Below are positions 1 to 50,406 of a stretch of 50,406 nucleotides of DNA, piece by piece. This DNA is from a virus. The notes beneath the pieces are model-generated. The model made no database searches. It saw nothing but the letters and a program-made list of their open reading frames with translations, and was not told the origin of the DNA. The position numbers and the translations under genes were made by a program. Numbering within the stretch: the first letter of the stretch is position 1; every line of letters starts with the position of its first letter. The stretch spans positions 1 to 50,406 of the IMG/VR virus record IMGVR_UViG_3300042402_002865, one strand, 5' to 3'.

Positions 1-3000
1 AAACAAAGGTTTTACCATTAGTTGATTGGAACCAGAGTTGACCTGCCAAAGGTGATGCAGGAGCTGTGTCAGAGATAGTTGCGCCACCGATAATGGTTTC
101 AGCAACCCATGCTGTGCCGTTCCATTTTAAGAACTGTCCAGAGGATGGCGACGTTACAGAAACATCACCAATATCATCAAGTGCATTGATTGTGGGGATT
201 GCTGCTGGGACCCATGACGACGAAGCTGACACATACTTGAGGAAGTACCCGTCAGGAGGTGCGGACGCACTGACATCACCGATGTCATCCAAGGTGTTAA
301 TAGTCGGGATGGTGCCGTTTACCCAGCGAGTTCCATCAAACTTTAAGAATTGACCGCTAATAGGGGCAGTGAACAAAACATCAGAAAGGTCGGTCAAGTC
401 TTCTACGAGGTCTGGCTCGCCACTTGCTTGTAGCCAATGGCTGTCGTAATAAACATAGGCTTCGAGCGTTGTTGAGTTAAACCAAATAGCACCCTCTGAT
501 GGACTTGACGGAGCGGTTGCAGAAATCGTTGCACCACCAATAATGGTTTCAGGAATCCAAGCGCTACCGTTCCACTTTAAGAATTGCCCAGAAGATGGAG
601 CAGACGCAGAAACATTGCCAATGTCGTCAAGGGCATTGATTGTTGGGACTGCTGCTGGAATCCATGCGGATGAAGCAGAAACATACTTAAGAAAGTTTCC
701 GTCTGATGGTGCTGATGCAGAAACATCGGATAAAAAGTCAAGGGTAGGAGTGGTTGGACCCCATGTTCCACCAGAACCATAACCAGGGGTAAATGCCAGA
801 ACTTGACCGGTAGTACCCCAGTATGGGTCTATTTGAAATGTGTATTCACCATTACCAAACGTAATGCTATTTGCGTCTAGCATTAAAGACCTGGTACCTG
901 ACTTAAACAGATTTATTCCATTTTCTGGGTGAACGGTCATATAAGCACCATCACCAAGTACCACATTTAAACCAGAAGTAGAACTTAATTCCAAATATGA
1001 CAAATCTTCATTACCATCAAGGCTTAAATAGTTTGTGCCTTTTTTCCATGTTGATGTAATGTTGTCATAGACCAATGGGTTGCCATTAGATGGTGCTGAA
1101 GCATTAACGTCACTGAGGTCGTCAAGTGTTGCATTCAGCGAAACAGAAGCAGAAGAGCCTTCTCCAGCCGTGTGTGTGACAGTAATACCAGTTCCTGCAA
1201 ACAAATCAGACATATAGTTGCCGACAGTGTCTGTTCCGAGGTTGATTGGGTCGTTGACCCATGCGGCACCGTTGTACTTAAGGAAGTCACCAGAAATAGC
1301 AGCCGATGCAGACACATCGCTAATATCATCAAGTATCGAAACTGCGAGCGAAGTAACAAAATCCTCAGAGGCAATGTCATAATACGTACTACCGTCGTCT
1401 GTAAATTCCCACTTATCAGACGTTTCGTTCCAACGAATAGTTGCATTTGGCGATGTTCCACGCTCAACTTCTATTCCAGCATTTGTCGTTGGCGAACCAG
1501 TGACATTGCTGTTTAAGACGACGATGTTGTCTTCAATCGAAAGTGTTTCGGTATTGAGCGTAGTGGTCGTTCCGTTGACAGTAAGGTTCCCACCCACAAC
1601 AACATCACCAGTTGTATTGACTTGCGCAAATGCAACAGATGCACTTGTATCTACCGCTTGTCCGATTGCAATTGTTGGACTTGAACCCTCTGCTGGCGTA
1701 TGTGTAACCGTGATTCCAGTTCCAGCCGTTACGTCGTTAACGTAATTGCCTGTCGTGTCGGTTCCAAGAGCAACGCTATTTGCTCCGATTGTCGTGCTAA
1801 TTGATGCATTAGCAGAACCATCAAAACTTACCGTTCCTGTTACATCACCAGTTAATTCAATTGTTCGTGAAGTAGCCAACTTTGTTGCAGTGGCGGCATT
1901 CCCGGTAGTAGAACCAGAACTTCCAGTTACATTGCCAGTCACATTACCAGTAACATCTCCAGTGACATTTCCAGTGACTGGTGCAGAAACATGTGCAAAA
2001 GTAACTGATGAACTAGTTCCCACTGCCTGTCCAATGGCAATTGTAGGACTTGTTCCTTCACCAGGAGTGTGCGTTACGGTAACGCCAGTTCCAGCAGTCA
2101 CATCATTGACGTAATTACCAGTTGTGTCAGTTCCGAGCGTAACGCTATTTGGCTGAATCGTTGCAGTGATGCTTGCATCTGCAGAACCGTTGAATGAAAC
2201 AGAACCAGAAACATCGCCAGCAAGCGAGATAGTCCGTGCTGTCTCAAGTGTTGAAGCCGTTGATGCATTACCAATCACCGGAGCGGTAACAGCAGCAAAA
2301 GTTACTGACGAAGAGGTCGCTACAGCTTGCCCGATTGCAATAGTTGGAGTCGCTGTTTCTCCTGAGTTGTTGGAGAGTGTTATTCCCGTTCCAGCGACAA
2401 GTGACGAAACATAATCACCAGAGGTATTCGTTCCGAGTGCAACATCGCCAAACGACAAATCTCCCGACCCATTGGTTTTTAGAACCGAACCAGCCGCACC
2501 ATCAGCACCAACTGCGCTAATAATTGACGCTTCTGTTGTACCAACAATTGTCGTGAAGTCCAAAACTCCAGAACCATTTGTAGTAAGTGCCTGTCCATTG
2601 GTTCCATCTCCACCAGCTGCAGAAATAATTGCTGCTGCATCAATGGCTGGGACAGAAGCCCATTCAAGACCTGTTGCCGTTGAAGAGTTTGCCTTTAAAT
2701 AAGTTCCATTCGCACCAACCGCTAGATTGTCTGCTGCACCATCGGCGGTTCCAACAATCAAATCACCTTTTGCTGTAACAGTGTCCAATACGAAGTTAAC
2801 TACACCACCGCCACCAACTTCCACCCAAACCGAATCGTAATAAATAAACATTACGCCGAGGATGGAATCAAACCACAAGTCACCAGCAGCCGGTGATGCT
2901 GGAGCAGACTCGCTTACGGTAACACTTGCGCCACCACCAGTTGGCTCTTGATTCGTCCAGTATGTTCCGTTCCACGTAAGAACATCGCCAGCAGCAACGG

Positions 3001-3358
3001 AAGCAGTGGTTACATCAGATAGGTCATTGAGTAGACCAACTGTGCTTGCGGTTCCTGGGACAAACTTTGTGCCATTGAATTTAAGAACTTGGTCTGAAGT
3101 TGCTCCAGTTGGGTCAATTTCTGTTCCAGAAACAAATAGACCAGCGGCCTTAAATGTGTCGTCTGTCTTTAGAACATTCGGAGCATCTCTGTAAAGATTT
3201 GTATCGGAGGCAGCATCACCAGAACCCCAAACAATACGACCACCAGCCTGTATTTGGATTCGTGAATAAACGTCTTGGTCTACATAGATGGTAAACGCAT
3301 CGGAGCCAGCAGAAGCAAGTTGGCGAACGGTAATAGGGACTATGAATTTCTGAGCCAC
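1..3358 (-). CDS. Large modular tail fibre protein (partial, C-terminus outside window)
   Basis: The minus-strand reading frame opens at a GTG at 3358, preceded by a GAGG ribosome binding site, and was still in frame at position 2 where I checked it, so the C-terminus lies beyond the window. The N-terminus reads VAQKFIVPITVRQL. Further on are repeated modules of the type APASPAAGDLWFDS, which recur at the very left edge, and sections such as NGTKFVPGT, LNDLSDVTT and NGTYW. A run of TGDVTG/GNVTG repeats around 1930-1980 is followed by a section like KLATSRTIELTGDVTGTVSF. This composition of short Gly/Thr/Val beta repeats is typical of phage tail fibres that adsorb to the host surface. Its first residues resemble those of the next fibre gene (MAQKFL), suggesting a shared attachment to the baseplate. 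I sampled the frame at several points but did not translate every codon. Confidence 0.85.
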   Translation of the reverse strand, partial: MAQKFIVPITVRQLASAGSDAFTIYVDQDVYSRIQIQAGGRIVWGSGDAASDTNLYRDAPNVLKTDDTFKAAGLFVSGTEIDPTGATSDQVLKFNGTKFVPGTASTVGLLNDLSDVTTASVAAGDVLTWNGTYWTNQEPTGGGASVTVSESAPASPAAGDLWFDSILGVMFIYYDSVWVEVGGGGVVNFVLDTVTAKGDLIVGTADGAADNLAVGANGTYLKANSSTATGLEWASVPAIDAAAIISAAGGDGTNGQALTTNGSGVLDFTTIVGTTEASIISAVGADGAAGSVLKTNGSGDLSFGDVALGTNTSGDYVSSLVAGTGITLSNNSGETATPTIAIGQAVATSSSVTFAAVTAPVIGNASTASTLETARTISLAGDVSGSVSFNGSADASITATIQPNSVTLGTDTTGNYVNDVTAGTGVTVTHTPGEGTSPTIAIGQAVGTSSSVTFAHVSAPVTGNVTGDVTGNVTGNVTGSSGSTTGNAATATKLATSRTIELTGDVTGTVSFDGSANASISTTIGANSVALGTDTTGNYVNDVTAGTGITVTHTPAEGSSPTIAIGQAVDTSASVAFAQVNTTGDVVVGGNLTVNGTTTTLNTETLSIEDNIVVLNSNVTGSPTTNAGIEVERGTSPNATIRWNETSDKWEFTDDGSTYYDIASEDFVTSLAVSILDDISDVSASAAISGDFLKYNGAAWVNDPINLGTDTVGNYMSDLFAGTGITVTHTAGEGSSASVSLNATLDDLSDVNASAPSNGNPLVYDNITSTWKKGTNYLSLDGNEDLSYLELSSTSGLNVVLGDGAYMTVHPENGINLFKSGTRSLMLDANSITFGNGEYTFQIDPYWGTTGQVLAFTPGYGSGGTWGPTTPTLDFLSDVSASAPSDGNFLKYVSASSAWIPAAVPTINALDDIGNVSASAPSSGQFLKWNGSAWIPETIIGGATISATAPSSPSEGAIWFNSTTLEAYVYYDSHWLQASGEPDLVEDLTDLSDVLFTAPISGQFLKFDGTRWVNGTIPTINTLDDIGDVSASAPPDGYFLKYVSASSSWVPAAIPTINALDDIGDVSVTSPSSGQFLKWNGTAWVAETIIGGATISDTAPASPLAGQLWFQSTNGKTFV

Positions 3359-3384
3359 GACCTCAATCGTTTCTTTTAGTTCGG

Positions 3385-3402
3385 CTAGCCCCTCAAGGCT
3401 AA
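3385..3402 (-). terminator. Hairpin between two fibre genes, possible attenuator
   Basis: In the 58-base gap between the 440-aa fibre gene and the large fibre gene, the minus strand carries a 6-bp stem (TTAGCC with GGCTAG, one wobble pair) around a 6-base loop. No T-run follows, so it is not a classic intrinsic terminator. It could tune expression of the downstream fibre. Confidence 0.25.
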
Positions 3403-3416
3403 TCTATGGTTGAAAT

Positions 3417-4739
3417 TTAGCCTGTTACTACAATTCTGTAATCACCAGCAGTGATTGTGCCTAGCAATGTAACGGAGATGGTGTCAGCATTTGAGCGGAG
3501 CACGTCTCCGTAAACAGTGGCACCAGTAGAGACTTCAACAATCTGAACGCTTACGTCAAGAGTGTTGAAATTGTGAGTGACCGTTGTCGTTGAGGTTCCA
3601 CCAGCAGAAGCGGCACAAGCCTGAGCTGCAACGCGCGCGAGTGTTGAAGTGGTTGTAGTAACTGCACCAGCGCTGGTTTTGATACCGAGATTTGTACGGG
3701 CACCTGCGGCAGTTGACGAGCCAGTACCACCGTCTGCAACGGCAACGTCTGTGCCATTCCAAACACCCGTAGTAATCGTGCCAAGGGTTGTGATGCTTGA
3801 CTGACCAACATAGGTTGAGGCAATATCAACGGCATCACTAGTGATGGCAGTTCTGTCGGCGACTACGTTGACATTGATTGTATTTCCGCTTTGGGTAATA
3901 CCATCACCAGCAACGAATGAGCCAGCTCCGGAAAACTGTGTCCAAGCAATCGACGATGAGCCAACAGTGATAGTTCCGTTTGTTGATACAACAAAACCCT
4001 TATCGGAGTTGGTAGTACCTTCTTCGACAAAGGTGAATGTTCCTGGCTTTAGTTCTCCAGTATCAGCAGTGCCGTTTGCATCCGATGAACGAGAAGCAGC
4101 ACCAGAAGTAACAGCAACGTAGATGCCGTTCTCTGTATCGGTTCCTTGGTTCTTTACGAGAACACGGTCACCTGCAACAAGTGTTACACCGTCAATTACA
4201 TCGCCAGCCTCAAGGTCTGAGGAAAGGTTGATTGCGCCAGTTGTTGCAACTCTTACGGATTGCTTGACATCAAGACCTTGACGGGCGGCATCTACATAGC
4301 CCTTTGTGGCAATGTGTGCGGCATCTGTTGGGGTTGCAACCTTTGCGTTTCCTGAGCCATCTCGCTGAACAAGCTTGTTAGCGGTTGCATCTGGGGTGGA
4401 ATCTGCAAGCTTCGTGAAGTCCGAAGCAGACATCAAACCAGCACTTGCTGATGTTGCAAGATTTGGGGTAATCGTGATTTGTCCGTTAGATTCAACAATG
4501 GTCAGCGCTGTCGAATGTGACCCGCCTGCGATTACACCAGCCTGTTCGCCATACCCAGCAACAACTTTTCTCCATGCAGTAGCGGTGGCATCGTAAATTT
4601 TAATAACTCCATCGGTGCTATTAAAATACATTCGACCATCAAATAGGTCGGTGCTCGGGTCGAAGGCGAGTACTTCAAAAGTACCTTTAATCAGTTGATT
4701 CTGATTGAGGTCAATATTAGTTAGAAATTTTTGTGCCAT
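3417..4739 (-). CDS. Tail fibre or receptor-binding structural protein, 440 aa
   Basis: The gene starts at ATG 4739 behind an AGGCAGGAAC ribosome binding site. The N-terminus MAQKFLTNIDLNQNQL resembles that of the next fibre (VAQKFI), hinting at a common anchor. Around residues 130-150 is the phage-fibre signature with NKLVQRDGSGN and AHIATKGYVDAA. Next comes a domain with LEAGDVIDGVTLVAGDRVLV and ENGIYV, widespread in phage fibre proteins. Near residue 335 is an ADGGTGSSTAAGARTNLG segment typical of fibre shafts. The C-terminal 80 residues (THNFNTLDVSVQIV to the DYRIVVTG end) look like a beta-sandwich tip domain. It is probably a virion component of the adhesion apparatus. The receptor is unknown. 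Confidence 0.8.
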   Translation of the reverse strand: MAQKFLTNIDLNQNQLIKGTFEVLAFDPSTDLFDGRMYFNSTDGVIKIYDATATAWRKVVAGYGEQAGVIAGGSHSTALTIVESNGQITITPNLATSASAGLMSASDFTKLADSTPDATANKLVQRDGSGNAKVATPTDAAHIATKGYVDAARQGLDVKQSVRVATTGAINLSSDLEAGDVIDGVTLVAGDRVLVKNQGTDTENGIYVAVTSGAASRSSDANGTADTGELKPGTFTFVEEGTTNSDKGFVVSTNGTITVGSSSIAWTQFSGAGSFVAGDGITQSGNTINVNVVADRTAITSDAVDIASTYVGQSSITTLGTITTGVWNGTDVAVADGGTGSSTAAGARTNLGIKTSAGAVTTTTSTLARVAAQACAASAGGTSTTTVTHNFNTLDVSVQIVEVSTGATVYGDVLRSNADTISVTLLGTITAGDYRIVVTG

Positions 4740-4749
4740 TGTTCCTGCC

Positions 4750-5124
4750 TTATGTTAAATAGGCGTACCCGGAAAAAGGTGTAGTAAAAAACACCGTCAC
4801 CTGAGAATCCGTGCTACCCGTATATTGTACTTCACCAGTAACGTTGGTTTGAGCAGAATCAACCACTGTTACGGATGGTTTTCCACCAAGAGTGTGATTA
4901 ATAACCCAAGTTGATGATGCAGCTTGCTGGGTGTGAACATGCCTACGCGCATTCCCGCCCATCGCGGCAAGTCGTACACTTACGTTGTTTGGAGCATCTT
5001 GGTTGACGACTACGGTGTTGGGGGTGTCCTCGTGGACATTTACCTGATTTACCCCTTCTTGGGTTACATTGACCAGATTGGGGATGTCATCAAGAATTAT
5101 GACATTATTTGGGACATTGCTCAC
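4750..5124 (-). CDS. Small fibre/baseplate accessory protein with Asn-Val repeats, 124 aa
   Basis: Translation starts at GTG 5124, overlapping the upstream stop as GTGA, so the two genes are probably translationally coupled. The N-terminal half holds a degenerate repeat of about 13 residues with cores such as PNNVIIL, PNLVNVTQ, VNQVNVHED, PNTVVVNQD and PNNVSV, which suggests a narrow beta structure. The C-terminal half (from HVHTQQAASSTWVINHTLGG to the FSGYAYLT end) resembles the beta-sandwich tip seen in many phage fibre proteins, where an HNLGxxPxVTV-type segment recurs. It most likely joins or decorates the fibres encoded downstream. No enzymatic motif was seen. Confidence 0.6.
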   Translation of the reverse strand: MSNVPNNVIILDDIPNLVNVTQEGVNQVNVHEDTPNTVVVNQDAPNNVSVRLAAMGGNARRHVHTQQAASSTWVINHTLGGKPSVTVVDSAQTNVTGEVQYTGSTDSQVTVFFTTPFSGYAYLT

Positions 5125-5513
5125 TTGGTGACCTCTGGAATGAGCGTGAATGTACCTCTAACCACTTTTGAGACAAAACCATTTGGTGCAATAACCTCAA
5201 GGTCATAGACGCCACTGGTTGTAATGGATGCCGTAACTGCATCGCTCAAGAATACGTGAATCTGGTTATTTGCTGAGGCAGGATTCACTTCAAGCCTGCC
5301 TGGAGCACTTGCAGAAGACGAATTCACATTGATAATCACCGTATCCGAGTCAGCCGTTCGCCGGATTTGCATCCGAGCAGAATGACCAGATAGGTCATAG
5401 TTTTCAAAGGTATTCCCTGTTGGGTCGGCTAGGAGGTCTGGTTGTTCTATTTTGAAAACACGAAGAAACGTTGAACCCTGTTCACACGTCATGTTGTAAA
5501 TTCCAGCAATCAT
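5121..5513 (-). CDS. Small structural (baseplate or fibre accessory) protein, 130 aa
   Basis: This gene sits between the holin and the fibre genes and overlaps the downstream gene by four bases (GTGA). The start MIAGIYNMTCEQGSTFLRVFKI and the mid-protein YDLSGHSARMQIRR, followed by a YDLEVI and FTLIPEV ending, match the general pattern of small BppU-like or baseplate upper domains. In these, an input-strand motif with GxTF and an R-M-Q-I-R strand build a compact beta barrel. The family resemblance is by pattern only. Context supports a virion role. Confidence 0.55.
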   Translation of the reverse strand: MIAGIYNMTCEQGSTFLRVFKIEQPDLLADPTGNTFENYDLSGHSARMQIRRTADSDTVIINVNSSSASAPGRLEVNPASANNQIHVFLSDAVTASITTSGVYDLEVIAPNGFVSKVVRGTFTLIPEVTK

Positions 5514-5583
5514 GAACAGCCTTTCCCAATCAAATGCCTAAAAGATTGTAGATTAGGAACTGCTATTAAATAAGCAGGTTTTA

Positions 5584-5799
5584 TCAAACGACTGAAGCAG
5601 AACCCTTATTTGGACCAACCTTCTTGAGGCCCATTGCCATTGCTATTGAAAGGGCAACCGCTGAAGCCGCAATCTTGAAATTGTCCATATTGGCAAGAGC
5701 ATCAGGATTTGCGCCCATAGCGACCCATGCACCCAAATACGCCTGAATGAATGTTCTTGCAGCACGTTCAACTGTGTCCTTTAAGAAATTGGTGGTCAT
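5584..5799 (-). CDS. r1t-type holin, 71 aa
   Basis: This 71-residue protein has an N-terminal amphipathic stretch (FLKDTVERAARTFIQAYLGAW) and a hydrophobic segment with AASAVALSIAMAMGL. A short charged tail (KKVGPNKGSASVV) ends in the SASxV motif typical of r1t-type phage holins common in actinophages. Holins form lesions in the inner membrane that release or activate the endolysin at the end of infection. The start is well fixed by a strong AAGGAGAC ribosome binding site seven bases before the ATG. No endolysin gene lies next to it in this window, which is unusual. It is divergently oriented from the sugar cassette, with 56 bases between start codons. Confidence 0.8.
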   Translation of the reverse strand: MTTNFLKDTVERAARTFIQAYLGAWVAMGANPDALANMDNFKIAASAVALSIAMAMGLKKVGPNKGSASVV

Positions 5800-5855
5800 T
5801 TCGTCTCCTTGTTCGGCTATTACATTTTACCATAGTGCTAACATTTGGGGACTTT
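5800..5855. promoter_or_regulatory. Divergent intergenic region, holin / sugar cassette
   Basis: This 56-base AT-rich gap separates divergent start codons. It holds the AAGGAGAC ribosome binding site of the holin on the minus strand and a GGGGA site before the plus-strand glycosyltransferase. A plus-strand promoter must lie here or inside the holin gene, since the cassette opposes all its neighbours. I could not pick out a convincing -35/-10 pair. Confidence 0.35.
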
Positions 5856-6950
5856 ATGAGAAAAAAACAGAAACCGACTATTGGCTACTTAACCAGCGAC
5901 TGGGCTTGGGGGACCGACCCATTACAACCAAATGGTTGTGCTTGGTATAGATGCAAACTTCCAGCAGACCAATTGGCAAAACGTGGCTGGATAACTGCCT
6001 TGGGTTTGCCAGGATTCAGCCCACAAAATGGTTTCGGCATGGTCATTGACGGCGGGAAAGCACTTCACGGCTGGGACATCATAGTTTTTAAACTGCTTAT
6101 GAAAAGGGAGGTTCTTGAGTACCTTCCACGAGCCATGGAGATGGGTCAGAAAATTGTCGTCGATGTTGATGACTGGTTTGAGGGTTTATCTTCAACAAAC
6201 AGGGCATATCAAGCAACTGACCCCAAAGCAAACCCCGACGACAACCGTGAAATATATGCAGAAATTATTCAAAATGCAACTGCAGTAACTACATCAAGCC
6301 CCTTCCTCTACGACTTCTATAAAGCAAAAAGAGACAATGTATATCTGGTGAGAAATGGAATTGATACTGAGAGATGGGAAAAAAGAATCCCACGGATGAA
6401 TCACAGGTTGAGACTTGGTTGGGTTGGGGCGACGCCTTGGCGTTCTGGCGACCTTGAAACTCTCTCCCCATGGATTGGAGAATATCTACTGAGTAGGAAG
6501 ATGTATTTTCACCACTCAGGGCATACGGAAAATGGAGCACCAAGGGCATGTGACCAGATGAGAATCCACGAAAACATTTCCAGAACCCAACCCCTAGTTC
6601 CAATTAACATATACCCAAAGTTGTTTAAGGAGATTGATATTGGAATTGTTCCTTTGAACAATGTACCTTTCAATCATGCGAAATCTTTTATCAAGGGGCT
6701 TGAATATGCTGCTGCTGGGGTTCCGTTCGTTGCATCGTATTCACCAGAGTACCAATACCTAGCGGACAATGGAATTGGGAGAATTGCAAACAATCAAGAA
6801 GAGTGGATTTATCACCTTGACCAATTAAGAGACATTCAGACTAGACGTGACGAGATTGAACACAACTACGAGATGCTAAAGAACTTCTCAATGGAGGCTA
6901 GAGCCGACGACTGGGAAGCAGTAATGACCGAAATACGAGAGAAGTCATAG
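5856..6950 (+). CDS. Glycosyltransferase, GT4-like, 364 aa
   Basis: This is the first gene of the plus-strand cassette. The frame is open from 5751, but the likely start is ATG 5856 (MRKKQKPTIGYLTSDWAWGTD), which follows a GGGGA site and avoids a long overlap with the divergent holin. The C-terminal half carries the GT-B donor-binding pattern: FKEIDIGIVPLNNVPFN, then KSFIKGLEYAAAGVPFVAS. This matches the K..E..A.G.P.V element of GT4-type glycosyltransferases. An IVVDVDDWFEGL segment precedes the acceptor/donor linker (DNVYLVRNGIDTERW). It probably transfers a sugar from a nucleotide donor. The acceptor, whether virion protein, host surface glycan or phage DNA, cannot be told from sequence. 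Confidence 0.8.
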   Translation: MRKKQKPTIGYLTSDWAWGTDPLQPNGCAWYRCKLPADQLAKRGWITALGLPGFSPQNGFGMVIDGGKALHGWDIIVFKLLMKREVLEYLPRAMEMGQKIVVDVDDWFEGLSSTNRAYQATDPKANPDDNREIYAEIIQNATAVTTSSPFLYDFYKAKRDNVYLVRNGIDTERWEKRIPRMNHRLRLGWVGATPWRSGDLETLSPWIGEYLLSRKMYFHHSGHTENGAPRACDQMRIHENISRTQPLVPINIYPKLFKEIDIGIVPLNNVPFNHAKSFIKGLEYAAAGVPFVASYSPEYQYLADNGIGRIANNQEEWIYHLDQLRDIQTRRDEIEHNYEMLKNFSMEARADDWEAVMTEIREKS

Positions 6951-6957
6951 GCTCCAA

Positions 6958-7614
6958 GTGAGTGATATTTCTTTTACATTTGGCATAATCACCGTCTACG
7001 AGGACAAGCAAAGACTTTCCGAGATGGTGGAAAATATTCGCAATTTACAAGTTCCCAACTTTGAGATACTCATTCTTGGCGGTGGGGATTCATCTGGGAT
7101 AGATGGGCATGATGTCGTAAAAATTGACTTTGATGAATCAATCAAGCCGAGGTGGATTACAAGGAAGAAAAATATTCTTGTACAAAATGCAAAATACGAG
7201 AATATCGTACTAATGCACGACTACCACTTATTTGACGAAAAGTGGTACGAAGAATTTAAGTCATTTGGTACGGACTGGGATATTTGCTCATGCCCCCAGT
7301 ATCTAATAAACGGAGCTAGAAATCCAATGGATTGGTCACTATGGGACAAGCCAGGTCATGGCCGAGCGTGGTCGCTTGACTATGACGACTGGACGCAGAC
7401 TCAATACATGTATATTTCCGGCGGTTTCTTTATTGTCAAAAAACATGTGATGCTTGAAGAACCCCTTGACGAATCACGCGGATGGAACGAAGAAGAAGAT
7501 GTTGAATGGTCAATGCGCATTCGTGATAAGTATGTAATGAAATGCAATGGGAAAAGCATTGTTCGTCACAATAAATGGCACAGGCATGCAGGACCTAATC
7601 CAAATGAAAAGTAA
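6958..7614 (+). CDS. Glycosyltransferase, GT2-like (GT-A fold), 218 aa
   Basis: The start is GTG 6958, seven bases after the previous stop. The N-terminus FTFGIITVYEDKQRLSEMV followed by NFEILILGGGDSSG is the nucleotide-binding beta-alpha-beta of GT2 enzymes. VLMHDYHLF stands where the DxD-type metal-binding motif is expected. WNEEEDVEWSMRIRD near residue 185 is the conserved ED..(W/S).R catalytic-base region. At 218 residues it is a bare catalytic domain without membrane helices, so presumably cytoplasmic. Its end overlaps the next gene by 11 bases, which suggests coupled translation. Confidence 0.8.
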   Translation: MSDISFTFGIITVYEDKQRLSEMVENIRNLQVPNFEILILGGGDSSGIDGHDVVKIDFDESIKPRWITRKKNILVQNAKYENIVLMHDYHLFDEKWYEEFKSFGTDWDICSCPQYLINGARNPMDWSLWDKPGHGRAWSLDYDDWTQTQYMYISGGFFIVKKHVMLEEPLDESRGWNEEEDVEWSMRIRDKYVMKCNGKSIVRHNKWHRHAGPNPNEK

Positions 7615-8977
7615 CTTTCTTGTCATCTTTGACCTTGACGGTGTTTTGATTGAGTCAAGAGAGGTTCACTACGACTCCCTTAATATTGCTTTGAGTAGAG
7701 TCGGAAAAGAATACATAATTTCACAAGAAGAGCATCTGTCAAAATACGACGGATTAGGCACTACAACCAAATTAAAGATGCTGACGGAAGAAAAGGGTCT
7801 TCCAGAATCAATGCATCAACAGGTGTGGGAAGACAAGCAAAAAGCGACCCTTAAAATACTCGCAGACTTCCCAAAAAACTATGTAGCGATTGACATAATG
7901 CAGACCCTCAAGGAAAAGGGCTGGCGGATTGCCGTTGCTTCAAATGCCATACGAGACACCGTGATAACGGCGCTTGACGCAATCGGGGTACTTAAGTATG
8001 TGAGTTACATTATGAGTAATGAGGATGTAAGGAACCACAAGCCACATCCAGAGATGTACTGGCAGTGCATGGTCTCCCTTGATGCAGCACCAGCAAATAC
8101 TATAATTATTGAGGATTCACATGTCGGCAGAGAGGGGGCGCTCAGTTCTGGAGCAAACCTACATGCAATCAAGAATGCTGATGACCTTAGTAAAGAGCGT
8201 CTAATGCGCTTCGTTAACGAAATTGAAACAAGGGGCAAAAAGCCTGTTGCATGGAGGAATGAAAAGATGAATGTTTTAATACCAATGGCAGGTGCTGGTT
8301 CCCGCTTTGCACAGGCTGGTTACACGTTTCCGAAACCATTGATTGAAGTCAACGGAAAGCCAATGATTCAGGTTGTTGTCGAGAATTTGAATGTGGATGC
8401 ACACTTCATTTTCCTAGTGCAAAAAGAGCATTACGAGAAATACAACCTAAAACAAGTCCTAGGTCTGATAAAGCCAGGATGCGACATTGTTCTAGTTGAT
8501 GGGATGACAGAAGGCGCTGCATGCACAACCCTGCTGGCATCAGGACTCATAGATAATGAAGAACCATTGTTGATGGCAAACTCCGACCAAATAGTTGACT
8601 GGAATAGCAACGAGTGTTTGTATGCATTTGGTGCAGAAGGGGTAGACGGTGGAATCCTTACCTTCAAGGCAACCCATCCAAAGTGGTCTTATGCAAAGCT
8701 TGGTGGTGATGGTCTTGTTTCTGAAGTGGCAGAGAAGAATCCAATATCGGACAATGCAACCGTCGGTATTTACTACTGGAAGCATGGCTCTGATTATGTT
8801 AAATATGCCAACCAAATGATTGAAAAAGACATTAGAACAAATAACGAGTTTTATGTCTGTCCAGTATTCAATGAAGCAATTCAAGATGGGAAAAAAATTC
8901 GGATTAAAGAAGTTCCCAAGATGTGGGGCATTGGAACACCAGAAGACCTCAATTACTACTTGGAGAACAACAAATGA
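7604..8977 (+). CDS. HAD phosphatase-sugar nucleotidyltransferase fusion, 457 aa
   Basis: The start chosen is ATG 7604, giving FLVIFDLDGVLIES at the N-terminus; a longer frame from 7547 would run deep into the upstream gene. Residues 1-220 form a HAD hydrolase: nucleophile D10 and acid D12 in DLDG, a VASNA motif, KPHPEMY with its lysine, and IIEDSHVG. Residues 222-457 form an NTP-transferase: GAGSRFAQAGYTFPKPLIEV gives the GxGxRF...PKP signature, followed by KPMIQ and MANSDQ in the metal-binding position. The end reads GIGTPEDLNYYL. Such fusions activate a sugar by dephosphorylation and nucleotide transfer. The exact sugar is unknown. A strong internal ribosome binding site lies between the domains. 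The stop overlaps the next gene as ATGA. Confidence 0.85.
   Translation: MKSNFLVIFDLDGVLIESREVHYDSLNIALSRVGKEYIISQEEHLSKYDGLGTTTKLKMLTEEKGLPESMHQQVWEDKQKATLKILADFPKNYVAIDIMQTLKEKGWRIAVASNAIRDTVITALDAIGVLKYVSYIMSNEDVRNHKPHPEMYWQCMVSLDAAPANTIIIEDSHVGREGALSSGANLHAIKNADDLSKERLMRFVNEIETRGKKPVAWRNEKMNVLIPMAGAGSRFAQAGYTFPKPLIEVNGKPMIQVVVENLNVDAHFIFLVQKEHYEKYNLKQVLGLIKPGCDIVLVDGMTEGAACTTLLASGLIDNEEPLLMANSDQIVDWNSNECLYAFGAEGVDGGILTFKATHPKWSYAKLGGDGLVSEVAEKNPISDNATVGIYYWKHGSDYVKYANQMIEKDIRTNNEFYVCPVFNEAIQDGKKIRIKEVPKMWGIGTPEDLNYYLENNK
8253..8269 (+). promoter_or_regulatory. Internal ribosome binding site before the nucleotidyltransferase domain
   Basis: GGAGGA at 8253-8258 lies eight bases before an in-frame ATG at 8267, exactly where the HAD domain ends and the nucleotidyltransferase domain (MNVLIPMAGAGSRF) begins. 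It could allow separate production of the C-terminal enzyme as well as the fusion. Confidence 0.55.
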
Positions 8978-9681
8978 GTAAGGACAAAGAAGACTATCTA
9001 GGCATGCAGAATGCATACTATGACGAGTATGCGGCAAAGTGGTCTCTTGATTTCAGAGACCCTGTAGTTGGCTCATATGACGCCCACAACAACTGGTCAG
9101 ACTACGACAATTTTTTGTTCAAGGATTTTGACACAAATGGTCTTATTGCTCTTGAATACGGATGTGGCCCCGGAAGGAATTTGGTTAAGTTTTCAAATCG
9201 TTTTGCACGGGTTGATGGGATAGATATTTCTCATGTAAACATTGAGAAGGCAAGAATGAATGTCAAGGCAAACGCTATTGCCGAGCCTAATCTTTATGTG
9301 ACAAGCGGTGACAACCTCTCCTCCATCGCTGACGATGTTTACGATGTGGTATTTGCCGTAATTTGTTTTCAGCATATTTGTGTCCATAAAATTAGATTTG
9401 ACATCTTGACCGACATCCACAGGGTTCTAAAAAAAGGCGGGAAGTTGTGTTTCCAGATGGGATACGGCGGCAAGGGTGAAATTCCAACTGCTGATTATTA
9501 CGACAACAACTATGATGCTGGAAGCACAAACGGCCACTCGGATGTAAGCATCCAAGATGAGCGAACACTTATCGAAGACCTTGTGGAAAAAATTGGTTTT
9601 ACAAACTACAAGTCAGACATACGTGATACTGGCCCTGGTGATAATCACAAAAACTGGATATGGGTTCAGGTGGAAAAATGA
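8974..9681 (+). CDS. SAM-dependent methyltransferase, 235 aa
   Basis: Start ATG 8974 overlaps the upstream stop (ATGA). Residues 60-70 (LEYGCGPGRNL) are motif I of class I methyltransferases, which binds S-adenosylmethionine. RVDGIDISHVNIEKAR supplies the acidic residue at the end of strand beta-2, and DDVYDVVFAVICFQHI is motif IV. LKKGGKLCFQMGYGG follows as the beta-5 region. It is a free-standing methyltransferase. The position between sugar-nucleotide and glycosyltransferase genes points to methylation of a sugar, but a protein or small-molecule acceptor is possible. It is four-base coupled on both sides. Confidence 0.8.
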   Translation: MSKDKEDYLGMQNAYYDEYAAKWSLDFRDPVVGSYDAHNNWSDYDNFLFKDFDTNGLIALEYGCGPGRNLVKFSNRFARVDGIDISHVNIEKARMNVKANAIAEPNLYVTSGDNLSSIADDVYDVVFAVICFQHICVHKIRFDILTDIHRVLKKGGKLCFQMGYGGKGEIPTADYYDNNYDAGSTNGHSDVSIQDERTLIEDLVEKIGFTNYKSDIRDTGPGDNHKNWIWVQVEK

Positions 9682-10952
9682 TTTACATATCCCACAGAGG
9701 AAATTTAAACGGCCCAAAGCCAGAACTTGAAAATAGCCCGAAGTACATAGAGGATGCAATAGCCAGTGGCTTTGATGTTGAGGTTGACCTATGGGCGAAT
9801 GATTCTGGACTTTTTCTCGGACATGACGGACCCCAGCATTCAATACCAAAAGAATGGCTGATTGATAGAACCAACCAAATATGGATTCATTGTAAAAACA
9901 AAGAAGCATTAAGTTTTGCAATGCAATATGATTTGCATTGTTTTTTCCACAATACAGACGACTACACGATTACAAGTAAGGGTCATGTTTGGGCATTCCC
10001 TGGGAAGAAGGCAACTTCAACCAAATGCATTAAAGTGCTTCCAGAACTTTCTTGGTGGGAACTTGACTCTGATTGGAAAATTCAATATTCTGGTGTTTGT
10101 TCAGACTTTGTTGCAGAGTTAAATAAACCTAAATACAAATTATCTGAATCACCCGTATTGAAGACAATTGACTATGAAAAACATTTTGTTATCGGCACAC
10201 CTCTAGTTGCATGGAAATGTGATGCCAAGGAGCACATGAACTGGATGGCCGATAGGGCTGAAATTTGCAGAAAGTTTCCCAATGTTAAATGGTTCGCTTC
10301 ATTTGAATTAGATAATCGGGGAATCGAACCTTTCGCAGAAGTAATAGAAGCACTTAAAGAAGTAAACGGAGACTATTGGACTTTTTCAATAAATGATATG
10401 CAGGCCAAAGTTGAATCTGGCAATAGGTGGATTCGCATAGAAACTGGCAGAAATCTAATTAGAGAGTTTGCTCAAAGAAACAGAATAACAAGTGGTCATC
10501 ACTGGGGCGAAGATTGCACTGAATTGAACTATGGGGTTGCAAATTACTCAGCGGTTCTATACATAGATTCAGATATGTCAATTGACTCAGTTGCCATTGA
10601 AAAAATGCTTGAAGTAAACAGACCACTAGTTGGAATGGACGTGCCTGCATACTGTCTTTCTGGTCCAGTGGTTAGTGAAAATCCAAGGATAGAAGAACAC
10701 TGGAACACTGCAGGGGCGCTACTTGTAAATGCTCCAGCCTTTTACGACCTGCCGTGGTCGCATAATGCATATCTAAACCTGAGTGACGACCCAACCTTTC
10801 AGTCAATGGCGGAAAGACTTCTGCGCAGGGAAGGAACGGAGAATCTAGACACAACATACGGCATGACATGGGTCAGAAAAGATGGGGAAGCAAAGCATCA
10901 CGGAAGGCTTGAGCCAGTAGAAAAAAGAAATATAGCCGACAGGTCTATTTAA
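9678..10952 (+). CDS. GDPD-like phosphodiesterase-glycosyltransferase fusion, 424 aa
   Basis: Start ATG 9678 overlaps the methyltransferase stop (ATGA). The N-terminal ~140 residues resemble glycerophosphodiester phosphodiesterases: H6-R7 in SHRG, E18-N19, E35 and D37 in DVEVDLW, and H49 in LGHDG are all present. The remaining ~280 residues look like a GT-A glycosyltransferase: FVIGTPLVAWK, then ETGRNLIREFA, and VLYIDSDMSID with a DxD metal site near residue 300. The fusion could trim or transfer a glycerophosphate- or sugar-containing group. The stop codon abuts the convergent stop of the lectin-domain tail gene with no space between them, so no terminator separates the two transcripts. Confidence 0.7.
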   Translation: MIYISHRGNLNGPKPELENSPKYIEDAIASGFDVEVDLWANDSGLFLGHDGPQHSIPKEWLIDRTNQIWIHCKNKEALSFAMQYDLHCFFHNTDDYTITSKGHVWAFPGKKATSTKCIKVLPELSWWELDSDWKIQYSGVCSDFVAELNKPKYKLSESPVLKTIDYEKHFVIGTPLVAWKCDAKEHMNWMADRAEICRKFPNVKWFASFELDNRGIEPFAEVIEALKEVNGDYWTFSINDMQAKVESGNRWIRIETGRNLIREFAQRNRITSGHHWGEDCTELNYGVANYSAVLYIDSDMSIDSVAIEKMLEVNRPLVGMDVPAYCLSGPVVSENPRIEEHWNTAGALLVNAPAFYDLPWSHNAYLNLSDDPTFQSMAERLLRREGTENLDTTYGMTWVRKDGEAKHHGRLEPVEKRNIADRSI

Positions 10953-12716
10953 TCAGCCAAGAATAGATTGGTCAAATACCCCAAAGTCGTTATCGTCAAG
11001 AAAAAAAGTTATTGCATCAACAGTTGAGTGTAGCAATGTGTAGCCAGCAGGTTTTGCAGGTTCCATAGCATAGTAAACAGCAGAACTGCTTTGACCAGAA
11101 CCAGAAACACCAGGAGTGCTTGCTGTTAGGGTTCTCACCATGATAGACCATTCGTCGCCCTGCCACAACGGGCTGACAAGAACTGCTGCTTCCTCTCCAA
11201 TAACTGCTCGTGCAGCATTTTTAAGCGCCGCACGCGTACCAGCGCCCATACCGTACATTCGTGTGGATATTTGTTTGCGGCTAAAATCAACACCACCCTG
11301 AAAAACTTCTTGGTAAGCACCAGCAGGTACAGTAATTTCTTCAGTACCAGCATCAAACATCCGCGCTGGACGCACGTAGTACGTGTTGGACTTGAAGTTG
11401 GTGCCATATTCATTGCCGTTGAGGAAACCCTGGGTCCGCGCGGTGTTGTCGCTGTATTCAGAAGAACTCCAATGGATTTCGGTCGTAAAACCTCCAACTG
11501 CGATTCTGTTGAGATACATCTGATTCAATTCATCACTTGACGGTAAAAACCAATCGGAAAAACCGCCATATGTATAGTCGGAGGCATATGCTGCGGCAGA
11601 GCTTGCAGCCACGTTCCCCGCCTGTGCAACGATGTCTATCGTGTTTTGAGCACCTGTCCCAATTGCAGTACCTTCAGCACCAGCAACTGCTGAAATTCGG
11701 TTTGAGTTAACAGCTGTTGCCCAAGTTCTAGTTACATAACCGCTAACTGGTGCTGCTTCAAAGTACTTACCAGTAGAGTTTCCTGCCGTAGAAGGGGTGA
11801 TGAATATGTTCCCACCAGCCGGACCGGTATCCCCAATCTCATATGTAGTCAGAACTGTTTGCTGGGCAAGTGAAGGAGAAACAAAAATACCGTTTTTAAT
11901 CAGACTGCCAATAAACATTGATGCCCACGGCATGTAGTTTTCATCCATAACATCTGGATTGGTTAATGAACTCTGAAACTGATTATAAACTGGAGAATCA
12001 ATTTGATTCTTAAGCCCCACAGACAACTCGTCATATTCGGTTGGGAGTATCTTTATGTAATCCTTCATCGCACCCTCTGCGACAGATGTCAGACTGTGCC
12101 ACAGTTTCATGAACGGAAATGAAGGTCCAGATTGTTGTTCATCAACTTCATAATAGACATCTGGAAAAAACTTTTTTCCGTATGTGAAATAAGTGTTATC
12201 CAAAAATGGTTTGTCATAAACCAAATGCGGCATTGTAAATCTAACCACCTGACTGTTGTGTTCAGATATGACGATTCTTATCCTTGCATGCGCAATGGGC
12301 TCATTTTCATCTTCAAATTTAAACACATTTGAAAAGCATGCAGTCCATTCGCCAGCCGAAAGCTGTGTTGTTATTGGAGTGACAGATTCATGGTCATTGT
12401 CCCAATTGTAAAGATATATTTGAACATTTGCTGGGTATGTGCTATAAAACATGGCATGAAAAACAAAATCCTTTTCAAGCACTGCATTTGGGATTTCAAT
12501 AATAGGGCTTTGAAATGTGTAGGCTTCAGAAATTGGGTTTCTTAATGAAAGAACATATCTACTTGAGTGTCTTAGGTTTGTTGTTTCCAGACTCGTAGTA
12601 GTCGAGGCATTAAGGAATTCCCAGTCGTGAATGTAGCTGGCTGCAGTATATGTTTCCCCGTTTGTATTAGATGAATACAGACCAGTAAAATCAGACAGGA
12701 AGTTATAATCAATCAC
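10953..12716 (-). CDS. Tail/baseplate protein with inserted C-type-lectin-like (DUF1566) domain, 587 aa
   Basis: Start ATG 12716 overlaps the end of the baseplate J gene by four bases (ATGA), the usual position of a gpI-like tail protein that links baseplate to fibres. Residues 1-290 (with FMKLWHSLTSVAEGAMKDYIKILP) and 455-587 look like the tail protein itself. Between them, about residues 292-454, is a clear DUF1566/Lcl-type domain: GDTGPAGGNIF at its start, YGGFSDWFLPSSDELNQMY, HWSSSEYS, and YYVRPARMF at its end. That fold is related to C-type lectins and often binds ligands on cell surfaces. The 3' part of the domain uses mostly G/C-ending codons, unlike its flanks, and is rich in AAC codons. 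Confidence 0.75.
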   Translation of the reverse strand: MIDYNFLSDFTGLYSSNTNGETYTAASYIHDWEFLNASTTTSLETTNLRHSSRYVLSLRNPISEAYTFQSPIIEIPNAVLEKDFVFHAMFYSTYPANVQIYLYNWDNDHESVTPITTQLSAGEWTACFSNVFKFEDENEPIAHARIRIVISEHNSQVVRFTMPHLVYDKPFLDNTYFTYGKKFFPDVYYEVDEQQSGPSFPFMKLWHSLTSVAEGAMKDYIKILPTEYDELSVGLKNQIDSPVYNQFQSSLTNPDVMDENYMPWASMFIGSLIKNGIFVSPSLAQQTVLTTYEIGDTGPAGGNIFITPSTAGNSTGKYFEAAPVSGYVTRTWATAVNSNRISAVAGAEGTAIGTGAQNTIDIVAQAGNVAASSAAAYASDYTYGGFSDWFLPSSDELNQMYLNRIAVGGFTTEIHWSSSEYSDNTARTQGFLNGNEYGTNFKSNTYYVRPARMFDAGTEEITVPAGAYQEVFQGGVDFSRKQISTRMYGMGAGTRAALKNAARAVIGEEAAVLVSPLWQGDEWSIMVRTLTASTPGVSGSGQSSSAVYYAMEPAKPAGYTLLHSTVDAITFFLDDNDFGVFDQSILG

Positions 12717-13933
12717 GAAAACCCTCCGACGTTGAATTCAATATTCAAATTCTCGTCAGTTAAGTACGGAAGGTCTCCCTTTTTGTTAAATAAAAGATTT
12801 CCAGAGCCAGCATCAAGCTCCATGTCGGCAGAACTTAATTCCATTCCTGAGACATATAGTACTGATGGAAGTTTTGACAAGATTCCAATCAAACCATTTT
12901 TTCTAATGGCAGGTTCAGAATTTGGGAAATATAGTGGATTCAAATAATCTTTAAGTGCTGTTGCAATTGATGTTGATGCAGTTGTAATAGACATTGAATT
13001 TTCAATTGCAACGGACGCGCTTACTTCTGGATAAACAATTCTTGAACCAAGAACCTTGACCGATAAACCGGCAATTGATTTATCAACGATGTCTCGCTGG
13101 ATGGCAACCTTTTGCAGGATGTTCAGCGAAGCGCTATTTCCATAGACATATGCGGTTGTGTATCCTGGGGCCGCATCTCCAGAAATCGAGTCATCAAGCT
13201 CTCCGTCCGTCAGGTCATAAACCTTCACCCGCCTCACCTCTGGATACGATGATGCAATATATTTTTCAATCTGATTTGCACCCACAAGAGCCTCGCTTAA
13301 TGAGGCAAGAAAGGTGACACCTCGTGCAAGGTATTCTCCGTCATCTTCTGGCTCGTCGCCTTGAATAAAGTCGTTTTGTGCTGTTACCGAATTAACCTGT
13401 GCATTTAGGTTTAAAACAGTTAAAGAATCTCCAACAGTAACAGTCGGAACTGTTCCCACGTCAATAGCCATTAGTTTTACGAGCGCAGTTGGTAGCGGGG
13501 TTGCTGGCACTGCTTCTGGGTCTTGAATCACATCATCAATGGTTACGGTTCCGTCAACTTGGTAATAGGTTGTTATCACTTCTCCGAAAATTGATGTTTC
13601 GTGAACAAACGTAGAACCGACCGGTATTGTCGTTCCGTTATAAGTTAATAATTCAATGCTTACAGTCAATGTTGCATTGCTTCCATTTTTTCTCTGCATC
13701 CCCATCATTCCAAGGACACCCTCCATCAATCTATTGGGGAGAGCATTGATGTGCCCTACAGAAAGGGCGGTCATGTATGCCATTGCTTGGAAGATTGAGT
13801 CTTCAATCGTTCCAACCCTCAGTTCAAACTGCGGAATATTCATTTGTGCAATTTCAACAGCATTCAAATAGATTTCACTAGGCTGTTTATCGTAAATACG
13901 CATATTTACATATGGGGAGAAGTCAGCAGGCAT
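12713..13933 (-). CDS. Baseplate J-like protein, 406 aa
   Basis: The N-terminus (KQPSEIYLNAVEIAQ, then VGTIEDSIFQAMAYMTALSV) and the mid-region GDEPEDDGEYLARGVTFLASLSEALV match the baseplate J family (P2 gpJ, Mu gp47, T4 gp6-related), which form the wedge ring of contractile baseplates. A further block, SYPEVRRVKVYDL, is typical of the family's second half. Length fits the family. It follows the gp25-like gene and precedes the gpI-position gene, the standard W-J-I baseplate order. Confidence 0.85.
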   Translation of the reverse strand: MPADFSPYVNMRIYDKQPSEIYLNAVEIAQMNIPQFELRVGTIEDSIFQAMAYMTALSVGHINALPNRLMEGVLGMMGMQRKNGSNATLTVSIELLTYNGTTIPVGSTFVHETSIFGEVITTYYQVDGTVTIDDVIQDPEAVPATPLPTALVKLMAIDVGTVPTVTVGDSLTVLNLNAQVNSVTAQNDFIQGDEPEDDGEYLARGVTFLASLSEALVGANQIEKYIASSYPEVRRVKVYDLTDGELDDSISGDAAPGYTTAYVYGNSASLNILQKVAIQRDIVDKSIAGLSVKVLGSRIVYPEVSASVAIENSMSITTASTSIATALKDYLNPLYFPNSEPAIRKNGLIGILSKLPSVLYVSGMELSSADMELDAGSGNLLFNKKGDLPYLTDENLNIEFNVGGFS

Positions 13934-13935
13934 TT

Positions 13936-14232
13936 TTACACCGTTCTATAGGAAACATTGAGGAATGTTGAGTTTGATGAACTTGTGACCTCGGTGTCAA
14001 CATTGGTGATGACAATCTCTGGGATGAACCGTGAAGCTTGGACAATAAAACTGCCACGGTCAATATTCCTGTACGAAGGGTCAAATACGCCAAACTGTGG
14101 TTTTAGAGGGTGGGTTCCTGGTTCCGTTAAGGCCGTGAAGCTAATGAGTTGTCTGAAGTAAGCATCTGAACCGTCGGCATGCTTTTGAAAGCCGGTCGAA
14201 TCAAATCTTACTGGAAATGCGATTGTGTCCAT
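13936..14232 (-). CDS. gp25/GpW-like baseplate wedge protein, 98 aa
   Basis: A 98-residue protein immediately upstream of baseplate J, with the T4 gp25 / P2 gpW pattern: FPVRFDSTGF at the start, then FRQLISFTALTEPGTHPLKPQFG and the C-terminal strand segment ITNVDTEVT. In P2-like and T4-like phages this protein joins wedge and sheath. The start codon overlaps the upstream stop as TAATG and has a GGAGAA ribosome binding site. Assignment rests on size, gene order and pattern. Confidence 0.75.
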   Translation of the reverse strand: MDTIAFPVRFDSTGFQKHADGSDAYFRQLISFTALTEPGTHPLKPQFGVFDPSYRNIDRGSFIVQASRFIPEIVITNVDTEVTSSSNSTFLNVSYRTV

Positions 14233-14597
14233 TATGCGTTCTCCAAGGCGGCGATGCGTTGAGCAAGTGATGTCACCTGTGCCTGAAGTGATGCCACTGT
14301 TACTTTGGTGGCAAAAACATCAGCAGATACATTAAGTTTACCAATAATTACTGCTTCCTCAATAGTATGACCCAGAAAACCAACAACCACTGCATCAAGT
14401 AGTTTTGGTGGATTATCTTTTGTTGAGTTAAGGAATCTGATTGAGTGAAGAGTTATTTTCATGTCACTGACATATACGGAGCATCTAAAGTCCGCTGAAA
14501 CAGCCTTGATTTGACCAATAAAAAGACCTCCACCAAGGGACGGGAACTGTGCCCCATTCGTGTAATTTATATAGTCTGGTATTCGTTGATTTGACAT
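14232..14597 (-). CDS. Small baseplate protein, spike-like, with C-terminal coiled coil, 121 aa
   Basis: This protein lies between the gpD-like hub gene and the gp25-like gene, where contractile phages encode the central spike or hub-attached OB-fold protein. Residues 20-90 have alternating beta strands (GLFIGQIKAV, RCSVYVSDMKITL, DAVVVGFLGH, EAVIIGKL), consistent with an OB-like domain. The last 25 residues (VASLQAQVTSLAQRIAALENA) form a heptad pattern suited to trimeric coiled coil. No tip metal motif (HxH) was found, so it may be a collar around the spike, not the tip itself. Confidence 0.55.
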   Translation of the reverse strand: MSNQRIPDYINYTNGAQFPSLGGGLFIGQIKAVSADFRCSVYVSDMKITLHSIRFLNSTKDNPPKLLDAVVVGFLGHTIEEAVIIGKLNVSADVFATKVTVASLQAQVTSLAQRIAALENA

Positions 14598-14598
14598 T

Positions 14599-15741
14599 TC
14601 AACCTACTGTATATGGAGGGAATGGCGGGCTGGATGTTAATCCTGTCTCGCCCTCACGGAGGAACGGAATAAGTATTGCAGGTCCAATCTGGTCTCCAGT
14701 AGCAGGGAATAGTGGTCCAATCGGTAGTTGAACAACATCTTTGGGGTCTCTCTCTGGAGTTATGAATGAAATAGAAACCGGATTTGGGGTTAATTCCTCA
14801 AAATCAACAGACTGAATGAGATAGTAACCAGTGAACATTGGTATTCCATCTAGATAAACAGTCATCCCAGGTCTAAGGGAAGTCCCATTTGTTCTTGTAA
14901 TTGTTGCGCTTCCTCGTGCCTCTAGTGGGTCGTTGTCTGATTTGGTGACCTCAGGCAAGGAAAGTAGTTCAAAATCTTTTCCAGCCTTACCAGGCACGAG
15001 GGGAATAAATTTTCTTGTTACTTGAGTTTTTATCTTTTTTCCATTTTTATCAGTTTTCTCAGCATTAAAAACAATTGTGGTTGTTCCCCATTTTGCCAAA
15101 AGCCACTTCATTGATGCAAAATACAAAGTTCCATCAGCCTCAAAAATCTTAAACTTTGCACTGGCCGCCAAATCTCCAAGAACACTCCAAAGCGAGTCGG
15201 CAGCGGTGGTTCCACTAGCTTTATTTATTTTTACTGACTTTGATGTTTCTTCACCAATGAATTTAAGGCCATACTTTAGTGCTGCTGCCCTAGCAAATGC
15301 AGTCCCACTAGAGCTTGAAACTGCACCTGGGTTTTTATCTCGCTTCATCTGCTGTATCGCCTTGGTACGACATTTGACATTCCAAATTGGGTTATACCCT
15401 TGGCTTTGAGAAACCGATACTTCTGCAATCTCAAGTTTTAGTGTTATGTATTGTATTTTCGCAGTTCCATCTGCATTGAATTCTGATGAATCAATTGATT
15501 TCGTCGTATACAGAACATCTGTTGTTATTTTGAAATAGTTATTTTTAGCAAACATAAACCCAGTATCAAATATGTTTAAACTGAGTTCGGTCACCATGTC
15601 CATGCTGTAATTAACTTGGCAATCCAGTACTGAACTGAGAATATCTTCCATGACACCTTTTGATAGGTTGCCAATTTGTATCTGTATAGGGTCTTGTTCA
15701 AAACTCATGGTTATCTTAGTAGCTGGTCTAGCGTCAGCCAT
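14599..15741 (-). CDS. Baseplate hub protein, gpD/gp27-like, 380 aa
   Basis: Phage late control D / gp27-type hub proteins bind the spike and the end of the tube. The support here is gene order (directly before the spike-like and gp25-like genes and after the tape measure), size, and a pattern of beta segments around a helical core (FARAAALKYGLKFIGE, then LWSVLGDLAASAKFKIFEADGTLYF) that is characteristic of the hub family. RPGMTVYLDGIPMFTGYYLI near residue 300 is the ending barrel. The start at 15741 gives a 31-base overlap with the upstream 859-aa gene. Confidence 0.65.
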   Translation of the reverse strand: MADARPATKITMSFEQDPIQIQIGNLSKGVMEDILSSVLDCQVNYSMDMVTELSLNIFDTGFMFAKNNYFKITTDVLYTTKSIDSSEFNADGTAKIQYITLKLEIAEVSVSQSQGYNPIWNVKCRTKAIQQMKRDKNPGAVSSSSGTAFARAAALKYGLKFIGEETSKSVKINKASGTTAADSLWSVLGDLAASAKFKIFEADGTLYFASMKWLLAKWGTTTIVFNAEKTDKNGKKIKTQVTRKFIPLVPGKAGKDFELLSLPEVTKSDNDPLEARGSATITRTNGTSLRPGMTVYLDGIPMFTGYYLIQSVDFEELTPNPVSISFITPERDPKDVVQLPIGPLFPATGDQIGPAILIPFLREGETGLTSSPPFPPYTVG

Positions 15742-18290
15742 TCATTATTTATTTGTGTGCATGGAAGTTTGCATGTTACTGGAGGACATTTTTGTTTTGC
15801 ACAAACAGTGATTGGTGGAATATTTACAATATCAACCTGCTCAATTGGGCATTCTTGCAATGTCATGGTGCATGAAGCACGGGAAATTTGATTAGGCAAA
15901 GATGCTTCGGTTGGACCCTGATTTGAAGGCGGCGTACGTTGTACTGACTGAACAGCAAAATCGGTTATTACAAATTCAACGCCACGACCCTGTGTGTACA
16001 GTGGGTATCTTAACTCTTTTGAGAAAAAAGTGTCCATATTTAAGAAAGACACTGGATATGGTGCAGTGGCCATCTGTCTCAAAAGATTAATCTTCTCGTC
16101 AACAGAGAAATACAAACCAAATCCGTCTCTTGGTTGTGCAACATCAGTTGATGTCTTGTCAACTAACTCAAATGTAAACGATACTTTTAGTAACTGAAAT
16201 CCAGACCAATCTACAATTGGATGTCTACCAGTCCTGTTTATTTCAGTCCACACCGAACTAAGGTTTGAGTAGGCTACATCTTTTGGTGCGAAAGGGAATA
16301 CAAATCTTCTTTCGGTTGGAACCAATGTCTGAACCTTTGAACCTGTTGAATCATCAGTTACTTTGACATACTGATACTTCTGAACCAGTTGTGGCTCAGT
16401 ACCCTCGGCTTTTGGTGGTGGCTGGTAGCCGATTAAACCACGTGTAATGGGGATTCTTATTGTAGTTGGCTTGGACGGAACAGAGCCACCTCCCGTAGTT
16501 CCAGCACCTCCAGTATTTGAGTTCTGTACCGCTCCAGCAAATAAAACATCAGCCCTTGCATTTGCACGTGCGACGGCAGTTGGTCTCGGTATGCCCTGGG
16601 AAACAAGCAACTTTATTCTCGCTTTAATAAATTGTTCTTTAAATTTTGTTTTTGCTGTTTGAAAACTTATTTTTTCAGTAGCCATTATTGAGTTAATGAG
16701 ACGAGTCACATTAGTCGTTGTTATTTGCGTAACGGCTTGCGGGATTGTTACACGAACGCTCGGTGCCGCCTGATTGGCTTCGGTTTCAGAAACATCCACT
16801 TCTTCATCTGCATTTATTGAAATAACCACAGGTGACGTGAACACCCTTGCAAGATTGTCTTTACTTCTTATCCCGCTCATTCCCTCAACATTAAAATTAA
16901 CCAACCAGTTATCATTCCATGTTTTTCCAACAGCAAATACATATCCAGGCAAGGTTGTTATTGAGTCAACAATTTTGGCCTTAATAATTGAGTTGTAGTA
17001 ATCTCTCCATTGATTTGCTTCTGAAAGCGTGTTATATGCACCAAGATGCTTCCCGGATGCTGGTTGATAAATCGCTGTATTTTCTAAACCAACAGAAGAA
17101 AAACGCCCCTCCGATGTGGCTGCTGATTGCGTCTGCGAAGTCCATGCTCCGCTGGATTTCTCAAATTTATATTTTGGATAGACAATGTACTTGCCAACAA
17201 ACTGGGCACCAGCACCACTGGTCCAGTCCTGTACCGTCTGAACACCATCGACCGTACCAGTAGCAAATGTTGCCTTTCCTGCATTCATGTACTGTTCTAG
17301 GTCTAGATTTGGTGCAACAGCAGCAGGGACGTTTGGGGCAACTGCTACTTGGGACGAAGCTGCTTTCCAGTTTGAAATCTGCAAATAGTCAGTTTGTGTA
17401 ATCACTATTGGTAACAGTGTTGCTGGTTGCTCTGGGTCAGAAACATTTTTAATGGCATAGTTGCTGTAGACATAAAGACCAGAGGTTTGACCAGGGTATG
17501 TGAACTGAGTTCCAGGAGTGATTGTCTTTCCGTTTACATTGATAGATGACCATTCATACAATAACCCTAAGTCTCTTGTCGGATATAATTTTGCTGCTGT
17601 GGCACTCTTCCCATAGGCGCTAAAAATTGTCTTTGAATATGGATTGAATAGAGCGCTGCTTCCAGTTGAACTTTTGATTGGCCCAGTTGACGTTACGGTA
17701 CCTTCTTGTATATCTAATGCATTTGGGTCATCCGACCAGTAGTAGTCGAAACCTCCGTAATTGGAAACATGTACACCTTTTGGACTTCCACCAGAATTTC
17801 CAAACCTTACACCTGTTGCAAAACTTGCACCGAGCATAAACTGACCCATTCGATATGTGTCAATAATCGCATTATTATCAGCAACCAATGGAAGATGCAG
17901 AATATTGAACTGAATACTCACCAGAGGTCCAGTTGAACTGCCATTTGGGCTGAGCACTGGTCTAGGAGTATTTATGTTGTCATACCTAATTGGGTCGCAT
18001 TCAAACAAAACTGGGAGCCAAAACTCCAAGACCTCAAGTGCCTGTGCTTGACCAGTTAGGTATTTAGTTTGAATAACCTTCTTTTTATACTGAACCGTTT
18101 TGCTAGGTTCGGTTACTGCCAGCCAAAGCGATTGACTTCTGCCCCATTTTTCAGTGACGGTCGTTCCTGCTGGAGGGGCGAAGCTCGGATGCAATACGTG
18201 CCAGTTTGATATTTTTTCTGGTGTTGTATACAGGAATTTTCCAGTTATGTTGGCAACATTGGGAGCGCGTTTTGTAGTCCAAGCAACCAT
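15711..18290 (-). CDS. Large tail protein of unknown fold, cysteine-rich C-terminus, 859 aa
   Basis: It lies between tape measure and hub genes, the place where a baseplate or tail-tip protein is expected. The N-terminal half is beta-rich with many aromatic residues. A central segment (SFQTAKTKFKEQFIKARIKLL) is helical. Around residues 680-740 the pattern VFPFAPKDVAYSNLSSVW ... GFQLLKVSFTFEL recalls XkdP-type tail proteins that contact the hub. The last 35 residues hold four cysteines spaced C-x4-C-x4-C-x3-C, a possible metal site. The start overlaps the tape-measure stop (TAATG) behind an AGAGGT site. I did not recognise a definite family. Confidence 0.6.
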   Translation of the reverse strand: MVAWTTKRAPNVANITGKFLYTTPEKISNWHVLHPSFAPPAGTTVTEKWGRSQSLWLAVTEPSKTVQYKKKVIQTKYLTGQAQALEVLEFWLPVLFECDPIRYDNINTPRPVLSPNGSSTGPLVSIQFNILHLPLVADNNAIIDTYRMGQFMLGASFATGVRFGNSGGSPKGVHVSNYGGFDYYWSDDPNALDIQEGTVTSTGPIKSSTGSSALFNPYSKTIFSAYGKSATAAKLYPTRDLGLLYEWSSINVNGKTITPGTQFTYPGQTSGLYVYSNYAIKNVSDPEQPATLLPIVITQTDYLQISNWKAASSQVAVAPNVPAAVAPNLDLEQYMNAGKATFATGTVDGVQTVQDWTSGAGAQFVGKYIVYPKYKFEKSSGAWTSQTQSAATSEGRFSSVGLENTAIYQPASGKHLGAYNTLSEANQWRDYYNSIIKAKIVDSITTLPGYVFAVGKTWNDNWLVNFNVEGMSGIRSKDNLARVFTSPVVISINADEEVDVSETEANQAAPSVRVTIPQAVTQITTTNVTRLINSIMATEKISFQTAKTKFKEQFIKARIKLLVSQGIPRPTAVARANARADVLFAGAVQNSNTGGAGTTGGGSVPSKPTTIRIPITRGLIGYQPPPKAEGTEPQLVQKYQYVKVTDDSTGSKVQTLVPTERRFVFPFAPKDVAYSNLSSVWTEINRTGRHPIVDWSGFQLLKVSFTFELVDKTSTDVAQPRDGFGLYFSVDEKINLLRQMATAPYPVSFLNMDTFFSKELRYPLYTQGRGVEFVITDFAVQSVQRTPPSNQGPTEASLPNQISRASCTMTLQECPIEQVDIVNIPPITVCAKQKCPPVTCKLPCTQINNEWLTLDQLLR

Positions 18291-21200
18291 TACGACCTCT
18301 GTCTTTGATTATCTTGCATGAGTTTTATTTTTCTCATTGTTAGGGTTGCAATCTGTTCTGCCGTAGCATTCGGACCAGCTTCAACATTTATCGTGTAGTT
18401 GTTATTTGTATTTGCAGATGTGCCACCCTGACTCCTACTTGACATTCTTTTCGGAACCATCGTGTCACCAACGCCCGGACCTGGAACAACATGGAGATGT
18501 CTGTTTGAATTGACGCCGTGGAACTCTGCAAAGCCACCATTGGCATGCACCATCTTAGAGTAAGCACCAAGGTTTTGACCAGTAAGGTCATAAGCGCGAC
18601 CCATAACATGGTCTGAGCTTGGAGAACCAAGACCAGTCGTCCTATAGGCAGATGTAATTGTTCTTTTGCCAACAAGCGCACTGTCCATCATGCTGTGACG
18701 ACCAAGTGTTTGGGAAAGTCGTGACGAGGTTGTATCGCCGATTCCTTTTCCTCGTGGTGAGGATGTGTCCATTATGCCGAGCATTTCCTTGAATGCTTCC
18801 TTGGTAAACCATTCTGGCGTAGTGGCTTCAGATGTAAAGAATGCTTTGTACTCGCTGATAAATCCATCAAAGACAGCCTTTAGGTCATCTGGCATATTTG
18901 CTATCTCACCGAGACTAGAAGCCATATCCTTATCGCTCGCAATTTGCTGAAGCCCAATCGCTCCAGCGGTAAGTGATTCGTCGTAGGCTTTTAGTCTTGC
19001 TTCAACTTCTGCAATTTTGGTCATATCAACACCAGCGAATAGGTCTCCAGAAAGAAGTGCTCCTTCAATCTTTCCTGCGACATTTGGGTCAAGTCTTGAG
19101 AGTGCTCCACCGAACATGTCGGCATTTACTGCATATCTATTTTCACCTTCACCAGTTCCAGTGAGAAGTTGATTGTTGACAAATCCAGCAAGATTCTTAC
19201 TTGTTTGCAGAATTGCATCATTCGTATATTGAATCATTGTCTGACCACCGGTTGAGCCAAGAACCTGCTGTTCCTTACCGTATAGGTAGCCCTTTGCACC
19301 ACCCTCCTGTTGTCCATATGCCGTACCACCCACACCATAAACTTCTTGGAGTTTCAATGCTCCACGAAGTCCACCGCCTGCGAGTGCTTGAGAATCAACT
19401 GCAATGTCCCTAAAGAATGCTGCAATATCTGAATCACCAGCGCCACCCACGTCAAGCAGGTCTCTAAATGCAGCTGCTTTTTCGTTCAAGATTTTTGGTG
19501 CTTCCATTGTCTTGATTGCTTCATCAAACTTTGACAATCCATTGACAAATACATCGGTCTGCATCCCGCGCATCTCAGCGCCAGTCTTAACCATTGTTGC
19601 ACCAAGTGTTTTGAGTGTCTCCGTAAATGAAACCGTAGGGTCCATCAAGTTGAAGTCCATGGTTCGAGCAAGATTCTCGATTTCCATTTCAGACATGCCC
19701 ATTATCTTTTGAAGTTCTGTAAGCTTCTTCTGGTAATCGCCAGTTAGTGCTTGACCAACTATGTTTTGATTCTGTTCAGTTCTCAATGCATAATCAACAG
19801 CAGACTGTGGTTGCTTGAGCATTTTTGAGTATTGCTCTTGGTCAACAGATATTCCGTATGAACCTTGATTGCTGTACATGTCCTTTACAAAATCAGTCGG
19901 GCTGATATTTCCGCCCTGTACTGCGCGAGCCTTATTTCCAATGGCTCCAATTTGTGCAAGATACTGCGGCATCACCTGAGCAATAGCAGACTTGCCAACA
20001 CCTTGTTGATTTGAAATAGCAACTCCAGCGACCCTAAATTGATTTTGCAGGAGTGATGTAAAGGCTGCTTTCATGACTCCAGCAGAGTCTTCTTTTTCCT
20101 TCTTTACTCTGTTGAAAACTCCCTTTATTCCTCCAGCGATAGCACCAACCACAGTTCCAACCGCAGTGCCAATTCCAGGTGCAATCATCGTTCCAATTGC
20201 AGCACCAGCGGCAGCACCCATTACGGCTCCACCCTTGCCAGTTCGTGCATTCATTGCAGCACCACCAAATCCAACCGCCGCTCCAGCAAATGGATTAATC
20301 ATTGCAATTGACGAACCAAGAGCCATTGAGCCTTGAGCGCTCTCATCCATCTTTGAGGACAAGAACTGCATGCCAAGCGCTGTACCCATCGTTCCGCCCA
20401 TTGAGCCAGCAAATCCTTTTTGGCCTGTTTTGGAGTTACCCAATACAGAAGAGCCCAAACGACTTGCTCGAACTCCACGCGTTCCAGTTTTGATGTTTGA
20501 AATCGCTCTTCCGAAACCAGTACGTGGTTCAATTGGCCCGTTGGCACCGATATTTGAAGTTGGTGATAACCAGTTGTTGTAGAAAGAACCATTGTAGAAC
20601 TTGTCTGCACGACTACCGAAAACACTCGTTCCGGGGCCATTCAGTTTATTTGAAGACAACTTCCATGGAGCGCGACCAGGAGTTGGAGTTCCATCTGGAC
20701 CAAGATAGCCAGAGCGCGCGATTTGCCTATCACGCATTCTGTCTGCACCACGACCAAGTGCTCCACCAAGACCAGTATTTGCTCTAGCAAACATTCTGTC
20801 AAAACGAGATTTTGTTGCTCCGTCACCAACGTAACCAGTTGCTCCCAGAGTCTGACCCTCACCAATGCCTCGGTAGAATCTTTCCCTTCTATTAATTATT
20901 CTTCCGTGTGCAGTAAAGCGCTTTCTTCCTTTTTCATCTGTCCTGTATTCTGCTGGAACATATACGCCACTTCTAAATTCTTTTCCAGATGCCCTTAATT
21001 GCGCTTGGTCAACTGGACCCGTCCCACGACCACCATAGACATATCTTGGATTTTGGCCACCGACATTTTGTTGCAGAAGTTCTTGACCTTTATATTTACC
21101 GCTACGGATTAGGTATCCACCATTGGGTCCACGTGTCGCAGCACCACCAGCAGATGCTCTGGAACTGCCACTAGCGACGCCTGCAAGCGTTGTAAGAGCC

Positions 21201-23167
21201 GTTGAAGCCATTCCTGCTGCACCAGCAACCGATGTCATTGCAGCAGGCACACCGCCAGAGGCGAAACCAGGTGCTGCTCCAGGTGCACCTCTTCCGGGTG
21301 TAACACCGGGATATGGGCCGCCACCATGCGTCGGAATCATCCCACGAGTTACGGTTCCACCAGTTCTTGTCGTTGCTGTCGTGTGTCCAGCCACACCAGG
21401 TCTTCCGTAAGTTGCTACTGGCTTACCATTGATATTGACTACACCAGCAGTGAGGTTCATATTTGCTGCTTCACGGATTCCACTCATGCTTGTTCCAGAA
21501 ACAAAACCACCAGTGGTCCCCTTCATCTTCTTGCCGTAGGTAACCAAACCAGCAAGGAGCATGAAGTTTCCAAAGCCTTTTCCACCCAAAAACTTCTCAA
21601 CCACACCTGTTATTTTTTTGAATCCACCCAAGAAACTCGTGAAGTGTTCAATGAGGGTGGTTACACCATCAATGACTTTGTTTATAAATGGAAGCGACTC
21701 AAAGAAGATTAATCTGACCTCATTACCGTATTCCATGACTTTCACAATAAGATTTCCGACGCTTGTGCCAAATTGCTCAAAGTCTTGTCGATATTTTTGG
21801 AGTTCCTTATTGAAGTTTCCAAATTTGCTCTTTAACTGTTCCCAAATTGGAATCATGACATTCTTGAGCATGCTTTCAATTACCCTGGCACCCTCCTGCA
21901 GTGGTCGCAAGCGGTCAACCATGTCTTTCCAGCCGTCCGTAAACCTGTCCCACCAATTGCCAAATCTTTCAAACATTCCTTGCGCTGCAGGTAGATATTT
22001 TCTGATTAGTTTTACTGTTCCATTTGCAAGTTTTTCAACGACTACTGAAATCTTGTCAAGAAACCCGCTGTTAGCAAATGTCCCAAATTCAACAGACAAA
22101 CGTTGAAGCGTTGCCTTTAGGATTGCTCCAACTTGTTTGAATTCATATTTAACTGGCTCAAGGAACTGTTGTCCAAAGTCAGCAAATTCGTTTTTGAGTT
22201 GTGTAAATAAACTTTTTGCTTGATTGATTAAAGTGCTATTAACTGCTTCAAACTGGCCGGCAACTCCACCAAGTCTGGCGAGCTCGCCGCTTGTAATCGC
22301 TTCAACAAGACCAGCCTTACCTTTCTTTGAACCACCAGCTTTCTCATACTCCTCAAGAGCCTTCTTCATCTGCGGTCCAAGCGCTTGAGCCGCGGTCTTT
22401 ATTGACGCATAAGAACCTTTTACATTTTGTAGTTCTGCAACCAAGCCGGCTGCGGCTTGTGTCCCGGTTTTGAGGTCTTGACCTGCAGAAGCAAAATCCA
22501 TCAAGCCCTTAAACATTTTTGCACTTGATGCGTTAAACTTTCCTGACTTGTTTACGATTTGGCCATATGCCCCAACAAGATTGTCAACGCCAACGGCAGC
22601 CATGTCGGCATCATGTGTGAGCATTCGCATAGCAAGACGCGTTTGATTTAATCCATTTCCAAGTTCCTTGTGTCCGGTTTGGGAAAATGCATACATGGCT
22701 GCTTGGTTTTCCCGCATTGCCGCCGCGGCCGTTCCTGCAGCAATCGCCAAAGCCGCAACACCTGCTGCTGCCCCCTGCATTGCGACTTGATAGGTTTTTG
22801 CCAGTCCTTTGCCGACCAAGAATGCACCGTGAACGAGGAGCATTGCCGCGCCCATTCCAGCAATCTCTATAGCCGCCATTTTTGCAGACATTGCTACCAA
22901 TTTGAGCAGTCCGCCACCGAACATTTTGATGCTCTTATCTAATTGGTCAAAGTGTTTTTTCCACTTGCGAGAACCGTTATTAAGAACATCTGAAGTGGTT
23001 TTCCCATAATTCTTGATGTCAGAGACACCCTTGGATGCAAGAGCAGAATTTTTCTTATAATGACGACCTTCGGCACCAGAAAGGCGTTCAAGTTTACGAC
23101 GAGTTTTATCAATCGCAGCATCGTCCGAGCGGACTTCAATTTTGATTGTAACTTTTTCGTCAGCCAT
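18290..23167 (-). CDS. Tape measure protein with C-terminal M15-like peptidase domain, 1625 aa
   Basis: It is the longest gene of the tail operon and sits directly after the chaperone pair, the usual position of the tape measure. The N-terminus is charged and helical, followed by hydrophobic Ala/Gly-rich helices (GGGLLKLVAMSAKMAAIEIAG, then VAALAIAAGTAAAAM). Long Gly/Arg stretches cover the middle. Near residues 1505-1565 is a peptidase-like block: ITSAYRTTGLGS, SSDHVMGRAYDL, and HLHVVP. This matches the SxHxxGxAxD and HxH zinc motifs of VanY/M15A carboxypeptidases, which cleave peptidoglycan peptides. It may help tail passage through the cell wall. The expected tail length is very roughly 0.15 nm per residue, about 240 nm. 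Confidence 0.85.
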   Translation of the reverse strand: MADEKVTIKIEVRSDDAAIDKTRRKLERLSGAEGRHYKKNSALASKGVSDIKNYGKTTSDVLNNGSRKWKKHFDQLDKSIKMFGGGLLKLVAMSAKMAAIEIAGMGAAMLLVHGAFLVGKGLAKTYQVAMQGAAAGVAALAIAAGTAAAAMRENQAAMYAFSQTGHKELGNGLNQTRLAMRMLTHDADMAAVGVDNLVGAYGQIVNKSGKFNASSAKMFKGLMDFASAGQDLKTGTQAAAGLVAELQNVKGSYASIKTAAQALGPQMKKALEEYEKAGGSKKGKAGLVEAITSGELARLGGVAGQFEAVNSTLINQAKSLFTQLKNEFADFGQQFLEPVKYEFKQVGAILKATLQRLSVEFGTFANSGFLDKISVVVEKLANGTVKLIRKYLPAAQGMFERFGNWWDRFTDGWKDMVDRLRPLQEGARVIESMLKNVMIPIWEQLKSKFGNFNKELQKYRQDFEQFGTSVGNLIVKVMEYGNEVRLIFFESLPFINKVIDGVTTLIEHFTSFLGGFKKITGVVEKFLGGKGFGNFMLLAGLVTYGKKMKGTTGGFVSGTSMSGIREAANMNLTAGVVNINGKPVATYGRPGVAGHTTATTRTGGTVTRGMIPTHGGGPYPGVTPGRGAPGAAPGFASGGVPAAMTSVAGAAGMASTALTTLAGVASGSSRASAGGAATRGPNGGYLIRSGKYKGQELLQQNVGGQNPRYVYGGRGTGPVDQAQLRASGKEFRSGVYVPAEYRTDEKGRKRFTAHGRIINRRERFYRGIGEGQTLGATGYVGDGATKSRFDRMFARANTGLGGALGRGADRMRDRQIARSGYLGPDGTPTPGRAPWKLSSNKLNGPGTSVFGSRADKFYNGSFYNNWLSPTSNIGANGPIEPRTGFGRAISNIKTGTRGVRASRLGSSVLGNSKTGQKGFAGSMGGTMGTALGMQFLSSKMDESAQGSMALGSSIAMINPFAGAAVGFGGAAMNARTGKGGAVMGAAAGAAIGTMIAPGIGTAVGTVVGAIAGGIKGVFNRVKKEKEDSAGVMKAAFTSLLQNQFRVAGVAISNQQGVGKSAIAQVMPQYLAQIGAIGNKARAVQGGNISPTDFVKDMYSNQGSYGISVDQEQYSKMLKQPQSAVDYALRTEQNQNIVGQALTGDYQKKLTELQKIMGMSEMEIENLARTMDFNLMDPTVSFTETLKTLGATMVKTGAEMRGMQTDVFVNGLSKFDEAIKTMEAPKILNEKAAAFRDLLDVGGAGDSDIAAFFRDIAVDSQALAGGGLRGALKLQEVYGVGGTAYGQQEGGAKGYLYGKEQQVLGSTGGQTMIQYTNDAILQTSKNLAGFVNNQLLTGTGEGENRYAVNADMFGGALSRLDPNVAGKIEGALLSGDLFAGVDMTKIAEVEARLKAYDESLTAGAIGLQQIASDKDMASSLGEIANMPDDLKAVFDGFISEYKAFFTSEATTPEWFTKEAFKEMLGIMDTSSPRGKGIGDTTSSRLSQTLGRHSMMDSALVGKRTITSAYRTTGLGSPSSDHVMGRAYDLTGQNLGAYSKMVHANGGFAEFHGVNSNRHLHVVPGPGVGDTMVPKRMSSRSQGGTSANTNNNYTINVEAGPNATAEQIATLTMRKIKLMQDNQRQRS

Positions 23168-23205
23168 TTACTGCCCCAAGAAAAGGTGAATGGCCACAGG
23201 AGTTG

Positions 23206-23403
23206 CTATTTAGCCCGGTTTGCCTCGGCCTCACGGTCGTCTGATATAACTTTACCACAAGCGAGACGAATGAGCCATTCCTCGTCGGTGCAATTCAGCA
23301 ATTTAATTGGGTCAGTTCCAAATAACTCACCCAATCGAGCAGCTGTTACAACTCTGGAATCTTCGACTAGCTCGTCAAAGATTCCTTCGTAGGGTCCATG
23401 GCC
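23206..23403 (-). CDS. Tail assembly chaperone, frameshifted C-terminal extension (G-T type)
   Basis: This frame is open from just after a TGA at 23406-23404 to a TAG at 23208-23206, and has no good start codon. It therefore is probably reached by ribosomal frameshift from the 178-aa chaperone gene, in the -1 frame. The translation contains LGELFGTDPIKLL and EEWLIRLACGKVISDDREAE. This W-L-x-R-L-A-x-G-x-V-I pattern is typical of the T half of actinophage tail assembly chaperones. The pair bind the tape measure and guide tail assembly. It is too short and startless for standard gene callers. Confidence 0.8.
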   Translation of the reverse strand, partial: GHGPYEGIFDELVEDSRVVTAARLGELFGTDPIKLLNCTDEEWLIRLACGKVISDDREAEANRAK

Positions 23404-23903
23404 TCAATCGTGTCACCGAATCCAGATGCATCAAGAATTGCAACTGCGGCCGCTTCTACGTGTGGGTCTAAACCAAAAAATGCACGAACTGCTTCTGGGA
23501 TTGGACGGGTTGTATCTGTCATCTTCAAAACCGCTGGAGATGCAAAGTTCAATCCGTATCCATCTTCATCATTGACTTCTTCGTCATTAAACAAGATTCC
23601 ATCAGTCGTATGACCAATTACGTAACAAGCAAACTTTGTTCCGTCCATGCCCTGACGGCTGTCTTCTCCGGCTTGCTTTCTCCAGCCTTTTACTTGCGAC
23701 TGTGTGATGTTTGGGCTAATGCGGAGTTTTACGCCCTTGCGCTCTGGAACATCAATGTAAACATCGTCGCGCTTGACTTTTGCAGCAATTGTTGCGCTGA
23801 GTTTCTCAAGAACGGTTGGCTCACCATTGGCTTTTGCACGAGCTTGTTGCTTGACTTCCTTTGTTTCAGGAGATACTTCTGAGTACAGGTCGTTATTGGA
23901 CAT
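23367..23903 (-). CDS. Tail assembly chaperone, 178 aa (G product)
   Basis: It lies between the tail tube and the tape measure, the conserved place of tail chaperones. The sequence (GKxLRISPNITQSQVKGW-like, then SPAVLKMTDTTRPIPEAVRAFFG) and the C-terminal helix (HVEAAAVAILDASGFGD) fit the actinophage chaperone pattern. An AAAGGAAC ribosome binding site precedes the ATG at 23903. Its stop at 23367 lies inside the overlapping -1 frame that encodes a WLIRLACG extension, so some ribosomes should shift to make the longer form. Confidence 0.8.
   Translation of the reverse strand: MSNNDLYSEVSPETKEVKQQARAKANGEPTVLEKLSATIAAKVKRDDVYIDVPERKGVKLRISPNITQSQVKGWRKQAGEDSRQGMDGTKFACYVIGHTTDGILFNDEEVNDEDGYGLNFASPAVLKMTDTTRPIPEAVRAFFGLDPHVEAAAVAILDASGFGDTIEAMDPTKESLTS
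23370..23403 (-). other. Window in which the -1 frameshift must occur
   Basis: The shift must take place after the TGA of the -1 frame (23406-23404) and before the zero-frame TAG (23369-23367), a stretch of about 34 bases. No canonical X XXY YYZ heptamer is visible. The best single-tRNA candidates are C-CCT (at 23394-23391, re-pairing as CCC) and T-TTG (at 23379-23376, re-pairing as TTT). Confidence 0.6.
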
Positions 23904-23996
23904 GTGTGATGTTCCTTTTGGTATATGGGTTGATTAATAGGCAAACTATCACCATCAGAACCAATGCCAGTGGAACTATTCCTACTGCTCTATGAG

Positions 23997-24014
23997 ACCC
24001 CGTCAGTACGGGGT
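23997..24014 (-). terminator. Strong hairpin immediately after the tail tube gene
   Basis: ACCCCGT and ACGGGGT form a perfect 7-bp GC-rich stem around a CAGT loop, starting six bases after the tube stop codon in the direction of transcription. No T-run follows. It may act as a partial terminator or stabiliser that keeps tube and sheath transcripts more abundant than those of the chaperone and tape measure. Confidence 0.5.
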
Positions 24015-24019
24015 GATGA

Positions 24020-24487
24020 TTAGTTTGTTGCTACGTTTACGTCGCTGACCGAGAAGGTCAGGGCGAAGGTTGCAGGAGCACCAGATGACGAGTCACCGTC
24101 TGGCTCAGTCAGACCAACGAGGAGGGAACTCTTGTATACGCGGTCAGTTCCACGAACCTCAAGGTCACAGTCGTAACGCTTGATGTTGATGTCGTAGAAT
24201 GCCTGTCCGACAAGGGCGCGAAGTAGTGAAATCTTCTTTGCCAGACCATCAGCGCCAGTCGATGTAATCATTGCATCGTCGTAGTGTGCGGTCAATGTGA
24301 TGTCACCAATTTCTGCAGGTGCGCAAAGAACTGTTGGGCGCTTTGCTCCACCTTCGTAAATCTTTTCTACAGAGGCTGTGATTTCCCCACCTGATACTTG
24401 AGCGAACTTGAATCCCTCAAACTGAGGATTGTTCGTGTCCACCGGTGCGATGTCGGCGAGAACTTGCCTTTGAGCTACTTTTGCCAT
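24020..24487 (-). CDS. Tail tube protein, 155 aa
   Basis: A 155-residue beta-rich protein directly downstream of the sheath gene, the standard sheath-tube pair of contractile phages. The segments GGEITASVEKIYEGG, EIGDITLTAHYD and the terminal PATFALTFSVSDVNVA fit the FII/tube family pattern, a beta-sandwich that polymerises into stacked hexamers. A GAGGAG ribosome binding site precedes the ATG, in keeping with high expression. A strong hairpin follows the stop. Confidence 0.8.
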   Translation of the reverse strand: MAKVAQRQVLADIAPVDTNNPQFEGFKFAQVSGGEITASVEKIYEGGAKRPTVLCAPAEIGDITLTAHYDDAMITSTGADGLAKKISLLRALVGQAFYDINIKRYDCDLEVRGTDRVYKSSLLVGLTEPDGDSSSGAPATFALTFSVSDVNVATN

Positions 24488-24505
24488 TACTTACTCCTCT
24501 GTTTA

Positions 24506-25972
24506 TCAGACAACTGATGTGGTGAGATTTGATTTGATGATATTCACTTCAATCTTGTCACCAACGCTGGATACTCTTACTCCAACGCGGGCTTTGATAA
24601 GACCAGTTGCAAGCTGGCTTACTGGATTGAGCGATGAGTCGCATTTGACTGTGTAACCGTAGTCAATTCTTCTTCCGTTTGCATCAAATGCTTCATAGAG
24701 AGCGCCAGAAATTCTTGCGGCCTCAAGAACTGCAATCAGTTTTGCTTCAACAGAAGCGAACGAGTTGTTACGTCCGTCAATAGTCGAGAATACCACAGAC
24801 TCAAGAGTCCGATTACCATCAGTTACGATTCCGTTTACAATATCTTGTGAAGTGATGTAGCGGAAGTTCGTCGTGTCTGGGGAAAGTGAACGTGCACCAT
24901 AAATGCGAACCGTGTTTTGAATAACGCGGATTGCATTTACGCCCTCATCATCAAGAAGGTCTCCGTTTGCTTTGTTGATGTCTGTGACAACACCATTTAC
25001 GAACACTGCCTGCGAAAGCAGACCAGCATAAGGAACATGGGCACCAGCCGTATTGTGTGCTGCTGAACGCTTACCAGCAACATATCCGTCTGCTGGAATC
25101 AAACGATTAATTCCAGCAACTGTCGTTGGTACATAAACCCATGGGTAGTACAGGGCGACATGCTCTGTGTGCTCATAGGTTCCAGAAATGGTTTGTGCCA
25201 TTGAGATAATTTCGCTCTGTGTATCGTCTGATGCACCATGAAGGATTGCAACTCGATTGTAGGTATTCGCATGAGTAATCAGAGCCTGATAAACAGTTGG
25301 TGATGCATTTTCTGGACATGAAACTGCACCAGTTCCAAGTGCATCGCCAAACAGGGTGAGTCCACTGGAATAGTCGGTGGCGACAACAGAAGCCCTGTCA
25401 TCGTCTCCAGCCGAGAATGGAGAAAGCGTCAAGTTCGTTACAGGTGTAATGGTTGTTGTTCCGGTAGAAGCAATTACATATTTGCTGGCTACTGGATGTG
25501 AGTTGATTTTTCCAACTGCGATTTCGTTTGACGAGCAGTTGAATGTGTTCATCAACAATTGGTTACCAAGATACAGTTTGACGGTGAATGTGCTTGCTGC
25601 CGTTCCAACTGATGTAGTAACAGATAGCTCATCACTCCATGCTCCAGGGCCATTAGCCTCAAGGGCAATTGCAACGCTACCGCTGGTGCTTGCGATGTTC
25701 TTGAATCCAGTTGTTGCAGCATTGCCAACAACACGTGCGATGTAGCACTGTGTGCCGCCTTCTTCAAAGAAGGTTTCAACTGTTGGGTGAAGATATGCAT
25801 AAGAAACGTATCCACCATAAATGTCTTCAAATTCCTCAATACTTGAAACCTTGATAGCAGCGTCGTTTGGACCACGGTCGGCGAGACCAATGAAAAAAGC
25901 CTGCGAAGATTCACGGACTGTTGGGCTTGAAGGACCAGTTCGTACTGCTGTTGAAATCACTACACCGGGCAT
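24506..25972 (-). CDS. Contractile tail sheath protein, 488 aa
   Basis: The start MPGVVISTAVRTGPSSPT, then ESSQAFFIGLADRGPNDAA and EEFEDIYGG, is the N-terminal signature of phage sheath proteins. Further on are GPGAWSDELSV and GKRSAAHNTAG. The C-terminal subdomain follows RIYGARSLSPDTTNFRYI, with FEAFDANG-like and VGDKIEVNI strands, all standard for the family. This places the phage among myoviruses, which are rarer than siphoviruses in Actinomycetota. It starts behind a GAGGT site and may be transcribed from its own promoter in the 110-base gap upstream. Confidence 0.93.
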   Translation of the reverse strand: MPGVVISTAVRTGPSSPTVRESSQAFFIGLADRGPNDAAIKVSSIEEFEDIYGGYVSYAYLHPTVETFFEEGGTQCYIARVVGNAATTGFKNIASTSGSVAIALEANGPGAWSDELSVTTSVGTAASTFTVKLYLGNQLLMNTFNCSSNEIAVGKINSHPVASKYVIASTGTTTITPVTNLTLSPFSAGDDDRASVVATDYSSGLTLFGDALGTGAVSCPENASPTVYQALITHANTYNRVAILHGASDDTQSEIISMAQTISGTYEHTEHVALYYPWVYVPTTVAGINRLIPADGYVAGKRSAAHNTAGAHVPYAGLLSQAVFVNGVVTDINKANGDLLDDEGVNAIRVIQNTVRIYGARSLSPDTTNFRYITSQDIVNGIVTDGNRTLESVVFSTIDGRNNSFASVEAKLIAVLEAARISGALYEAFDANGRRIDYGYTVKCDSSLNPVSQLATGLIKARVGVRVSSVGDKIEVNIIKSNLTTSVV

Positions 25973-26082
25973 GAGACCTCACTAATTGTTTGTTACAGGC
26001 AAAACTCTGCCTCTTGTTCATACGATTGTACCCAAGATTGAGCGTTTATTAATGCAACTTCTAAAAATCATCTTATTAATAC
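25973..26082 (-). promoter_or_regulatory. 110-base gap upstream of the sheath gene, possible promoter
   Basis: This is one of the longer gene-free stretches on the left arm. The minus strand shows a TACAAT hexamer (26030-26025) that could act as a -10 element and a TTGCAT about 21 bases before it, which is too far for a good -35. A short 5-bp stem (AGGCA/TGCCT, 25997-26012) lies between it and the sheath start. A promoter for the highly expressed sheath and tube genes would make sense here, but the match is weak. Confidence 0.3.
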
Positions 26083-26694
26083 TTATGAATTAAAGGTGAG
26101 GGAAGCAGACGGGGAAACCGGATTTTGTTTAATGTTTAGGTCAATCGTGTTTACGGTTCCAAGGGTTTCACGAGCAACCACTTCATCAATCGTCAGGTCG
26201 TACCCTATGAATGAACCAGCGAGTACTCTGTCGCCCTTTAGGAGGGTCAGGTCCGAGAATTCTTCACGGAGTGTTGTTTCGTCAATTCGAGCCATCCATG
26301 ATTCACGTAGGTCGGTTGCCTTCATGCATGGGTGGTCTAAAAGCGCAGAACGGACAACTACGGTGAGCCTGTCTCTCATTGTGGTGCACTCATCTGAATA
26401 CTCGGTTCTCACCCATACATAGGTGCGCATAGAGTAGGTAACCCTGTAGATGGGGTCGTGTTGGTCAAAATCAATCCGCTCAAACCTATTCGTGGACATG
26501 ACAACGGTAATAATTGTCGGCCAATCGTCAAGCGCTATTGGTTCATAGGATAGATATTTGACGGGTGTTGGCAAGGCGATGTCGTCAGTTTTCCAGCCGT
26601 TTCTATATGAAACAAGGCGAATCGGTAGGTCTCGCTCAAGGTAGTTAGTAACATATTGCTTTGCATATTGCGGTCCGTGCATTAAGTCAATCAT
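26083..26694 (-). CDS. Tail terminator or tail completion-like protein, 203 aa
   Basis: It lies between the virion morphogenesis gene (overlap of four bases, ATGA) and the sheath, the usual place of a tail terminator. The body with DDWPTIITVVMSTNRFERID, YRVTYSMRTYVWVR and RDRLTVVVRSALLDH fits the alpha/beta pattern of head-tail joining proteins: a long helix and edge strands. No sequence motif is diagnostic, so the role comes mostly from gene order. Confidence 0.55.
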   Translation of the reverse strand: MIDLMHGPQYAKQYVTNYLERDLPIRLVSYRNGWKTDDIALPTPVKYLSYEPIALDDWPTIITVVMSTNRFERIDFDQHDPIYRVTYSMRTYVWVRTEYSDECTTMRDRLTVVVRSALLDHPCMKATDLRESWMARIDETTLREEFSDLTLLKGDRVLAGSFIGYDLTIDEVVARETLGTVNTIDLNIKQNPVSPSASLTFNS

Positions 26695-27173
26695 GGGGTA
26701 TTCACTTTCCCGACCTTGCCATGAGCCTGATAGTTAGCGGCAATTTGTGCAAGTCTCTTGGCGAATAGTGGTGGCTCAAATACAAGCTTTCTTGCCGCGA
26801 GGTTGGTTGTGCCGTATTGATGGAATTTTGCATATTCAATATTTGTTCCAAATTCTGCTTCGTTTCCACCGATGCTATTTGCTGGTCCCTTGAGGCTTGT
26901 TAAACTTCTAAACAATTTCCCCGTTCTAACCATTGGTGTCGTTCCGGGATAATGCATTGCCTTCCATTGAAGGGTTGATGCATGAAGCGCATTCCAAGGA
27001 CTTCCAGACGGAACTCCATTTTGGGTGAAGTTGGCGGAATTCCATGCCTCCAGCCCAGAACGGGCTTCTTTGAATACTGGGGCGAAGTCCTTGCCACGCC
27101 TTTTCATGTCAACCATTCGCTTGATTGCTTTTTTCGCATCCACCTTGATATGGATGTATGTAGACCTAGCCAT
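26691..27173 (-). CDS. Virion morphogenesis / HK97 gp10-like protein, 160 aa
   Basis: The pattern GSPWNALHASTLQWKA, then MVRTGKLFRSLTSL, FGTNIEYAKFHQYGT and AARKLVF is the typical string (W..L, tG.L..S, YA..hQ.G, aR.f) of Mu gpG-like or HK97 gp10-like proteins. They act at the junction of head and tail. The start overlaps the connector stop as TAATG, and the end overlaps the terminator gene as ATGA. Confidence 0.78.
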   Translation of the reverse strand: MARSTYIHIKVDAKKAIKRMVDMKRRGKDFAPVFKEARSGLEAWNSANFTQNGVPSGSPWNALHASTLQWKAMHYPGTTPMVRTGKLFRSLTSLKGPANSIGGNEAEFGTNIEYAKFHQYGTTNLAARKLVFEPPLFAKRLAQIAANYQAHGKVGKVNTP

Positions 27174-27820
27174 TATGCAATCCGATTTCGCCTAAATTTC
27201 TTAAGAGCCACAAGTTCTGTCTCCAAGAATCCAGTCTGCATCGGAGCAACATTTCTTGACTCTAAGTCTTTTATACCAACGACGTCGTCGTGCATGTTTT
27301 GCATTTCCCTCGTGGCAGCGCGAAGAATCATTAATTTAAATACTGGAATATTTGTGCCATCAAGACCAGCCGTATAGGTCACCTCAACTGTGTCGTTGGC
27401 AAAAGCCCTAAATACATCAATCCCAAAACGGCGAACAACATAGTCAACATCTACTTCCAATGTTTGTGGAACACCATTCATCGGTTTGTAAATAACCTCA
27501 GTCACGGTTGCAACTGGAGAGTTTCTGAAATAAATAGTCTGTGGTGGCTCAAGATACGTTGTTCTGTCTACTGGTGAGCCGTAAAAGGAAGAACTGAAAG
27601 GATTTGCATTATTAAAGAATGAATCCATCGGGATACCAGTGTCAATGCTTGGGTAGGTATATTCTTCGTTGAAAGTTTCTACCTGAACCGGTCTTCTGAG
27701 GTATGCCTCTAATTCGCTTTGAAGTCCTGCCAAGACCAGTTCTGCCGCATCTTGCTGACGGTTCGTCAGACTGATGTCCATATACGACCTAAGTTCAGAT
27801 AAAGAAACCAACAAAGTCAT
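27173..27820 (-). CDS. Head-tail connector (adaptor) protein, 215 aa
   Basis: The N-terminal helix pattern (LSELRSYMDISLTNRQQDAAELVLAG) followed by LEAYLRRPVQVETF is typical of gp6/gp15-like adaptors that dock to the portal. The later part (YFRNSPVATVTEVIY, VDYVVRRFGIDVF, VEVTYTAGLDG) is a beta domain seen in longer adaptor versions. Gene order, directly before a gp10-like gene, supports this. It has an AAAGGA ribosome binding site. Confidence 0.7.
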   Translation of the reverse strand: MTLLVSLSELRSYMDISLTNRQQDAAELVLAGLQSELEAYLRRPVQVETFNEEYTYPSIDTGIPMDSFFNNANPFSSSFYGSPVDRTTYLEPPQTIYFRNSPVATVTEVIYKPMNGVPQTLEVDVDYVVRRFGIDVFRAFANDTVEVTYTAGLDGTNIPVFKLMILRAATREMQNMHDDVVGIKDLESRNVAPMQTGFLETELVALKKFRRNRIA

Positions 27821-27834
27821 TGGGTGTCCTTTGT

Positions 27835-28026
27835 TTATCTACCGAGTCTTGATACTTCGTTCACCCCACGGCGGAGGTCACCGCGTCTGCTGCGAGCAGT
27901 TCTACGAGGAGTGCGGAAGTCACGAACGGCATCACGAAGTCTGCCCTGTCTGCCAATGCCAAAAGCACGGCCAACTCGGCGCGTAAGACTGAATCCTTCT
28001 TCTCCGCCCATTCCGGGTGTAGGCAT
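27835..28026 (-). CDS. Small arginine-rich basic protein, 63 aa
   Basis: A 63-residue protein with about one arginine in four residues (LTRRVGRAFGIGRQGRLR, then TPRRTARSRRGDLRR). The start at 28026 follows a strong GGAGAAGG ribosome binding site. It sits at the head of the connector genes. I do not recognise a family. The charge suggests binding to DNA, RNA or an acidic virion partner. It ends 14 bases before the connector start. Confidence 0.6.
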   Translation of the reverse strand: MPTPGMGGEEGFSLTRRVGRAFGIGRQGRLRDAVRDFRTPRRTARSRRGDLRRGVNEVSRLGR

Positions 28027-28089
28027 GAACCTTCTCCAAACTGTGAATATTTACAGTTCAGATTTTACCACTATTAAATACCTTCAGAC

Positions 28090-28635
28090 CTATCTATCTG
28101 GATTTGGCGGTCTCTCAATGACTACTGGCAGTTCTTCTCCAGCGGGAACTTCAATTGGAACCCAAGCCCGAGAATACGTGTGTTGGGGTATTTTTCGCAT
28201 CTTTATGAGCGTTCCGTCTAGAAGAAGTTCAAGTTCATCAACCCTCATTGAGAGTAGTCGTGAAAAGTCTTTTGTTGAATACGCTTTGGATATTGAAAGT
28301 TTGCGAATAATGTTTGAAACGCGACGGACTTGCTGGACACCCCGCCCACGATTGAGCTGAAGGTGCATCATCATTGCTTGAGCAGACGAACAGTCAACAT
28401 AATGAACCGGAATCTCTTCGCCAACCTTTTCCTTAATGTGGGGATTGCTGGTAGCAAGCAGGAATCTCTGATTCCCATCAATAATCTCGTTTGTTGCTTT
28501 TCTCACAATAATCGGCTGAATGAATCCATAGTCGCCTAAGGAAACTGCAAGAGTGAGAAGGTCTGGTCTCAGGATGTGGGTTGCCGCCCATTCTGCCATC
28601 TTGAGTTCGCCAACATTTATCATTTCAACTTTCAT
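28090..28635 (-). CDS. ParB/sulfiredoxin-fold protein, IbrB-like, 181 aa
   Basis: The N-terminal 90 residues read like a ParB/Srx nuclease fold: LRPDLLTLAVSLGDYGFIQPIIVRK, then EIIDGNQRFLLA and IPVHYVDCSS. The rest is helical (LSISKAYSTKDFSRLLSM) and ends in a proline-rich tail. It starts inside the end of the PAPS-reductase-like gene (11-base overlap), a coupled pair that matches the IbrA/IbrB arrangement of enterobacterial prophages, where a PAPS-reductase-like protein and a ParB-like one work together. The biochemical function of such pairs is not firmly known to me. Confidence 0.7.
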   Translation of the reverse strand: MKVEMINVGELKMAEWAATHILRPDLLTLAVSLGDYGFIQPIIVRKATNEIIDGNQRFLLATSNPHIKEKVGEEIPVHYVDCSSAQAMMMHLQLNRGRGVQQVRRVSNIIRKLSISKAYSTKDFSRLLSMRVDELELLLDGTLIKMRKIPQHTYSRAWVPIEVPAGEELPVVIERPPNPDR

Positions 28636-29764
28636 CTAATACCACCTCTACTATTTCGGTGCTGCGGACAGCATGGGCTTTTGTTCCTGGACCAATCGGT
28701 GATGCTGATGTGACGTTGATTTCATTGAGAAGAAGATTGCGAATCAGCCAGTTGATTGGATAAGAAAATGGGTCTTGCATGTGTTTCGTGCGGAACTTTG
28801 AAACATACACTCGTGCCCTTCTTTGCATGGTTGGGCCAATAATGTATTCGTCAATAAACTTTCCTGCTCCATCAAATCCATCTTGTGCGTACAGAGCAAT
28901 AAGGGCTTCAATATCAAAGTCTGGCCACATCCGTCTTTGGGAATCAATTCTTGGGTACACCTCAACCAACCTGTCATAGAACTCAGGTTCCGTTGCAATA
29001 ACATCACCGATTCTCCGTATTGCAACTGAGTGGAGGGGAATGCCTACTCGTGTGTTGCTTCCAGTCATCGCTGCAACATCGTAATACTCGCAGTATTCTG
29101 CACCGTGTTCTTCGGTTATGAATTTAAGAACATCATCCATTTGCCAGTCATAGATTATCTTTGCAAACTTGAGTGGAATCCCTTTCTTCATTTTATACGG
29201 AGAAACGATGTAATTCTCGTGCAACTTCTGAACACAAGAACGATAACGAATCATGGATTCATTTGCCCTGACTCCGGTGATAAAAGCAACCCTTCCAGGC
29301 TTTCCCTGCATTGTGTAGTAGTCGATTGATTCTGGCAAAGCGGTTTCATGCGTCAAGCCAAAACTGGTTGCATTGATAGCAAATTCTGGCATTGGTCTAA
29401 CCCACTCACCAAGGTCTTTCCGTCTTTGGCTCCAAAGGATTGCTGATTCACGGCGACCAAGAATCCATACCTCTGCTCCATATGGAAGGCAATACCATTC
29501 CAAATCAATCCAGTCGTAGTCACGAATCTTCATTACATAATCAATGACCAATGGACTAACCATTTCCTCATCACGAAAAATAACTTTTACTGGACCCAGC
29601 CCACGCTCCTCATGTATCTCTTTTGCTAGATACAAAACTGCAGTTGAGTCTTTACCCCCAGAGAACTGAACACACACGGTGTCAAATGTGTCGTAGACGT
29701 GTCTTATTCTGGCACGTGCAGCATCAACGCAACTCATGTCCAAAAATAATCTTTGCCTAGTCAT
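28625..29764 (-). CDS. PAPS reductase-like (IbrA-like) PP-loop protein, 379 aa
   Basis: Residues 31-40 (CVQFSGGKDS) are the PP-loop of ATP pyrophosphatase and PAPS reductase family enzymes, with S35, K38, D39 and S40 intact. VKVIFRDEEMVSPLVIDYV follows as the next beta-alpha unit. In the middle AFITGVRANESMIRY matches the G.R..ES..R element of that family, followed by KIIYDWQMDDVLKFI. Length and pairing with a ParB-like gene suggest the IbrA-type. Unlike true PAPS reductases, I see no ECGxH C-terminal motif, so sulfate reduction is unlikely and nucleotide modification or signalling is more plausible. Confidence 0.75.
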   Translation of the reverse strand: MTRQRLFLDMSCVDAARARIRHVYDTFDTVCVQFSGGKDSTAVLYLAKEIHEERGLGPVKVIFRDEEMVSPLVIDYVMKIRDYDWIDLEWYCLPYGAEVWILGRRESAILWSQRRKDLGEWVRPMPEFAINATSFGLTHETALPESIDYYTMQGKPGRVAFITGVRANESMIRYRSCVQKLHENYIVSPYKMKKGIPLKFAKIIYDWQMDDVLKFITEEHGAEYCEYYDVAAMTGSNTRVGIPLHSVAIRRIGDVIATEPEFYDRLVEVYPRIDSQRRMWPDFDIEALIALYAQDGFDGAGKFIDEYIIGPTMQRRARVYVSKFRTKHMQDPFSYPINWLIRNLLLNEINVTSASPIGPGTKAHAVRSTEIVEVVLDES

Positions 29765-29770
29765 ATCCGC

Positions 29771-30052
29771 CTATAAGTCTCGTGGTGGAATAGGTAAGCC
29801 ACCACTAGCAATTTTGTAAAAAGTTTTATCATCAATAATTTCAAACGACCATGCATCTTGGGTGAACCCATTATTTATCTCATGTGGTCTTCTATCAATC
29901 AATGAGACGAGCCTACATCTCGTAAGCTTTCCATCAACTTGGATATTCACATACCATGTATTAACCGGGTCTCGTGTCTGCCAAATTACGTAAACACAAT
30001 CTTCCGTTATTCCAGCTCTTGTGATTTTTCCGATTGTTCCCTTTTGAGACAC
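29771..30052 (-). CDS. Hypothetical protein, 93 aa
   Basis: Starts at GTG 30052 behind GGGGAAAA. It is a small beta-rich protein (CVYVIWQTRDPVNTWYVNIQVDGKL, then WSFEIIDDKTFYKI) ending PIPPRDL. I do not recognise a family. It ends six bases before the PAPS-reductase-like gene and is likely in the same operon. Confidence 0.55.
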   Translation of the reverse strand: MSQKGTIGKITRAGITEDCVYVIWQTRDPVNTWYVNIQVDGKLTRCRLVSLIDRRPHEINNGFTQDAWSFEIIDDKTFYKIASGGLPIPPRDL

Positions 30053-30070
30053 TTTTCCCCAATCTATATT

Positions 30071-30256
30071 TTAATCTATTATCAGTTTTTCTATCTCTTT
30101 TTGAAGTTTTAGTATTTCTGCTTCAAGTTCTAATATTTTTCTGCTTAAAATATTCACTTGCAATTGATGGCAGGCAGATTCGTAAATAAGAGCTGAAATA
30201 CGAAAATCCTTACTCATATCGCTCACAAGGTTCCTATATCTCGCAATGCTCGTCAA
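30071..30256 (-). CDS. Small coiled-coil protein, up to 61 aa
   Basis: The C-terminal 35 residues (LQVNILSRKILELEAEIL, then LQKEIEKLI) show heptads of Leu/Ile with charged positions, a clear coiled coil. ATG at 30256 overlaps the upstream ParB gene by 23 bases. A shorter start at ATG 30217 (MSKDFRIS, 48 aa) is equally plausible. Function unknown. Confidence 0.45.
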   Translation of the reverse strand: MTSIARYRNLVSDMSKDFRISALIYESACHQLQVNILSRKILELEAEILKLQKEIEKLIID

Positions 30257-30995
30257 TGAAGTTCATCAGTCTTTCTGAAGTGGTGTTCCCATCAATACTT
30301 GGATTGCTTCGGAGCCACCTAACAAAGTCATACCAGCGTGACTGCTGTTGAACAGAGTCAAAGACGATTGTGTATTGGACTATCGCATTTGCCGACTTTG
30401 AGCCAGTCGCTGCGGTACTTCCTTTTATAGCCAATTCGTTATGGTCAACTTCATCGTTTGCATGAAGTTCTCCGTCTTCTCTTAACTCTTTTACCAACTG
30501 AGAGACCGGTGTCTGATTTATTAATGGCGGAGTAAAGGTCGTGCTGGTTGCCAGTTCGCTTTCGTCTATATTTGAAAACTCTTCAATGGCAGCAATCTCA
30601 AATTCATCCCATCCAAGGTCGTCAATCAGGTCTGAATACTCATCATTGATTTCTAGAAGCAGTTCCGACAAGAGTCGCTCGTCGGTTTTTCCTAGCTCCA
30701 TTGTTCTGTTGTCGGCAATCGCATAGGCAATCGCTCGTGCCTCATCGCCATCAATATAGACACATGCAATCTCGTTCCAGCCAAGTCGGATGGCGGCTTC
30801 AAGTTGGTGATTACCGGCAATCACTGTTGCGGTTCCGTCTTCGTTCTTGCGAGCGACAATCGGCTTCATTTGTCCAAACTCTCTATATGAAGCCATAATC
30901 GCATCAACATCACCACGTCGTGGATTGTTCTCAAGATGGACAAGCGTATCAATAGCTACGGATGAGCCTTGAAGTGACTTGTGGATGTTGCTCAC
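30234..30995 (-). CDS. ParB-like nuclease/partition-domain protein, 253 aa
   Basis: Translation probably begins at GTG 30995, overlapping the previous stop (GTGA). Residues 15-110 form a ParB/Srx N-terminal domain: HLENNPRRGDVDAI, then FGQMKPIVARK, TVIAGNHQLEAAIRLGW, and AYAIADNRT. The G-N-H-Q/R...A..LGW element is the classic ParB box II. The C-terminal half has an acidic stretch (EFSNIDESELAT) and a domain with RWYDFVRWLRSNP. Phage proteins of this type act as DNA-binding nucleases, CTPases or adaptors for DNA-modifying partners. No partner ParA was seen. Confidence 0.75.
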   Translation of the reverse strand: MSNIHKSLQGSSVAIDTLVHLENNPRRGDVDAIMASYREFGQMKPIVARKNEDGTATVIAGNHQLEAAIRLGWNEIACVYIDGDEARAIAYAIADNRTMELGKTDERLLSELLLEINDEYSDLIDDLGWDEFEIAAIEEFSNIDESELATSTTFTPPLINQTPVSQLVKELREDGELHANDEVDHNELAIKGSTAATGSKSANAIVQYTIVFDSVQQQSRWYDFVRWLRSNPSIDGNTTSERLMNFIDEHCEI

Positions 30996-31327
30996 ACCTG
31001 ACTCCTGACATTGGCATTCAATGTTCGCAGTGCATCAATTGACGTGCGAAGAGAAAGTAGTTTTTCCCTCTTTGCCTTGACTAGTGCCTCGGCGACTTTG
31101 GCTTCAAATTCTTGGTCTGCAAGTTTGTAGTCAGCCCAAGCTTCGCGCTCTTTAATTGACCCTTTGGCCGAAAGGTATTCTTTGGCCCACTCCCCCTTGA
31201 GGCGAGCCTCCTTTTTTGCACTGTCTTCTGCAAGTGTTTCAAATGCTTCCGTATGTTCTTCAAGCAATTCAAGCAAACGGAGCAATTCCTCTTCAATTTC
31301 AACTTGACTAATTGGCGCGCTTCGCAT
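30992..31327 (-). CDS. Hypothetical helical charged protein, 111 aa
   Basis: The frame is open from 31366, but ATG 31327 (MRSAPISQVEIEEELLRLL) has a clear AAAGGA ribosome binding site and starts directly after the RuvC stop. The protein is almost all helix and rich in Glu, Lys and Ala (EEHTEAFETLAEDSAKKEAR, then EREAWADYKLADQEFEAK). The C-terminus ALVKAKREKLLSLRTSID resembles small phage proteins accompanying recombination genes, but I do not recognise a named family. It is coupled with the ParB gene downstream (GTGA). Confidence 0.55.
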   Translation of the reverse strand: MRSAPISQVEIEEELLRLLELLEEHTEAFETLAEDSAKKEARLKGEWAKEYLSAKGSIKEREAWADYKLADQEFEAKVAEALVKAKREKLLSLRTSIDALRTLNANVRSQV

Positions 31328-31329
31328 GT

Positions 31330-31860
31330 CTAGTTTTCCTTTCGTAGTTGTTCCAGTGGTGACCAATCTATCGTCTTTAATGCATCTTTATTTACTTGCG
31401 GCCAATCAATATTGCTGGTTCCCAAGTGGGTTTTTGCCATTTCCTCAAGAACCCAAGCATCGCATTTATCGTCCCCACCTGGGTTGCTCCATATGATTCC
31501 AGTTTTGGCAGAAATTGAAGAAATGACTTCATTTTTTGAGGCATTGCCTTTTCCGGTGGCGAACTTTGCACGGCAGGTTGGGGGAATTACCACATAGGGG
31601 ATTTCCATCTCAAACAGCAATAAACGGATTACTCCACCCAGTTCTCCAATGGAGTGAGCCTGCGAGTGCCGAGATGCAAAAGAATACCCTTCCATGACAA
31701 CAGTATTGATAGAAAAGTTGAGTGCTAGTGATGCAACTTTTCTCTGAATATCGCAAAGGCGTTCAGCACCAATGGTTTTCGGGGTAATCACACCTGTTTC
31801 GCCATCATGGCAATACCCAGTGGAAGTAAGCGAAAGGTCAAGCGCAAGGATTTTCATCAA
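31330..31860 (-). CDS. RuvC-like Holliday junction resolvase, 176 aa
   Basis: The RNase H fold of RuvC is visible: ILALDLSLTSTGYC with D8, VVMEGYSFA with E57, and GGDDKCDAW with D130, D131 and D134, the acidic residues that bind the two metal ions. Length fits the RuvC family. Such phage enzymes resolve branched DNA before packaging. The gene lies in the recombination block with HNH, Rad52-like and PD-(D/E)XK genes. Confidence 0.82.
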   Translation of the reverse strand: MMKILALDLSLTSTGYCHDGETGVITPKTIGAERLCDIQRKVASLALNFSINTVVMEGYSFASRHSQAHSIGELGGVIRLLLFEMEIPYVVIPPTCRAKFATGKGNASKNEVISSISAKTGIIWSNPGGDDKCDAWVLEEMAKTHLGTSNIDWPQVNKDALKTIDWSPLEQLRKEN

Positions 31861-31883
31861 CTAGAGCATAACCGTCAACATGC

Positions 31884-31911
31884 AAAAGCCGAGTGAGTCT
31901 CCCCACCCGAC
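31884..31911 (-). terminator. Intrinsic terminator downstream of the HNH gene
   Basis: On the minus strand an 8-bp stem (GTCGGGTG with CACTCGGC, including G-U pairs) closes an 8-base loop and is followed directly by TTTT. It ends transcripts coming from the HNH gene, 90 bases after its stop. The RuvC operon downstream then needs read-through or a promoter of its own. Confidence 0.55.
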
Positions 31912-31919
31912 TTTCGCAC

Positions 31920-31942
31920 CTATAACGGTCCTAAGGAATTCC
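31920..31942. other. 23S rRNA helix 69-like sequence (I-CeuI core)
   Basis: Bases 31920-31936 on the plus strand are identical to the 17 bases CTATAACGGTCCTAAGG of bacterial 23S rRNA helix 69/70, the core of the I-CeuI homing endonuclease target. After them rRNA has TAGCGA, which is missing here, and then both continue AATTCC. The transcribed (minus) strand is therefore complementary to 23S rRNA over this stretch. It lies between the HNH gene and the terminator. The comparison is from memory of the rRNA sequence. Confidence 0.7.
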
Positions 31943-31998
31943 AGTTTACATTTAGTGAAAAATATATAAATGCAAGTATTAAAAAAGTTTTAGATATA

Positions 31999-32304
31999 TC
32001 ACCGTTCCCACCCATGCTTTGCCAAACCAAGGTCAAAAGCAAGTTGTGGATAGTTACCGATTCTTGTGTGGCACGGTCTGCAGACTGCTATAACATTATC
32101 TGGGTCGAGTATTGAACCACCCTGCGAGCGTCGTATAAGTTCATGCACATCAGTGGAGCGATTTCTCCTGTACGTCAACTTCTCATCATGTTTTGCAAAC
32201 ACAGGACATGCTTGGCACGCTGGATACTTTGCAAGAATTTCCTCAACGAATGGTCGACGAAGTTTGTATTCTTCTTCTTTTTTCTTGCTTCGTTTCCGAA
32301 TCAT
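31999..32304 (-). CDS. HNH endonuclease, 101 aa
   Basis: A small HNH nuclease: YPACQACPVF gives a CxxC pair, DVHELIRRSQGG the first His of the motif, and LDPDNVIAVCRPCHTRI the N, the second CxxC pair and the final H. The N-terminus is lysine-rich (KRSKKKEEEYKLRR). In phages such proteins act with the terminase or as homing nucleases. It overlaps the upstream gene by four bases (ATGA) and is followed by a gap holding a 23S-rRNA-like sequence and a terminator. Confidence 0.85.
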   Translation of the reverse strand: MIRKRSKKKEEEYKLRRPFVEEILAKYPACQACPVFAKHDEKLTYRRNRSTDVHELIRRSQGGSILDPDNVIAVCRPCHTRIGNYPQLAFDLGLAKHGWER

Positions 32305-32810
32305 ATTGAAGAAAGGTCAACTTTGTCAAATTCCCACCTTTTGTCAAGTGCGGCCCAAAGAGCCCTGTCAATAGAGGTCTCCTCAAGGTCGTATTCTTGC
32401 AACATTAATCTGTGCTGAACAATTGCTCGTCGGTAAAACGAAACCTCTTCCCAGCCATTGCTCTCCGCAATTGCGCCGGTTTCAATCATTTTCGTAACAT
32501 CATCAAGGCGGCGCTCAACATGAAACTTGAATCGCTCAATCTTTCTTTTACGATTGCTGTATGCGGCTTCTGATGCCTCAATAAGTTTTGAACCATCACC
32601 CCCAAACGATGAGTATCTTTGAGTGTCCGCATCAGACTCGGCGTCAATTAAAACAATTTGATTGTTGAGATTATCGGCTAGTGCAACAAGGGCTGCCTGC
32701 CACCTATCCCAGTTGTGTTGCTCCAAGAGGGTATTCCTTTGTGATGGGGAGAGTTTATTCTTAACCTCCTCAGCAACCATTTTTGCAAATGTCTCGTTAT
32801 CAATTACCAT
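32301..32810 (-). CDS. Hypothetical helical protein, 169 aa
   Basis: The frame is open to 32864, but ATG 32810 (MVIDNETFAKMVAEEVKNKL) has a GAGGGAG ribosome binding site and overlaps the end of the nuclease gene by seven bases. The protein is predicted helical with many charged residues (NRKRKIERFKFHVERRLDDV). RAIVQHRLMLQEYDLEETSID lies near the end. I do not recognise a family. It lies between two nuclease genes and may assist recombination or replication. Confidence 0.55.
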   Translation of the reverse strand: MVIDNETFAKMVAEEVKNKLSPSQRNTLLEQHNWDRWQAALVALADNLNNQIVLIDAESDADTQRYSSFGGDGSKLIEASEAAYSNRKRKIERFKFHVERRLDDVTKMIETGAIAESNGWEEVSFYRRAIVQHRLMLQEYDLEETSIDRALWAALDKRWEFDKVDLSSI

Positions 32811-33622
32811 TTTCTCCCTCTTTTCTTTCCAACCCATGCAGGGCATATTCCTTGGTAGGAGCACCAGTCACAAAGTTTTCCAACTTTGGCATCAAACTCC
32901 TTGCTTGCACAGGCTTCAGTAATTTCTTTATGTGTTTTTATAATGTCTTGTCTGACATCTTCAATATCTTGTGGTGTTGGCTTGTGTGTAAATTTTACAG
33001 CCTCTTTAAGGAATATCAATTCAAGTTCGTCAATTGGTTTTTGTAGTTCCTCGCCAAGCAACATTGCATAAATTGAAAGTTGATACCACTTCTCTTCAAG
33101 CCACTTTTTCATTTTTGGTGCTTTACCTGTTTTGTAGTCAGAGATTTTTAGTCCACCGTTTTCAGAAACGGTATAGCGGTCAATAAATCCCTTCAGTACA
33201 ACACCAGTGGCAATTTCTCCACCAACCTCGTTCTCGACACCACTCGGCTCAACATGCATTGGGTCTTCAATTATCCAAAGGTTTTCAATGCACCACCAAG
33301 AATTCCATCGGAGTTGTCTTACGCCCTGCTCTGTGTGAACAATTTGCTCAACTTGTTGCTGCCAATTATTAGTAGCCCAAATATACGATGAAATCTGTTT
33401 GGCATTGAGCAGTGTCCTTTCAGCCGCTGGTTGCTTGTACAGATGTTCTAGAACCTCGTGCACGAAAGAACCCATCAACAAGGCTTCGCTGGTGCCTTCT
33501 GGGATTTTATCAATGCGACTTAGTTTGTACCTAAGTGGGCATTGTTTCCATGTGGAGATAGATGATGCCGAAAGATACGGCGGGGGGACGATTGCCCCCT
33601 CGCTCTCAGACGGCAGTTGCAT
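32804..33622 (-). CDS. PD-(D/E)XK exonuclease, Cas4/RecB-like with iron-sulfur cysteines, 272 aa
   Basis: Start ATG 33622 (MQLPSESEGAIVPPP) is preferred over 33715, which would overlap the Rad52-like gene by 110 bases. LSASSISTWKQCPLRYKL near residue 20 carries the first Cys and GSFVHEVLEH the family His. LKGFIDRYTV gives D148, and LKISDYKTGKAP gives D162 and K164 of the D-x-K core. KLCDWCSYQGICPAW near the C-terminus supplies three more cysteines. These suit a 4Fe-4S cluster as in Cas4 and AddB-type nucleases. With the neighbouring Rad52-like annealing protein it could form a recombination pair (exonuclease plus annealase). Confidence 0.82.
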   Translation of the reverse strand: MQLPSESEGAIVPPPYLSASSISTWKQCPLRYKLSRIDKIPEGTSEALLMGSFVHEVLEHLYKQPAAERTLLNAKQISSYIWATNNWQQQVEQIVHTEQGVRQLRWNSWWCIENLWIIEDPMHVEPSGVENEVGGEIATGVVLKGFIDRYTVSENGGLKISDYKTGKAPKMKKWLEEKWYQLSIYAMLLGEELQKPIDELELIFLKEAVKFTHKPTPQDIEDVRQDIIKTHKEITEACASKEFDAKVGKLCDWCSYQGICPAWVGKKRGRKW

Positions 33623-34244
33623 TAAACGATACTGATACTGCCTCGGTGAGTAATTTTTCAAGCAAGTCAGAAGAAACATCTCCAGCCTTGCGAGGCTTCG
33701 GTGTATCTCCTGCAATTGAAACCCAACGCTGGTTCAGTGCTTGCTTTTGGTCGTCCGAAAATGTCTTGGTGATACCAACGAGTTTGCTGAAGTTCTCAAC
33801 TTCAGCCGAGGATGGTGCTGGAGCATCCATTACTTGCTCAATTTCCATTGCATCTTCACTACGTGCAAGATAAAGGCCAATGCCAAGTGTCTGAACTGCT
33901 TTCTTCAAAGCATCGGAAACAGCACCCTTGACTTCATCGCCGATGTCAACTGGTTCGCCCTGTTTGTTTATTTTAATCTTTTGTCCACCCACACCATCAC
34001 GTGAAACCATTGTTCCGTTGATGTTTGCATTGACAACCACATGGGCAACAATCGATGTTCCAAGTTGTTCCCACTTCTTGATTGAAAACGACCATGCCTC
34101 AACACCGAGGACTTTATTCATCCTGTTAATGACTTCGCTAACTGGAATGTAGGTAAGGCTTGCTCCACCCTTGTTGAGGGTTCGCTCCATCTCTTGCGGA
34201 AATGGTTCGGATAGGTTTTGGTATGTATTATTCGTTGTAGTCAT
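33606..34244 (-). CDS. Rad52-family single-strand annealing protein, 212 aa
   Basis: The N-terminal pattern LTYIPVSEVINRMNKVLGVEAWSFSI, and then GDEVKGAVSDALKKAVQTLGIGLYLA, is diagnostic of the Rad52/Rad22 family. The first part forms the ssDNA-binding groove and the second the A.K....G.gLY helix. The C-terminus from about residue 140 is a variable tail. It anneals complementary single strands during phage recombination. It overlaps the hypothetical upstream gene by 17 bases and the PD-(D/E)XK nuclease downstream by 17 bases. Confidence 0.85.
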   Translation of the reverse strand: MTTTNNTYQNLSEPFPQEMERTLNKGGASLTYIPVSEVINRMNKVLGVEAWSFSIKKWEQLGTSIVAHVVVNANINGTMVSRDGVGGQKIKINKQGEPVDIGDEVKGAVSDALKKAVQTLGIGLYLARSEDAMEIEQVMDAPAPSSAEVENFSKLVGITKTFSDDQKQALNQRWVSIAGDTPKPRKAGDVSSDLLEKLLTEAVSVSFNATAV

Positions 34245-34761
34245 TTGATTCTTCCTGCTTTCCCTTTCGGATAATAAGGCTTATTCTTGTATCACCGGTT
34301 TCACAATAATTATCTGCGTTCAAACCAATTTTTCTTAGCTCCCCGACTTTCCAGTAGTTAGGCTGAATGTAGTCAAGCAGTTTTGTAATCATCTCTTCAG
34401 TGCTTGCTTTTACTTCTCCAGTATCCATATCAATGGCCATTGAAGAAATCCGTTGAGCCACTGCGCTAGCCAAATCTTTGTGCTGCCAAGCAGTGCGACG
34501 CGTGTTGTAACTCTTTTCAATAAGCCCATTCTCAAGTGTGAGTGGCTCATAGTCGTCAATCTTTGGTTGGATTTTCCATGCAAATGAATCATAAACAACC
34601 TTTAATTCAGCCTTTACCGTATGGAGTTCAATGAGTGCTTCGGCATACTCGTTGAACATCTTGGTGTCCATATCTGGAGAATCAGAAAATTCTTTTTCTA
34701 TTAACTCATTTAATTCCATAACAGATTTGCCCAGACTGGCAACTGCGTGATGTAGGTCCAC
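34228..34761 (-). CDS. Hypothetical protein next to Rad52-like gene, 177 aa
   Basis: Starts at GTG 34761 behind an AAAGGAG site; an out-of-frame ATG lies two bases before. The N-terminal 70 residues are helical and acidic. The middle LENGLIEKSYNTRRTAWQHKDLAS and the ending (WKVGELRKIGLNADNYCETG, then ISLIIRKG) are compact. It is the first gene after the terminase on this strand. Phages often carry a protein of this type before their annealing protein, but I cannot name it. Confidence 0.55.
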   Translation of the reverse strand: MDLHHAVASLGKSVMELNELIEKEFSDSPDMDTKMFNEYAEALIELHTVKAELKVVYDSFAWKIQPKIDDYEPLTLENGLIEKSYNTRRTAWQHKDLASAVAQRISSMAIDMDTGEVKASTEEMITKLLDYIQPNYWKVGELRKIGLNADNYCETGDTRISLIIRKGKQEESNDYNE

Positions 34762-34793
34762 ATCGCTCCTTTAGTAAGAATGGCTATTAGTAC

Positions 34794-36098
34794 CTAAGCA
34801 ATGATACTGACTCTTTTCCTCTGAGGCAACCCCAATCCAGTCAAAAATGTGAAAGCCCCAACAGCTGAGTCAACTTGGTCATCGTGGTCGGCGGCTTCAG
34901 GGAAAGAGGACAATTCGTCAAGCCAAGCAGTCAGCCATGCACCTCGCATAACCCGAACGTTCCCGTTTGCTACCGCCGCGGCGAAGGGTCTCGCTCGGGT
35001 TAATTTGTCTCCAGTTGACCTCAGTCCTGCAAAGTCATGACCTGGAAGAACGTAGCGGGCATATTGGTCAACGAGTGCTTTGCCAGAAGAGCCTGGTTCT
35101 TGCTCCATTCTAATTGCCACCATTTTCCCGTCCTCGTAGGCGGTCTGTGAGATTAAGGCTTCAACCTTTTCACCCCTAACCCGCGCCCTCTTGACATCAA
35201 GGATGTAGGAGACACCGCCGTCAAACATCATTAAGGTGCCAACCGTCCAGTCGGGATTGGGGTTGCTGGAAGATGGCTCGGTTGCTGCCAAGTCCCAAAA
35301 TCTGACCACTCTGGCCGCCGAGGTTATTTGAGGTATGTCCCCCTCGTCAATAATGACCATTGATGTTCTGTCAAAGAGGCTTCCCAGTGTGGTTGCCCAC
35401 CAGTCTCCCTCTTCAAGCCTTCGTCTTTCAACTGGGTCTAGGGCAGATAGTGCCTGCCGGTAAGATGCGGCATCAATTCCTGGGTTGTCGGTTAGCTTTG
35501 AAGGGACGAAGATTCTTCCTTCTTGTTTCCCTTCAATGATAAATCTTTGTCGAACCCAGTTCGGAGCAGGGTTTGATGCCGACCGCATCCTCAGTGGAAC
35601 CTGAGAAAGTGGACCACCAGCAGGACGGCGAAGACGGGAGAACAGGTAGCGATAATCGGATTCACGAATTTCGGTGACCTCATCCATTCCGATGAATTGA
35701 AATTCGGAACCCTTATAACGGAGATAGTCGCCCGTGTTGTTCAGGTAGCCGAACGAGATTCTTGCTCCAGAAGGAAATGTTGCTTGAAAACTGTTGTTAT
35801 TCCAATGAATATCGTCGTAATTTGCAATCCATGCTTTAAAACGGTCCATCAATGCTCCGGGGAGCGACAAGTCGGCAAATGTTCTACGGAAAAGAATTGC
35901 AGAATACCCAGGAACATCTACATATTGAAGTGCCGCCATGAGGAGCGCGGATGATTTACCACCACCTGCTGCTCCACCAAAGAGAGCCTCTAATCCATAG
36001 TAACGAAGGAATGCTCTCTGATTTAAGGAACCCTCTTCAGGACAATAGAGTGGCTCCTTGGGTTCAAGGTACTCAAGAATTTCACCCCAGTCAGGCAT
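34794..36098 (-). CDS. terL: Terminase large subunit, 434 aa
   Basis: The ATPase domain carries Walker A GGAAGGGKSS (K48) and Walker B FQFIGMDE (D139, E140), followed by a coupling region with RMRSASNPAP. The nuclease domain shows VVRFWDLAATE (D269), EPGSSGKALVDQYAR, and DHDDQVDSAVGAF near the C-terminus, which supply the metal-binding acids. Such terminases cut phage DNA and pump it into the prohead through the portal. It begins behind a GGAG site at 36098 and is divergent from the portal operon. A small terminase was not recognised in the window. Confidence 0.93.
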   Translation of the reverse strand: MPDWGEILEYLEPKEPLYCPEEGSLNQRAFLRYYGLEALFGGAAGGGKSSALLMAALQYVDVPGYSAILFRRTFADLSLPGALMDRFKAWIANYDDIHWNNNSFQATFPSGARISFGYLNNTGDYLRYKGSEFQFIGMDEVTEIRESDYRYLFSRLRRPAGGPLSQVPLRMRSASNPAPNWVRQRFIIEGKQEGRIFVPSKLTDNPGIDAASYRQALSALDPVERRRLEEGDWWATTLGSLFDRTSMVIIDEGDIPQITSAARVVRFWDLAATEPSSSNPNPDWTVGTLMMFDGGVSYILDVKRARVRGEKVEALISQTAYEDGKMVAIRMEQEPGSSGKALVDQYARYVLPGHDFAGLRSTGDKLTRARPFAAAVANGNVRVMRGAWLTAWLDELSSFPEAADHDDQVDSAVGAFTFLTGLGLPQRKRVSIIA

Positions 36099-36160
36099 TT
36101 AGTCTCCAAATAAAAATTGTTGTTCTAGATTAGAGCACATTAATCGGGTAATGTAGGACA
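36099..36160. promoter_or_regulatory. Divergent promoter region between terL and portal operons
   Basis: This is the origin of two opposite transcription units. It is AT-rich. On the plus strand TTGTTG at 36117-36122 is followed, 17 bases later, by a poor -10 (TTAATC). A TCTAGA palindrome lies in the spacer. On the minus strand the GGAG ribosome binding site of terL is visible. The exact promoters are uncertain. Confidence 0.35.
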
Positions 36161-36349
36161 GTGCACATAAAAAAAATATTTGCTAAAATTAAGATGGTTT
36201 TAATAAACCGTGCTTATATCGCTAATTTTTTAATGATGTCATTTATACTATTACCAGCAATCGGTGCTGGTTTAATATTCCCTCCAGCTGGATTGGTAGT
36301 TGCAGGTTTGGCATGTGGAATAGTCGGATTCTTGTTAGGTCTTGAATAA
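36161..36349 (+). CDS. Small membrane protein, up to 62 aa
   Basis: The protein has two hydrophobic segments (NFLMMSFILLPAIGAGLIF, then AGLVVAGLACGIVGFLLGL) and a basic N-terminus, so it is a likely inner-membrane hairpin protein. The frame begins at GTG 36161, and ATG 36194 (MVLINRAYIANF, 51 aa) is an alternative. Small proteins like this with a PxGLxxAG hydrophobic tail are common just before portal genes in actinophages. Their role is unknown. Its stop lies two bases before the portal ATG. Confidence 0.6.
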   Translation: MHIKKIFAKIKMVLINRAYIANFLMMSFILLPAIGAGLIFPPAGLVVAGLACGIVGFLLGLE

Positions 36350-36351
36350 AT

Positions 36352-38364
36352 ATGGCATGGAACACAAGTTCAAATAAAGCCCTGAATAATATTAATTCCA
36401 AGGCTATTGGACCCGGTGCGCCCGTAGCTCAAGACCAATCATTTGTTGGCAGACCGTATAAAGACTCATGGGATATTGAACGAGCCTATAGAGAAGGAAT
36501 GCAGCGAGTCACTTGGGTGGCTAGATGTATTGACGTAATTGCTGGAAACCAAGCAAGGCTTCCAATCATTCTCAGAAAAGATAATTCTCCCGACGGTGAA
36601 ATCATTGTTGGAAGAAAGGCAGAGGATTCAACACTTCTCCAAGTATTAAATACAAAATCAAACATTGGTGAAAACTCGTTCATCTTCCGCTACAGACTTT
36701 CTTCGCAGTTGCTCCTTGGTACACGCGGTGCTTTCATTGAAAAGGTTCGTGGGCGCGATGGAGACATTATTGGTCTGAACCTGTTACCGCCTCAAGCAAC
36801 ATCTCCAATTCCAGACCCAAAGAAGTTTGTTTCTGGCTACGAAGTAATGATGCCTAATGGCGAACCAGTAATTCTGAAGCCAGATGATGTTGTATGGGTT
36901 AGACGCCCACACCCACTTGACCCATATCTCTCATTAACACCAATGGAATCAGCTGGAATTGCAATTGAAATTGAAAACTTTGCAAAGTTGTACAACAGAA
37001 ACTTCCTAATGAATGACGGTCGTCCCGGAAGTCTTCTTGTTGTTAAGGGTGAAATTGATGATGACGACAAGGAAGAACTGAAGAGTAGATTCAGAGGCAA
37101 CCTTGCTACTACTGGCAGAACGACTGTTTTGTCTGCCGATGACGGTGTTGACTTTGTTGACGTTTCAGCGAGCCCACGTGATGCTGCATATATTCAAATG
37201 CGACAGATTACAAAAGAAGAAATTCTTGCCGCGTTCGGCGTTCCCGAGACGGTAATCGGAAATGCTTCTGGCAGAACATTCAGCAATGCAAGCGAAGAAA
37301 TCAGAGTGTTCTGGACAGAGACGATGCTTCCACACTTGGAACCACTTGCTCGCGCACTTGATGAACTTGACCCTGTTCACTACATTGACTTTGACACAAG
37401 CCTTGTTCCAGTTCTTATGCTTTACAAGCAAGAGCGGGAAAGATACCTTAAGGACGAACTTTCGCAAGGTCTAATCAGCGTAAATGAATATCGCTTAATG
37501 AGCGGTCGCAAAGAAGTAGATGCAGACTTGGCTGATTCGTTGTTGATGAATCCAAACTTGACACCGATTGCTAATACAAAAAAGAAGATGGAAGAGCCAC
37601 CAATGATGGCTGGCGCGGCACCGGGAGCACCAGGAATGCCGCCAGGGCCAGAGGGCATGATGCCACCAGGAATGCCACCAGTTGAAGGTGCTCCACCCTC
37701 AGGTCTTGACCCGAACACCATGGCTGGAGCATTGGCTGCCGCAACAAGCGGTGTTGATGCCCCTCCAGGAGAAATGTCTGCCCCACTAGGCGCCCCAGAA
37801 ACCGCTACGGCTCCGCTTCCAGAAGGCATGGCATCCGCAAGTTCGGTTATGAGTTACAAGTCAGAAGAACCATCACGAACCATGGACAGATGGGTCGAAA
37901 TCTTGGACCGTTCGCTTGAGCGAGTGCTTGAAAGACAGCAACGAGTTGTCATGGAAAAGGCAAATGGAGTCAAGTCGCGCAAAGCACTATTTGCTGGAAC
38001 GCTTGAAGCTGAATCAATCCTGAGTCCAGATGTCTGGAACAAGCAATTAGAAGAAGACATCAAGCCAGTGTTGTCAGCAATCGTCAAAGATGCCATTGAA
38101 GTAAAGCAACCGGGTGCAACCTGGAATCAACTTGAAATCAATGTCAAGGTTTACCGTCATATTGAGAACATAAAGCAACTTAATTCCGATATGTTCGGTC
38201 AAGTGAAGAATGCAATCATCAATGCGGTCAGCACCCCAGGCGAAGAAGCCAGACATGAATCGCTAAAGAAGGACATCATTGAGATGTATGCCAACCTGCA
38301 TGGAAAAGTTCGCCGTGAAGTTGCTCTTGAAGAAACAAGCGAGGCTTGGAATTCAATTTACTAG
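36352..38364 (+). CDS. Portal protein, HK97-type, 670 aa
   Basis: The first 400 residues are the HK97-type portal: RVTWVARCIDVIAGNQARLP, then LLQVLNTKSNIGEN, RYRLSSQLLLGTRGAFIEKV and VVWVRRPHPLDPYLSLTPME. After these come NFLMNDGRPGSLLVV and KEEILAAFGVPETVIGNASG, all family landmarks. The portal ring forms the DNA gate and the tail dock. Beyond about residue 400 there is a long Pro/Gly/Met-rich linker (GMPPGPEGMMPPGMPP). Then a helical C-terminal domain (RWVEILDRSLERVLERQQRVV and onward) of about 170 residues, like the domain seen in some actinophage portals. It is larger than typical HK97 portals (400-500 aa). Confidence 0.92.
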   Translation: MAWNTSSNKALNNINSKAIGPGAPVAQDQSFVGRPYKDSWDIERAYREGMQRVTWVARCIDVIAGNQARLPIILRKDNSPDGEIIVGRKAEDSTLLQVLNTKSNIGENSFIFRYRLSSQLLLGTRGAFIEKVRGRDGDIIGLNLLPPQATSPIPDPKKFVSGYEVMMPNGEPVILKPDDVVWVRRPHPLDPYLSLTPMESAGIAIEIENFAKLYNRNFLMNDGRPGSLLVVKGEIDDDDKEELKSRFRGNLATTGRTTVLSADDGVDFVDVSASPRDAAYIQMRQITKEEILAAFGVPETVIGNASGRTFSNASEEIRVFWTETMLPHLEPLARALDELDPVHYIDFDTSLVPVLMLYKQERERYLKDELSQGLISVNEYRLMSGRKEVDADLADSLLMNPNLTPIANTKKKMEEPPMMAGAAPGAPGMPPGPEGMMPPGMPPVEGAPPSGLDPNTMAGALAAATSGVDAPPGEMSAPLGAPETATAPLPEGMASASSVMSYKSEEPSRTMDRWVEILDRSLERVLERQQRVVMEKANGVKSRKALFAGTLEAESILSPDVWNKQLEEDIKPVLSAIVKDAIEVKQPGATWNQLEINVKVYRHIENIKQLNSDMFGQVKNAIINAVSTPGEEARHESLKKDIIEMYANLHGKVRREVALEETSEAWNSIY

Positions 38365-38400
38365 TTTCACTATTTATATATAGTGAAATAGAAACTTTTT
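38365..38400 (+). terminator. AT-rich hairpin between portal and polyprotein genes
   Basis: A perfect 9-bp stem (TTTCACTAT with ATAGTGAAA) around a TTATAT loop follows the portal stop immediately. A second pairing, AGTTTC with GAAACT, would lead straight into TTTT at 38397. It may be a partial terminator or an RNA-processing site that adjusts polyprotein expression relative to the portal. Confidence 0.5.
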
Positions 38401-38469
38401 GGCGATTAGTTGCAGTGCCCCATCAAATAAGTGTCTTATGATTTAAACACTCTATTTGATTGGTGCATA

Positions 38470-41400
38470 ATGAACGAAAAATTTGAATTCAAATCAGCAG
38501 CTAGTGGTGCAATCGCTCTTGACGAACTGCAGGGAATCGTTGAATGTTTCGTTGCAGGAATTGGCAACAAGGACTCGGTCGGCGACATCGTCGTAACTGG
38601 AGCATTCGCCAAGAGCCTTACTCGCCGCAAGCCAAGAGTCGTTTGGGCACACAGTTGGAATGACCCAATCGGAAAAGTTCTTGAGATGTACGAAGTCCCA
38701 GCAGGAGACCCACGTCTCCCAGCAAAGATGAGAAACGCTGGAATCGGTGGCTTGTATGCAAAGGTTCAATTCAACCTCCAGTCAGAAAAGGGCAAAGAAG
38801 CATTTGCAAGCGTTGCATTCTTTGGGGAAGAGCAGGAATGGTCAATTGGCTATAAAACAATCAATGGCGCATTTGACCCTGCACAGCAAGCAAACGTTCT
38901 CCGTGAAGTAGAACTCTACGAAGTTTCACCAGTTCTTCATGGTGCCAACCAATTGACTGGAACAATCTCCGTAAAGAGCGAACAAAAAAATCACATGATG
39001 CCAGTTATTGCTGGTATGCCAATGATGAACGAACAGCAACAGCCGAGAATGATTGTTATTGCCGCTCCAGAAAAAGAACAAGAAGAAGACGAACCATTTA
39101 ACATTTTTGCTGAAGGTCTTGCACAACCTCTTGAAGCAGACAAAGTTCAAAAAATTCAAGCAGAACTTAGTGAAAGAACTGGTTCAAAGGTTGACATTGT
39201 TGAAGCAACAGACAGCTTCATTGTTTTCCGCAGAACAACCTCTGATGGAAAAGTTTCAATGTACAGAGTTGGGTACCACTCGCCTGACGATTACAACACA
39301 TTTATGTTTGGTAAGCCAGAAGCATATTCTGGCAGCACAGACAAACCACAAATACAGCAAGAGATTGAAGTTAAGCCCGCAGATGAATCAATGTTTCCAG
39401 CGCAACCGCAACAGATGCCATACCGAGATGACGACCAAGATGAAATGAACACAATGCTTGGTGGTCAAGTTGGTATTGGCAAGTCTGCATATGCACACCT
39501 CATTGAGATTCCACAGATTCACATGATGCAAGCCAAGAGCATGCTTCAGCCGGTATTCAATTACCACAACCTTTCAACGACTGACTCTGATAACGGAATC
39601 ATCGTTAACGGAAGCATTTCAGCACAAGCCATTGATGCACTTCAGACTGCTGTTAAGGCAATTGGTCAAACAATTGGTCAATCAGTAGGAAATCTGCGCA
39701 CGCTTGCTCAGTCATTTAACCCATTTGCAATTGACGGCGACAACGACGGATTTGCTCAAGACGGCACCGCCTTCCAGAGACCGTATATCCCAATCAAGAA
39801 ACCAGACATGAATCTTCCAGAGGTCGGCGGAAAGAATCGTGACTCAAACGAACTACTTGACAAGCCAACGGTGCGAACTGGCAAGAAGCCAGCCAAAGAC
39901 CCAAGTCTTCTGTCTGGTGCAGAGCGCCAAGAAGCATTGGCTGCTGGTGATTTACAACCACGCACAATGGATGACATTTCATTCTTGGCCAACCGTCGAC
40001 CAGAGAATGAGGGAATCGCAAAGTACTGGGATATGCCAGAAGAAGGTCTTCGTGCAGAGGGACAAAAACTTGTCGCTGCTCGCCGTGAACAAACTGGTTC
40101 TGCAAGAGAAGCAACTGATGGTGAACTGTTTAAGATTTCACACGAGTTCTCTCGTCGTGAGGCTTACAAGCAACAGTTTGGAAAAGAATTCGTTCCACCA
40201 AAGAGAACAGAGTCAACAGGTCGTGAGACTTTTGATGCATCAAAACCAGATGAGGTCATGCAAGAAATTCCAATGTCGGCGGTTCTTGATGCAATGAAAG
40301 AATGGTCAAAGAGCCGTTCCACGAGAGGCTTTGGTAGCCGTAGTGATGTGACACCAGAACAGCAAAGCAGGATTGATGCCTCACGCAAGCGTGGTTCAGA
40401 TGTCGCATCTGGAAGAGGACAAATCCTCGCAGACAACATTGCAAATCTCAGCGACGAGGATAAAGACTACATTCGTGAGAACGGAATTGTCTCATACTTA
40501 CTTCAAGACGGAACTGGCGGGCCACTCAGTGGTGAGTATGCCGGAGACTCCCCAGCAGAAAGAATTGGCGACTTGTTGCCAGAAGGCGATTGGTCAACCG
40601 ATTCAAAACTCCAGGCAGATGCAGAAGATATTTTTGCATCATACGAAGAAGGTTTCTACGCTGAACTTGATAAAGATTTTGCAGAACGTGCAAACCCAGC
40701 AGACCTTGACACACCAAAGGCCAAGCGTGACCGTCAGCGAGCAGCTGGTCAAGGTGAAATGTTTTCAGAGGACGACTTTGATAATCTCTCAGCAGATGAG
40801 CAAGACTCAATTCTTGAACAGGGTCGTGATAGTGCTCGTGGTTTTGCTTCACGCAACGTCAATAGAGAGGGCAGTGGACTCTGGGGCACCAATCGTCCCC
40901 TTGACCCAGATGACGACGAAATCTCGGATGTGTATATTGAAGACTACCTAAATGACCATGTCGGCGATGGTGAAGTTGAATTTGAAGATTTGCAAAAATT
41001 CAACGATAAACCAGATTATTACAACCGCGGCAGGGAACCGTTGAGTGATGCTGAACTTCAGGACTTGTTTGATAGGTATCAGTCCGATGACGATGCTGTG
41101 AGAGAAATAGCCATCGATGAAATAACTACACGTTTTTATCGTGAACTGCTGGACGACCAATACGACTACATGGTTGAGCGAGCAAACTCCAAGACAGATT
41201 ACGACGACTACGACGACTACGAAAGAAGTCGTGGTGGCTTTGCCTCTTTGAGCAGAATCAAGCCAGGTACAGTCACAGGTCTCCCGGATGGTGTCTACGA
41301 ATGGATTGATTTAAGCGATGACACTATTGCAGACATTATTTACGACGATGAAAGCAAGGAACTATTCATTGCCTACAGTGGACGATGGGAGAAGGGTGAG

Positions 41401-44400
41401 CCAGATGCAAATGGGGCAATTCCATCTACATACATACAACCTAGGTCTTACATTTACGAAAATGTAAGCAAGGAAGAACTTGATGAACTGGGTGCCTCTA
41501 GGAATCTAAGTGAGTCCGTCAATGCCCTTGAGAAAATCAAGACCGGCAGGGATACCACGAATGATGACAAGTTTAACTTCTTTGGACGCGAAGAGAAAAT
41601 TAATGATGTTGAAACACGGGTTCAACTTGAAAAACTGCTTCTTCAAGAAAAAAGAAAAGAAAATCAAGCAAAGAAGGTCGCAGAACAGGCGAGATTAGAC
41701 CTATCCGATGATGAATTTATTGCTGACCTATTACCACGACCGAGCAGGACTGGTCGTGACCCCAAACGCAACGAAGAGATTGAATCCGACTATCGCTCAT
41801 TAATGGAGATGTCGCCTTCCAAGCTTGCAAGTGAACTTGAAAAAGCACAAGATGAATATAGTTCAGCAAAGTTAAGTCTAGATATGCGCGATGCCTCCGT
41901 CATTGGTCGTGACGATGAAGCAGAAGGCGTCAGCAATCGTAGAGTTCGTGCCGCCGCAATTGAACGCATACTCGCACGCAAGTTGCAGGGCGGGGATGGC
42001 ATGCCAACAGATGGCTTTGCTTCACGAGGCAATAGACTTGATGTTCAAGGGACAAACAACGAACTCAATAAGTGGTGGTCATCATACGATGAACTTACAG
42101 ACAATGAAAAGTCTGACATTGAGCAGGCATACTTTAAGCGCAATCCAGACAGCGAGCGTCCTGGTTCGCGCGCCTACAACCCAGAAGTTGCACAAGATGA
42201 CTTTGAAGCAAATCCCGAAAAATATGGATATGCAAAAGACTTTGAAAAGCAAGCAATCGAAGCACTTAAAGCAAATGGTGCCAGTGACGATGATGCACAA
42301 AATGTCGCTGACTACTGGATGGAAAACGATGCACTCCATGACGAGTACCTGAAGGAAGCGGATGGAGATTCTCTGTATGCGATGGCTCTTGCTTACGACA
42401 ATTACATCGAGGCAACGGCTGATGATTACAACGAGCGTCAGCGTGGATTCGGTTCACGTGGCGATAAGCCGTTTGCCGATACCGAGGTAAGACTGGCGGT
42501 TGCTGAAAGATTTACCAACTGGAGACGTAGTTCTGGAAGAAACATTCCAGCGAGGGCAGAAAAAGACTCCGAAGAGATGCTGAAAAACTGGCAGTCATTG
42601 ACTCCAGAAGAAAGAACATCCTACCTAGAAAATGCTTCAAAGAACGGATTTGAAGAAGGAAGCATTAACCAGTATGTTGAAGCCCTTAGCAAAGCTCTTG
42701 GCGAAAACCGAAAAGCCAATATTCTCTCCCGTGGCATAGAGTCGGAAAAGAGAGCAAAAGCAAAACGCGAAGGTGCAAAAAAAATCAAGGAACTACTTGA
42801 TGGAGATAACACACCAGACGCAGCAACTCTTGCAGATTTGATTTACGACAGATACAACCCGACTAGGGATGAGGATAGTCAGACTCCAGAATTATTCAAG
42901 AGATATGCACGATTTATGCTCGAAAACTGGAAGGGACTATCAAAATCTCAGAGACGAGATGCATTTGATGGAAGTGAAAATAGTTTTGGAATTGAACAAG
43001 ACTTTAACGGAAATGTATCTGATTTAACCAATGCAGAATTCCTTGATACGCTTCAGTTCGCATTTGACGAACACTCGTCAAAGAATCCCAAGTTTGCAGA
43101 ACTTGATGACATGCTTCGCTCCATGGCGGACGAGTCTGGTTTTGCATCACGTGGCGATTCTGGTAATAGAACAGTCAAGGACTTTGACAGAATAAACAGT
43201 GGATTTGATGCACGAAGCATAAGGGATTCTGAGCCATACGAAAGAGTTGAAAGACTCCGTGATGCAAAGGCTGAACTTACTGCCGCTATTGATGAAGCAG
43301 AAAACATGCTTGATGGGCTTGATGAGGATAGTCCTGAGTGGGAAGAAATTTATTCCGCACAGTCAGAGATGGAAAGTAATCTCATTGATGTTGAAAACAT
43401 GATGGAAGAAATGATTTCCAAAAAAGGTCGTCTTGACGATGCAATGAGCGAAGCGGCGACAATGGTCAGCGATGCTGAAGAACTCCGCCAAACTCGTCAA
43501 AACATTGACACACCATCGGCAGAAGACTTGGAAGAAATGTCATTTGAGGATGCAAACTACGAATTCATTAGTCTTAGTCGAGACATAACAGAATTCGTAA
43601 ATGAGCATGACCTGTCTGTTGATTGGAATCCAGAAAAACAAGCAGAGGTTGATAAAGCACTAAGAGATGGTGACTACGATAAAGCAAATGACATACTCTA
43701 CGATGCCACGCAGGAGATATTTGATGCTGCCGATGATAAATACAGAACAGCGGAAGCAGAAAACGATGATTACCCATACTTAAGTGACGAATATGGGTTT
43801 TCATCACGTGGTGGTTCACGCTTTGACACGATGGATACCCCGTATTCAAGTGCGATTGAAGCAGTTCACTACGACAGAAATACTGGTGAACTCCATGTTG
43901 CATTCAAGCCGGGACAAACTGGTGGCGATGCTCGCTACTACACATACTCTGGTGTTCCTGCAGACTACTTTGACAACGAAATCTCCGGTTCAAATTCCAT
44001 TGGTCGAGTAATCAATGATGTAAAGAAAAATTACGACGTTGAAGTAACGAACCCACGAACAGTTGATGCAATCAACGGTCGTAGAGACATGGCTCCATCT
44101 ACTGGCGGTCGTTTGTCAAGTATTCAAGACATTGATGTTCGTAGAAGCGCCGCTCTTTACGAATCGTACTATGACCCAAATACAGAAGAACTTGTTGTTA
44201 CGTTCAAGGATAAAGATGGCAATGCTGGTGGAAGCTACATCTATGAAGGTGTAAATGCAGACGAAGCTCAAGAACTTGCTAGTTCAAGTTCAAAAGGCAA
44301 GGTCATCAACAAACTCAAGGCATCCAAGTCGGTAAGACGCGCAAGTGCAACCGACAGGATGGACCGTGACCCAAGCGCTGGCGAAGATGTTGGTTCAGGT

Positions 44401-47400
44401 TCTTTTGAAGCACAGGTTGATTCACACTGGGGCGAAATTGGACCAGATGAACAACGTCGTTACTTCGCACGAGCAGTTGACTCAGCAATCAATGCAGGTA
44501 GCGGAACTTCAGCAGAAGAAATTACTGCTGATGCAAAAGCCAGAGCATTTGATGACCGTCAAATTGCAATGATGGAAATGCAGGCAGAATCACTTGGAAT
44601 CGGTTACAGAAATGTTGATGTTGGCTCAAGCGCCGCATTGAATCGCGTTCAGTACGACCCAGATAAGCGTGAACTCCGAGTTGAGTACCGTGGGCGAGAT
44701 GGAAAAGGAACTGGCGAGTTCTATGTTTACGAAAATGTCCCCCAATCGGTAGTTGACGACCTTGAGGCTTCGGATAGCCGTGGCTCAACGCTGCGCCGAG
44801 TAAGAGATGACTTTGACTTCAGAACAGAAGAAGCAATCCCCGAATCGGCCTTCTACTCAATGGGCGAACCAGCAGAGCGGTCAAATCCAAAAATTACAAA
44901 TCGCACGAATGAGAATGGTTTTTACCTTGACGAAAACGGAAAGGCCACAAACTACAACAAGCGTGCATATACGACTGGCGATGTTCAAAAGATGAATGCT
45001 CGACGCAATGGTCGTGATGGATTCGCCTCAATGGGTCAAGAACTTCAAGACCTGCAATCCAAAATTCAAATAGACTTGAAAAATCCTGGCTCTAGAAACG
45101 GAAAACGGAATAAGCCAATTGACCCAGATGTTGCTGCCAACTTGGCAAACCCAGAAAGCGATGCTGGCACTCTCGTTTACCCAAGCACGAATGAGGGCGA
45201 CTACATTCGGATTTCCTACAACCCAGAAAAGCGAACATACGGTGTGGAGAGAATTCAAACCGTTAGAGGGTTCAACAGAGATGAGCCACCAGAAGAAGTG
45301 GTAGTGGACACGGCAGATGCAGACACCTCTTATGAGGCTGGCTCGCTAGTGCGTGAGTTTGCTGAGAACTACGTGAATGAGTTGCGTTTAGAAAATGACA
45401 ATGATAGACGAGCAGCGACATACGAGAGCACGTTTGGCAGGGGTGGCGATGCAGACGATGGATTCGCCTCACAAGGTGCAGACAAGAAACCAGCACGCTT
45501 AATTGACGAGAAGTACGACGACCTTAGAGAGTTTGGTTACTCTGCAGAGGACGAAGCCGATAATGACAAAATGGTCATGAAAGCATACCTTGACGAAATT
45601 GGTGAAGAAGCTCCAAGTCTTGAAGATGCATACGAGTTTTGGGCTGAACGGGCACAAGAACTCCGTGAGGAACGTTCTGATTCACTCATGGCTACATTCT
45701 CTGGTCTTCGAGACGAAGTCAATGCTCTTGGCATAAGCGATAGAGAACTTGGTGCATACGGTCTGGATGGAGCAGCATTCTTGACTGCTGAGTCGCTAAT
45801 TGACAATCCCCTTGAAAGCGATTCAACCGATATCTCTGAAGCAGAAGATTATGTAAATAGAATGAGGCGGTCAATTGACCAACTTGCTGCTGACATGCCT
45901 GAAGAATATGACTACATGGACGAAGAACCAATAGACGGATTCGCTTCACGTCAAACATCTGCATTTAATCCAGATACTCCTATGGCTCTTCTTGACGAAG
46001 AACTTGACAATAACGTTTCAATCTCCAATCTCATAAACCGACCTGTTCAGTCACTAGGGACGCCTTTTAGGCAATCAGCAGAATATGAACCATCAATAAA
46101 TACAACTAAGTGGCGTGATTTGACACCAAGACAAAAAAACTTGGTCTCTGATGACTTAATTGAAAACAACCGCGCATATTTTAGTGCAATGGAGCGAAGC
46201 GGTGCGACATTAGAGGAAATTGACGACGAAGTAGGAAAACTTTGGGATGAAGAGGTAAGGGCAAATATCACTGGTCTTGAACGAGCCCTCAAGAAGGCCA
46301 GCGATGACTACTCTTTCTGGGCAAGAGCCAGAGCAGAGGAAATGAACCCAACAATGAGCGAAAAAGAAATTGATGACATGCTTGTTGACTTGGGTCTTTC
46401 TGAAAGAGATTTTGACAATCTCCATGGGAAGAACTTTGGTGCTGAAGAGTTGGCTTCAGTAGCGGCCGACCTTGAGAATAAGCGCAGAGAAATTATAGAG
46501 AATATCATTAAGGGCTCCAACCAAAGGACTGGCGGCGACCGCCCAAAAGTTGACCCGCTCTCGATTCTTGGAGGATATTCAGATGGTGACGTCTTTGGAC
46601 TGACCCCTCGTGGATTCTCTTCAAGAGGAGAGAGCGGCTCTAAGAAAAAAACAAAAGAAGAAGTTTATGCTGAGATGACGAAACAGCTCATTGATGCTCT
46701 TTCTGAATCCGAAAAACTTGGCAAGTGGAAACTCCCGTGGAGAAGAACGGGAATGCCGGAAAACGGAACAACTGGCCACAAGTATTCTGGTTCAAACTGG
46801 TTCTTCTTGACGGCAATGGCCGATGTCAAAGGTTACAAATCAAACAAGTGGGCGACCTACGACCAGTGGCAAGGTGTTGGCGGGCAGGTTCGCAAAGGTG
46901 AAAAAGCCACATCAATATTTGTCCCAATCTTTATCAAGGGTAAAGAAAAAGCCGATGGAACCGAAGACAAAGGAACAATTAGGTTCATTTCTAGGTCCGT
47001 TTTCAATCTTGACCAAATTGATGGAATGCCAGAAGATTTTGACAAGAAGGAAATTCTCCCAGAATCAGAACGTGTTGCTGACCTAGAAAAGACAATTTCA
47101 GAAATTCCTGCTGTTATTAAAAATGGTGGAGATAAGGCATTCTTTCAACCAAGTGGCGACTTTATTCAAGTTCCAGACTTTGAGAACTTTAATGATGCGA
47201 GAAGTTACTACTCAACAGTTGCACATGAATTGATGCACTGGACTGGTGGCGATGGTCGTCTCGGAAGAGAACAAATGGGCACCTTCGGAACACCTGAATA
47301 TGCATACGAAGAACTCGTAGCAGAAATTGCATCTGCAATGTTCATGGCAGCACACAACATTGAGCCAAATATTCAAGAAAACCACGGCCCATATCTAGCA

Positions 47401-49749
47401 TCTTGGATTAAAAAACTCAAGGACGACCCAAGTGCACTTGAGAGAGCAATGAAGGATGCACAAAGCGCAGTCAACTATGTTCTAGATATTTCTCCCAATG
47501 CAAAGAGCAAGTTCTCCAACGGTGAAAAAACCGAATTTGAGAATCCAGACATTGCAGTTCCAACTGAACCAGTAGTTGCTGTTGAAGGTCTCGCATCACG
47601 CGGCGATTGGCCGACACCCGGCGGATATGAACCAAGTGAGTTTGACATGCGAACAGCACTTTCTCAAATCGGTCGTGGAAATCTCATGGCAATTTCTGGA
47701 ACGCGAGCAAACAAGCGCAACAATGAAATGGTCCTCCCAGTGAATAGGAGCCAGCAAGTAATTGTTGGTTACGATGCTGGAAGCGACACATACTTTGTAA
47801 GAGCAGAGCAAATCATCACCAATGGTAAGGACAAGGGCAAAACCAGAGTTCTTGGTCAATGGGACAATGTCTATGCGGATGAGCTGGGCGAAACTGCATA
47901 CCAAGCATCCCTCAAGCCATCAATGCTGAGTGATGACAACAAGACCGTATGGGCTCAGGCATTTGACCACCCACAAACTGGGTCATTGCTTGACAAGAAC
48001 GGTCAAGTGTATGAAGGTGGCTTTGCGTCTGGCGGGGATTCGATGGACCCAGAAGAACTTGATGCAATGGACTGGGCATACGATGCCGCCCAAGACTATC
48101 TAATGGAACAAGAAGACATGATGCCAGAAAGACCATCGCCAGAGGATGGTTTTGCAAGCAGAGCGAACCTAAGTAGAGAAGAAAAGAATGAAATCATCGC
48201 CATTGCCAGAAGAATGGGTAATAGGTTCACGACAAGTGTTGTTGGTCAGTATGACAGAAATGGAGAACTGTCAGACAAGCAGTGGGATGCACTGAACAGA
48301 ATGACACTACGTGGGAATAGACGTGGTCTTGCATCTCGTGGTGATGCTCAAAGTCCTGTTTCAAAACTTGAAAAAATTGCTATACCAAGGATGCCTGTTG
48401 AGTATAGCGAAAATAGAACAAGTTCTGATGCATTTGAAGATACGGAAATGGAAATTGGCACCTATCTAGAATCCATTTCAATTGCAATGAAAGAAATCAT
48501 AGGTAATGACGAGTTTGATAAGAAATACAAGCCACGCATAGACAAAATCGTCAATGATATGCAAGATGAGCGTTCCCGCTATGCACCACCACCAAAATGG
48601 GCGCTAGATAGAGCTACAAAACTTCATGATGAAATGATTTCTGAATCTCGCATGAATGGTGGCGGTGGTCTAGCATCTCGTGGAGACAAGAAGCCAAGAG
48701 CCCCTAGAGCGTCTTGGTCACCTGAAGACCGCCAGCGATACGCCGATGGAGACAAACTTCGTTCCACTAGGCGACCCGGTAAGCGCCGTGAAGGACCGAG
48801 CGCATCAGAGTACGGATTTGGTTCTCAGGGTCAGTTAAACTCAGGACCGATTGAACTAGTCGGTAGCGACATTTTCTTTGAAAATGAAAGAAGTGGTCGG
48901 TCGTGGGGTTTTGAGCCAATAATTTCACGGGTTGCTTCAAAATTTGGTGGAAAAGAAAACATGTCCGATAGGCAACTTGCCTTAGAACTCAATGTCCCAT
49001 TGGCCGTTGCAGTAAAAATGAGAAGACCAGGCGCACGTACAAGCGACATTTATGCTCTTGATGCAATGCGTCTAAGGGTCGCCGGCCCAGGCGATGCTCT
49101 CTGGGGAGAAAACAACGACCCACTGTTCTACTACGACGATGCTGGAGAGCCAATTCTAGATGCAGCCAGAATTCCAGAACTTGATGATTTTGCTCCAGAT
49201 ACAGTTGGGACAAGCGCCCCAAGAACAAGTGGAGCACGAAACTACATTGATGCCACCAAGGTCCTCGAAGAGGTTGGGATTGACCCCAATGCCTCACCAG
49301 GCTCAATCATGAAGAAAAATCCAGATGTATTCAGTATTAAGATTTGGACAAGAATTATCGGCCGAGGCATCACCCAGTCAGAAATTGACACCCTCTTGGA
49401 GGCCAAGAATTCAAAGAAGAAAAGCTCCGACCTCTATAGCGAAGATGAACTGGGAGCGGTAATCAAAAAGCGCGGAGACAGCCTGCCTCTTACCGATATT
49501 TTCAAGAATCAAGCATTTGATTCAGTAAGGGGAAGACGTGGGTTCCCGCAACGGGTCGTTGAAGCAATCACTGAAATAACTGGTCGTAGACCCGCCTATA
49601 CAGCCGTCGCTACGTACATCAATAATCCACGCTCTTCTGGCAACCAGACAGGTAGAAACCCATTTTCAATGACTCCAGCACAAATTCGAGTAATGCTCGA
49701 CAAGCTCGGAATCAGTGCAGATGAATTTGAGAAGTTCCGTTCAGAATAG
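38470..49749 (+). CDS. Giant prohead protease-polyvalent polyprotein with ArdC antirestriction domain, 3759 aa
   Basis: Start ATG 38470 (MNEKFEFKSAASG) is preferred; GTG 38431 in the same frame is possible, and neither has a good ribosome binding site. Residues 1-175 are an HK97-type (U35) prohead protease with H61 in VVWAHSWNDPIGK and S125 in EWSIGY. Residues 422-433 (DGDNDGFAQDGT) look like a calcium loop. About 3200 residues follow, divided by 17 GFASRG-like motifs into segments. These include a KTSC-like domain (about 945-1017), three KTSC domains (about 1792-2117), duplicated helical units (1330-1550), coiled coils and acidic linkers. An ArdC-type metallopeptidase spans 2720-3020 with zinc motif HELMH (H2919, H2923). 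Short segments and a 300-residue C-terminal domain end the protein. Typical prohead proteases have 150-300 residues, so this one is at least ten times larger. Likely role: capsid maturation plus packaged defence-countering effectors. Confidence 0.85.
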   Translation: MNEKFEFKSAASGAIALDELQGIVECFVAGIGNKDSVGDIVVTGAFAKSLTRRKPRVVWAHSWNDPIGKVLEMYEVPAGDPRLPAKMRNAGIGGLYAKVQFNLQSEKGKEAFASVAFFGEEQEWSIGYKTINGAFDPAQQANVLREVELYEVSPVLHGANQLTGTISVKSEQKNHMMPVIAGMPMMNEQQQPRMIVIAAPEKEQEEDEPFNIFAEGLAQPLEADKVQKIQAELSERTGSKVDIVEATDSFIVFRRTTSDGKVSMYRVGYHSPDDYNTFMFGKPEAYSGSTDKPQIQQEIEVKPADESMFPAQPQQMPYRDDDQDEMNTMLGGQVGIGKSAYAHLIEIPQIHMMQAKSMLQPVFNYHNLSTTDSDNGIIVNGSISAQAIDALQTAVKAIGQTIGQSVGNLRTLAQSFNPFAIDGDNDGFAQDGTAFQRPYIPIKKPDMNLPEVGGKNRDSNELLDKPTVRTGKKPAKDPSLLSGAERQEALAAGDLQPRTMDDISFLANRRPENEGIAKYWDMPEEGLRAEGQKLVAARREQTGSAREATDGELFKISHEFSRREAYKQQFGKEFVPPKRTESTGRETFDASKPDEVMQEIPMSAVLDAMKEWSKSRSTRGFGSRSDVTPEQQSRIDASRKRGSDVASGRGQILADNIANLSDEDKDYIRENGIVSYLLQDGTGGPLSGEYAGDSPAERIGDLLPEGDWSTDSKLQADAEDIFASYEEGFYAELDKDFAERANPADLDTPKAKRDRQRAAGQGEMFSEDDFDNLSADEQDSILEQGRDSARGFASRNVNREGSGLWGTNRPLDPDDDEISDVYIEDYLNDHVGDGEVEFEDLQKFNDKPDYYNRGREPLSDAELQDLFDRYQSDDDAVREIAIDEITTRFYRELLDDQYDYMVERANSKTDYDDYDDYERSRGGFASLSRIKPGTVTGLPDGVYEWIDLSDDTIADIIYDDESKELFIAYSGRWEKGEPDANGAIPSTYIQPRSYIYENVSKEELDELGASRNLSESVNALEKIKTGRDTTNDDKFNFFGREEKINDVETRVQLEKLLLQEKRKENQAKKVAEQARLDLSDDEFIADLLPRPSRTGRDPKRNEEIESDYRSLMEMSPSKLASELEKAQDEYSSAKLSLDMRDASVIGRDDEAEGVSNRRVRAAAIERILARKLQGGDGMPTDGFASRGNRLDVQGTNNELNKWWSSYDELTDNEKSDIEQAYFKRNPDSERPGSRAYNPEVAQDDFEANPEKYGYAKDFEKQAIEALKANGASDDDAQNVADYWMENDALHDEYLKEADGDSLYAMALAYDNYIEATADDYNERQRGFGSRGDKPFADTEVRLAVAERFTNWRRSSGRNIPARAEKDSEEMLKNWQSLTPEERTSYLENASKNGFEEGSINQYVEALSKALGENRKANILSRGIESEKRAKAKREGAKKIKELLDGDNTPDAATLADLIYDRYNPTRDEDSQTPELFKRYARFMLENWKGLSKSQRRDAFDGSENSFGIEQDFNGNVSDLTNAEFLDTLQFAFDEHSSKNPKFAELDDMLRSMADESGFASRGDSGNRTVKDFDRINSGFDARSIRDSEPYERVERLRDAKAELTAAIDEAENMLDGLDEDSPEWEEIYSAQSEMESNLIDVENMMEEMISKKGRLDDAMSEAATMVSDAEELRQTRQNIDTPSAEDLEEMSFEDANYEFISLSRDITEFVNEHDLSVDWNPEKQAEVDKALRDGDYDKANDILYDATQEIFDAADDKYRTAEAENDDYPYLSDEYGFSSRGGSRFDTMDTPYSSAIEAVHYDRNTGELHVAFKPGQTGGDARYYTYSGVPADYFDNEISGSNSIGRVINDVKKNYDVEVTNPRTVDAINGRRDMAPSTGGRLSSIQDIDVRRSAALYESYYDPNTEELVVTFKDKDGNAGGSYIYEGVNADEAQELASSSSKGKVINKLKASKSVRRASATDRMDRDPSAGEDVGSGSFEAQVDSHWGEIGPDEQRRYFARAVDSAINAGSGTSAEEITADAKARAFDDRQIAMMEMQAESLGIGYRNVDVGSSAALNRVQYDPDKRELRVEYRGRDGKGTGEFYVYENVPQSVVDDLEASDSRGSTLRRVRDDFDFRTEEAIPESAFYSMGEPAERSNPKITNRTNENGFYLDENGKATNYNKRAYTTGDVQKMNARRNGRDGFASMGQELQDLQSKIQIDLKNPGSRNGKRNKPIDPDVAANLANPESDAGTLVYPSTNEGDYIRISYNPEKRTYGVERIQTVRGFNRDEPPEEVVVDTADADTSYEAGSLVREFAENYVNELRLENDNDRRAATYESTFGRGGDADDGFASQGADKKPARLIDEKYDDLREFGYSAEDEADNDKMVMKAYLDEIGEEAPSLEDAYEFWAERAQELREERSDSLMATFSGLRDEVNALGISDRELGAYGLDGAAFLTAESLIDNPLESDSTDISEAEDYVNRMRRSIDQLAADMPEEYDYMDEEPIDGFASRQTSAFNPDTPMALLDEELDNNVSISNLINRPVQSLGTPFRQSAEYEPSINTTKWRDLTPRQKNLVSDDLIENNRAYFSAMERSGATLEEIDDEVGKLWDEEVRANITGLERALKKASDDYSFWARARAEEMNPTMSEKEIDDMLVDLGLSERDFDNLHGKNFGAEELASVAADLENKRREIIENIIKGSNQRTGGDRPKVDPLSILGGYSDGDVFGLTPRGFSSRGESGSKKKTKEEVYAEMTKQLIDALSESEKLGKWKLPWRRTGMPENGTTGHKYSGSNWFFLTAMADVKGYKSNKWATYDQWQGVGGQVRKGEKATSIFVPIFIKGKEKADGTEDKGTIRFISRSVFNLDQIDGMPEDFDKKEILPESERVADLEKTISEIPAVIKNGGDKAFFQPSGDFIQVPDFENFNDARSYYSTVAHELMHWTGGDGRLGREQMGTFGTPEYAYEELVAEIASAMFMAAHNIEPNIQENHGPYLASWIKKLKDDPSALERAMKDAQSAVNYVLDISPNAKSKFSNGEKTEFENPDIAVPTEPVVAVEGLASRGDWPTPGGYEPSEFDMRTALSQIGRGNLMAISGTRANKRNNEMVLPVNRSQQVIVGYDAGSDTYFVRAEQIITNGKDKGKTRVLGQWDNVYADELGETAYQASLKPSMLSDDNKTVWAQAFDHPQTGSLLDKNGQVYEGGFASGGDSMDPEELDAMDWAYDAAQDYLMEQEDMMPERPSPEDGFASRANLSREEKNEIIAIARRMGNRFTTSVVGQYDRNGELSDKQWDALNRMTLRGNRRGLASRGDAQSPVSKLEKIAIPRMPVEYSENRTSSDAFEDTEMEIGTYLESISIAMKEIIGNDEFDKKYKPRIDKIVNDMQDERSRYAPPPKWALDRATKLHDEMISESRMNGGGGLASRGDKKPRAPRASWSPEDRQRYADGDKLRSTRRPGKRREGPSASEYGFGSQGQLNSGPIELVGSDIFFENERSGRSWGFEPIISRVASKFGGKENMSDRQLALELNVPLAVAVKMRRPGARTSDIYALDAMRLRVAGPGDALWGENNDPLFYYDDAGEPILDAARIPELDDFAPDTVGTSAPRTSGARNYIDATKVLEEVGIDPNASPGSIMKKNPDVFSIKIWTRIIGRGITQSEIDTLLEAKNSKKKSSDLYSEDELGAVIKKRGDSLPLTDIFKNQAFDSVRGRRGFPQRVVEAITEITGRRPAYTAVATYINNPRSSGNQTGRNPFSMTPAQIRVMLDKLGISADEFEKFRSE
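43840..44820 (+). other. Three KTSC domains within the polyprotein
   Basis: Three related modules: SSAIEAVHYDRNTGELHVAF with YYTYSGVPADYF, RSAALYESYYDPNTEELVVTF with YIYEGVNADEAQ, and SSAALNRVQYDPDKRELRVEY with FYVYENVPQSVVDDL. Each ends with a serine-glycine box (NSIGRVIND, SSKGKVINK, SRGSTLRRV). They match the KTSC fold (named after Lys tRNA synthetase C-terminal proteins), small beta-barrel-like modules found in phage and toxin proteins. A fourth diverged copy lies near 41305-41530. Confidence 0.75.
46627..47530 (+). other. ArdC-type antirestriction and metallopeptidase domain within the polyprotein
   Basis: TKEEVYAEMTKQLIDAL, GKWKLPWRRTGMPENG and SNWFFLTAMADVKGYKSNKW form the ArdC N-terminal ssDNA-binding region, with YDQWQGVGGQVRKGEKAT and VFNLDQIDGMP following. 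VAHELMHWTGG with the two zinc histidines and YAYEELVAEIASAMF with acidic residues form the MPTase-PolyVal metallopeptidase. ArdC proteins of plasmids protect incoming DNA from restriction. Here the domain is part of a capsid-gene fusion. Confidence 0.88.
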
Positions 49750-49826
49750 CACTTTCATTAATCCACTATAAAACAGTGAGTTATACTAGTGTGTTATAAA
49801 TTAGTATTTTCAAAAGGATTGGTTTT
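49750..49826 (+). promoter_or_regulatory. 77-base intergenic region after the polyprotein
   Basis: AT-rich region between the giant gene and the last gene. It contains TATACT at 49782-49787, a fair -10 match without a clear -35, and an AAAAGGATT ribosome binding site before ATG 49827. Promoter call is tentative. Confidence 0.25.
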
Positions 49827-50406
49827 ATGGACTCAAATAGCCCGAATCAAGTGACCGGTGTCAGTGTTGATGCAGAGGGCAATGTCCTTAAGTGCGCAAA
49901 GGGACTTGGCTCAGCGGAATGCGGCTTTAGTGCTGGCTCGCCAGTATGCGGTAAATGTGGTGCACTCCCAATTGAGATGAAGGTTCTTCGTGCTGAAGAG
50001 TACGACTTGCTTCAAAAAGCTCTTGATATGAAGGCTGCCGATGAGGCAATGGCTTCAATGGATGAGCCAAAGAAAAAGAAGCCTCGCCCGCGCGCGATGG
50101 AAGATGCAATGACTGAAGATGATGAGACTGCTGAAGTCCCATACGAAGAAGAAGAATCAATGCCAAAAGAGGAGCGCGCAGCAGAAGAAAATGCTGAAGG
50201 CGAAATGGCTGACGAAGATGAGTCCGAGGAAAAACCAGAAGAAGAAGAATTGCTTGAGGACGAAGAAGTCGGAATGATGCAAAAATTCCGTCAAGCACGT
50301 CTTTCGCAGATGGGCATTAAGTCCATTGATGCTGGCGCAGGCGGATATAAGTGCGCTAGTGACGGCAAGGTGTATCCTGGCGGAACACCGGCATGCGCTA
50401 CGTGCC
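49827..50406 (+). CDS. Acidic protein with cysteine-cluster repeats (partial, C-terminus outside window)
   Basis: The frame from ATG 49827 (MDSNSPNQVTGVSVDAEGN) stays open to the window end, so the gene is incomplete. LKCAKGLGSAECGFSAGSP followed by VCGKCG forms a Cys cluster (C-x8-C-x8-C-x2-C), a likely zinc ribbon. A strongly acidic central stretch (TEDDETAEVPYEEEE and similar) follows. Near the window end YKCASDGKVYPGGTPACATC begins a second Cys cluster resembling the first. The position right after the prohead protease fits a scaffold, decoration or major capsid protein with a zinc-ribbon lead. The family is not recognised. Confidence 0.65.
   Translation, partial: MDSNSPNQVTGVSVDAEGNVLKCAKGLGSAECGFSAGSPVCGKCGALPIEMKVLRAEEYDLLQKALDMKAADEAMASMDEPKKKKPRPRAMEDAMTEDDETAEVPYEEEESMPKEERAAEENAEGEMADEDESEEKPEEEELLEDEEVGMMQKFRQARLSQMGIKSIDAGAGGYKCASDGKVYPGGTPACATC

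Follow-up and report, generated by a model that had tools for sequence, protein, structure and literature searches.

A small RNA gene that has very probably been selected for complementarity to 23S rRNA lies on the minus strand of the viral DNA analysed here, the whole 50,406 nt of IMG/VR virus record IMGVR_UViG_3300042402_002865 (hereafter, the window). Its sequence and those of its relatives suggest that the RNA is made and would bind 23S rRNA, and the recurrence of such an antisense RNA in phages suggests an undescribed way to bind or block host ribosomes. The best explanation taken as a whole, an antisense RNA acting at helix 69 (H69) and H70 to block new ribosomes, stands at about even chances.

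The plus strand at positions 31920-31936 reads CTATAACGGTCCTAAGG and is identical to the H69/linker region of 23S rRNA in a Salmonella 23S record, where the match starts at position 1955, and in the 23S rRNA of a Deltaproteobacteria metagenome-assembled genome (MAG). The exact 17-base match to the I-CeuI core of 23S rRNA, with which the original prediction began, is thus borne out. In E. coli numbering we take the matched segment to be C1914-G1930, that is, the 3' half of H69 and the H69-H70 linker. At 17 nt it is the longest exact match between the window and either 23S strand (runner-up, 14-15 nt), and the longest 23S match in 30 shuffled windows was 13-15 nt. No 23S gene was found within the window. 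The resumption of the match with AATTCC after a 6-base gap, also claimed earlier, is present when TAGCGA is skipped, but it was downgraded as key evidence because GGAATTCC is a palindrome and the block is restricted to subgroups: GGAATT occurs in the window and L001-type subgroups only, is not kept across the family, and is absent from most relatives.

The predicted anatomy of the RNA (Table 1) rests on several conserved features. In 21/21 window-group representatives having upstream sequence, a TAnnnT hexamer precedes CTTAGG, the CUUAGG of the core, by 13 or 14 nt, and its position is kept while the remaining upstream region differs; from this spacing, transcription is predicted to start with the C of CUUAGG or a base adjoining it. 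A promoter scan found no canonical -35 element upstream of the window element. In several main-group loci that are otherwise different (L013, L019, L053, among others), TTAACACTTTCAGTATTTA or a TTGACA-containing variant is conserved about 27-46 nt before the core; the spacing is unfit for a sigma-70 -35 element, and the motif may belong to a phage-specific type of promoter.

Downstream of the core, CUUAGGACCGUUAUAGG, comes a strong hairpin in which compensatory changes are found across 22 representatives (UA/CG, AU/GC, CG/AU/GC, and UA/AU/CG/GC at individual pairs). Because G-U pairing within it is possible in minus-strand RNA alone, the strand of the transcript is fixed. The window RNA is predicted to fold into a mostly exposed 5' 17-mer and a hairpin of -29.4 kcal/mol; the predicted 17-bp duplex with 23S rRNA amounts to -28.1 kcal/mol, against a modelled local 23S opening cost of about 4.4 kcal/mol. 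As for the intrinsic terminator proposed earlier, a long stable hairpin does occur on the minus strand, but it is not a canonical terminator: four U residues lie inside its 3' arm, no U-run follows, and a terminator scan returned 0 hits. The 3' end of the RNA is therefore uncertain. In many relatives a U-run does follow the hairpin.

Table 1. Features of the predicted small RNA and of its surroundings (window coordinates).
Feature	Position	Strand	Remarks
Predicted small RNA, ~61 nt	31876..31936	-	From spacing to the -10 box, fold, and conservation; 5' end ~31936, 3' end approximate
Predicted -10 hexamer TAAACT (TAnnnT)	31943..31948	-	Position conserved in group
Predicted single-stranded anti-23S segment CCUUAGGACCGUUAUAGG	31919..31936	-	31920-31936 complementary to 23S C1914-G1930
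Terminator-like hairpin	31880..31919	-	~16-18 bp including G-U pairs
GGAATT	31937..31942	-	Complementary to 23S AAUUCC beyond a bulge of 6 nt; transcription probably starts just downstream
RuvC-like Holliday junction resolvase, downstream gene	31330..31857	-	ATG at 31857; PHROG 159, E 5.7e-33
Small HNH endonuclease, upstream gene	31999..32304	-	PHROG 15522 and Pfam HNH; 101 aa
PDDEXK exonuclease and Rad52/Erf-like annealing protein	32804-34244	-	Adjoins the RuvC-like resolvase as a recombination module
Phosphoadenosine phosphosulfate reductase-like auxiliary gene	28625-29764	-	Adjacent to ParB-like gene region (30234-30995)
Single ORF, 3772 aa	38431-49749	+	Probably giant virion-associated protein

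The element is widespread among uncultured viruses. The exact window 23-mer recurs in 12 other IMG/VR viral contigs, YGCACCTATAACGGTCCTAAGG is found in 51 IMG/VR contigs, and the pattern BCTATAACGGTCCTAAG, whose B excludes the A of genuine 23S rRNA, matches at least 119 IMG/VR viral contigs. Most of the latter matches are not due to chance, since a reversed-pattern control reached only 11 contigs. A pattern built on the hairpin alone is found in 36 contigs; in all 37 loci sharing only this hairpin pattern (window included), the preceding 17 nt are exactly CTTAGGACCGTTATAGG and the region further upstream varies. Between groups, the hairpin is wholly different and the core unchanged. All 18 records tested carry a single copy, and the RNA element occurs in several unrelated genome contexts, those of huge phages included. 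Main-group elements are flanked by the RuvC-like resolvase gene and, on the other side, by an HNH gene or a different one. The resolvase gene is the same-strand downstream neighbour in most main-group loci and not part of the RNA; at other loci different genes take the place of the HNH gene. Protein similarities in the main and L017/L096 groups point mainly to actinobacteriophages, from which we infer an actinobacterial host. Actinobacterial 23S rRNA is presumably identical at the target site.

Two further lines of complementarity lie outside any search seed and so constitute independent evidence. The first is an extension of the pairing beyond the core. Directly before the core stand AAUUUCGCUAUC/AAUUUCGUUACC in L080 and L112 and UUUCGCUAUC in L088, giving these three loci 25-27 contiguous 23S pairs (G-U included), with 12 pairs beyond the 16-nt core; in L116 there are 23 contiguous pairs, 7 of them beyond it. 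An equally good extension is found in 0.03-0.07% of 23S registers, i.e., a chance of 0.0003-0.0007 each when all registers are considered. The extended duplexes are predicted at -42 to -43 kcal/mol. L075/L096 and the L017 group show the same extension with one bulged base, and in some family members the pairing reaches position ~1940 of 23S rRNA. In L080, L112, L075, and the L017 group, a TATACT box stands ~25 nt before the core and is followed by a small hairpin (GCGA..UCGC), the 3' side of which supplies the extra 23S complementarity.

The second line comes from a second family, found through CGTTATAGCTTCGGCTAT and YCGTTATAGCTTCGGCTAT and consisting of 28 contigs and the 735-kb uncultured phage LR756501.1. 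Its RNAs contain the hairpins ACGG-(A)CUUAGGA-CCGU and AUAGC-UUCG-GCUAU and a terminator with the loop UUCGCUA or a near variant. In each of the 29 members, UUAGG stands in one loop and UCGCU[A/C] in another, that of the terminator, and the two loops are complementary to 23S stretches lying side by side (about 1923-1928 and 1929-1937). LR756501 and L266 differ from the others by ACGAU/AUCGU in place of ACGG/CCGU in the first stem and by U in place of C in the core, differences that preserve both the hairpin and, through G-U, the 23S pairing. Part of the 23S-complementary strand is, however, paired inside the family's own hairpins. Members lie directly after the stop codons of varied genes, with strong poly-U terminators, or in a tRNA array: in L212, a 324-kb viral contig, the element (2296-2368, minus strand) sits between tRNA-Val and tRNA-Glu in an array of 19 tRNAs, and its position on the tRNA strand marks it as an RNA gene. 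CGTTATAGCTTCGGCTAT alone was rejected as a family signature: most distinct matches were capsid codons for RYSFGY, and a Y-prefixed pattern separated the real ones. Together, conservation, extended and second-site complementarity, the -10 box, hairpin covariation, and the tRNA-array copy strongly support the earlier suggestion that a minus-strand RNA could base-pair with 23S rRNA.

The 23S target is identical in Gram-positive and Gram-negative records and in most bacteria found; among 58 MAG genomes of a single phylum, in many of which 23S was probably not assembled, 20 contain it exactly. Searches of bacterial genomes gave 0 matches for GCRCCTATAACGGTCCTAAG (the main-group element) and four for GCTATAACGGTCCTAAG, none with the family anatomy; in cultured phages, matches occurred only in contaminating 23S records (the 735-kb genome, the one other match there, is uncultured), and the core is absent from four named phages related by protein. 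In Rfam 15, no match to the window reached the gathering score and none to the element was found at E<=5, with no LSU, intron, or HEARO/OMEGA family among them. Neither Rfam nor the open-access journal literature searched yielded a natural phage or bacterial RNA antisense to a 23S functional centre. Several isolated matches were discarded: that in Klebsiella phage TTM-TASP117 (22/23) adjoins an N gap and has no hairpin, one on an Arthrobacter plasmid is similar in the hairpin only, and two non-identical plasmid matches represent degraded or noisy 23S. At ~4150 of L144, from the Deltaproteobacteria MAG JAEPMI010000009.1, a 23-nt exact 23S antisense sequence, TCGCTACCTTAGGACCGTTATAG, lies away from the one 23S gene detected in the assembly; its 8-kb locus has no Rfam match, and it may represent a copy of bacterial origin, a remnant of a prophage, or a chance match.

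According to the best explanation, the 5' segment of the RNA would pair with 23S 1914-1930 (the 3' half of H69 and the H69-H70 linker), and the stable hairpin would protect or terminate the RNA. The targets would be free 50S subunits or the still undocked H68-H71 region of pre-50S particles, whether nascent or late, and hybridisation there would block H69 folding and bridge B2a. New host ribosomes would be kept from maturing or joining, and those already translating phage mRNA would be shielded. If binding occurs, such an effect on the 50S subunit, sparing ribosomes on phage mRNA, seems plausible at somewhat less than an even chance. It is favoured on account of the flexible pre-50S region, the harm done by H69 mutations, and the inhibitory PNA: H68, H69, and H71 are flexible and undocked in late pre-50S particles, H68 docking being rate-limiting (PMC11260487); the H69 mutations A1912G, A1919G, and Psi1917C inhibit translation strongly, and substitutions in H69 impair the formation of 70S ribosomes or abolish translation (PMC1190176); and a synthetic PNA against H69 inhibits the growth of E. 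coli (Kulik et al. 2017, as reported by the citing article PMC7038079). Against the explanation as a whole, a lytic phage needs ribosomes, so a general blocker would seem self-defeating unless it acts late or on nothing but immature or free subunits. In the mature 50S subunit, moreover, H69 is structured and has to be opened at the cost given above, and both the missing U-run of the window hairpin and the partly paired strand of the second family weigh on the same side.

The same binding evidence would also serve a protective role, in which the RNA acts as a shield or decoy on H69-H70 against a host abortive-infection RNase or modifying enzyme and the ribosomes stay usable for the phage. This alternative is unlikely, though it does away with the difficulty of a phage that blocks its own translation, and sites of ribosome-targeting enzymes adjoin or overlap the paired segment (those of MazF-type toxins at H70 UUCCU, of RluD, of RlmD, and, in actinobacteria, of TlyA). 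Pairing to H69 would, however, itself disturb bridge B2a, and mutations in H69 are harmful (PMC1190176).

The nuclease-guide, cis-leader, and homing-site readings fit the second family poorly. A guide-like 5' segment followed by a hairpin, flanked by HNH and RuvC-like genes in the window group, could indicate an RNA leading a phage protein to the multicopy, universal 23S rDNA of the host for chromosome cutting. Such a nuclease guide is improbable: the wholly different hairpins of the groups offer no common protein-binding scaffold, the HNH protein is only 101 aa long and many loci have none beside the element, no RuvC-like gene was observed in the immediate surroundings of second-family elements, and there is neither a Rfam HEARO/OMEGA match nor a constantly adjacent effector. 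Just as improbable is a cis-acting role, with transcription starting from the core and the 23S-complementary leader and hairpin controlling translation of the RuvC-like resolvase. The window hairpin ends ~23 nt short of the ATG of RuvC, which is encoded on the same strand, and RuvC is the constant downstream neighbour within the main group; yet the spacing between element and RuvC varies from about 44 to 290 nt, and second-family elements follow stop codons with poly-U terminators or lie in a tRNA array, no RuvC being seen downstream.

The original prediction had also offered a homing nuclease, for instance the adjacent HNH enzyme, with the site as its scar or target. A homing endonuclease scar, decoy, or target (I-CeuI-like), or a 23S rDNA remnant, would agree with the location of the sequence in the I-CeuI site region and with the neighbouring HNH gene of the window, but it is highly improbable and was rejected: no 23S sequence continues past the pairing segment, CTATAACGG is preceded by a base other than the A of 23S, the promoter and hairpin anatomy recurs in unrelated genomes, a second complementary loop is separately placed, and the neighbours vary, the HNH gene among them, with no intron or rRNA family match. 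Chance similarity, already thought unlikely in the original prediction, retains next to no probability: single 17-mers do match in large collections, as the 11 contigs of the control pattern illustrate, but shuffled windows stop short of 17 nt, more than 100 structured, promoter-positioned copies occur in independent contexts, and the extended and second-site complementarity refutes it.

Trans-acting antisense sRNAs of bacteria and phages are short RNAs with a 5' seed and a terminator hairpin. As predicted, the phage RNA would resemble them in its length of ~60 nt, in a -10 box of its own, and in presenting an exposed pairing segment at the 5' end and a stem-loop at the 3' end; it has a conserved segment, predicted to be mostly unpaired in the window RNA, that is complementary to a target encoded elsewhere (17-27 nt, predicted at -28 to -43 kcal/mol). 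Its target, by contrast, is a universal site of rRNA instead of an mRNA, and its pairing segment is nearly invariant across unrelated phages. Box C/D and H/ACA guides of archaea and eukaryotes likewise are small RNAs pairing with the same critical part of large-subunit rRNA, whereas the phage RNA is viral and shows no visible C/D or ACA boxes or kink-turn. To our knowledge, bacteria have no guide machinery for such RNAs, and the guides known to pair with rRNA come from archaea or eukaryotes and are built differently. HEARO/OMEGA RNAs (IscB/TnpB-type) are similar in being short, in their guide-like segment, and in the HNH gene near the element in the window; the phage element differs in having no Rfam match, conserved scaffold, or large attached effector. 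Phage ribosome-binding proteins (e.g., PMC10914614) are also phage factors directed at the host ribosome, being proteins there and an RNA here. The synthetic H69 PNA, as described in PMC7038079, is similarly a base-pairing agent on H69 that inhibits E. coli growth; being artificial, it demonstrates no more than that pairing of this kind is able to inhibit.

That a single-copy antisense RNA against the near-universal H69-H70 site, shared by unrelated and huge phages, halts new 50S maturation or subunit joining is put forward tentatively. If true, viruses would naturally produce an inhibitor of ribosome biogenesis that acts as an antisense to rRNA. Confirmation would mean that viruses seize the host ribosome by base-pairing at a site unable to mutate easily, and ribosome takeover in uncultured freshwater and huge phages would become directly testable. 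It would also provide a natural template for H69-directed antisense inhibitors, a site that synthetic oligomers already pursue.
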